From Clostridiales bacterium (GTDB taxonomy: Bacteria; Bacillota; Clostridia; Christensenellales; Aristaeellaceae), in assembly GCA_015056415.1 (NCBI GenBank), contig SVGJ01000025.1:1-34656 (forward strand): a stretch of DNA of 34,656 nt, written 5' to 3'. Position 1 is the first letter of the stretch, and the number at the start of each line of letters is the position of its first letter. Of this stretch, positions 1 through 34,656 are shown in pieces. The position numbers and the translations under genes were made by a program. A model generated the notes under the pieces. That model made no database searches. It was not told where the DNA came from and worked only from the letters and a program-made list of their open reading frames with translations.

Positions 1-1836
1 GCCCATAACAAGACCCTGGCAGCCCAGCTCTGCTCCGAGCTGAAGGCCTTCTTCCCCGACAGCCGCGTGGAGTACTTTGTTTCTTATTACGATTATTACC
101 AGCCTGAGGCCTACATCGCCTCCTCCGATACCTACATCGAGAAGGACGCCTCCATCAACGAGGAGATCGACCGGCTGCGCCACTCCGCCACCGCCGCTCT
201 GCGTGAGCGCAAGGATGTGATCATCGTAGCCTCGGTCAGCTGCATCTACTCCATGGGCGACCCCAGCGAGTACGAGGGACAGATGATCTCCCTGCGGCCC
301 GGTATGGAGCTGAGCCGGGACAAGCTATTGCGGGAGCTGATCGACATCCAGTACACCCGTAACGATGTGGATTTTGTCCGCGGCACCTTCCGTGTGCGGG
401 GCGATACGGTGGAGATCATCCCCGCCGGCGAGCATGAGCACGCCCTGCGCATCGAATTCTTTGGCGACGAGATCGACCGCATCAGCGAGATCGAGGCCGT
501 CAGCGGCCATGTGCTGGCCAAGCTGGAGCACGTGAGCATCTTCCCCGCCACCCACTACGCCACCGACCGCACCCACCTGGAGGAGAACATCGCCGTTATT
601 GAGCGTGACCTGCAGGAGCGCATCGCCCAGTTCGAGCACGACGGCAAGCTGCTGGAGGCCCAGCGCATCGCCCAGCGCACCAATTACGATATCGAAATGA
701 TGCGGGAGATCGGCTACTGCCAGGGCATCGAGAACTACAGCCGCTACTTCGACGGCCGCCAGCCCGGCGACGCGCCCTACTCACTGCTGGATTACTTCCC
801 CAAGGATTTCCTCTGCTTCATTGACGAGAGCCACGTCACCGTGCCCCAGATCCGCGCCATGTACAACGGCGACCGCGCCCGCAAGGACACCCTGGTGGAG
901 TACGGCTTCCGCCTGCCCTCCGCCTATGACAACCGCCCGCTGCTCTTTGCTGAATTCGAGCAGCGCATCAGGCAGACCATCTTCGTTTCCGCCACCCCCG
1001 GCCCGTACGAGATGGAACGTACCCAGCAGGTGGTGGAGCAGATCATCCGTCCCACCGGCCTGCTGGATCCGCAGATCGTGCTGCGCAAGGCCACCGGTCA
1101 GGTGGACGATCTGGTGGGCGAGATCCGCAAGGTCGTCTCCCGCAAGGAGCGCATCCTCGTCACCACGCTGACCAAGCGCATGGCCGAAAGCCTCACCGAT
1201 TACCTGAAGGAGCTGGAGATCCGCGTACGCTACCTGCACAGCGACATCCAGACCATGGAGCGTATGCAGCTCATCCGTGATCTGCGCCTGGGTGAATACG
1301 ACGTGCTGGTGGGCATCAACCTGCTGCGTGAAGGTCTTGACCTGCCGGAGGTCTCGCTGGTGGCCATCCTGGACGCCGACAAGGAGGGCTTCCTGCGCAG
1401 CGAGACCTCGCTGGTGCAGACCATCGGCCGCGCCGCGCGTAATGTGGACGGTCGGGTCATCATGTATGCCGATACCATGACCGACAGCATGATGCGCGCC
1501 ATCACCGAGACCAACCGCCGCCGCGCCCTGCAAACAGAATACAACCGAATCCACAGCATCACCCCGGAATCCGTGCGCAACGCCATCCGGGACGTGCTGG
1601 AGATCACCAAAGCCGCCGAGGCCGCCTCCCCCGCCGCCCTCACCGAGGACGAACGCGCCGCCCTCATGCGCCAGATCGAGGATCAGATGCTCACCGCCGC
1701 CAAGGACCTGGAATTCGAGAAAGCCGCCAAGCTCCGTGACCAGCTCCTCACCCTCCGCGGCGAAGCCCCCCAGAAGCCCGACGTCCAGCAGCGCCGTTCC
1801 CGCGCGCCCCGGGCCCGAAAATCCACCAAGAAGTAG
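1..1836 (+). CDS. uvrB: UvrABC system protein B, 5'-truncated by the window edge
   Basis: Damage-recognition helicase subunit of nucleotide excision repair; it is loaded on DNA by UvrA and recruits UvrC. The frame is open from base 1 ([10 protein letters not shown]...), so the start and the Walker A motif lie outside the window; an internal GTG at 67 is not the start. Visible family features are the beta-hairpin segment [14 protein letters not shown] near residue 24, the helicase core with [47 protein letters not shown] and QTIGRAARN, and the C-terminal UVR motif ([13 protein letters not shown]) that contacts UvrC. A basic tail ends the protein at TAG. The visible part is 611 residues, so only roughly 50-60 N-terminal residues should be missing. 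The assignment is essentially certain. A structured intergenic repeat follows the stop instead of a simple U-tract terminator. Confidence 0.98.
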
Positions 1837-1848
1837 AAGGGGGCCCCG

Positions 1849-1895
1849 CCAGAGGCTCTGCCTCTGGACTCCGCTCAAGGGATTTCATCCCTTGA
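1849..1895 (+). repeat. Structured intergenic repeat (two adjacent perfect hairpins) after uvrB
   Basis: Two perfect inverted repeats stand side by side: CCAGAGGC/GCCTCTGG with a 3-base loop (1849-1867) and TCAAGGGAT/ATCCCTTGA with a 3-base loop (1875-1895), joined by ACTCCGC. The same layout (a CCAGA...TCTGG hairpin, then A[CT]TCC and a further stem) recurs at 2667-2757 after metI. It resembles the palindromic intergenic repeats common in gut Clostridia. No U-tract follows, so a simple terminator role is doubtful. The stretch from here to 2030 contains further GC-rich inverted repeats but no gene. Confidence 0.7.
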
Positions 1896-2034
1896 GAATC
1901 CCTTTCGGGGGGCGAGCGGCGTACGCCCCATCAGTTGGGATCACGGCGCGCAACAGGCGCGCCGCGACGCGGGTAAAGCAGCTTGAAGGGATACCCGATT
2001 CGCTGTTTGTGTCCTGTACTTGTCAGCGGAAATT

Positions 2035-2043
2035 TGCTATGCT
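2035..2043 (+). promoter_or_regulatory. Probable extended -10 promoter of the HTH regulator
   Basis: TGCTATGCT is an extended -10 element (TGN plus TATGCT) 23 bases before the ATG at 2067. No good -35 is seen at 17 bases (TGTACT, 2015-2020); TTGTCA at 2020-2025 is too close. The call rests on the extended -10 and the short leader that contains AAAGGAGG (2052-2059). Confidence 0.45.
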
Positions 2044-2066
2044 GGAAGCACAAAGGAGGCTTCTTC

Positions 2067-2579
2067 ATGGATCTGCAACGTATTGGTTCTTTCCTGGCGC
2101 AGCTTCGTAAGGAACGCGGATTGACGCAGGAGCAGCTTGCCCAGGAGCTGGGCACATCCAACAAGACCATCTCCCGCTGGGAGACCGGCGTCTATCTTCC
2201 CCCGGTGGAGATGCTGCAGCTGCTCAGCGATATGTATGGCCTGACCATCAACGAGCTGATCGCCGGCCAGCGTATCGCGCCGGAAAATCAGTTGACCGTA
2301 GCCAACGAGAACATCGCCACCGTCATCCGGGAATCACCCTTCCTGTTCAAGGAGCGCCAGGCCTACTGGCAGCGCAAGTGGGTGCGTGATCATCGCCTGG
2401 ATCTGATCCTCATCGCCGTCCTCGCCCTGAGCGTGCAGCTTCTCGCCATCCTTCTTGGCAAACCCGCATGGGCCACTGCCGGCGCGTTCCTTACCATGGG
2501 TGCCGCGATACTCCTGAACAACCGCAAAGCCGGCTACGTGGAGCACCACCTCTACGACGAAAACCTCCCGCAGGACTGA
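2067..2579 (+). CDS. XRE-family HTH transcriptional regulator with C-terminal membrane segments
   Basis: A 170-residue protein. The start at 2067 is chosen because AAAGGAGG ends 7 bases upstream and the product then begins exactly at the HTH domain. Residues about 1-60 are a Cro/CI-type HTH (FLAQLRKERGLTQEQLAQEL, then TSNKTISRWETG as recognition region, PPVEMLQLLSDMYGLTINEL). After a charged linker, residues about 115-155 hold two hydrophobic helices (LDLILIAVLALSVQLLAIL and an alanine-rich segment), so the DNA-binding domain is probably tethered to the membrane. This layout is common in Clostridia; targets are not predictable from sequence. It is monocistronic, with its own terminator overlapping the stop, and convergent with the metQNI operon. 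Confidence 0.88.
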   Translation: MDLQRIGSFLAQLRKERGLTQEQLAQELGTSNKTISRWETGVYLPPVEMLQLLSDMYGLTINELIAGQRIAPENQLTVANENIATVIRESPFLFKERQAYWQRKWVRDHRLDLILIAVLALSVQLLAILLGKPAWATAGAFLTMGAAILLNNRKAGYVEHHLYDENLPQD

Positions 2580-2593
2580 CCTGCGGGAGGTTT
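2561..2593 (+). terminator. Rho-independent terminator overlapping the HTH gene stop codon
   Basis: AAACCTCCCGCAG (2561-2573), a 7-base loop, then CTGCGGGAGGTTT (2581-2593) form a perfect 13-bp stem ending in T residues. The left arm encodes the last codons of the regulator. A-rich and T-rich flanks make it potentially active in both directions. Confidence 0.8.
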
Positions 2594-2659
2594 CTCCAAA
2601 TGCACCAATTCGTTACCGCCATGCGCCGCGCCCCGCCCTCTGCGAGGCGTGACCTCTGC

Positions 2660-2696
2660 AAAAGAAACTCCCCCCTTCATTACTGAAAGAGGGAGT
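2660..2696 (-). terminator. Probable terminator of the metQNI operon
   Basis: On the minus strand ACTCCCTCTTTC, a 6-base loop and GAAGGGGGGAGT form a 12-bp stem with two G.U pairs, followed by TTTCTTTT. It lies about 60 bases past the metI stop, inside the structured repeat. Confidence 0.65.
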
Positions 2697-2757
2697 CCAG
2701 GGGGCCGAATGTCCCTTTGGTGATGGGAATCCAGAGGGAGGCAACGCCTCCTTCTGG
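2667..2757 (-). repeat. Structured intergenic repeat after metI, related to the post-uvrB element
   Basis: Starting directly at the metI stop, minus-strand CCAGAAGGAGGC / GCCTCCCTCTGG (2731-2757) forms a stem with one mismatch and a GTT loop. Then comes ATTCCC, a middle segment, and CCCTGGACTCCC leading into the terminator stem. Layout and the motif CTCTGGA[CT]TCC are shared with 1849-1895, so both are probably members of one repeat family. Confidence 0.6.
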
Positions 2758-3504
2758 TCAGTTTTTGAGGCGTTTGTCGCACTTGATGGAAATCTTTGTA
2801 CCAACGCTCTGGAAAACCTGCACCAGGATCACCAGCACCACCACTGCAAGATACAGCACATACTGATTATACCGGTTGTAGCCGATCTTGATGGCAAGCA
2901 TACCCAGGCCGCCGCCGCCAATGGCACCGCTCATGGCCGTGTAGCCCATGATCGTGGTAATGGCCAGTGTGAAATTGCTGATCAGGGAAGGAACACTCTC
3001 CGGGAGCATCACCCGCAGAAGGATCTGCATGGGGGTCGCACCCATGGATTGAGCAGTCTCGATTATATTGGGATTCACCTCACGCAGGCTGCCTTCCACC
3101 AGGCGGGCCACAAAGGGGAACGCCGCCACCACCAGAGGCACAATAGAGGCTACCGTACCCACCGAGGTGCCGATGATCGTACGGGTCAGCGGAATGACCA
3201 TGACGATCAGGATCAGGAAAGGAATAGAACGCAGCAGGTTGATGATAACGTTCAGGGTCTTCATGATCCACCTGGGTAGGGGGCGAATGCCTTTTTCCTC
3301 GCCCGCCACCAGGATCATGCCCAGAGGCAGGCCGATCACGATAGCAAAGAACGTGGATAAAACAGTCATATACAGCGTATCCCACAGCGCCAGCGGGAAC
3401 TGTTCATAAAGAACCTCCACAGCTTCCTGCATCTTCTTGGGAAGATCGTGTTTCTGCATGACCTCCAGTACTTTTTCGAGGGAGAATAAATCCTGAAAAC
3501 TCAT
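2758..3504 (-). CDS. metI: Methionine ABC transporter permease MetI
   Basis: Membrane permease of the MetNIQ D/L-methionine importer. The 248-residue product has an N-terminal cytosolic extension of about 40 residues and five predicted membrane helices (for example LYMTVLSTFFAIVIGLPLG and NLLRSIPFLILIVMVIPL). The EAA-type coupling loop that contacts MetN is visible as QSMGATPMQILLRVMLPES near residue 165. The GYTAMSGAIGGGGLG segment is characteristic of MetI. The ATG follows the metN TAA with no gap (TAAATG), so expression is translationally coupled. It is the last gene of metQ-metN-metI. The N-terminal extension (FQDLFSLEKVLEVMQKHDL) is longer than in many homologues. Confidence 0.95.
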   Translation of the reverse strand: MSFQDLFSLEKVLEVMQKHDLPKKMQEAVEVLYEQFPLALWDTLYMTVLSTFFAIVIGLPLGMILVAGEEKGIRPLPRWIMKTLNVIINLLRSIPFLILIVMVIPLTRTIIGTSVGTVASIVPLVVAAFPFVARLVEGSLREVNPNIIETAQSMGATPMQILLRVMLPESVPSLISNFTLAITTIMGYTAMSGAIGGGGLGMLAIKIGYNRYNQYVLYLAVVVLVILVQVFQSVGTKISIKCDKRLKN

Positions 3505-4530
3505 TTACTCTGCCTCCTTTGCTGCATAGTTAACTTCGACCGAGACGGTCACATCCGGGGTGGCCCGCAGGAAGTTGACCGCCTTGGCCAGCTCGTCGGG
3601 GCCGCCGGGGATCTCCAGCAGGATGTAGCCATAGGCACGCTCGCCCACCGAACGGGTGGAGGCGCCCAGAATGCTGGCCGCCACGCCCACCTCCATGGCC
3701 ATTTGGGCAATGAGGGGCGTTCTGGCAGCGGGACCGCCATTGAAGATGATGCGCACACGCTGACCGTGCTCGTCGCTGATAGCCGCGCTGTCCGCCATCT
3801 CGGGGTAGACCAGGTTACGGGTCGCCTCCGCCTTGGGATTGGCGAACACCTGCGCGACCTCGCCCTCTTCCACGACCTCGCCGTGCTCCAGAATAGCCAC
3901 ACGGTTGCAGATCTCCTGCACCACGCTCATCTGGTGGGTGATCACGATCACGGTGATGCCCAGCTTTTTGTTGATATCGCGGATCAGGTCAAGGATCTGA
4001 TGGGTGGTCTTGGGGTCAAGGGCGCTGGTGGCTTCGTCGCAAAGCAACACCTCCGGATTCGTAGCCAGCGCACGGGCAATGGCTACGCGCTGCTGCTGGC
4101 CGCCGGAAAGCTGCGCGGGATAGGCATTGGCCTTATCCGGCAGGCCGACGATCTCCAGCAGTTCGCGGCCGCGCTTCTCCGCCTCGGCCTTGGGCACGCC
4201 GGAAAGGCGCAGCGGCAGGATCACGTTCTTCAGACAGGTGCGCTGCATCAGCAGGTTGAAGCCCTGGAAGATCATCGTCACCGTGTGGCGCACCTCCCGC
4301 AGCTCCTTTTTGTTGAGCGCGCCCAGGTCACGGCCATCCAGCAGGATATTGCCCTCGGTGGGGCGTTCCAGCATATTGATGCAGCGCACCAGCGTGCTCT
4401 TGCCGGCGCCGCTCATGCCAATGATGCCGTAAATATCGCCGTTATTGATGGTCAGGTTCACGTTTTTCAGCGCGTCCACCGGGCCATCGGAGGTGACGAA
4501 GCTCTTGGACAGGTTGCGAATCTCGATCAT
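3505..4530 (-). CDS. metN: Methionine ABC transporter ATP-binding protein MetN
   Basis: Cytoplasmic ATPase that drives methionine import with MetI. The 341-residue length fits the family. Residues 1-240 are the ABC domain: Walker A GMSGAGKST (38-46), Q-loop in MIFQGFNLL, signature LSGGQQQRVAIARAL, Walker B VLLCDEATSALDP and H-loop VIVITHQMS. Residues about 255-341 form the C-terminal NIL (ACT-like) domain. In characterised MetN this domain binds methionine and inhibits transport when the amino acid is abundant; the segment from RIIFNGGPAARTPLIAQM to the C-terminus matches it. Import would therefore be controlled both after translation by NIL and, through the leader, at transcription. A hairpin separates it from metQ. 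Confidence 0.97.
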   Translation of the reverse strand: MIEIRNLSKSFVTSDGPVDALKNVNLTINNGDIYGIIGMSGAGKSTLVRCINMLERPTEGNILLDGRDLGALNKKELREVRHTVTMIFQGFNLLMQRTCLKNVILPLRLSGVPKAEAEKRGRELLEIVGLPDKANAYPAQLSGGQQQRVAIARALATNPEVLLCDEATSALDPKTTHQILDLIRDINKKLGITVIVITHQMSVVQEICNRVAILEHGEVVEEGEVAQVFANPKAEATRNLVYPEMADSAAISDEHGQRVRIIFNGGPAARTPLIAQMAMEVGVAASILGASTRSVGERAYGYILLEIPGGPDELAKAVNFLRATPDVTVSVEVNYAAKEAE

Positions 4531-4556
4531 GGGGCTTTCCTCCGTAAAGGCAAAGG

Positions 4557-4590
4557 CACACCGGCTATCCGCACAGGGACAGCCGGTGTG
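4557..4590 (-). other. Intercistronic hairpin between metQ and metN
   Basis: CACACCGGCT and AGCCGGTGTG form a perfect 10-bp stem with a 14-base loop in the 76-base metQ-metN spacer. The downstream minus-strand sequence (CCTTTGCCTTT) is only weakly T-rich. It may stabilise the metQ part of the message or terminate partially, so that binding protein exceeds transporter; this role is inferred. Confidence 0.6.
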
Positions 4591-4606
4591 TCTGCATTAG
4601 CAAAAC

Positions 4607-5476
4607 TTACTTGACGGTCAGGGCAGTCAGGTCGGTCTGCTTGCCGCCGTACAGGCCCATGGGCTCCACGTGGATGGGAGCAACCACCACGATGTTGGTG
4701 CCGTTCTCGGCATTGAAGTTATCCTGATAGGGGATGTGAGCGAAGTAGTTGGCAAACACCTCGCCGCTCTCCACCACCATGTTGGGCTGCACATAGTCAG
4801 AGAACTCGATGACATCCAGGGTGATGTTCTTCTCGGCCAGGATCTCGGCGGCCACGTCCAGGATCTGGGCATGGGGGGTGGGAGAAGCAGCCACGGTGAT
4901 GGTCTTGCCATCCAGAGCGGCGTAATCCACGGTGGCGTCGAAGCCATCGGTGGGATTCTCCACAACGGACACGGCGGCGCCGGCATAGGTGGCGGTGATG
5001 TAATCAGCGACCTTCTGGCTGTACAGAGCGGCGGCCAGGGCCTTGGCCTCGGCGCTCTCCTCGTTGCCGGCCTTCACGCACAGCACGTTGGAGTAGGGGG
5101 AATCAGCGTTCTCGATCACCAGGGAATCCGCCACGGGATTCAGGCCGGCGTCCAACGCGAAGTTGTTGTTGATGATGGCATAGTCCACGTCCGCGCGAAC
5201 GTTGGGAACCATGGCAGCCTCAACCTCCTGGAACTCGATGCCCAGGGGATTCTCGATCACGTCGTCCTTGGTGGCGGTAACGCCGGCCTCGGGCTTCAGC
5301 TTGATGTAGCCGTTGGCTTCCAGCAGCTTCAGGGCGCGGCCCTCGTTGGTGGGATCGTTAGGCACGGCGATGGTGATGGTCTTCTGGGCGGGCTTCAGGG
5401 CGCCGGTGGCGACGATGACCACAGCAGCCGCAACTGCGATGAGCGCGATGATGATGAGCAGAGTCTTTTTCTTCAT
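4607..5476 (-). CDS. metQ: MetQ/NlpA-family methionine-binding protein with circularly permuted halves and no lipobox
   Basis: Extracellular substrate-binding protein of the methionine importer, 289 residues. AAAGGAG lies 9 bases before the ATG. The two halves are in the reverse order of known MetQ proteins. Residues 33-175 match what is normally the C-terminal half (IAVPNDPTNEGRALKLLE, DDVIENPLGIEFQEVEAA, YAIINNNFALDAGL, ADSPYSNVLCVKAG). Residues 191-289 match the normal N-terminal half (ITVAASPTPHAQILDVAAE, VIEFSDYVQPNMVV, ANYFAHIPYQDNFN, HVEPMGLYG). The polypeptide ends where the canonical protein would cross into IAIPND. Both halves start with KTIT[IV]A. The N-terminus MKKKTLLIIIALIAVAAAVV is a hydrophobic signal or anchor with no lipobox cysteine; the only cysteine is internal. 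The family assignment is firm; the permutation is read directly by comparison with remembered E. coli and B. subtilis MetQ. Confidence 0.93.
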   Translation of the reverse strand: MKKKTLLIIIALIAVAAAVVIVATGALKPAQKTITIAVPNDPTNEGRALKLLEANGYIKLKPEAGVTATKDDVIENPLGIEFQEVEAAMVPNVRADVDYAIINNNFALDAGLNPVADSLVIENADSPYSNVLCVKAGNEESAEAKALAAALYSQKVADYITATYAGAAVSVVENPTDGFDATVDYAALDGKTITVAASPTPHAQILDVAAEILAEKNITLDVIEFSDYVQPNMVVESGEVFANYFAHIPYQDNFNAENGTNIVVVAPIHVEPMGLYGGKQTDLTALTVK

Positions 5477-5540
5477 GGTGATCTCTCCTTTGTTAATATG
5501 TATAGATACCTATGAACCATTTCAGAACCCCGGTGCGCAG

Positions 5541-5597
5541 TCACATTCGTCTGCTGCATCGGTTTGTCCGAATCACGAGCCACGCCATATTGTTCAT
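5541..5597 (-). CDS. Possible second short leader ORF (18 residues)
   Basis: An ATG with AAAGGAG 8 bases upstream opens an 18-codon frame, MNNMAWLVIRTNRCSRRM, ending at TGA 64 bases before metQ. It lies after the leader terminator, so it would be transcribed only in read-through RNA. It has three Met codons, one Cys and four Arg. Its role is unknown: it could couple translation into metQ, add a second sensing step, or be a minor peptide. The good ribosome site is the main support. Confidence 0.45.
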   Translation of the reverse strand: MNNMAWLVIRTNRCSRRM

Positions 5598-5634
5598 GGC
5601 ATTTACTCCTTTCACCTTAAGGGATGAACCCGAT

Positions 5635-5667
5635 AAAAAAGAGGGAGCCTCCGATGAAGCTCCCTTC
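5635..5667 (-). terminator. Leader terminator (attenuator) upstream of metQ
   Basis: Minus-strand GGGAGC-TTC / GAG-GCTCCC (outer six pairs perfect, inner three including one G.U) is followed by TC and six T residues. It sits 41 bases after the Met-rich leader ORF and 159 bases before metQ. A strong U-tract terminator between a promoter and an amino-acid transporter gene is the hallmark of attenuation. Confidence 0.88.
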
Positions 5668-5728
5668 TCGACCGGATGCCTGCCGCAGGATTCAGCGGTG
5701 CGTCCGTTTATCTGAAAGCCCATCGAAG
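5649..5728 (-). promoter_or_regulatory. Candidate antiterminator pairing in the metQ leader
   Basis: Leader RNA CUUCGAUGGG (5719-5728, codons 24-27 of the leader peptide) can pair over 10 contiguous bases, three of them G.U, with UUCAUCGGAG (5649-5658) in the loop and inner stem of the terminator. The two structures exclude each other. A ribosome held at the Met cluster (codons 7-18) would leave codons 24-27 free; a ribosome reaching the stop would cover them. Confidence 0.6.
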
Positions 5729-5797
5729 ATTGACACGCGAAGCCATGCACATGCTGCACATGCGCATCATCATGGACATCGTCGCGGTGTTCTTCAT
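5708..5797 (-). CDS. Methionine-rich leader peptide of the metQNI operon
   Basis: A 29-codon ORF with AAGGAG 9 bases before its ATG, about 26-28 bases after the expected transcription start. Eight of 29 residues are Met, and seven Met plus two Cys fall in residues 7-18 (MSMMMRMCSMCM). The ORF ends at TAA, 41 bases before the terminator stem. In established attenuators (trp, his, thr, leu) a run of the regulated amino acid in a short leader ORF just ahead of a terminator senses the charged tRNA. Here the downstream genes encode a methionine importer, so the codon content matches the operon function. Codons 24-27 contain the antiterminator strand. No homologue is recalled; the function is inferred from layout. 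Confidence 0.85.
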   Translation of the reverse strand: MKNTATMSMMMRMCSMCMASRVNLRWAFR

Positions 5798-5829
5798 GGT
5801 GCTTTCTCCTTCCCTCAGATGATATGGGA

Positions 5830-5859
5830 ATCATACCACATTTTTGCTCAAACTGTCAA
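5830..5859 (-). promoter_or_regulatory. Consensus sigma-A promoter of the metQNI leader
   Basis: Minus-strand TTGACA (5854-5859), an 18-base spacer and TATGAT (5830-5835), with TGG before the -10 giving an extended -10. Transcription should start near 5823-5825, about 26-28 bases before the leader-peptide ATG. Confidence 0.85.
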
Positions 5860-5945
5860 CCAATTTGCTTGTTTTCCGCTTGTTTTTCTCTCCTCATGAC
5901 GAACCGCCCGCCAAAACATAATTTTGTAAAATTTTCGCAAAACCC

Positions 5946-5974
5946 TTGCAACATATATCCATTCCTACTATAAT
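5946..5974 (+). promoter_or_regulatory. Sigma-A promoter of the L,D-transpeptidase gene
   Basis: TTGCAA (5946-5951), a 17-base spacer and a perfect TATAAT (5969-5974), 48 bases before the ATG at 6023. It is divergent from the metQ promoter with about 90 AT-rich bases between. Confidence 0.85.
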
Positions 5975-6022
5975 AGAATGGATAAGATATACAATGGCGT
6001 TTTTCCGCCGGGGTGATGATTG

Positions 6023-7726
6023 ATGAAGCAATTCCTGTGTATGCTGGCGCTGGCCCTGCTGCTCCCCTGTGCCGCCCTTGCCGAGGGGGAGATGGTGCTC
6101 ATGGATGAGAACGGCAACGTGGTGATCGAGGCTGTGGAAAGCCGCAGCCTGGAACTCGGCTCCCAGGGCGAGGATGTGGCCGAACTGCAGCAGCGCCTTG
6201 CCGACCTGAGCTACTACGATGCCGACATTTCCGGCAGCTTTGGCGAGAACACGCAGGCCGCCGTGAAGGCCTTTCAGCAGGATTTCGGGCTGGAAGCCAC
6301 CGGCAAGGCCGATGCGCAGACCCAGTCCCTGCTGTTCGCCACGCTGTACCGCCCGCTGCAGTACGGCTCCTCCGGCGAGGACGTGAAACGCCTGCAGACC
6401 CGCCTGACCGAGCTGGGCTACTATACCGGCAAGATCTCCGGCAACTATCTGGAGGCCACCCGCAGCGCCGTGGAGCGCTTCCAGGCGAAGGTTGGTGAAG
6501 ACATCACCGGCATCGCCGATCCGGACGTGCAGACCCTGCTCTACAGCGGCGAGGCCATCTCTGCTCACGCGAAGACAGAGGTCACCGCCACCCCCGCACC
6601 GGATCTGGACAATATATCCTTCCTCGTCATTGAGGATGAAAGCCTCATCACCCCCACCCCCGCACCGCAGGTCGCATTCACCAAGCGGCTTGCCCGCGGC
6701 TCCACGGGCAAATCAGTCAAGCAGCTCCAGGAGCGCCTGACCGAGCTGGGCTACTATGAAGGCCCCGTCTCCGGCAACTTCCTGGGCCATACCGTCAACG
6801 CGGTCAAGGCCTTCCAGACGCAGAACGGCCTGAAGGGCGACGGTATCGTGGGTGAGGACACCTGGAACATGCTCTTCAATACTGCGGACATCATCATGCC
6901 TGATGAAACGCCCCGACCCACCCCCACGCCCACGCCGGTACCCTTTGCCATCACGGTGGACGTGGCCAACCAGGTCACCACCGTTTACGGCCGCGACGAG
7001 AACGGCGAATACAACGTGGTCATCCGACAGATGCTCTGCTCCACCGGTACCAAGGCAGCCCCCAGTGATGTGGGCGAATGGGTGCTTTCCGGCCGTACTG
7101 CCCGCTGGTGCTACTTCCCCAAGTGGGGCGGTCACGCCCAGTACTGGACAAAGATCAACGGCTCCATCGCCTTCCACTCCGTGATCTACAACACCGTGGA
7201 CACCATGGATCTTTCCGTGAAGAGCTACAAGAACCTGGGCAAGCGCGCCTCCCACGGCTGCATCCGCCTGACCGTGGCCGACGCCCGCTGGATCTATGAA
7301 AACTGCGGCAAGGGCACCGTGGTCACCATCACCGAGAAGCTGCCCAAGGATCCCGAGCTGGTGGCTTCCCTGAAGCTCCCGGCACTGAACTACGGCAATA
7401 TGCTCCCCAAGGAGACCCCCGAGCCCACCGCCGAACCCAACTACATCTCCGGTGGACAGCCTCCCCTGCCCCTCAAGAAGCTCCAGAAGGGCGATTCCTC
7501 CGAGGCCGTTTACTGGATGCAGAAGAAGCTCACCGAGCTGGGCTACTACTCCGGCAAGTGCTCCGGCACCTACCTGGAAGGTACCGTGGCCGCGGTGAAG
7601 GCCTTCCAGAAGGACAATAAGATCAGCGCCAACGGCACCGCCTCGGTGCAGACGCTGGAGAAGCTCTACGAAAAGGAGCTGGCGACCCCCGTCCCCGCCC
7701 CCACGCCCAGCCCCGAAGCAAAATAA
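6023..7726 (+). CDS. Secreted L,D-transpeptidase (YkuD) with four peptidoglycan-binding domains
   Basis: 567 residues; start at ATG 6023, preceded by GGGGTG at a workable distance. Signal peptide MKQFLCMLALALLLPCAALA, probably cut before EGE. Order: PG_binding_1 repeats at about 43-103, 111-172 and 220-283; a YkuD catalytic domain at about 307-440; a fourth PG_binding_1 at about 486-550. TPTPAP-type linkers separate the modules. The YkuD signature is intact: HSVIYN, then SHGCIRLT with nucleophile Cys413. L,D-transpeptidases form 3-3 cross-links in peptidoglycan or attach proteins to it. Each repeat carries the usual L-x-x-LGYY...TxxAVxxFQ pattern. A catalytic domain flanked on both sides by binding repeats is less usual than the common one-sided layout. 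Monocistronic, with its own promoter and terminator. Confidence 0.95.
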   Translation: MKQFLCMLALALLLPCAALAEGEMVLMDENGNVVIEAVESRSLELGSQGEDVAELQQRLADLSYYDADISGSFGENTQAAVKAFQQDFGLEATGKADAQTQSLLFATLYRPLQYGSSGEDVKRLQTRLTELGYYTGKISGNYLEATRSAVERFQAKVGEDITGIADPDVQTLLYSGEAISAHAKTEVTATPAPDLDNISFLVIEDESLITPTPAPQVAFTKRLARGSTGKSVKQLQERLTELGYYEGPVSGNFLGHTVNAVKAFQTQNGLKGDGIVGEDTWNMLFNTADIIMPDETPRPTPTPTPVPFAITVDVANQVTTVYGRDENGEYNVVIRQMLCSTGTKAAPSDVGEWVLSGRTARWCYFPKWGGHAQYWTKINGSIAFHSVIYNTVDTMDLSVKSYKNLGKRASHGCIRLTVADARWIYENCGKGTVVTITEKLPKDPELVASLKLPALNYGNMLPKETPEPTAEPNYISGGQPPLPLKKLQKGDSSEAVYWMQKKLTELGYYSGKCSGTYLEGTVAAVKAFQKDNKISANGTASVQTLEKLYEKELATPVPAPTPSPEAK

Positions 7727-7730
7727 CCTC

Positions 7731-7763
7731 AAAGGCACGGACACACTCCGTGCCTTTTCCTTT
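7731..7763 (+). terminator. Terminator of the L,D-transpeptidase gene
   Basis: AAAGGCACGGA / TCCGTGCCTTT, an 11-bp perfect stem with a 5-base loop, followed by TCCTTTT. Confidence 0.88.
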
Positions 7764-7830
7764 TCTTGCATCCCGCAAGCCGGCATGAAATAATCATTTT
7801 GATATTCACATTCTCTTGGGCGGCCATTCC

Positions 7831-8325
7831 ATGAGTTATACCAATGCCGAGCAGAAAACGATCGATGAGATCCGCGTGCTGTGCGTGGGCCTGTTTACCT
7901 ATATTCTCGATGATATGGACGCCCATTTCAAGCTCGTCCAGCGCCGTGCCGAGCATTACGACAGAACAGGGCAATTCACAGACGATGGCAGCCAACCGAA
8001 AAGAAACGTTACTGCGGGCTCATCCAAAGCGGGAGGAATCTTCTTCTGGCTTTTCTCGACCATCGGTAAGCTCCTGGCCATCTCCTTTCACGGCGTACAG
8101 CCGGAATGGATCAGCTTCGACCTTCCCAACGACAACGAAAGTCCCCTTGTTTTCTCCACCGCCGACCCGGAGGTTCTGGAGAAGATCCACTCCCGGATCC
8201 TTGCTCTGAAGGGCATCCACACCCGTGTGGCGATATGCATCAACGCGCTGATCGAGAAGATCCAGGCCAGCGACCATGCCCTGCTGAAGTGCTACCAGCA
8301 CCTGAAGACGATCCCCACCGTCTGA
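7831..8325 (+). CDS. Hypothetical protein, 164 residues
   Basis: No family is recognised. The start is taken at ATG 7831 (MSYTNAEQKTIDEIRVL); an upstream TTG at 7816 is possible, and neither has a clear Shine-Dalgarno site. The N-terminal 50 residues are charged and helical (LFTYILDDMDAHFKLVQRRA). One hydrophobic stretch around residues 70-87 (GGIFFWLFSTIGKLLAISF) could be a membrane or core helix, followed by an acidic segment and a C-terminal helical region (RVAICINALIEKIQASDHAL). Codon use is less GC-biased than in the neighbours, which may indicate acquired DNA. It appears to share a short unit with the following small ORF, 11 bases downstream, closed by the terminator at 8523. Confidence 0.55.
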   Translation: MSYTNAEQKTIDEIRVLCVGLFTYILDDMDAHFKLVQRRAEHYDRTGQFTDDGSQPKRNVTAGSSKAGGIFFWLFSTIGKLLAISFHGVQPEWISFDLPNDNESPLVFSTADPEVLEKIHSRILALKGIHTRVAICINALIEKIQASDHALLKCYQHLKTIPTV

Positions 8326-8336
8326 CCAGAAAAGAT

Positions 8337-8513
8337 ATGAAGCTGCTGGTCAAAATTCTGAAGGCCAACGACATCAGGCTGAATTTCTCCCTTGACGAGG
8401 TCACCAACGACTTTCCCCGGTTCAAATTCCGCAACAGAAAGAAAATCAAAGCCTGGCCCGCTGTGCACATCACCCCGGAGCTTATCAGCAAAGCACAGGC
8501 GCAAAACCATTAA
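8337..8513 (+). CDS. Small basic hypothetical protein, 58 residues
   Basis: ATG at 8337, 11 bases after the preceding stop, with only a weak AGAAAAG site. The product (MKLLVKILKANDIRLNFSLD to AQAQNH) is rich in Lys and Arg in the middle (FPRFKFRNRKKIKAW) and has no membrane segment. No family is recognised. It is in a different frame from the upstream ORF, so it could be a separate small gene or a frameshifted tail of it. A strong terminator 10 bases after the stop supports the end of a transcription unit here. Confidence 0.4.
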   Translation: MKLLVKILKANDIRLNFSLDEVTNDFPRFKFRNRKKIKAWPAVHITPELISKAQAQNH

Positions 8514-8522
8514 CACACAACA

Positions 8523-8554
8523 AACCGCCGCCTGCATCCTCACAGGCGGCGGTT
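8523..8554 (+). terminator. Bidirectional terminator between convergent units
   Basis: AACCGCCGCCTG / CAGGCGGCGGTT forms a 12-bp perfect stem with an 8-base loop, flanked by A-rich and T-rich DNA (CATTTTATTT on the plus side). It lies 4 bases from the stop of the minus-strand transglutaminase gene and can serve both directions. Confidence 0.8.
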
Positions 8555-8558
8555 CATT

Positions 8559-10802
8559 TTATTTGGTGAACAATCGTTTCTTCTGCGGTATGAAGGCCCG
8601 CGTCAGCAGCAGGCGCAGCTGCTGCCAGCGGCTCAGCCGGCTGGTCAGAAGACGATAAGTCTCGGCAGCCATGGCAGTCTCCTCCGGCTCGGGTTCCACT
8701 CGGCCGTAGAACACCAGCGCCATGCACTCACCCAGGGGCAGCAGTTTCACCGGGAACCGGCGCAGGCCGTCCACACGGCGCATGTAGGCCATGGGCGATT
8801 CATTGGCTTCCCTGGGCAGTCCGGCTACCCGCAGTCCATCGCCGACGGCCTGCATCCACGCGGACCAGCGGCCCATTTCATCCTTGGCACGCCTTGCGCA
8901 GCACTCGGGCAGCGTCCACCAGATGCGGAGCCCGCAGGCTGCCGCAAGCAGCAGCGCCAGCAGCCACCACAGCCAGCTCCAGCCCATCCGTTCATCCTGA
9001 TCAGGCTGTTGGTCGGGCGCGATGGGCGGCTCCGGTGTGGGCGTAGGCTCGTTCTCCATGGCGGGCGGCACGTTTTCCGGCTCGGGCGACGGGGTCGGTT
9101 CGTCCGTCGGGGGCTGCTGAGAGGGCTCGGGCGTCTGTTCGGGCTGTTCCGGTTCAGGCGGGAGCATTTCCTGCGGCGTTTCGCTCACGCGGTTCTGGGC
9201 AGGCGTGGCATCAAAGGTCAGCCAGCCGAAGCCCTCAAAGTACACCTCTGTCCACGCGTGGCCGTGCATACCGGTCACATAGGCATGGCCATCTCCGTCC
9301 GGCTCTGCCAGGTAGCCCTCCACATATCGCGCGGGCAGGCCCACCATGCGGCACAGCACCGTCATGGCCGAGGCAAAATACGTACAGTAGCCCTCCTTGG
9401 TGTTGACGAGGAAATTGCTCACAAAGTCGATATTCTCCGGCTGGGGCTCCACATCCAGGGTGTAGCGGAAATTGCGGGAAAGGTAATTCTGCAGGGCGAA
9501 CGCCTTGTCATAGGGGGTAACAGCGCCCTCGCAGGCCTCCTGGGCCAGGCGGAACACCTGCTCCTGCAAATGGTCAGGCAAAGCGGTGTAATCGTGCAGG
9601 ATCTGCGGATAGAGCGGATCCTCAGTGCCTTCGCAGGCCTGGATCAACGTGCTCAGGCCCGCGTCGCCGGCCAGCATCAGCGGGGCGGTGACGGTATAGG
9701 TATCCTCTGGCTGCAGGTCACGGGTAACAAAGACCTCGCTGCCGGAATTGAAGTAAGGCACCAGCTCGCCGCCGGGGTTCAGGCTGCGGATGCGCTGGGG
9801 CACAAACATACTGGAAGCGCTGGAGTCCAGCATCCGTACGCTGACCGTCTGATAGGCCGTCAGGCCGCTGTCCTCCCCCAGAGCGCCCTCGGGGAGCCCC
9901 ATGTTGAAGGCGGCGCTGCGTTCCTCCCGCCACTGCAGGCTGGACCACAGGTAACGCCGGCCCGCCAGGGTATCCACCCACATACGGCCGGTGTATTCAT
10001 TCTTCACGCTGCCCCGCAGATACGTCTTGCGCGAGGTCTTCACCAGCATCACGGGATCATCGTTGGGCTCGGCCTTGCCGCCCAGCTGATACTGGCCCTG
10101 GGGATAATAACCCTCGCTGGCCAGGGTGAATACATTACGGGGCTGGGTAAACATGAACCGGGCGAAGATCTGGTCACGCAGCTTATCGGCCGCGTCCTTC
10201 ATGGGCTGGATGGTCACGCCCTCCGCCGGCGTCAGCAGCAGCGCCAGGCCGGCCACCACTGCCGCGAGAGGCAGCGCGCGGCGCATGGCGAGGCTCTCGT
10301 GATGGGTGAATGCGACCTGCAGGATCACGCCGGCAAAGGCAGGCGCCAGCCAGGGCAGCACGCGCGGCTGATCGCTCAGCCACAGCAGCACCGCTGCCAG
10401 CACCGTGATCGTCAGCGCCGGGGAAACGCCCATGCCGCGGTTCGTCAGCATAAAGCACGCGACACCCATCAGCACCGCCAGCAGTATCGCGACCTCCCGG
10501 GCCACCATGGGCAGCGCCCCGTTCAGCCCGGTAAAATGAAGGGTCACGGCACGCAGGATCTCCGTCAGCGTATCAACGCCGCCGAGCAGAAGCCAGAGCG
10601 CTGCGCCGCCGGCCAACACACCGGCCATCAGCAGCCGGGTGAGCTTCCTGACCGAGGTCAGCGCCATCACCAGTGTTACGCCAGCCAACAGCAGCGCCGC
10701 CAGCCAGCCGTAGGCCAGCAGTTCCATGCAACCCAGCATGCCCAGCGTCAGGCCCAGCGAGAGCAGGAACGCCACCGCGCCGTGTCTTGCCGCCTCCTTC
10801 AT
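8559..10802 (-). CDS. Membrane-bound transglutaminase-like protein (TgpA/DUF3488-DUF4129 type)
   Basis: 747 residues. The start at 10802 is preferred because AAAGGAGGG precedes it by 7 bases; a farther in-frame ATG at 10832 overlaps the DUF58 stop but lacks such a site. Residues 1-210 hold about six membrane helices. An extracytoplasmic region follows, with a transglutaminase-core domain whose Cys-His-Asp triad is visible: Cys473 in GYCTYFASAM, His515 in HGHAWTEVYFEGFGW and Asp531 in TFDATP. A Pro/Glu/Thr-rich linker (about 545-605), one more membrane helix (WSWLWWLLALLLAAACGL) and a cytosolic tail of DUF4129 type complete it. With DUF58 and MoxR it forms a widespread three-gene unit of uncertain, probably envelope-related, function. 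It is the last gene of that operon. Confidence 0.92.
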   Translation of the reverse strand: MKEAARHGAVAFLLSLGLTLGMLGCMELLAYGWLAALLLAGVTLVMALTSVRKLTRLLMAGVLAGGAALWLLLGGVDTLTEILRAVTLHFTGLNGALPMVAREVAILLAVLMGVACFMLTNRGMGVSPALTITVLAAVLLWLSDQPRVLPWLAPAFAGVILQVAFTHHESLAMRRALPLAAVVAGLALLLTPAEGVTIQPMKDAADKLRDQIFARFMFTQPRNVFTLASEGYYPQGQYQLGGKAEPNDDPVMLVKTSRKTYLRGSVKNEYTGRMWVDTLAGRRYLWSSLQWREERSAAFNMGLPEGALGEDSGLTAYQTVSVRMLDSSASSMFVPQRIRSLNPGGELVPYFNSGSEVFVTRDLQPEDTYTVTAPLMLAGDAGLSTLIQACEGTEDPLYPQILHDYTALPDHLQEQVFRLAQEACEGAVTPYDKAFALQNYLSRNFRYTLDVEPQPENIDFVSNFLVNTKEGYCTYFASAMTVLCRMVGLPARYVEGYLAEPDGDGHAYVTGMHGHAWTEVYFEGFGWLTFDATPAQNRVSETPQEMLPPEPEQPEQTPEPSQQPPTDEPTPSPEPENVPPAMENEPTPTPEPPIAPDQQPDQDERMGWSWLWWLLALLLAAACGLRIWWTLPECCARRAKDEMGRWSAWMQAVGDGLRVAGLPREANESPMAYMRRVDGLRRFPVKLLPLGECMALVFYGRVEPEPEETAMAAETYRLLTSRLSRWQQLRLLLTRAFIPQKKRLFTK

Positions 10803-10831
10803 GCCATTCCCTCCTTTCGCGTTTCTTTTCA

Positions 10832-11986
10832 TCACGCCGGCACAGGCGTGACGTAGCACACCTCGATCTCCCCCTGCTGAAGCTTGCTGATCAGCGGCAG
10901 CACCAGCGGGTCATCAGGCGTAAAGGTCACCAGGTACAGGCGCATCATGGGGCCCATGCGGCGCATGCGGATCATCACGTCCACCATGTGGCTGGAAAGG
11001 CGCGCGGAGATCACCACCGTAGCGCCCACCTTGCGCATACGGCGGGTTTCCAGCAGCAGCACGCGCTCGAAGCGGTCCGTTTCGGAAAAATCCACCCGGG
11101 CAAGATTTTCCAGGATCATGGGCATGCCCATGGCCTTGTCCAGCTCCACAGGATGCGCGCCCAACAGCGGCAGGCGCACGGCATGATCCGTTATCATCTG
11201 GCTGTTCATCACGGAGGCTGCCGTCTCCAGCAGCGAGTCCCGCACATCCGCCTCCGCCTCGGGGTGACCCCATGAGGGGGGCGGCGAGCAATCCATCAGC
11301 ACCAGCGCGTCGGGCAGCACAGGCTCCTCAAAGCGGCGCACCACCAGTTCACGCTTACGCGCGGAAAGCTTCCAGTGAATCTTCTTCAGCGCGTCGCCGG
11401 GCATATAGGCGCGGATGTCGCTGGGGTTGGTCACGTCCTCGGTGGCACGGGCCATGGTCTCAAGGCCGGAATCACCGGGCGCGAAGGCCAGCGGCTCCAC
11501 CTGAAAGGGCAGGGGCAGCACCAGCAGCTCGCTTCGGGCGGCGGTTGGATCCTTCGTAATGGAAAACAGTCCGAAAAGATCCTCCACCGTGCAGCGCTTC
11601 ACACCAGGGCTGCTAACGCCAACGTGCATGGCGTGAAAGGGCAGGGTCAGCTTCTGCACACGGCCGGGAGCGTCCTTGAGCCGCACGGCGGTCTCTGGCG
11701 TGTCCGGCGTAGCGAAAAGCTCCAGCTGCACCGGCGCGATGGGAATGATCCCCCGGTGCTTCACCGTCACAGTGAGCATCACATCCTCGCCCCGCTGTAC
11801 GCTCCGGCCGCTCATGCTGCTGGATATCTCCAGCGTGCGGGCGGCGTGCCACACGCCAAGAAAGCTGAACACCACGATCAGGGTGATCAGCACGGCGCCG
11901 GCAAGAAAGATGGGGCTGCCCGTGGAGAACGCCGCCAGCAGCAGCGCCGCCACGATCACGGCAGGTATGGTCAGATGCGTTCTCAT
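10832..11986 (-). CDS. DUF58 domain-containing membrane protein
   Basis: 384 residues. Two N-terminal membrane helices (residues about 6-45), an extracytoplasmic-like beta-rich segment, then the DUF58 signature KKIHWKLSARKRELVVR around residues 198-216, and a following LVLMDCSPP strand in the position of the degenerate von Willebrand A-like metal site. DUF58 proteins are almost always coupled to MoxR AAA+ ATPases, as here: its ATG overlaps the MoxR stop by 4 bases (ATGA). The role is thought to involve MoxR-assisted maturation or assembly of envelope complexes; no substrate is known here. Confidence 0.92.
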   Translation of the reverse strand: MRTHLTIPAVIVAALLLAAFSTGSPIFLAGAVLITLIVVFSFLGVWHAARTLEISSSMSGRSVQRGEDVMLTVTVKHRGIIPIAPVQLELFATPDTPETAVRLKDAPGRVQKLTLPFHAMHVGVSSPGVKRCTVEDLFGLFSITKDPTAARSELLVLPLPFQVEPLAFAPGDSGLETMARATEDVTNPSDIRAYMPGDALKKIHWKLSARKRELVVRRFEEPVLPDALVLMDCSPPPSWGHPEAEADVRDSLLETAASVMNSQMITDHAVRLPLLGAHPVELDKAMGMPMILENLARVDFSETDRFERVLLLETRRMRKVGATVVISARLSSHMVDVMIRMRRMGPMMRLYLVTFTPDDPLVLPLISKLQQGEIEVCYVTPVPA

Positions 11987-12924
11987 AGCTTGACAGGAAC
12001 CGCCACGTTCTTGAGGATCTTCATCAGCACCTGCTCGGCATTGACGCCCTTCATGCGGGCCTCAGGGTTCAGCACCACACGGTGGGAGAATACCGGCAGC
12101 AGCATATGCTGCACATCCTCGGGCAGGATGAAATCGCGACCATCCAGCAGCGCGCAGGCCTGGGCGCCGTGGATCAGCGCGATGGCCGCGCGGGTGGACG
12201 CGCCCAGCGTCAGCGCGGGATCCTGACGGGTCGCCGCCGCCAGGGTGGCCACATAAGCGCGCACCTCCGGCGAGCAATAGACGGTGGTCACCATCTGCTG
12301 CAGGGCGATGACGTCCTCCGCGGCGCATACAGGCTCCAGCACAGCCATAGGCTTCACCGTGCCGGAATAGCGCTCCAGCACGTCCATTTCCTGCTCGATG
12401 GTGGGATAGCCCATGGCGATGCGCAGGAAGAAGCGGTCCATCTGCGCCTCAGGCAGAGGATAGGTGCCCACGAACTCGCCGGGGTTCTGGGTAGCCAGCA
12501 CGATGAAGGGCTGGGGCAGCTTGTGGGTAATGCCATCCACCGTCACCTGCTGCTCCTCCATGACCTCCAGCAGGGCGGACTGCGTCTTGGGGCTGGTACG
12601 GTTGATCTCGTCCGCCAGGATGACCTGGCTCATCACAGCGCCTTCCTTGTACTCCATTTCGCCGGTTTTGAAGTTCACCAGCGTGAAGCCCGTTACGTCG
12701 GAGGGCATCAGGTCGGGGGTGAACTGGATGCGCCGGAAGGAGCAATCCAGCGATTTGGCCAGCGCGCTGGCCAGAGTGGTCTTGCCCACGCCGGGCACGT
12801 CCTCGATGAGCACATGGCCCTTGCACAGAAGGGCGATCAGCGCGTACTCGATGGCCTCGTCCTTACCGACGATGACCTTGGCAATATTCTCCTGCAGGGC
12901 CTGAATGATGCGCCTGGGCTGCAT
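11983..12924 (-). CDS. MoxR-family AAA+ ATPase
   Basis: 313 residues. The start at 12924 (MQPRRIIQ) is chosen because AAGGAGG lies 7-8 bases upstream; an in-frame ATG at 12957 is closer to the promoter but lacks a site. Walker A EDVPGVGKTT with Lys48, Walker B VILADEINRTSPKTQ, sensor 1 ATQNPGEFVGTYPLPEAQ and arginine finger region DRFFLRI are all present. MoxR proteins act as chaperone-like ATPases for metal insertion or complex assembly together with VWA-type partners, here DUF58. It is the first gene of a three-gene operon, behind the promoter at 12961-12989. Confidence 0.95.
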   Translation of the reverse strand: MQPRRIIQALQENIAKVIVGKDEAIEYALIALLCKGHVLIEDVPGVGKTTLASALAKSLDCSFRRIQFTPDLMPSDVTGFTLVNFKTGEMEYKEGAVMSQVILADEINRTSPKTQSALLEVMEEQQVTVDGITHKLPQPFIVLATQNPGEFVGTYPLPEAQMDRFFLRIAMGYPTIEQEMDVLERYSGTVKPMAVLEPVCAAEDVIALQQMVTTVYCSPEVRAYVATLAAATRQDPALTLGASTRAAIALIHGAQACALLDGRDFILPEDVQHMLLPVFSHRVVLNPEARMKGVNAEQVLMKILKNVAVPVKL

Positions 12925-12960
12925 ACAGACTGCCTCCTTGATTACAAAACTTTTCATTTT

Positions 12961-12989
12961 ATTATAAACAACATTTCATATTTTTTCAA
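12961..12989 (-). promoter_or_regulatory. Promoter of the moxR-DUF58-transglutaminase operon
   Basis: Minus-strand TTGAAA (12984-12989), a 17-base spacer and perfect TATAAT (12961-12966), 37 bases before the chosen moxR start. Confidence 0.82.
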
Positions 12990-13008
12990 GTATTTGTTGA
13001 TTTTATAC

Positions 13009-13037
13009 TTGAAACACGCCTCTCCATACTGTAAAAT
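13009..13037 (+). promoter_or_regulatory. Promoter of birA-acpS
   Basis: TTGAAA (13009-13014), a 17-base spacer and TAAAAT (13032-13037), 70 bases before the birA ATG. It is divergent from the moxR promoter with about 20 bases between their -35 boxes. Confidence 0.7.
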
Positions 13038-13107
13038 ATCAGTGTACGCAAGGGTTTACGCCCGTTATTGCATTTGTAACAATTTCGACACGAAATGGTG
13101 CTGAGCG

Positions 13108-13917
13108 ATGTCAAACCATCATGATTCACTTTCCGCGGAAGAATGGCTCCCCTTGTTGAGCACCCGCCGCATGGGCCGGGAAGAAGCCCTGGTGTTGGCT
13201 GAAACCGCCTCCACCAACACGCTGCTCAAGCAGCTGGCCCTGGCCGGTGCCCCCGCTGGAAGCCTGTGCCTGTGCGAGACTCAAACCGCCGGCAAGGGAC
13301 GGCTGGGCCGTTCCTGGCACTCGCCCGCCGGCCAGGGGCTGTGGCTCTCTGTGCTGCTGCGGCCGCGTATCAAGCCCGAAGTCGCTCCCCTGGTCACCCT
13401 GTGCGTCGCCATGGCCATGGCTCAGGCCGTACGGAAGGTCACCGGTCTGGACGCGCAGATCAAATGGCCCAATGACCTGGTGCTGCGCGGTAAAAAGCTC
13501 TGCGGCGTCCTGCTGGAGATCGGCTTCGGTCCGCAGGGCATCGACTATATTGTGGCAGGCACCGGCCTGAACGTGCGCAAAGGCGCATATCCAGCCGATC
13601 TGGCCCATCAGGCCACCTCCATCGAGGATCACATCTCCCCCCCGCCCCGCAGGGAATTGCTGGTTCACTACCTTGCGGCGCTGGAGGAGATCACCGATCG
13701 GTTGGAGGAAAGCGACTTCGCCGGTATCGCCGGGGACTACCGCGTCCACAGCTGCACCCTGGGCAGCCAGGTAAAGGTCAGCGGCAGCATGGAATTCACC
13801 GGAACTGCCGAGGACATCGACGAGACCGGCGCGCTGCTGGTACGGGACGAATGCGGCGAGCTGCGCCGTGTGCTGGCAGGCGATGTATCCGTGAGAGGAG
13901 TGATGGGGTATGTGTAA
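13108..13917 (+). CDS. birA: Biotin--[acetyl-CoA-carboxylase] ligase without a DNA-binding domain
   Basis: 269 residues. Attaches biotin to the carrier domain of acetyl-CoA carboxylase and similar enzymes through biotinyl-AMP. The ligase signature GKGRLGRSWHSP (62-73) and KWPNDLVLRGKKLCGVLLE (119-137) are present, followed by a C-terminal SH3-like domain (GSQVKVSGSMEFTGTAEDID). No winged-helix repressor domain is present, only about 25 residues before the catalytic domain, so this is a class I, monofunctional enzyme that cannot act as the biotin repressor. The ribosome site at the ATG is weak. It overlaps acpS by 8 bases. Confidence 0.95.
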   Translation: MSNHHDSLSAEEWLPLLSTRRMGREEALVLAETASTNTLLKQLALAGAPAGSLCLCETQTAGKGRLGRSWHSPAGQGLWLSVLLRPRIKPEVAPLVTLCVAMAMAQAVRKVTGLDAQIKWPNDLVLRGKKLCGVLLEIGFGPQGIDYIVAGTGLNVRKGAYPADLAHQATSIEDHISPPPRRELLVHYLAALEEITDRLEESDFAGIAGDYRVHSCTLGSQVKVSGSMEFTGTAEDIDETGALLVRDECGELRRVLAGDVSVRGVMGYV

Positions 13918-14275
13918 GGTGCGCGGCGTAGGGATCGACCTGTGCGACATCAGCCGCATGGAGCAAAACCTTCGGGACGACCGCTTCCTGAACCGCTTCT
14001 TTACCCCGGCGGAAGCAGCGTATATCCGTGGCCGTGGTCTCAGCGCCAGCCAGAGCATGGCGGGCATCTTCGCCGCCAAGGAGGCGTTCCTCAAGGCGGT
14101 GGGCGTGGGGCTTGCGCTTCCCCTGCAGGACATCGAGGTGCTCCACACCGAGCCGGGGCAGCCTTACTATCATCTGACCGGCAAGGCCCTGGAAGCAGCC
14201 GACGGTGGTGAGGCGCTGCTTTCCATCACCCATGAGGGGCTGATGGCAGCCGCAGTGTGCATCTGGCAGAAATAA
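13910..14275 (+). CDS. acpS: Holo-[acyl-carrier-protein] synthase
   Basis: 121 residues, the usual size. Transfers 4'-phosphopantetheine from CoA to apo-ACP. The two metal-binding signatures are visible: GVGIDLCDI with Asp10 and FAAKEAFLKAVG with Glu58; SITHEGLMAAAVCI closes the fold. Its ATG lies inside the end of birA (8-base overlap) with GAGAGGAG upstream, so translation is coupled. The pair installs the prosthetic groups on the two carrier proteins of fatty-acid synthesis, biotin carrier and acyl carrier. Confidence 0.96.
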   Translation: MCKVRGVGIDLCDISRMEQNLRDDRFLNRFFTPAEAAYIRGRGLSASQSMAGIFAAKEAFLKAVGVGLALPLQDIEVLHTEPGQPYYHLTGKALEAADGGEALLSITHEGLMAAAVCIWQK

Positions 14276-14278
14276 AGC

Positions 14279-14310
14279 AAGAGCTGTTGCAAAACGCAGC
14301 AGCTCTTTTT
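14279..14310 (+). terminator. Terminator of birA-acpS
   Basis: AAGAGCTGTTGC / GCAGCAGCTCTT, a 12-bp stem with one G.U pair and a 5-base A-rich loop, followed by TTT and CTT. It separates convergent operons and may also serve the minus-strand dnaD operon. Confidence 0.85.
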
Positions 14311-14331
14311 CTTATCGCTATAAAATCATTA

Positions 14332-14775
14332 TTATAATCTTACCAGTGTCGCCACCAGGTGACATATCGCAAACGCTGCTCCCGCTACGGTGCCCGGCAC
14401 ATTGCGCCGATCCGCGCCATACAGCAGAAAAGCCGCGCTGGGAAACAGACAAAGCGCCAGCAGCACCGGCGCGTTCATGCTCCCGCGGAAATACGCTACC
14501 CAGAACGCATAATAGATCCCGCAGCAGATCAGCGCTGCCGCCACCATCGGATTTTTCAGGCCGAAGGGCTTGGCCTGCGGATTCTCCAGCATGCACAGGC
14601 AGCCGATCATCATGACCTGAAACGTCATCTGCACCGTATCCAGCCAGGGCAATTCCGCCGTTTGCTTCAGCGCGTCGCTTTCCGCAGGCAGGGCGAACCA
14701 GAACATATTCGGCAGCATGATGATAACAAACAGCGCCAATGCCCAGGGCATGAAGCGCACACGATAGCGCCTCAT
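14332..14775 (-). CDS. Small multi-spanning membrane protein of unknown function
   Basis: 147 residues from an ATG at 14775 that overlaps the stop of the upstream ArsC-like gene by 4 bases (ATGA). About five hydrophobic segments are visible: FMPWALALFVIIMLPNMFWF, TFQVMMIGCLCML, VAAALICCGIYYAFWVAYF, PVLLALCLFPSAAFLLYG and a C-terminal helix. Several Met and Cys residues occur in the helices. No family is confidently recognised, although the pattern resembles small conserved membrane proteins of Clostridia. Last gene of the dnaD-dnaI-arsC-like unit, with translation probably coupled. Confidence 0.75.
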   Translation of the reverse strand: MRRYRVRFMPWALALFVIIMLPNMFWFALPAESDALKQTAELPWLDTVQMTFQVMMIGCLCMLENPQAKPFGLKNPMVAAALICCGIYYAFWVAYFRGSMNAPVLLALCLFPSAAFLLYGADRRNVPGTVAGAAFAICHLVATLVRL

Positions 14776-15119
14776 CCCTGCTTCACCCATTCCTCCCACA
14801 CATCGGGCTGGTAGCCCACGGTGGCCTTGCTGCCATTGCGCAGGATGGGCGACTTCAGCAGCCAGGGCGTTTCCAGGATGGCCGCCAGGAGCAGGCTGTC
14901 CTGATTATAGTAGCAGGCGGGATGCTCCTTGACCTTCTTGTCCTCACGGTCGATGAGGTTCTGCAGGCCGCCGGCACGGGCCATCACCTGCACCTCGCGC
15001 TCGCCCAGCCTGTGCTTTTTCAGATCCATCACCTGCACGCTGATGCGCCGTTCCTTGAAGAACCGCTCCGCCTTCTGCACGTCAAAGTTCTTTTTGCTCA
15101 CATACATCTGGATATTCAT
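14772..15119 (-). CDS. ArsC/Spx-fold protein lacking the catalytic cysteine
   Basis: 115 residues. The whole length follows the arsenate-reductase/Spx-like family found in Clostridia: MNIQMYVSKKNFDVQKAERFF, then KERRISVQVMDLKKHRL, and LKSPILRNGSKATVGYQPD near the C-terminus. In the usual members the start reads KKCFDT.KAERYF; here Asn11 (AAC) stands at the place of the nucleophilic Cys, which needs two base changes from TGC or TGT. One other Cys (in HPACYYNQD) is far from the site. Arsenate reduction or thiol-based sensing by the classic mechanism is therefore unlikely; a binding or regulatory role is possible. Its ATG follows the dnaI TGA without a gap. Confidence 0.85.
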   Translation of the reverse strand: MNIQMYVSKKNFDVQKAERFFKERRISVQVMDLKKHRLGEREVQVMARAGGLQNLIDREDKKVKEHPACYYNQDSLLLAAILETPWLLKSPILRNGSKATVGYQPDVWEEWVKQG

Positions 15120-16085
15120 TCAGACTCTCCTTATATCCTCGCCCATGAACACCACCTGCGTGCACTGGCGCTTGTCCGTCAGGCGGGAGGCGATGCGCTC
15201 GGTGTAGCGCTCCCGCAGCTCACGCACGTTCAGGTTGGTGCTGATGACCGTGCCCCGGCCCGCCGTCTGCCGCTCGTTGATCAAATTGAACAGCTGCACA
15301 ATGGTGATGTTTTCCATCAGGGGTTCGCTGCCCAGGTCGTCCAGGAGCAGTACGTCAGCCTCCATGATGCTGTCCAGCTCCGTCATCTGCCCGGAGAAGT
15401 ACGCCTTGCGCGCCACATCCAGAAAGCGGTAGGCGCTCATCATCAGCACATTGAAGCCCCTGTCCAGCAGGCGCTTGGCCATGGCATGCATCAGAAAGGT
15501 CTTGCCCAGGCCGCTGGGGCCCATGAGCAGCATATCGCTGGTGGCGGCCCCGGGATACTGTTCCGCCCAGTTCCGGCATTGCTCGCGGATCATGTCCATC
15601 AGCTGGCGCTGGGTGAAGGGCTGACCCTCCACCCTCCTGTCAGGGAAGACGTTCAGGTCAAAGGATTCAAAGGTTTGCCTGGCTTTTTCGCCCAGGCCCA
15701 CCCGCTGGTACAGCCGGGCGTAGAAGGCGCCGCGCAGGCACTCGCACATTTCCTTCACCGGCTCGCCCACATAGCCTGTATCCTTGCACCTGGCGCAGCG
15801 GTACACCGGCTCCAGATAGTTCTCCGCATAGCCGTGCTGGCAAAGAAGCTGCGCGATGCGCTTATTCATCACATCCATGCGCCGGGGCAGCTCGTCGCCC
15901 TGCACCCGTCCGTCCAGGATCCCCCGCAATCCGGCGAAGATCATATTCTGGCGTTCGTCCATCAACGCGGCGATCTCCGGGCACTTGGCCGTGACCTCCG
16001 CCAAACGGCGCTGGTTTTCCTGATCGTTCCGCATCTGCTGCTGGTCATATTCGGCCTGCAGTTCCCGCAAAATGGCATTACGCAT
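15120..16085 (-). CDS. dnaI: DnaI/DnaC-like helicase loader ATPase
   Basis: 321 residues. AAA+ protein that loads the replicative helicase at origins and restart sites. The N-terminal region is helical and carries a zinc-binding cluster, Cys97-x2-Cys100 and Cys114-x-Cys116 (YRCARCKDTGYVG and KEMCECL), as in DnaI. Walker A GPSGLGKT (189-196), Walker B ADVLLLDDLGSE, sensor region VISTNLNVREL and arginine-finger-like ERIASRLTD follow. It overlaps the DnaD-like gene by 8 bases, and the pairing of a DnaD/DnaB-type protein with DnaI is the usual low-GC Gram-positive helicase-loading arrangement. dnaI is followed without gap by the ArsC-like gene. Confidence 0.95.
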   Translation of the reverse strand: MRNAILRELQAEYDQQQMRNDQENQRRLAEVTAKCPEIAALMDERQNMIFAGLRGILDGRVQGDELPRRMDVMNKRIAQLLCQHGYAENYLEPVYRCARCKDTGYVGEPVKEMCECLRGAFYARLYQRVGLGEKARQTFESFDLNVFPDRRVEGQPFTQRQLMDMIREQCRNWAEQYPGAATSDMLLMGPSGLGKTFLMHAMAKRLLDRGFNVLMMSAYRFLDVARKAYFSGQMTELDSIMEADVLLLDDLGSEPLMENITIVQLFNLINERQTAGRGTVISTNLNVRELRERYTERIASRLTDKRQCTQVVFMGEDIRRV

Positions 16086-17541
16086 CGCCGTTCATCTCCT
16101 TCAGCCGCTGCTGCATCCATTCGGGCAGAGCCTGTTCATCGTCGTAGGAACGCTGTTCATACTGCTGCTCCCGCACCACCTTGCCCGGCTTGGCGGCAGG
16201 CTTGTGCTCGGCATGGGCGGCCGCAGCAGCCTCGGGCGTGAAGATTCCCTGCTTACGGAAATTATCCAGCACGCCGTTGAGATACGGCATGGGGCGTTCC
16301 GCCTCCCGGGCATAGGCCGCGCAGGCCACGATCATCTCGCGGGTGAAGTTCCATTCCTCCGTCCATTTCCGGACCAAAGCGCGGTTGGCAGCGGAAGAAC
16401 GCGAGGTCTTGCCCCACACGGTATATAGCTGATCCACAAACTCGTTATACTGGCCCACCTGCTGCATATATTCGCCGATCTGCTCAGCGGTGCGCAGGCC
16501 GTTCTTGTTCCAATTTTTGAGGGTCTTGAGCACATCCTCGAACTCGCACTGGCGCTTGGCGCACTCCTTGCCCGCCAGCAGGATGATATCATCGGTATAC
16601 AGCGCGCGCATCTCGGCATAGATGGCCAGGGTGCTCTCGTTCACGGTGACGCCCGGCTTGTTCAGGGCGCCCAGCAGCCTGCGCAGGGGAGCTTCCGTAG
16701 CCTCGCGGGTCTGCTTGCTCTTTTCCAGCTGGGCAGCGGAGATCGTCTTGGCAGCGATCTTCTCCCGCTTATCCCGCAGCACGCCATCCAGGTATTTAAA
16801 GGAGGGCTGCTTGCTGTTGGTGGTCTCGCCACAGGCAGCGGTGATGGCTTCGGGCGTGTAGCCCCATTCCTTCATCCACTTGCTGTACAGGTTCATTTCG
16901 GCCTGGGTGGGCTCGCGGAAAATGCTGAACTGCCGCAGCACCGCGCGGCTGCCCTCCAGCACCTTCTTGTCCCTGTCCAGCACCACGTCCACATCTTCGG
17001 CGCACCGGGCCCCGGCCTCGGCCAGCTCCACTGCCCGTTTTTCGGCAGAATCGAAGGAGAACTTCGGCCCGCGCAGCTCGATCATCCGCTCCAGCAGACG
17101 CAGCACCACCTCCTGGGGCAGGCCCATCTGCTCCACCCACTCGTAGCAGCGGCTGACCTCCTTGCCGTAGAGCTTACGCTTGTTGTCGAACATACTATGC
17201 ACCGCCTGAGCAAACGCCTCATAGGCCGGGTCAGCCTGGTTATCCATGAACATGAGCTTCTTCGCGTTCACATAGCGGAAGGTGGGCGGCCTGTCGCTGA
17301 CGCGGTGCACCAGTCCCCTGCGCTCCCAATAGCGATAGGCGGCGAGAATCTCCTCCTCGGTCATGTTCAGCTCCAGCCCCATCTTTTCGATGGAGGATTC
17401 CTGCGGGTGATAGCACTGCATCAGCCCGTACAGGTACACCTTCACATGATCGCCCTGCGCGCCGGGCATATGCTCCAGAATGAACAGATTGTCCACCGGC
17501 GTGACATCAAACATCGTGTACTGATCCTCAAAACTGAACAA
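16078..17541 (-). CDS. DnaD-domain replication protein
   Basis: About 487 residues. The start is likely TTG at 17541, because AAGGGAG lies 7 bases upstream; a GTG at 17550 overlaps that site. N-terminal winged-helix region (about 1-110, VDNLFILEHMPGAQGDHVKV and an IEKMGLELNMTEEEIL helix pair). Two DnaD/DnaB_2-type modules follow, recognised by W..EW...EAI..A and F.YLDGVL: one near 220-265 and one near 395-445 (WTEEWNFTREMIVACAAYAR, then MPYLNGVLDNFRKQGIF). The C-terminal 50 residues are charged and low in complexity. The protein is longer than B. subtilis DnaD and resembles DnaB/DnaD fusions in Clostridia. With DnaI it should act in primosome assembly. First gene of a four-gene operon. Confidence 0.9.
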   Translation of the reverse strand: MFSFEDQYTMFDVTPVDNLFILEHMPGAQGDHVKVYLYGLMQCYHPQESSIEKMGLELNMTEEEILAAYRYWERRGLVHRVSDRPPTFRYVNAKKLMFMDNQADPAYEAFAQAVHSMFDNKRKLYGKEVSRCYEWVEQMGLPQEVVLRLLERMIELRGPKFSFDSAEKRAVELAEAGARCAEDVDVVLDRDKKVLEGSRAVLRQFSIFREPTQAEMNLYSKWMKEWGYTPEAITAACGETTNSKQPSFKYLDGVLRDKREKIAAKTISAAQLEKSKQTREATEAPLRRLLGALNKPGVTVNESTLAIYAEMRALYTDDIILLAGKECAKRQCEFEDVLKTLKNWNKNGLRTAEQIGEYMQQVGQYNEFVDQLYTVWGKTSRSSAANRALVRKWTEEWNFTREMIVACAAYAREAERPMPYLNGVLDNFRKQGIFTPEAAAAAHAEHKPAAKPGKVVREQQYEQRSYDDEQALPEWMQQRLKEMNGDA

Positions 17542-17570
17542 ACCGCCCACTCCCTTCTTTCGTAAACTTG

Positions 17571-17579
17571 ATTATAACA
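17571..17579 (-). promoter_or_regulatory. Extended -10 promoter of the dnaD operon
   Basis: Minus-strand TGTTATAAT, a perfect TATAAT with an extended TGN, about 29 bases before the likely TTG start. The -35 at 17 bases (TTCCGA) is poor. Confidence 0.65.
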
Positions 17580-17620
17580 TATCTCTACAAATTTCGGAAC
17601 CCCCAATTCCCCGGGAACGC

Positions 17621-17651
17621 AAAAGGCGGCACGGCCTTGGCCGCACCGCCT
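17621..17651 (-). terminator. Terminator of nfnA-nfnB
   Basis: Minus-strand AGGCGG-TG-CGGCC / GGCCG-TG-CCGCCT stem with a two-base internal mismatch and a tiny loop, followed by TTTTGCG. It begins 6 bases after the nfnB stop. Confidence 0.75.
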
Positions 17652-17656
17652 GCGCG

Positions 17657-19036
17657 TTATTGATTGTCCTCCAGGATGGCCTTCGCCGCTTTTTTGCCGG
17701 CGCCCATGGCCAGGATGACCGTGGCAGCGCCGGTCACAGCGTCGCCGCCGGCGTAGACCCTGGCCTTGCCGGTGCGGCCGTTTTCATCGACGGTGATACC
17801 GCCCCACTTCTCTGTGGGAAGGTCGGGAGTCGTCTTTTTGATGAGGGGGTTCGGACTGTTGCCGATGGCCACGATCACCGTTTCCACAGGCAGCTCAAAC
17901 TCGCTGCCGGGCTTGGCCACCGGGCGGCGGCGGCCCTTGGCGTCGGGCTCGCCCAGCTCCATCTCCACACAGGTCATGGCACGGACGAAGCCGTTTTCGT
18001 CGCCCAGGATGGCGGTGGGGTTGGTCAGCAGGCGGAAGTTGATGCCCTCCTCCTTGGCGTGGTGAATCTCCTCGTTGCGGGCAGGCATTTCCTCCTCGCC
18101 CCGGCGATAGACGATGGTCACATCGGCGCCCAGGCGCTTGGCGCAGCGTGCGGCGTCCATGGCTACGTTGCCGCCGCCGATGACCGCCACACGGCTGCCC
18201 ACCTTCACGGGGGTATCATGCTCGGGGAAGGTATAAGCGCGCATCAGGTTGATGCGGGTGAGGAACTCATTGGCGGAGTACACGCCGCACAGGCTCTCGC
18301 CGGGGATCTTCTGGAAATTGGGCAGGCCCGCGCCGCTGCCGATGAACACAGCGTCGTTGCCTTCCTCCAGCAGCTCGTCCACGGTCATGGCGCGGCCAAC
18401 AACGGCATTGGTAACGATCTTCACACCCAGGTCACGGATAGCGTCGATCTCCTTCTGCACCAGGGCCTTGGGCAGGCGGAACTCGGGGATGCCGTACATC
18501 AGCACGCCGCCGGGGGTGTGCAGGGCTTCATAGAGGGTCACGTCCCAGCCGGCGCGTGCCAGGTCGGCGGCGCAGGTCAGGCCTGCGGGGCCGGAGCCCA
18601 CCACAGCGGCCTTTTTACCGCAGGCCGGCTTGGTCTCAACAGAGACCTTGCCCTCGTTCATGGCATAATCGGCGGCAAAGCGCTCCAGGCGGCCGATGCC
18701 CACCGGATCGCCCTTGATGCCCCGGACGCACTTGCTCTCGCACTGGGTTTCCTGGGGGCAGACGCGGCCGCAGATAGCGGGCAGGCCGTTCTGGGTGCGG
18801 ATCACCTCATACGCGCCCTGGAAGTCGCCTTCCTTGATCTTGGCAATAAAGTTGGGGATGGGCACGTTCACCGGGCAGCCGGTGACGCAGGGGGCATTCT
18901 TGCAGTTCAGGCAGCGGTCGGCCTCCTCCATGGCGATCTCCCGGGTGTAACCCAGGGCAACCTCCTTGAAATTACCGGCACGCACCACCGGATCCTGCTC
19001 CGGCATGGCGTTCTTGCGCAAAGACATATTAGGCAT
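17657..19036 (-). CDS. nfnB: NfnB/GltA-type NADPH-binding flavoprotein (glutamate synthase small-subunit family)
   Basis: 459 residues. The sequence carries two [4Fe-4S] cluster sets (Cys42, 45, 50, 54 and Cys89, 93, 99, 103), an FAD-binding GSGPAGLTCAADLARAGW, an NADP-binding VIGGGNVAMDAARCAKRLGA, and the family motifs GVLMYGIPEFRLPK and AGGDAVTGAATVILAMG. Annotation as glutamate synthase small subunit is common, but no large GltB subunit is nearby. Direct pairing with a PyrK/FNR-type subunit (8-base overlap) is the arrangement of NfnAB, the electron-bifurcating NADH-dependent ferredoxin:NADP+ oxidoreductase, and of the related sulfide dehydrogenase SudAB. Sequence alone does not separate these two. 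Confidence 0.92.
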   Translation of the reverse strand: MPNMSLRKNAMPEQDPVVRAGNFKEVALGYTREIAMEEADRCLNCKNAPCVTGCPVNVPIPNFIAKIKEGDFQGAYEVIRTQNGLPAICGRVCPQETQCESKCVRGIKGDPVGIGRLERFAADYAMNEGKVSVETKPACGKKAAVVGSGPAGLTCAADLARAGWDVTLYEALHTPGGVLMYGIPEFRLPKALVQKEIDAIRDLGVKIVTNAVVGRAMTVDELLEEGNDAVFIGSGAGLPNFQKIPGESLCGVYSANEFLTRINLMRAYTFPEHDTPVKVGSRVAVIGGGNVAMDAARCAKRLGADVTIVYRRGEEEMPARNEEIHHAKEEGINFRLLTNPTAILGDENGFVRAMTCVEMELGEPDAKGRRRPVAKPGSEFELPVETVIVAIGNSPNPLIKKTTPDLPTEKWGGITVDENGRTGKARVYAGGDAVTGAATVILAMGAGKKAAKAILEDNQ

Positions 19037-19883
19037 GGCTTCTGACCTCCCCTGTCAAGCGGCACTTGTGCAGCTTTTCTTTGGCTTTGGCCTCCTCGGG
19101 CCGGAACATCCGGCTGCGGGCGATGGCCTCGTCCCAGTCCACCAGATGGCCGTCAAAGTCCGGGCCGTCCACGCAGGCGAACTTGGTCTCGCCGCCCACG
19201 GTAACGCGGCAGCCGCCGCACATGCCGGTACCATCGATCATAATAGGATTCATGCTCACGATGGTCTTCACGCCGAAGGGCCTGGTCAGGTCGCAAACAG
19301 CGCGCATCATGGGCAGCGGACCGATGGCGATGACCACGTCATACTGTTCGCCGGCCTGGAGCTTCTTCTCCAGCGCCTGGGTAACAAAGCCCTTGTTGCC
19401 ATTGGAGCCATCGTCGGTCATGATGGTCAGGTCGGTACAGGCGGCGGTGAGTTCCTCCTTGAGGATGATGAGATCCTCGTTACGGAAGCCCACGATCAGA
19501 TCCACCTTTGCTCCGGCCTCATGCAAAGCCTTGGCCTGGGGATAGGCAATGGCCACGCCCAGACCGCCGCCAATGACCGCCGCGCGGGTGATGCCCTCGG
19601 TATGGCTGGGCTCGCCCAGGGGGCCGACGAAATCAAGCAGGGAGTCGCCCTCATCCAGGGTATCCAGCTTCTCGGTGGTATAGCCGACCTTCTGGAAGAT
19701 GATGGTCACGGTGCCCGCCTCACGGTCATAGCCGGCGATGGTCAGGGGCACGCGCTCGCCCTGCTCGTCAATGCGGAAAATAATAAACTGGCCAGGCTGG
19801 GCCTTGCGGGCCACCAGGGGGGCCTTGATCTCCATCAGGGTGACGGTTTCGTTCAGCACACGCTTTTTCACAATAGGAAACAT
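19029..19883 (-). CDS. nfnA: NfnA-type FAD/[2Fe-2S] subunit (PyrK/FNR family)
   Basis: 284 residues, start with AAGGAGG upstream. FNR-like FAD domain (PGQFIIFRI, then VPLTIAGYD), an NAD-binding domain (AAVIGGGLGVAIAYPQA, VIAIGPLPMMRAVCDLTRPF), and a C-terminal [2Fe-2S] site. The ligands Asp217, Cys222, Cys225 and Cys237 (DGTGMCGGC and FACVDGP) match the unusual one-Asp, three-Cys ligation known from Thermotoga NfnA. First gene of nfnA-nfnB. The product would oxidise or reduce NADH in the bifurcating complex, balancing NADH, NADPH and ferredoxin pools. Divergent from the Mrp-like operon. Confidence 0.93.
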   Translation of the reverse strand: MFPIVKKRVLNETVTLMEIKAPLVARKAQPGQFIIFRIDEQGERVPLTIAGYDREAGTVTIIFQKVGYTTEKLDTLDEGDSLLDFVGPLGEPSHTEGITRAAVIGGGLGVAIAYPQAKALHEAGAKVDLIVGFRNEDLIILKEELTAACTDLTIMTDDGSNGNKGFVTQALEKKLQAGEQYDVVIAIGPLPMMRAVCDLTRPFGVKTIVSMNPIMIDGTGMCGGCRVTVGGETKFACVDGPDFDGHLVDWDEAIARSRMFRPEEAKAKEKLHKCRLTGEVRSHA

Positions 19884-19914
19884 GGTGCTACCTCCTTCAA
19901 CTCTACGAGCTACT

Positions 19915-19943
19915 ATTTTACATCATCCGGCTAAAGTGCGCAA
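19915..19943 (-). promoter_or_regulatory. Promoter of nfnA-nfnB
   Basis: Minus-strand TTGCGC (19938-19943), a 17-base spacer and TAAAAT (19915-19920), 31 bases before the nfnA ATG. Confidence 0.6.
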
Positions 19944-19989
19944 CAGTTTCTCTTGTTCAATTTATGTTCGTAATTTGCCGTTTCTTAGG

Positions 19990-20018
19990 TTGACATATTT
20001 AATAGGAAGGACTAAAAT
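19990..20018 (+). promoter_or_regulatory. Promoter of the Mrp/Mbh-like operon
   Basis: Perfect TTGACA (19990-19995), a 17-base spacer and TAAAAT (20013-20018), 49 bases before the mrpE ATG. The -35 boxes of the two divergent promoters are about 50 bases apart. Confidence 0.82.
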
Positions 20019-20067
20019 GGGTACGCCGTGTTTCGACATGGTTTTTATGCTTGAAGGAGGCTCTGCC

Positions 20068-20541
20068 ATGTTCTTTCTTCTGTTTGCATTCTGGATCATC
20101 CTCAACGGCCGCTGGACGACGGAGGTCGCCATCGTGGGCGCGGTGGTCAGCGGGCTGATCTATCTGTTCATCTGCAAGTTCATGGATTATTCCCCCCGGA
20201 AGGAATGGGCCTGCGTCCGCCGCCTGCCCCGGGCTGTCGCCTATGGCGTGTTTCTCATCGGCGAGGTGTTCAAGTCCGCCTGGCAGACCATCAAATTCAT
20301 CTGGTCGCCCAAGGTGATCGTCCAGCCGGAGATCACCTCCTTCCACACGAAGCTGCGCACCGACGCGGGCAAGGTGATCCTGGCCAATTCCATCACCCTG
20401 ACGCCCGGCACCATCACCGTGGACATCCGCGATGACCTGATGCTGGTGCACTGCCTGGATGAAAGCCTGGATGAGGGGCTGGAGGGCTCCGACATGGAGC
20501 AGCGCATCATGAAGCTGGAAGGAGGCCACGGCAATGACTGA
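20068..20541 (+). CDS. mrpE: Mrp/Mbh-like complex subunit E (MnhE family)
   Basis: 157 residues; start ATG 20068 with GAAGGAGG 7 bases upstream. MrpE/MbhA homologue: N-terminal helices FFLLFAFWIILNGRW and VAIVGAVVSGLIYLFICKFM, a third segment VAYGVFLIGEVFKSAWQTI, then a soluble domain with the family signature ANSITLTPGTITVDI and LMLVHCLDE. In Mrp antiporters and in membrane-bound hydrogenases this subunit belongs to the sodium-translocating membrane module. First gene of ten; overlaps mrpF by 8 bases. Confidence 0.93.
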   Translation: MFFLLFAFWIILNGRWTTEVAIVGAVVSGLIYLFICKFMDYSPRKEWACVRRLPRAVAYGVFLIGEVFKSAWQTIKFIWSPKVIVQPEITSFHTKLRTDAGKVILANSITLTPGTITVDIRDDLMLVHCLDESLDEGLEGSDMEQRIMKLEGGHGND

Positions 20542-20842
20542 GGCATATTCCATTCTGTACAACATCACGCTGGGCATTCTGGGCCTGTTTCTGCTGGCTT
20601 GCCTGACCCGCGCCATCATCGGCCCCCGTATTGCCGATCGCCTCATCGCCATCAACATGATGGGCACGCTGATCGTCATCATCATCTGCATCCTCGCCTT
20701 CCTGATGGGCGAGGGCTATCTGGTGGACGTGGCCATCATCTACGTGATGCTGTCCTTCCTGGCCGTGGTGCTGCTGACAAAGATCTACATGGGCGTTTAC
20801 CACGAAAAACACCGCCGGGAGGAGGGCAACGCCGATGCTTGA
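20534..20842 (+). CDS. mrpF: Mrp/Mbh-like complex subunit F
   Basis: 102 residues, three membrane helices (ITLGILGLFLLACLTRAII, NMMGTLIVIIICILAFLMG, VDVAIIYVMLSFLAVVLLT), with the MnhF signature GPRIADRLIAINMMGT. Corresponds to MrpF/MbhB. Overlaps both neighbours by 8 bases, which suggests coupled translation and stoichiometric assembly. Confidence 0.93.
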   Translation: MTEAYSILYNITLGILGLFLLACLTRAIIGPRIADRLIAINMMGTLIVIIICILAFLMGEGYLVDVAIIYVMLSFLAVVLLTKIYMGVYHEKHRREEGNADA

Positions 20843-21188
20843 TACCATCCGCTTTATCGCATCCCTTTTGTTGACGCTGGCAGGCCTGTTTGTGATGCTC
20901 TCCGGCGTGGTAGGCGTGTTCAGGTTCAAGTATTCCCTCAGCCGCATCCATGCCGGCGCCCTGTTTGACACCGCCGGCATCGTGCTGATGGTGCTGGGCG
21001 TCATCGTGGGCGAGGGCTTCACCCTCACCTCCCTGAAGATGCTGATCATCGTCGGCATCCTGTGGCTGACCAGCCCCGTTTCCAGCCACCTGATCGGCCG
21101 GCTGGAGATCACCATCAACGATGATCTGGAAAAGGACATGATGGTGCTGGACCAGAGCATGGTGCAGCACGAAAAGGAGGGCGACTGA
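20835..21188 (+). CDS. mrpG: Mrp/Mbh-like complex subunit G
   Basis: 117 residues with three helices and the MnhG pattern GVFRFKYSLSRIHAGALFDT followed by LTSLKMLIIVGILWLTSPVSSHLIGR. Corresponds to MrpG/MbhC. The C-terminal 25 residues are acidic and cytosolic. GAAAAGGAGG near its end serves the next gene, 2 bases downstream. Confidence 0.92.
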   Translation: MLDTIRFIASLLLTLAGLFVMLSGVVGVFRFKYSLSRIHAGALFDTAGIVLMVLGVIVGEGFTLTSLKMLIIVGILWLTSPVSSHLIGRLEITINDDLEKDMMVLDQSMVQHEKEGD

Positions 21189-21190
21189 GC

Positions 21191-21469
21191 ATGGAATTCC
21201 TGAATATCCTGCTGCTGGTGTTCATCATCGTGTGCGCCGTCGCCGTTTCGCTGACGAAGAACCTGTTCACCTCCATTGTGATCTTCATGAGCCAGTCCCT
21301 GGCCATGAGCATCATCTGGATCATGCTGGAATCCCCCGACCTGGCCGTCACCGAGGCGGCCGTGGGCGCGGGCATCACCAGCCTGCTCCTGTTTGTGACG
21401 CTGAAGAAGATCCACGCCATCGACCAGCAGAAGAAGGGAGCGACCAGCCATGGCCAAGATCAGGAATGA
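21191..21469 (+). CDS. MbhD-like subunit (DUF4040; detached piece of the MrpA C-terminus)
   Basis: 92 residues with three helices. The segment NLFTSIVIFMSQSLAMSIIW and the signature ESPDLAVTEAAVGAGITSLLL identify the MbhD/DUF4040 module. In Mrp antiporters this module is fused inside the large MrpA; here, as in Mbh-type hydrogenases, it is a separate gene. It overlaps the next gene by 20 bases. Confidence 0.9.
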   Translation: MEFLNILLLVFIIVCAVAVSLTKNLFTSIVIFMSQSLAMSIIWIMLESPDLAVTEAAVGAGITSLLLFVTLKKIHAIDQQKKGATSHGQDQE

Positions 21470-22469
21470 TTATGAACGCAGCTGGTGGCCCCGGCTCCTG
21501 CAATGGCTGGAGGACGGCTCCACCCGCCTGGATGACGAGCTGACCGCCGAAATGGAGGAATCCCGTGAGGGACACCTGCTCCCCTCCCACGAGGATGTGG
21601 CCGCCCACGAGACCCGGCTGGAGGAGCGCCGCCGCCAGAAGCTGGCGGACGAGCAGGCAATGTATGACCATGCCCACCAGTGGAGCCGCACCAAGGGCGC
21701 GAAGCTCGCCAACTGGCTGTACCGCATCATGGCCGTGGTGGTCTGCGTGAGCATCATCTGGGTGCTGCTGCAAACGGCCTCCTATCTGCCGCCCTTCGGC
21801 TCGCCGGATAACCCCGTGAACAACGAGGTCAGCAGGCGCTATATCGAAAAGGGTATGGAGGAGACCGGCGCGGTGAACATCGTTGCCGGCATGATCCTGG
21901 ACTACCGCGCCTTCGACACCCTGGGCGAGAGCAACGTGCTGTTCATCGCTGCCTGCTCGGTGCTGATCCTGCTGCGTGTCTCCTCCGACAAGCATGACCC
22001 CACCTCCGTTTACCAGTTGGAGGTAGAGGCGGACGACCGTATGTACGAACCCAAGAACGACGTGATCCTTCAGCACATCGCCGCCTTCCTGGTGCCCATG
22101 ATCCTCCTCTACGGTGTGTACGGCGTGATGAACGGTCACATTTCCCCCGGCGGAGGCTTCTCCGGCGGCGCGGTGATGGGCGCGGCGCTGATCCTGTATC
22201 TGAACGCCTTTGGCTTCAAGCGGACCCAGCGGTTCTTCACCTTCAAGACTTTCAAGACCGTCTCGGTATGCGCGCTGAGCTTCTATGCGCTCAGCAAAGC
22301 CTATTCCTTCTTCACCGGCGCCAATCACCTGCCCTCCATCATCACCCCCGGCAACCCCGGCGACCTGTTCTCCGCGGGACTGATCCCCTACCTGAACATC
22401 GCCGTGGGCGCGGTGGTCTGCTGCACGATGTACGCCTTCTACACCCACTTCCGGAAAGGAGATATGTAA
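21450..22469 (+). CDS. mrpB: Fusion of an MbhE-like (MrpA C-terminal) module with MrpB
   Basis: 339 residues. Residues 1-85 are a soluble charged extension with an Arg/Glu-rich helix (HETRLEERRRQKLADEQ) not usual in either family. Residues about 90-180 are MbhE-like: helix YRIMAVVVCVSIIWVLLQTA, then NNEVSRRYIEKGMEETGAVN and the motif GMILDYRAFDTLGE, the end of canonical MrpA. Residues about 205-339 are MnhB: HIAAFLVPMILLYGVYGVMN, HISPGGGFSGGAVMGAALIL and two further helices. In archaeal Mbh these are separate subunits E and F; the fusion keeps them adjacent. Fourth junction in the operon with overlapping genes. Confidence 0.9.
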   Translation: MAKIRNDYERSWWPRLLQWLEDGSTRLDDELTAEMEESREGHLLPSHEDVAAHETRLEERRRQKLADEQAMYDHAHQWSRTKGAKLANWLYRIMAVVVCVSIIWVLLQTASYLPPFGSPDNPVNNEVSRRYIEKGMEETGAVNIVAGMILDYRAFDTLGESNVLFIAACSVLILLRVSSDKHDPTSVYQLEVEADDRMYEPKNDVILQHIAAFLVPMILLYGVYGVMNGHISPGGGFSGGAVMGAALILYLNAFGFKRTQRFFTFKTFKTVSVCALSFYALSKAYSFFTGANHLPSIITPGNPGDLFSAGLIPYLNIAVGAVVCCTMYAFYTHFRKGDM

Positions 22470-22472
22470 GCC

Positions 22473-22838
22473 ATGAGTCTTCATAATTATCAGGAAATGG
22501 CCGCCATGATCCTCTTCGGCATCGGCTTCACCACCCTGCTGCTGCAGAAAAACCTCATCAAGAAGATCATCGGCTTTTCCATGATGGACGCCGCGATCTA
22601 CCTGTTCCTTGCCGCCAAGGGATACATCGAGGGCCGCACCGCACCCATCGTAGTGGACGGCGTTACCTCCATGGAGAGTTACATCAACCCCATCCCCGCC
22701 GGCCTGGTGCTGACGGGCATCGTGGTAAGCGTTTCCGTCACCGCGCTGATGCTGGCGCTGACGGTGCGCCTCTACCGCCGCTACCATACCCTGGACATAG
22801 ACCGCATTACCGCGCTGGTGCGAAGGGAGGAGCAGTAA
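22473..22838 (+). CDS. mrpC: Mrp/Mbh-like complex subunit C (NuoK-like)
   Basis: 121 residues, three helices. MnhC/NuoK family: FGIGFTTLLLQKNLIKKIIG, MMDAAIYLFLAAKGY and PAGLVLTGIVVSVSVTALML. Corresponds to MrpC/MbhG, which carries part of the proton path next to the antiporter-like subunits. AAAGGAG precedes the ATG by about 10 bases. Confidence 0.92.
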   Translation: MSLHNYQEMAAMILFGIGFTTLLLQKNLIKKIIGFSMMDAAIYLFLAAKGYIEGRTAPIVVDGVTSMESYINPIPAGLVLTGIVVSVSVTALMLALTVRLYRRYHTLDIDRITALVRREEQ

Positions 22839-22841
22839 GCC

Positions 22842-24341
22842 ATGGAGATCTGGCAATCCATACCCTTCGCCTGCATCCTGCTGCCGCTGGGCTCCGCCGC
22901 CCTGACCAGCGCGATGAAGCGCCGCTGGGCCAAGTACTGGACGCTCTTCGTCATAACTGCCGTAACGGCGCTCTCCCTCATTTTTGTGGTGCTGATGAAC
23001 CGCTACGAGGGCAGCTTCACCTACATGATGGGCCACTACACCGCGCCCTGGGGCAACGAGATCCGCGCCGGCATGCTGGAGGCTGTCACCGCGCTGTTCT
23101 TCAGCATGATCATGCTGCTCTCGCTGCTGGGCGGCCTGAAGAAGGTGGAGGAGCACCTTCTCAATGACAAGCAGCCCCTGTACTATGTGATGCTGCTACT
23201 GCTCACCGCCGCGCTGATGGCGCAGATCTACACCAACGACCTGTTCACCGCCTATGTCTTCCTCGAGATCATGACCATCGCGGCCTGCTCGCTGATCACC
23301 GCCCGCACCAAGGGCCGTACCCTGGTGGCAGCTACCCGCTACATGATCATGAACCTGCTGGGCTCCGGCCTGTTCCTGCTGGGCATCACCCTCCTCTACG
23401 ACCTGACAGGCCACCTGCTCATGAGCAATATCAAGGAAGCCGTGGCCGCCCTGGCCCGGTCCGGCGAATATCAGATGCCCCTGACGGTGGTTATCGCCAT
23501 CATGAGCATCGGTCTGGGCATCAAGAGCGCCCTGTTCCCCTTCCACACCTGGGTGCCGGACGCCTACGGCTACTCCACCCCCACCTCGGCGGCGGTGCTT
23601 TCCTCGCTGGTGAGCAAGGGGTACATCTTCCTCCTGCTGAAGATCTTCTATCGCGTCATCGGTCTGGATGTGATCGTCTCCACCGGCATATTGGATATTC
23701 TCTTCGTCTTCGCCCTGGTGGGCATGGTGATGGGCTCCATCTCCGCCATCCGCCAGAGCGACATCCGGCGCATGATCGCCTTCTCCTCGGTGGCGCAGAT
23801 CGGCTATATCTTTATGGGCCTTGGTCTGGGCAACGAGCAGGGCATGACCGCCGCCGTGTTCCACATTTTCGCCCACGCGGTGTGCAAGGCCATGCTGTTC
23901 CTGGCCGCAGGCGGCCTGGCTGACGCCTCCGGCAACAGCAAGCAGTTCCGCGACCTGCGCGGCTCGGGCTTCCGCAGCCCCATCGCCGGCGTGGCCTTCA
24001 CCATCGGCGCGCTGAGCATGGTGGGCTTCCCCTTCCTGGGCGGCTTCACCAGCAAGATGAACTTCGCCATGGCTGCCATGGGCACAGGCGACACCCGGAT
24101 GATGCTGGTGCTGATCGTGCTGGTGATCTCCACCTGGCTGAACACCATCTACTTCCTCAAGACGGTCATCACCCTTTACCGCAAGCCCCTGCCCGACGCA
24201 AGCTACCCCGTGGAGCGGGGCAAGCGCGGCTTTTGCTTCAATGCGTCGCTGGTGCTTTTCTCCGTGGTGAATGTGGCGCTGGGCCTGTTCTCCCAGGGCA
24301 TTATCGAGGCCATCACCAACGGCCTTACCAACTTTGGCTAA
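22842..24341 (+). CDS. mrpD: Antiporter-like subunit 1 (MrpD/MbhH type)
   Basis: 499 residues, about 14 helices, Proton_antipo_M family. The charged residues on the proton path are visible: Glu in AYVFLEIMTIAACSL (helix 5), Lys in GIKSALFPFHTWVPDAY (helix 7), Lys in SSLVSKGYIFLLLK (helix 8), Lys in HAVCKAMLFLAAG and Lys in GGFTSKMNFAMA (helix 12). It is directly after mrpC, the MrpD/MbhH position, so it is the best orthologue of MrpD among the four copies. Followed after 27 bases by a second copy of the family. Confidence 0.93.
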   Translation: MEIWQSIPFACILLPLGSAALTSAMKRRWAKYWTLFVITAVTALSLIFVVLMNRYEGSFTYMMGHYTAPWGNEIRAGMLEAVTALFFSMIMLLSLLGGLKKVEEHLLNDKQPLYYVMLLLLTAALMAQIYTNDLFTAYVFLEIMTIAACSLITARTKGRTLVAATRYMIMNLLGSGLFLLGITLLYDLTGHLLMSNIKEAVAALARSGEYQMPLTVVIAIMSIGLGIKSALFPFHTWVPDAYGYSTPTSAAVLSSLVSKGYIFLLLKIFYRVIGLDVIVSTGILDILFVFALVGMVMGSISAIRQSDIRRMIAFSSVAQIGYIFMGLGLGNEQGMTAAVFHIFAHAVCKAMLFLAAGGLADASGNSKQFRDLRGSGFRSPIAGVAFTIGALSMVGFPFLGGFTSKMNFAMAAMGTGDTRMMLVLIVLVISTWLNTIYFLKTVITLYRKPLPDASYPVERGKRGFCFNASLVLFSVVNVALGLFSQGIIEAITNGLTNFG

Positions 24342-24368
24342 AACGATCTGATCGTAGGAGGCATTGCC

Positions 24369-25859
24369 ATGATCGGTTCCTGGTATCTGCTGATTCCCGT
24401 GCTGCTGCCCATTCTTTCCGGGCTGGCTGTCTGCTTTGTCAAACCCTTTGAAGACGCGAAGAAGCGCAACCCGTTCACCCTGTGCGTGATGGTTGTGAAC
24501 GTGCTGGCGCTGCTGCCGGTGATCTTCTCCCCCAGCATGACGCTGACCCTCTTCACCCTGAGCGATTCCCTGCCCATCTTCCTACGCACCGACGCCCTGG
24601 GCAAGATCTTCGCCGCGGTGATGGCCTTTGTGTGGGCCGCCGCCGGCGCCTACTCCTTTGAGTACATGGTCCACGAGGAGAACCAGAAGCGCTATTACAG
24701 CTTCTACCTGTGCACCCTGGGCGTGCTGATGGCGCTGTGCTTCGCTGGCACCATCGTCACCTTCTATATGTTCTACGAGTTCATGACTCTGCTCACCGTG
24801 CCCATGGTCATGCACACCGGCAAAAAGGACGCCGTGGCCGCAGGCATCAAGTACCTGATCTACTCCGTGGTGGGTGCTTCCCTGGCGCTGCTGGGTATCT
24901 TCCTGCTGAGTCCCTATGCCTCCACGCTGTCCTTCACTGCGGGCGGCGTGCTGGATGCCGCCAAAACCGCCGGACACGAGGGCTTCATCCTCACGGTGAC
25001 CTTCCTGATGATCATCGGCTTTGGCACCAAGGCCGGTATGTTCCCGCTGCACGGCTGGCTGCCCACGGCCCATCCTGCCGCGCCCTCCCCTGCCAGCGCG
25101 GTGCTTTCCGGCATCATCACCAAGGCGGGTGTGCTGGGCGTGATCCGTCTGATGTACTGCTTTGTGGGCGCTGAGTTCCTGCGTGGCTCCTGGGTGCAGA
25201 CAGCCTTCATGTGCCTGACGCTGTTCACGGTGTTCATGGGCTCGCTGCTGGCCTTCAAGGAGGGCGGCTTCAAGAAGCGCCTGGCCTACTCCTCCGTATC
25301 CCAGCTGAGCTACGTGCTGCTGGGCGTGAGCACCATGCATCCCCTGGGCGTGGTGGGCGCGCTGCTGCACGTGATCGCCCATTCCCTCATCAAGGACACC
25401 CTGTTCATGTCCGCCGGCGCCATCATCCACAAAACCGGCAAGACGCAGGTGGCCGAGCTGGAAGGCATCGGCAAGCAGATGCCTGTGACCATGTGGTGCT
25501 TCACCCTGGCCAGCGTGGGCCTGGTGGGCATTCCGCCCTGCCTGGGCTTCGCCAGCAAGTGGTACCTGGCCCAGGGCGCGCTGAACATGACCGGTGTTTC
25601 CGCCGTACTGAGCTGGCTGGCCCCCGCCGTGCTGCTGATCTCCGCCCTGCTGACCGCCGGCTACCTGCTGCCCATCAGCATTCGCGGCTTCTTCCCCGGC
25701 CACGATGAGGCGGGCAAGCTGAAGTTCTTTGACAAGTGCGAGGTCACCCATGTGATGCTCATCCCCATGATCCTTCTCACCGCGCTTTCCATTCTGGCTG
25801 GTATGTTCCCCGGCAGTCTGGTGGAGCTGTTCACCGCTGTGGCGAACGTGCTGATGTAA
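24369..25859 (+). CDS. Antiporter-like subunit 2 (Proton_antipo_M)
   Basis: 496 residues; TAGGAGG upstream. Same fold as its neighbours: Glu in YMFYEFMTLLTVP, Lys in GTKAGMFPLHGWLPTAHPAA, Lys in SGIITKAGVLGV, Lys in HSLIKDTLFMSAGAI, Lys in LGFASKWYLAQGAL. The P.HGWLP.AHPAAPSPASA block resembles NuoL/M and Mbx-type subunits more than MrpD. All key residues are kept, so it is probably an active ion-translocating channel. 12 bases separate it from the next gene. Confidence 0.92.
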   Translation: MIGSWYLLIPVLLPILSGLAVCFVKPFEDAKKRNPFTLCVMVVNVLALLPVIFSPSMTLTLFTLSDSLPIFLRTDALGKIFAAVMAFVWAAAGAYSFEYMVHEENQKRYYSFYLCTLGVLMALCFAGTIVTFYMFYEFMTLLTVPMVMHTGKKDAVAAGIKYLIYSVVGASLALLGIFLLSPYASTLSFTAGGVLDAAKTAGHEGFILTVTFLMIIGFGTKAGMFPLHGWLPTAHPAAPSPASAVLSGIITKAGVLGVIRLMYCFVGAEFLRGSWVQTAFMCLTLFTVFMGSLLAFKEGGFKKRLAYSSVSQLSYVLLGVSTMHPLGVVGALLHVIAHSLIKDTLFMSAGAIIHKTGKTQVAELEGIGKQMPVTMWCFTLASVGLVGIPPCLGFASKWYLAQGALNMTGVSAVLSWLAPAVLLISALLTAGYLLPISIRGFFPGHDEAGKLKFFDKCEVTHVMLIPMILLTALSILAGMFPGSLVELFTAVANVLM

Positions 25860-25871
25860 GGAGGCGCACCC

Positions 25872-27338
25872 ATGCTCTTGTACCTTACGCTGTTTATCCC
25901 GCTGCTGTTCGGCGCGCTGCTGCCGCTGTTCCGCTTCAAGTCTTTGAAGAGCCGCGGCATTTATGTGGAAGCGGTGGTGATCCTCACCTCCGTCCTTGCC
26001 TGGATGCTTCTCCTTAACCGCACCGAGACCCGCTATGACCTGTTTACCGTGATGGATGGGCTGACGCTTTCCTTCAAGGTGGACGGCATGAGCTGTATCT
26101 TCGCCGGACTGGTGAGCATCCTGTGGCCGCTGGCGTCGCTCTACGGGTTTGAATACATGACCCACGAGGAGCGCCCCAATACCTTCTTCGCCTTTTACAC
26201 CATGACCTATGCCGTCACGCTGGCGGTGGCCCTGGCGGCGAATCTGTTCACGCTGTACGTCTTCTACGAATGTCTGACCATCATCACCCTGCCCCTGGTG
26301 ACCCACAAGCAGGACGCCAAGTCCATCCGGGCAGGCCGCCGCTACCTGTATTATTCCATCAGCGGCGCGGCCATGGCGTTCATCGCGCTGGTGTTCACCC
26401 TGCACTACGGCGCCACCACCGATTTCACCCTGGGCGGCATTCTGGATATGTCCAGGGTCGCCGGGCACGAGCACGTGCTGCATCTGGTGTTCCTGCTGGC
26501 CTTTGTGGGCTTCGGCACCAAGGCGGCGGTATTCCCCATGTATGCCTGGCTTCCCTCGGCCTCGGTGGCTCCCACCCCCGTCACCGCCCTGCTCCATGCC
26601 GTGGCGGTGGTCAATGCCGGCGCCTACGCCGTGCTCCGCGTGATCTATTATGCCTTCGGCGCTGATTTCCTCTATGGTACCGACGCGCAGACCATCGCGC
26701 TGTGTATCGCCTGCTTCACCATCGTTTTCGGCTCCGCTATGGCCGTAAAGGAGCAGCACTTCAAGCGCCGCCTGGCCTATTCCACCATCTCCAACCTGAG
26801 CTATATGCTCATGGGCGCCGCCCTGATGACCCCCGCCGGCATGGTGGGGAGCCTGAGCCACCTGATCTGCCACGGCGTGATGAAGATCACCCTGTTCTAC
26901 TGCGCCGGCGCGATCCTGGTGCGCACCGAGCAGGAATACGTGCAGGATCTGCGCGGCTTCGGCAAGGTGATGCCCTTCACCTGCGGCGTGATGCTCATTT
27001 CCAGCGTGGCCATGGTGGGTATTCCCCCGCTGGCGGGCTTCGTCAGCAAGTGGAACCTGCTCACCGCCGCCGCCGCGACCGGCCGCATCATGGGCACGGT
27101 GAGCGTGGCAGCGCTGATCATCTCCGCCGTGCTGACGGCCATCTATCTTTTCACGGTGGCCATGCCCATGTATTTCCGCCCCCTGAACGAAGGCGTGACC
27201 TTCACCGAAAATCGCGACCCCGGCTGGATGATGAAGCTGCCCCTGGCAATCCTGACCCTTCTGGTCATCAGCCTGGGTGTTTGGTCCCAACCGCTGGTGA
27301 CCTTCCTGCGCCAGATCGCTTCCGGCGCCATTTTCTGA
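25872..27338 (+). CDS. Antiporter-like subunit 3 (Proton_antipo_M), helix-8 lysine replaced
   Basis: 488 residues; AAGGAGG upstream. Glu in YVFYECLTIITLPLV, Lys in GTKAAVFPMYAWLPSA, Lys in HGVMKITLFYCAGAI and Lys in LAGFVSKWNLLTAA are present. At the helix-8 position, where the other three copies read SKG, TKAG or TKSG, it reads LLHAVAVVNAGAYAV, so Asn248 replaces Lys; the LLHA.. wording resembles NuoL/MrpA N-terminal modules. It keeps GFEYMTHEERPNTFFAFYTM and the acidic helix-3 region. It may translocate by a modified path or be structural. Confidence 0.92.
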   Translation: MLLYLTLFIPLLFGALLPLFRFKSLKSRGIYVEAVVILTSVLAWMLLLNRTETRYDLFTVMDGLTLSFKVDGMSCIFAGLVSILWPLASLYGFEYMTHEERPNTFFAFYTMTYAVTLAVALAANLFTLYVFYECLTIITLPLVTHKQDAKSIRAGRRYLYYSISGAAMAFIALVFTLHYGATTDFTLGGILDMSRVAGHEHVLHLVFLLAFVGFGTKAAVFPMYAWLPSASVAPTPVTALLHAVAVVNAGAYAVLRVIYYAFGADFLYGTDAQTIALCIACFTIVFGSAMAVKEQHFKRRLAYSTISNLSYMLMGAALMTPAGMVGSLSHLICHGVMKITLFYCAGAILVRTEQEYVQDLRGFGKVMPFTCGVMLISSVAMVGIPPLAGFVSKWNLLTAAAATGRIMGTVSVAALIISAVLTAIYLFTVAMPMYFRPLNEGVTFTENRDPGWMMKLPLAILTLLVISLGVWSQPLVTFLRQIASGAIF

Positions 27339-27354
27339 GAAAGGAGGCTTCCCT

Positions 27355-29472
27355 ATGGTACTTCTCCCCATCCTGGTCTTTGGCCCCATGGCGATGGCCG
27401 CCGTGTGCTATCTCATTGGCCGCAGGTCCAAGACCGGGCGCGACGTAGCCGTTGGTCTGACGGGTATCGCGACCTTCGCCTTGTGCGTCCTCGCCTGGAA
27501 CAGCGAAGCCTCCTTCACGCTGGAGGGCTTCTGCGGCCTGGGCCTGCACCTGAGGGTGGATGGCTTCCGCAGCCTGTACGCCTGCATCGCCGCTTTCATG
27601 TGGATGATGACCGGCCTGTTCTCCCACGAGTATTTCGGCCACTATCACAACCGCAACCGCTACTATTTCTTTAACCTGATGACCCTGGGCGCCACCCTGG
27701 GCGTGTTCCTCTCCGATGATCTGTATACCACCTTTATCTTCTTTGAGGTCATGTCCCTGACCAGCTATACCTGGGTGGCCCAGGAGGAGACCCCCGGCGC
27801 CATGCGCGCAGCCGGAACCTATCTGGCTGTGGCGGTCATCGGCGGCCTGACCACGCTGATGGGCCTGTTCCTGCTGTGGCACCAGCTGGGCACGCTGTCC
27901 TTCACCGGCATCCGTGAAGCCATGGCTTCCCACCAGGGTAATGTTTCCCTGGCTGTATGGCTCACGCTGGTGGGTTTTGCCGGCAAGGCGGGTCTGTTCC
28001 CGGTGCACATCTGGCTGCCCAAGGCCCACCCCGTGGCGCCTGCCCCGGCCAGCGCCCTGCTCTCCGGCATTCTGACCAAGAGCGGCGTCTTCGGCCTGAT
28101 CGTCCTGTGCGCGAACCTTATGCCCGGCAACGCTGCCTTTGGCAATGCGCTGTTGGTGCTGGCGGTGGTCACCATGTTCCTGGGCGCGCTGCTGGCGCTG
28201 TTCTCGGTCGATCTCAAGCGCACGCTGGCTTGCTCCTCCATGAGCCAGATCGGCTTCATCACCGTGGGTCTTTCCATGATGGTGCTCCTGGGCGAGGAGG
28301 GCTCCCTGGCCGCCTACGGCACCGTGACTCACATGATGAACCACAGCCTTATCAAGCTGGTGCTGTTCATGGCTGCCGGCGTGGTGTATATGAACCTGCA
28401 TAAGCTGGACCTGAACGAGATCCGTGGCTTTGGCCGCAAAAAACCAGTGCTGCACATTTCCTTCCTGCTGGGCGCGCTGTCCATTGGCTGCATCCCGCCC
28501 ATCGGCAGCGGCTACAACTCCAAGAGCCTCCTGCACGAGGCCATTCTGGAGCTGATCCATCACCTGGAGGCCCACGGTCATTCCGCGCTGCCCTACCGGT
28601 TTGTGGAGATCCTCTTCCTCGTCAGCGGCGGCCTGACCGTGGCTTACATGACCAAGCTGTACATCTGCATCTTCTGGGAAAAGAACCCCGTTCACCAGGA
28701 GAAGTACGATGGTATGCGCAAGTACATCAGCAAGCCCTCGGCGCTGGTGCTGCTGCTGAGCAGCTTGATCCTGCCCTTCCTGGGCGCGCTGCCTGAAATG
28801 TTCATGACCCGTGCTGGCGTTCGCTCCGCCGCCTTCTTCGGCCAGGAAGTCCTCCACCACGAGATCCCCTACTTCGGCTCCGCCAACCTGATCGGCGCGG
28901 CCCAGAGCATCAGCATCGGCGCGGTGATCTACCTCGCCATCGTCCGCCCCCTGTTGATGAAGAAGACCGAAAGCGGACGCGTATATGTGAACCGTTGGCC
29001 CGCCTGGCTGGACCTGGAGAACCTGGTTTACCGCCCTGTGGTCACTCAGCTGCTGCCCAATGTGCTGGGCGCCGTGACAGCGTTCATCGCCCGCATCCCC
29101 GAAAGCTTCGCCATGCTGAAGGTGATCCCCAGCCTGATCGTCGGCGCGGTGCGCTTCCTTGCCGAGCTGCCGGAGAACATCGTCCTGCTGCTGCAGGGCA
29201 GCGTCTTCCAGAAGCGCAAGAAGCGCCGTCCCGTGCCGGTGGGCAACCGGTTCACCTACGGCTTTGGAACGGCTCTGAACGGCCTTGCAGCAGCTCTGAA
29301 CGCCACATTCCTGCGCAACAGGCCCATGCGTACCGATTTTGAGTACGTGCTGGACGCCTCCTGGCGCGAGCTGACCCAGGGCACCCACCGCATCACCGCC
29401 AGTATGTCCTTCGGTCTGCTGCTGATGTGCATCGGCCTGTTCATCACCTGTATGTATCTCCTCCGGCAATGA
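27355..29472 (+). CDS. Antiporter-like subunit 4 (Proton_antipo_M) with long C-terminal extension
   Basis: 705 residues; AAAGGAGG upstream. Core of about 14 helices with Glu in FIFFEVMSLTSYTWVA, Lys in GKAGLFPVHIWLPKAHPV, Lys in SGILTKSGVFGLIV, Lys in NHSLIKLVLFMAAG and Lys in GYNSKSLLHEAI. After residue about 540 comes an extension of 165 residues: PAWLDLENLVYRPVV, amphipathic helices, a basic patch QKRKKRRPVP, and a last membrane helix FGLLLMCIGLFITCMYLL. The design is like NuoL/HyfB or Mbx distal subunits, where a lateral helix braces the arm. Last gene of the operon, closed by a strong terminator. Confidence 0.92.
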   Translation: MVLLPILVFGPMAMAAVCYLIGRRSKTGRDVAVGLTGIATFALCVLAWNSEASFTLEGFCGLGLHLRVDGFRSLYACIAAFMWMMTGLFSHEYFGHYHNRNRYYFFNLMTLGATLGVFLSDDLYTTFIFFEVMSLTSYTWVAQEETPGAMRAAGTYLAVAVIGGLTTLMGLFLLWHQLGTLSFTGIREAMASHQGNVSLAVWLTLVGFAGKAGLFPVHIWLPKAHPVAPAPASALLSGILTKSGVFGLIVLCANLMPGNAAFGNALLVLAVVTMFLGALLALFSVDLKRTLACSSMSQIGFITVGLSMMVLLGEEGSLAAYGTVTHMMNHSLIKLVLFMAAGVVYMNLHKLDLNEIRGFGRKKPVLHISFLLGALSIGCIPPIGSGYNSKSLLHEAILELIHHLEAHGHSALPYRFVEILFLVSGGLTVAYMTKLYICIFWEKNPVHQEKYDGMRKYISKPSALVLLLSSLILPFLGALPEMFMTRAGVRSAAFFGQEVLHHEIPYFGSANLIGAAQSISIGAVIYLAIVRPLLMKKTESGRVYVNRWPAWLDLENLVYRPVVTQLLPNVLGAVTAFIARIPESFAMLKVIPSLIVGAVRFLAELPENIVLLLQGSVFQKRKKRRPVPVGNRFTYGFGTALNGLAAALNATFLRNRPMRTDFEYVLDASWRELTQGTHRITASMSFGLLLMCIGLFITCMYLLRQ

Positions 29473-29498
29473 TCCGTGAAGACCATAACGCCATTTTG

Positions 29499-29530
29499 CC
29501 CCGCCCGCAGCATTGCAGGCGGGGATTTTT
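29499..29530 (+). terminator. Terminator of the Mrp/Mbh-like operon
   Basis: CCCCGCC-C-GCA / TGC-A-GGCGGGG stem (one mismatch) with a GCAT loop, followed by ATTTTT, 27 bases past the last stop. Confidence 0.85.
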
Positions 29531-29536
29531 ATGCTG

Positions 29537-29562
29537 AAAAAAAAGACCATCCGCAGATGGTC
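29537..29562 (-). terminator. Terminator of the HAD hydrolase gene, overlapping its stop
   Basis: Minus-strand GACCATC / GATGGTC with a TGCG loop, followed by eight T residues. The first stem bases are part of the HAD stop codon. It is convergent with the Mrp-operon terminator only a few bases away. Confidence 0.88.
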
Positions 29563-30289
29563 AGAATTTCTTGACGAGCTTTTTCCAGTCGTAGCCTTCA
29601 AACTCGCGGTGACGTCCGCGTTTTCTTGGGTTAGCGATCGCCTGGTGTGAAGGCGTCAGGTTGGTGTGCATATACAGCGTAGCAAGACCCGCGGCCTGAG
29701 CACCGGCAATGTCTGTCTCCCGGTCGTTGCCGATCATCAGGCAGGCTTCAGGCGCAAGGCGCCTCTCCTCCAGCAGCGCACGGAAAAAACGCACGTCCGG
29801 CTTGCGGCAGCCATAGTCCGAGGAGATGTAGATCCCATCGAACTCCCCGCCCAAGCCCAGGTGCCGCAGCTCATAGGCTGTAAACACCCGCTGGGCGTTG
29901 CTCAACAGCCAAAGGCGGTAGCCCTTGCCGCGCAGCGTAGCCAGGGCTTCCTTGACGCCGGGGTAAAGGCGGATGTACTCAATGGACGCGATGCGGAACA
30001 GCTGCGCCGCGTTAACGCCCAGCGCGTCGGCGTCGGCAACGCCCTGTTCCCGGAAGAGCTGGGCCATCACCTGCTCAAAGGGGATATCCGGAAAGCACTC
30101 GTAGCTTTGTCCGGCCTGGGCTTCACGCCGGGCCATGGCGGCAGCAAAGGCCGTGCGCAGCTCCTCCCCTGTAAAGTGCGCGCCGTAAAAGCCGAAATAC
30201 AGCGCAGTCTTCTCCCAAACGAGCGCGTTTTCATCAGTGTGGATATCCACCAGCGTGCCATACAGGTCAAAGATCAGATCAGTATACAT
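29561..30289 (-). CDS. HAD-superfamily hydrolase
   Basis: 242 residues. The ATG at 30289 is preferred because GGAGGG lies 6 bases upstream; the ATG at 30295 touches that site. Motif I is FDLYGTLVD (Asp8 nucleophile), motif II LLSNAQ, motif III Lys in CRKPDVRFF, motif IV MIGNDRETDIAGAQAAG. The second Asp of the usual DxDGT phosphatase motif is Tyr10, the DxYGT form found in haloacid dehalogenases and in several HAD groups, so the reaction cannot be assigned. A helical cap lies at about 17-95. The C-terminal 20 residues are Arg/Lys-rich. Monocistronic, with its own promoter and terminator. Confidence 0.9.
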   Translation of the reverse strand: MYTDLIFDLYGTLVDIHTDENALVWEKTALYFGFYGAHFTGEELRTAFAAAMARREAQAGQSYECFPDIPFEQVMAQLFREQGVADADALGVNAAQLFRIASIEYIRLYPGVKEALATLRGKGYRLWLLSNAQRVFTAYELRHLGLGGEFDGIYISSDYGCRKPDVRFFRALLEERRLAPEACLMIGNDRETDIAGAQAAGLATLYMHTNLTPSHQAIANPRKRGRHREFEGYDWKKLVKKF

Positions 30290-30307
30290 CAGCATCCCTC
30301 CGGGGCA

Positions 30308-30316
30308 ATTATACCA
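30308..30316 (-). promoter_or_regulatory. Extended -10 promoter of the HAD gene
   Basis: Minus-strand TGGTATAAT, a perfect extended -10, 18 bases before the ATG. No good -35 is seen; that region (about 30331-30336) lies inside the divergent esterase promoter. Confidence 0.65.
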
Positions 30317-30323
30317 TAAATCC

Positions 30324-30352
30324 TTGCAAAAAGCCGCCGTTCGGCTTATAAT
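30324..30352 (+). promoter_or_regulatory. Promoter of the SGNH esterase gene
   Basis: TTGCAA (30324-30329), a 17-base spacer and TATAAT (30347-30352), 26 bases before the ATG. Confidence 0.82.
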
Positions 30353-30378
30353 GACAAATAAATCCCTGGAGGTATACG

Positions 30379-31500
30379 ATGAAAATCGTCTTTACCCTGC
30401 TGCTTTGCCTATTGCTGATTCCCACTGCGAATGGAGAGACCGCTATGAACACCTTTACCCCCACCTGGGAAAACGTAAAACCCCTGGGCCGCACCCAGCA
30501 GCTTGAGGACTCCCTCTGGCTTTGCTTCTCCGGTACCGGCGCGGAATTTACCGCCGAGTGTACCCAGCTTTCCATCACCATGGCCGGCGATTCCGCCGTG
30601 AGCGCCCCCGCCAATCGCACCCGCCTGGCCATCGAGGTCAACGGCCTGCGTGTGGTGGACGATATGCTGGACGCCGCCGAAAAGACCTATGCCGTCTGGG
30701 AAAGCGACGCTCCCCAGAACCTCACCGTGCGCATCATCAAGCTGAGCGAGACCGCCATGTCCACCTGCGCCATCAAGGCCATCACCACCGACGCGGCGTC
30801 CATCCAGCCCACGCCCGCCAGGAGCCGCCGCATCGAGTTCATCGGCGATTCCATCACCTGCGGCTACGGCGCCGATGACGAGGTGGCCGAGCACAGCTTT
30901 ACCACCGCCACCGAGAATGTGACCCACTCCTACGCCTACAAGACCGCCCAGGCCCTGGACGCGGATTACAGCATGGTATCCATCAGCGGCTACGGCATCA
31001 TTTCCGGCTATACCGGCACGGGTGAGAGTAAGGTCACCGCGCAGCTGCTTCCCACCTATTATGAAAAGCTGGGCTTCTCCTATGCCTGGTATCAGGGCCA
31101 GACGCCCGCCAACGTAGCCTGGGATTTTGCCGCTTATACCCCCGATTTGATCGTCGTCAATCTGGGCACCAACGATGACAGCTACACCCGCGACGACCCT
31201 GAACGCCAGGAGGACTACCGCGCCCAGTATACCGAGTTCCTCAAGGTCATCCGCCATAACAACCCCGAAGCCAGGATTCTCTGCACACTGGGCATCATGG
31301 GCGACCGACTCTATCCCCAGGTGGAAAAAGCCGTTGCCGCTTATTCCGGCGAGACCGGCGACACCAACATCTCCTGCATGAAGTTTGACGTACAGCTCTT
31401 CTCCGATGGCTATTCCGCCGATTGGCATCCCAGCCAGAAGACCCATACCAAGGCCGCCGACAAGCTGACCAGGCACATCACCCAGCTGATGGGCTGGTAA
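30379..31500 (+). CDS. Secreted SGNH/GDSL esterase, CE2-like
   Basis: 373 residues with TGGAGG upstream. Signal peptide MKIVFTLLLCLLLIPTANG, likely cut before ETA. Residues about 25-140 form a beta-rich N-terminal domain, then the SGNH domain: block I FIGDSITCGYG with Ser158, block III NLGTND (261-266), and block V DWHPS with Asp348 and His350. A jelly-roll domain before an SGNH domain with this wording is the layout of carbohydrate esterase family 2, which removes acetyl groups from xylan and other polysaccharides. The protein has no membrane anchor or dockerin, so it is probably released. The substrate is inferred only from the family. Own promoter and terminator. Confidence 0.9.
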   Translation: MKIVFTLLLCLLLIPTANGETAMNTFTPTWENVKPLGRTQQLEDSLWLCFSGTGAEFTAECTQLSITMAGDSAVSAPANRTRLAIEVNGLRVVDDMLDAAEKTYAVWESDAPQNLTVRIIKLSETAMSTCAIKAITTDAASIQPTPARSRRIEFIGDSITCGYGADDEVAEHSFTTATENVTHSYAYKTAQALDADYSMVSISGYGIISGYTGTGESKVTAQLLPTYYEKLGFSYAWYQGQTPANVAWDFAAYTPDLIVVNLGTNDDSYTRDDPERQEDYRAQYTEFLKVIRHNNPEARILCTLGIMGDRLYPQVEKAVAAYSGETGDTNISCMKFDVQLFSDGYSADWHPSQKTHTKAADKLTRHITQLMGW

Positions 31501-31516
31501 GTTCCATCCAAGCAAA

Positions 31517-31557
31517 AAAGCGCCCCGTATCCGTTATGGATGCAGGGCGCTTTCTTG
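31517..31557 (+). terminator. Terminator shared by the convergent esterase and binding-protein genes
   Basis: AAAGCGCCC / GGGCGCTTT, a 9-bp perfect stem with an inner ATCC/GGAT pairing, flanked by six A residues on the left and TTTCTT on the right. It lies 4 bases from the stop of the minus-strand gene and can act in both directions. Confidence 0.82.
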
Positions 31558-31561
31558 TTGC

Positions 31562-33574
31562 TTACCAGTCCTCGAAGATCTCTTCGCCTTCGTCCAGCTC
31601 AAGCTCTTCGTCTTCCAGGCCAGAATCCTCCTCCAGCTCCTCTTCCACCTCAGCGGGGTCGCTCAGGTAGGCCTCCACAATGGCCTGAGACCAGGTACCA
31701 TTGGAGCCAATGAGGTAATTCTGCAGGGTGTTGGTATAGAAATCGAAATACGCGTTGGAATACACGGGGATCGCGGGAAGCACCTCGGCCCAGCGTTCCT
31801 GGAAGGCTACCCACTTCTGGCAGTAGCTCAGCACGTCGCCGGGTTCGGTCATGCGCATATCCCTGGCCAGCTCATAGAGCTTTTCGTCATTGATGGCCTG
31901 ATAGTTGCTGCCCACGAATTCGCCATCGGGTGCGACGAAATTCAGCGTGGGGTCGAATACCTCGTCGAAGTTGGAGGCGAGATACATCATGTCACAATCA
32001 CGCTCTGCCTGGCGGTAGTACTGATTCAGCAGTTCCGCCATGGGCAGGGGCTCCAGGGTGACCCGGACGCCTACCTGGGCGAGATTTGCGACGAAGGTAG
32101 TCTGCAGGCTGTCGGCAATGGTGTTGCCCTCAGGGTAGACCAGCTTCAGGTCAAGAGGAACGATCTGGCCGTCGATCTCGGCACAGCGCACATCATCCTT
32201 GGCGGGATCAAAGGCAGCGCCCTCACGGTTCAGCTTCCAGCCATCCTCCTCCAGCAGCTTTGCAGCGGCTTCCAGGTCCATTTCGTATACAGGAATGTTA
32301 TCCATGGTCAGCTCATCCCAAGCCAGGAGCGCCTCGTTATAGGCATCCTTATCGGCCTGGGGCGCGGTTTCCTCGGGCTCCTCCAGCGGGGGCTCGATGG
32401 CGCCGGTGAGCATCTGGTACATCCACTGGCCGATACCGTAGTAGCCATCCACCCGCAGGCCAAAGTTGCCCACGTAGTCGCTGACCAGGGTATCCTTGTC
32501 CAGGCAGGTGGCAAGGGCCTGACGCACAGCCTGACTGCTCATGGCAGGCTTCTCGCAATTGAAGGAGATAAAGCTATAGCCGATACGGCCATAGTTGCCC
32601 ATCATGACGGTTCCCTCTCCTACGCCCGCGATGCCCTGCATGATGCTTTCGGTGTTAACCACCTTGTTGATCAGCCCCAGCTCGCCGGAGAGCAGCTCAT
32701 CGATCATGGTATCGTTGGTCACGGTTTTCAGGGTAATGTACGGGATCGTGGGCGTAAAGCCCATGCTGTTGCCCTTGAAGTACTCGTTGATCTCGAATTC
32801 AGCCACAGCGCCGTCATAGGAGATCAGCTTGTAGGGGCCGCTGGTCACGCCGGGATGGGACATATAGCCCGTTTCCGGGTCCAGCATGGTCTTCTGCAGC
32901 GATTCGGCCGTAAAGGTACCGGCAGCCTTGTCAATATAGACGCCGTTGCCATCGTCCTTCACCTGGCAGCCGGGAGCGATCACGCTGATGGGCAGCGCAT
33001 AGCAGCGCAGCAGGCCCATTTCGTAGAAGTACGGGCGGTATTCCTTGGCCACGGTAAAGGACAGCATCGTATCGGAGGTCACCTTCAGGCCGGCCAGGGT
33101 ATCAGCCTCGCCTTTTTTGTAGGCCTCCATGCCCAGGATGCTCTCATAGCCGTTGGTATTGCCGCCGATAGCAGCCACTTCAGGCGCCACGGAGAGCAGC
33201 ACAGTGAAGGCGTAATCCCAGGCCGTAATGCGGGTGCCATCAGAGAAATACAGGTCATCCGCCAGGGCCAGCGTGTAGGTACGGTTGCCCTCCTCGTCAT
33301 CATAGACCACGATGCCGGAAACAACCGTGGGATCCACAGCAAAATATCCCTGATCGTGCTCCCACTGCACCAGGTTGTAGCCAAAGAGCAGCTCCTTCAC
33401 GTCCAGGTCGGTGGTGTTGTTGCCCCACAGCTGCGTGGAGAAATTGCCGCTGAAGGCCGTGGTGTTGCCCACCGTCAGGTGATCATACGCCACATCCTCA
33501 ACATCTTCCGCCACCGCGGCGATCTGGCCAAGGGCCAGAATCAAGGCGAGAATCATCGCCACCCATTTTTTCAT
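31562..33574 (-). CDS. Family-5 (oligopeptide-type) ABC transporter solute-binding protein, non-lipidated, with acidic tail
   Basis: 670 residues; AAGGA upstream of the ATG. Signal peptide MKKWVAMILALILALGQIA, probably cut after AVA; there is no lipobox cysteine, unusual for a Gram-positive binding protein. SBP_bac_5 features: DDLYFSDGTRITAWDYAFTV, TSGPYKLISYDG, EINEYFKG, QAVRQALATCLDKDTLV and AAKLLEEDGWKLN. The family binds oligopeptides, nickel-chelates or other solutes; the ligand here is not predictable. The final 30 residues contain 18 Asp or Glu and look disordered. No permease or ATPase gene is adjacent, so it works with a transporter elsewhere or has another surface role. It lies downstream of the surface-protein gene, separated by a long inverted repeat. 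Confidence 0.92.
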   Translation of the reverse strand: MKKWVAMILALILALGQIAAVAEDVEDVAYDHLTVGNTTAFSGNFSTQLWGNNTTDLDVKELLFGYNLVQWEHDQGYFAVDPTVVSGIVVYDDEEGNRTYTLALADDLYFSDGTRITAWDYAFTVLLSVAPEVAAIGGNTNGYESILGMEAYKKGEADTLAGLKVTSDTMLSFTVAKEYRPYFYEMGLLRCYALPISVIAPGCQVKDDGNGVYIDKAAGTFTAESLQKTMLDPETGYMSHPGVTSGPYKLISYDGAVAEFEINEYFKGNSMGFTPTIPYITLKTVTNDTMIDELLSGELGLINKVVNTESIMQGIAGVGEGTVMMGNYGRIGYSFISFNCEKPAMSSQAVRQALATCLDKDTLVSDYVGNFGLRVDGYYGIGQWMYQMLTGAIEPPLEEPEETAPQADKDAYNEALLAWDELTMDNIPVYEMDLEAAAKLLEEDGWKLNREGAAFDPAKDDVRCAEIDGQIVPLDLKLVYPEGNTIADSLQTTFVANLAQVGVRVTLEPLPMAELLNQYYRQAERDCDMMYLASNFDEVFDPTLNFVAPDGEFVGSNYQAINDEKLYELARDMRMTEPGDVLSYCQKWVAFQERWAEVLPAIPVYSNAYFDFYTNTLQNYLIGSNGTWSQAIVEAYLSDPAEVEEELEEDSGLEDEELELDEGEEIFEDW

Positions 33575-33620
33575 TCAGATCATCCTTTCCGTTGCGCAGG
33601 TTCCAAGGCTTGCGCCCGGG

Positions 33621-33680
33621 TTAATCCGGAATGCCCGACATGTGGCAAGCACATGCCGGGCGGAAATCATTCCGGATTAA
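33621..33680 (-). repeat. Long imperfect inverted repeat between the surface-protein and binding-protein genes
   Basis: Outer arms TTAATCCGGAATG (33621-33633) and CATTCCGGATTAA (33668-33680) are perfect 13-mers. Inner arms CCCG-CATGTG and CACATG-CGGG pair with a single mismatch around a GCAAG loop; a 6-base bulge (33662-33667) breaks the right side. No U-tract follows on the minus strand, so it may be a terminator-like or RNA-processing structure, or a small mobile repeat. The gap of 124 bases holds nothing else recognisable. Confidence 0.75.
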
Positions 33681-33698
33681 GTTTTACCTTGGTATGGA

Positions 33699-34656
33699 TT
33701 ATTCGAAGCACTCGCCGGCATTCAGGTTCACGTTGCCGAGGCCGAGAGGCGTCTCGTAGTCATCGATGAAGGTGTAGTTGCCCGTCTTCATGTAGATGAC
33801 AGTGACCTTGATGTCGTGCGGCGGCATCTTGCCGTTCACCACAGCCTTGTTGGGACGGTAGCCCTCGATCTCGGGAGAATCAACGGAGTACTCGTCACCA
33901 AAGACCAGCGAATCGGTGTAGTCAGGTGCAGCCGGCGTGCCATCCTGGTAAATGTACTGGATGGTCAGCTTGTGCTCGTTGGCGGTGTAGATCACGTCAT
34001 ACACCACGTCGGCGTCTTCCACCACGCCCTTGACCTTGCTGATGTCCACCGTGTAGCCGGGGATCTTCGGGCTGACGACGTTGTAACGATCGCCAGAAGC
34101 ATACTGCTTGGTGAAGGTATCGGCTGCGGGCTTACCATCAACCTGATCGTACCAGTAGCGCACCGTCACACGATACTTGACAGGCAGCGGATCAACCGCG
34201 TCGAGCTCATCATCGCTGTCGGTGGGAACCTTCGGGTTGGTGGGATCGGCGGGATCGATGACCGGGTCAGCCTTGGCAACGGCCACATTCAGGATCTGAC
34301 CGGCTTCGGCATGGGCTTCAGTCACCACGTACCTGGTCGTGAGAATCTTGGTCTCACCCACTGCCAGAACAGGAATGTTCGTGTGCAGGCCGGTCAGATC
34401 GTCATCAACCTTCACATTGGTGTAAGGAACATTGCCCTCATTGGTCACCTTGATGGTATAGGTGATGATGTCGCCCACCTTCGCAGTGGTTTTCACATTG
34501 GAGGTCTTCACCACGACCAACGTCGTGTCGATGGGATCAGTATCGTCCTCGACCTCGTCCCCGCCCTCGGGAATGTGCGGCGGCTGATCGGGATCGTCGG
34601 GATCCGGGATCGGGTCGCCCTTGGCGGTGACGCTGTTCAGGATCGTGCCGGCCAGG
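33699..34656 (-). CDS. C-terminal part of a large surface protein (DUF11-like and MucBP-like repeats), truncated by the window edge
   Basis: The frame is open to the window end, giving 318 visible residues; the TTG at 34520 is not a start. Order from the visible end: tail of one repeat (LAGTILNSVTAKGDP), an acidic Pro/Asp linker, a DUF11/DUF7507-like repeat (VGDIITYTIKVTNEGNVPYT to GQILNVAVAKADP), then two MucBP-like domains (VTVRYWYDQVDGKPAA to VIYTANEHK, and LTIQYIYQDGTPAAPDYTDS to VTVIYMKTG). AGTILNSVTAKGDP and AGQILNVAVAKADP show that the DUF11-like unit is repeated. The C-terminus, DYETPLGLGNVNLNAGECFE, has no LPxTG, membrane helix or basic tail, so it is not a classic sortase substrate. 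Probably an extracellular adhesin or stalk. Confidence 0.88.
   Translation of the reverse strand, partial: LAGTILNSVTAKGDPIPDPDDPDQPPHIPEGGDEVEDDTDPIDTTLVVVKTSNVKTTAKVGDIITYTIKVTNEGNVPYTNVKVDDDLTGLHTNIPVLAVGETKILTTRYVVTEAHAEAGQILNVAVAKADPVIDPADPTNPKVPTDSDDELDAVDPLPVKYRVTVRYWYDQVDGKPAADTFTKQYASGDRYNVVSPKIPGYTVDISKVKGVVEDADVVYDVIYTANEHKLTIQYIYQDGTPAAPDYTDSLVFGDEYSVDSPEIEGYRPNKAVVNGKMPPHDIKVTVIYMKTGNYTFIDDYETPLGLGNVNLNAGECFE

Follow-up and report, generated by a model that had tools for sequence, protein, structure and literature searches.

A probable methionine-codon attenuator and a second conserved upstream ORF precede a methionine transporter operon in gut Clostridia

Leader-peptide attenuation is textbook biology for Trp, His, Thr, Leu, Phe and Ilv, and its classical cases are the his, trp, thr, leu, phe and ilv systems of Proteobacteria. 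Control of the methionine genes of Gram-positive bacteria, the Bacillota among them, is attributed to S-box and T-box RNAs and to repressors. The leader described here lies ahead of a methionine transporter operon in an uncultured gut Clostridia bacterium (genome 84% complete) and has the parts of the classical attenuators: a leader ORF (ORF1) with control codons, a terminator, an exclusive antiterminator and an arrangement in which the position of the ribosome would decide between the two. It differs from the classical cases in its control codons, which are Met together with Cys, often alternating with other codons, in its Clostridia host, and in the presence of a second conserved ORF (ORF2) behind it. 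The classical his case is described in PMC9413887, and two papers predict histidine attenuators in Gram-positives as well, at hisS*/hisZ in Firmicutes (PMC2965389) and at the his operons of the B. cereus group, Eubacteriales and Erysipelotrichales (PMC9413887). These resemble the ORF1 system in using leader-peptide attenuation in place of T-boxes but carry histidine codons, and we saw no methionine case among them. The cysteine-codon leader ORFs of Mycobacterium, Propionibacterium and Bifidobacterium (PMC1262725) likewise place codons for a sulfur amino acid in a short upstream ORF; however, they have cysteine runs near the stop and the mycobacterial regions are without a conserved terminator hairpin, whereas in our leader Met dominates and both terminator and antiterminator are present. 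For the methionine operons of Actinobacteria the same paper reports no conserved RNA structures. No described methionine leader peptide was found in the open-licence PMC literature. The mechanism proposed for ORF1 is a known one, and what is new is the amino acid, which we have not found described for it, the host group, and the second conserved ORF in series.

The window, as we call the whole 34,656-nt stretch of DNA that was analysed, carries on its minus strand, from 5859 to 5476, a promoter, ORF1 with its ribosome site, a terminator, ORF2 with its ribosome site and metQ, in that order, with metN and metI behind (Table 1). A first-pass annotation made from the sequence alone had read here a consensus promoter, a 29-codon ORF with a good ribosome site, eight Met codons of which seven, with two Cys, fall in codons 7-18, and a terminator followed by the metQ operon, and all of these readings held. 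The ORF1 peptide, MKNTATMSMMMRMCSMCMASRVNLRWAFR, has 8 Met (codons 1, 7, 9, 10, 11, 13, 16 and 18) and 2 Cys (codons 14 and 17), and the terminator, which begins 42 nt past the ORF1 stop, consists of a 10 bp stem with a 4-nt loop followed by CTTTTTT. At its hydrophobic N-terminus, MetQ of the window (5476-4607, minus strand) lacks the lipobox cysteine that is usual in the MetQ lipoprotein family, and a transmembrane segment may serve as its anchor.

Table 1. Leader features and operon genes in the window
Feature	Position	Strand	Basis
Promoter, sigma-70 type, TTGACA-18-TATGAT, extended -10 TG	5830..5859	-	11/12 consensus matches
Shine-Dalgarno of ORF1, AAGGAG	5806..5811	-	sequence inspection
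ORF1, Met/Cys-rich leader peptide, 29 codons, control codons 7-18	5708..5797	-	conserved in relatives
Region 1 (protector), GAAAGCACCATGAAGA, around ORF1 start; pairs with region 2	5791..5806	-	fold, duplex energy, covariation over 16 clusters
Region 2, TCTTCGATGGGCTTTC, ORF1 codons 23-28; partner is region 1 or region 3	5714..5729	-	duplex, alignment, covariation
Intermediate hairpin region, ORF1 stop to terminator	5671..5707	-	folds; by eye in alignment
Region 3, terminator 5' arm and loop, AGGGAGCTTCATCGG	5651..5665	-	terminator scan, duplex, covariation
Intrinsic terminator, stem-loop 5665..5642 and U-tract 5641..5632	5632..5665	-	terminator scan
ORF2, second conserved upstream ORF, MNNMAWLVIRTNRCSRRM and stop, end CGA-AUG-UGA	5541..5597	-	comparison among metQ and metY leaders
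metQ, methionine-binding protein of ABC transporter	4607..5476	-	best NCBIfam model MetQ/NlpA, below NCBI's own cut-off
metN, ATPase	3505..4530	-	best NCBIfam model MetN, below NCBI's own cut-off
metI, permease	2758..3504	-	best NCBIfam model MetI, below NCBI's own cut-off

No Rfam family matched anywhere in the window at gathering scores, nor did any match positions 5460-5960 at E <= 5, and neither the SAM riboswitch (S-box, RF00162) nor the T-box (RF00230) covariance model matched at the leader, in agreement with the earlier impression that no S-box or Met T-box was visible. Both kinds of RNA are in use in this genome, though not at metQ: there is one SAM riboswitch, before metK, and there are 13 T-box matches, none of them on the window's contig, C22. 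S-box and Met T-box controls act on the same class of gene and have the same output as the leader in the window, a premature terminator, but differ from it in these respects. An S-box, a T-box or another known RNA family was also rejected as the control of metQ in relatives, since 60 related loci have no SAM riboswitch or T-box upstream; the T-boxes of L058 and L079 sit downstream of metQ.

The first-pass reading predicted that the Met codons would be conserved in relatives, and this is what we found. The regions upstream of metQ were taken from the best 80 of 123 named MetQ relatives and from the genus genomes, giving 87 regions after de-duplication, of which 86 could be scored for ORF1 (one region of 1 nt was left out). 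A Met/Cys window score of at least 6 was reached in 46 of the 86, compared with none of 430 dinucleotide shuffles and none of the 86 antisense strands, the scan covering at most 700 nt in real regions and up to 900 nt in controls. At the lower score of 4.5 ORF1 is present in 50 of the 87 metQ-type regions, its start being chosen partly by ribosome-site score, and is absent from the other 37, some of which are truncated. Labels among the 50 records include Oscillibacter, Christensenella, Gemmiger, Neglectibacter, Ruminococcus and Candidatus Coliplasma. Of the 49 loci with sufficient sequence, 48 have a promoter of no more than three mismatches in the 110 nt ahead of ORF1 (shuffled rate 0.115), and a terminator follows ORF1 in 46 of the 50 loci by scan, the other four having been assigned by pattern.

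Within the genus, a profile of ORF1 matched all 18 genomes, with 21 matches at a permissive E <= 0.1, 18 of which adjoin a metQ match and lie directly upstream of it. The remaining three comprise a match before metN-metI-metQ in G007, where the gene order differs, a match at a contig end and an orphan copy. As ORF1 stands before metN-metI-metQ as well as before metQ-first operons, it tracks the methionine transporter operon despite the changed gene order. The apparent orphan ORF1 (L256, G006:C74:485-565) ends in CGAATGTGA, has no evident methionine gene behind it on the same strand and is perhaps a remnant. Three MetQ paralogues of the genus that are about 30% identical to MetQ of the window (L017, L020 and L022) have an ORF1, a terminator and an ORF2 (GVCDRM) of their own; a further paralogue, L019, is without this set. 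Beyond the genus, the profile recovered only the window's own copy from an evenly drawn sample of 151 genomes of the order and, at E <= 0.01, the window's own copy and one doubtful match inside a 428-aa frame from 391 evenly drawn genomes of the class; the profile is short and insensitive, genus members themselves scoring down to E = 0.06, and absence from the order and class samples is therefore not proved.

The end of ORF1 is able to pair either with region 1 or with region 3, and these mutually exclusive pairings are held by covariation across 16 clusters of loci. The 2:3 pairing in the window, between the ORF1 end and the terminator arm and loop, had been noticed at first pass as possible; it comprises 12 pairs including G-U, with one bulge, at -14.1 kcal/mol (z -1.96 against shuffles), and the 1:2 duplex, computed over wider regions, reaches -28.5 kcal/mol (z -3.57). 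Over the 50 loci the mean z against shuffles is -1.75 for 1:2 and -1.45 for 2:3, with z < -1 in 33 and 35 loci, respectively; in the other 17 and 15 (z > -1) the pairing is no clear improvement on shuffles. The loci were grouped into the 16 clusters to lower relatedness, and native partners were compared with partners swapped among the representatives. Native partners were superior for 1:2 (mean z -1.13, p = 5e-4) and, as the first-pass reading had anticipated, for 2:3 (mean z -1.12, p = 8e-5), and the control pairing 1:3 gave z +0.23 (p = 0.89). In the 16 representatives, complementarity to regions 1 and 3 is highest in windows whose centres lie 12-15 nt ahead of the last base of the stop codon, a place that, from the size of the ribosome footprint, a ribosome at the stop codon would occupy. 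The last Met codon of the block starts at a median of 39 nt before the ORF1 stop (range 12-69, 50 loci). In the genus alignment the nucleotides of region 2 are kept although the reading frame differs (..RWAFR in L001, ..MGFQ.. in L027 and L051), so that region 2 is evidently kept as RNA; the Met block, on the other hand, is kept as codons, and this is the division of labour expected of an attenuator. Parts, conservation, both covariations and placement relative to the stop codon are all features of the sequences themselves.

From these features we infer that ORF1 is translated, that stalling within it permits read-through and that the response is to methionine or cysteine; in our judgment the leader is very probably a methionine-specific, ribosome-mediated transcription attenuator that probably reads cysteine as well. 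The transcript would begin just upstream of ORF1, and a ribosome would load onto ORF1. With ample charged tRNA-Met, the ribosome at the ORF1 stop would cover region 2, leaving region 3 to pair with region 4 and transcription to terminate before metQ. With Met-tRNA or Cys-tRNA scarce, the ribosome would halt within codons 7-18 and leave region 2 free to capture region 3 before region 4 is synthesised; the terminator would be pre-empted and metQNI transcribed. Were ORF1 untranslated, region 1 would hold region 2 and the terminator would form, termination in the absence of translation thus being due to the 1:2 protector pairing. The attenuator account given at first pass is supported in its core by conservation and covariation, but it lacked the 1:2 protector, the hairpin between the stop and the terminator, and ORF2.

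Folding of the RNA as it would stand before region 4 is made is consistent with such a switch. When a ribosome is placed on the Met block of the ribosome-free RNA, mean 2:3 pairing in the 16 representatives increases from 0.32 to 0.56 (p = 2e-4), and in the window from 0.00 to 0.73. Stalling raises the pairing by more than 0.05 in 11 of the 16 and by at most 0.01 in the other five, of which L031, L052 and L074 have regions 2 and 3 paired with or without the ribosome and L063 and L101 have them hardly paired in either state. At equilibrium with a stalled ribosome the terminator of the window still dominates (0.83), so the switch must be kinetic; kinetic capture is a feature of known attenuators. 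In the stop-codon state region 2 is kept from pairing by the set-up itself, so that this state provides no independent evidence.

It might be argued that the ORF1 peptide is itself the sensor, with MxMxMCxMCM binding a ligand, for example the soft metal copper(I), or arresting the ribosome as a nascent chain. Met- and Cys-rich motifs are binders of soft metals, and the majority consensus of 36 ORF1 peptides includes MxMxMxMCxMCM, in which the Met positions are more regular than codon content alone demands. We nonetheless regard this as improbable: in the same 36 peptides the residues between the Met vary and the spacing shows insertions, the genes observed behind ORF1 are methionine transporter genes, and metY in two loci, with none metal-linked, and region 2 lies just before the stop codon, the position needed by a codon-starvation attenuator. 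None of the 36 peptides has an NCBIfam family at E <= 1. Slimmer still is the chance that the switch senses cysteine, or sulfur supply in general, more than methionine, with the Met codons merely accompanying the Cys codons. Cys is the third commonest residue of ORF1 after Met and Arg in the 16 cluster representatives, and ORF2 in other genomes precedes metY, a sulfur-assimilation gene; however, Met is twice as frequent (0.212 against 0.096 for Cys), all 50 ORF1 peptides have at least four Met after the start while some are without Cys, and the operon is by best family match a methionine transporter. That the leader is an untranslated RNA element or a constitutive 5' terminator with a coincidental Met-rich frame is hardly credible, for although it folds well (z -4.40 against shuffles), no shuffle reached the ORF1 score, 50 loci share the Met block and the start codon (with starts partly picked by ribosome-site score) and no Rfam family matches.

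If ORF1 is, as we prefer, a codon-starvation attenuator, the read-through RNA would then include ORF2, which lies between the terminator and metQ and is preceded by AAAGGAG. The octamer CGAATGTG occurs in 41 of the 87 metQ upstream regions, compared with 0.01 expected per region, and in 38 of the 87 when only sequence past the ORF1 terminator is searched or, in regions lacking ORF1, the final 400 nt; the variants CGAATGCG and CGAATGTAA terminate further ORFs of this type. ORF2-type ORFs, often (L/V)xRxN(F/W/Y)RxGRM, also occur in other families of the class before a metY-like gene, which from its sequence we take to be an O-acetylhomoserine sulfhydrylase. Among 30 metY loci chosen by protein similarity, the motif not being a criterion, ORF2 was found in 15 of 24 anchored loci when CGAATG was required and in 17 of 30 without a codon requirement. 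The Arg codon was then considered in 117 regions (30 metY, 87 metQ) with no codon imposed: the Arg of Arg-Met is encoded by CGA in all 45 ORFs carrying the upstream Asn, and in 20 of the 29 others, these 20 including the ORF1 peptide ends in L020, L022, L081 and L083. All nine exceptions are RM pairs inside ORF1 peptides. The two bases after CGAATG are T (0.84) and G (0.95) over 63 distinct contexts. Peptide and codon thus both seem, on comparative grounds, to be constrained, and there are, as in arrest peptides, conserved C-terminal residues at the presumed arrest site.

A search for the ORF2 motif in 291 genomes gave 45 matches in 36 genomes, of which 30 became loci (15 matches without a locus were left out), and in ten of the 30 a short ORF2 with a ribosome site precedes metY (eight), metQ (the window) or a lipoprotein gene (one), the other 20 being unused. 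A second search used a pattern looser than intended, with AGA allowed at the Arg codon, and matched 119 of 391 genomes, many by chance. Fifty loci from it were viewed, 30 as returned and 20 selected for the form GG.CGAATG, some of them repeating loci of the 291-genome search and of the 30-metY set; in 23, with genes named by eye, ORF2 stands before metY (20), a MetQ-like gene (two, L236 and L242) or another ABC binding protein (one, L237), and 27 were dropped. From the ORF2 stop to the gene is 30-105 nt in the 23 loci and 51-71 nt in 18 of them, and by eye no common hairpin is found in this interval. ORF2 of L163 runs on as RNYRNGRMCLCMCTR, and between it and metY there is a hairpin resembling a terminator; in this genome ORF2 may therefore act as an attenuator. 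An ORF1-like peptide lies upstream of ORF2 in two metY leaders, L158 (by eye) and L168. ORF2 was rejected as one half of a local RNA hairpin, CATTCG occurring within 200 nt in 5 of 63 contexts with 5.1 expected. A Rho device is not supported, since C is not abundant in the 50 nt that follow the motif (0.23; metY 0.13). Fourteen ORF2 loci had no Rfam match at gathering scores, and four ORF2 peptides no NCBIfam match at E <= 1.

Two other kinds of sequence were seen around these leaders. Between the promoter and ORF2 in L156-L160, ACATACTAAACATATAGGTATTAT-like sequences recur near the -10 of metY promoters, and a similar one, CATAGGTATCTATACATAT, lies just before metQ of the window; they look like operators for an Rrf2/CymR-type repressor. 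In L140 (G274) and L141 (G193), which belong to one genus and have no leader ORF at either locus, AACTTACTCAGCGAACGAATGTG and close variants recur with five and three matches, probably as a repeat of another kind.

SpeFL is an upstream ORF at which ribosomes arrest in a ligand-dependent manner. PMC8429421 places TnaC in the same category. By analogy, ORF2 resembles the two in being a short upstream ORF with conserved last residues, and it differs from them in having a signature of its own, an RM end with an invariant CGA codon, which we did not find described in the open-licence PMC literature. ORF2-type ORFs lie before metQ and metY in many Clostridia (the metY loci being within L143-L163, L165-L194 and L202-L243) and are possibly a separate regulatory family. 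Our preferred guess as to how ORF2 would act is ribosome arrest at CGA-AUG. It is tempting to go further and suggest, tentatively and with slightly less than even confidence, that Clostridia control methionine uptake and synthesis by two upstream ORF devices in series, the Met/Cys codon attenuator of ORF1 and, in ORF2, with its N-containing peptide and Arg-Met encoded by CGA-AUG, mostly followed by UG, a new class of translational sensor. The arrest, as a rule about 50-70 nt ahead of metY or metQ, might come from a slow CGA codon occupying the P site while the Met codon is in the A site, or else from methionine or S-adenosylmethionine bound by the nascent chain.

Attenuation that responds to methionine, and perhaps to cysteine, in various gut Clostridia would, if true, close a gap among the amino acids known to be sensed by this mechanism. 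It would also raise the question of how elongator Met-tRNA can be sensed on AUG codons although AUG also starts most proteins. Finally, ORF2, common to metQ and metY leaders across several families and with an invariant at the level of the codon, points to a further layer of control over the supply of sulfur amino acids.
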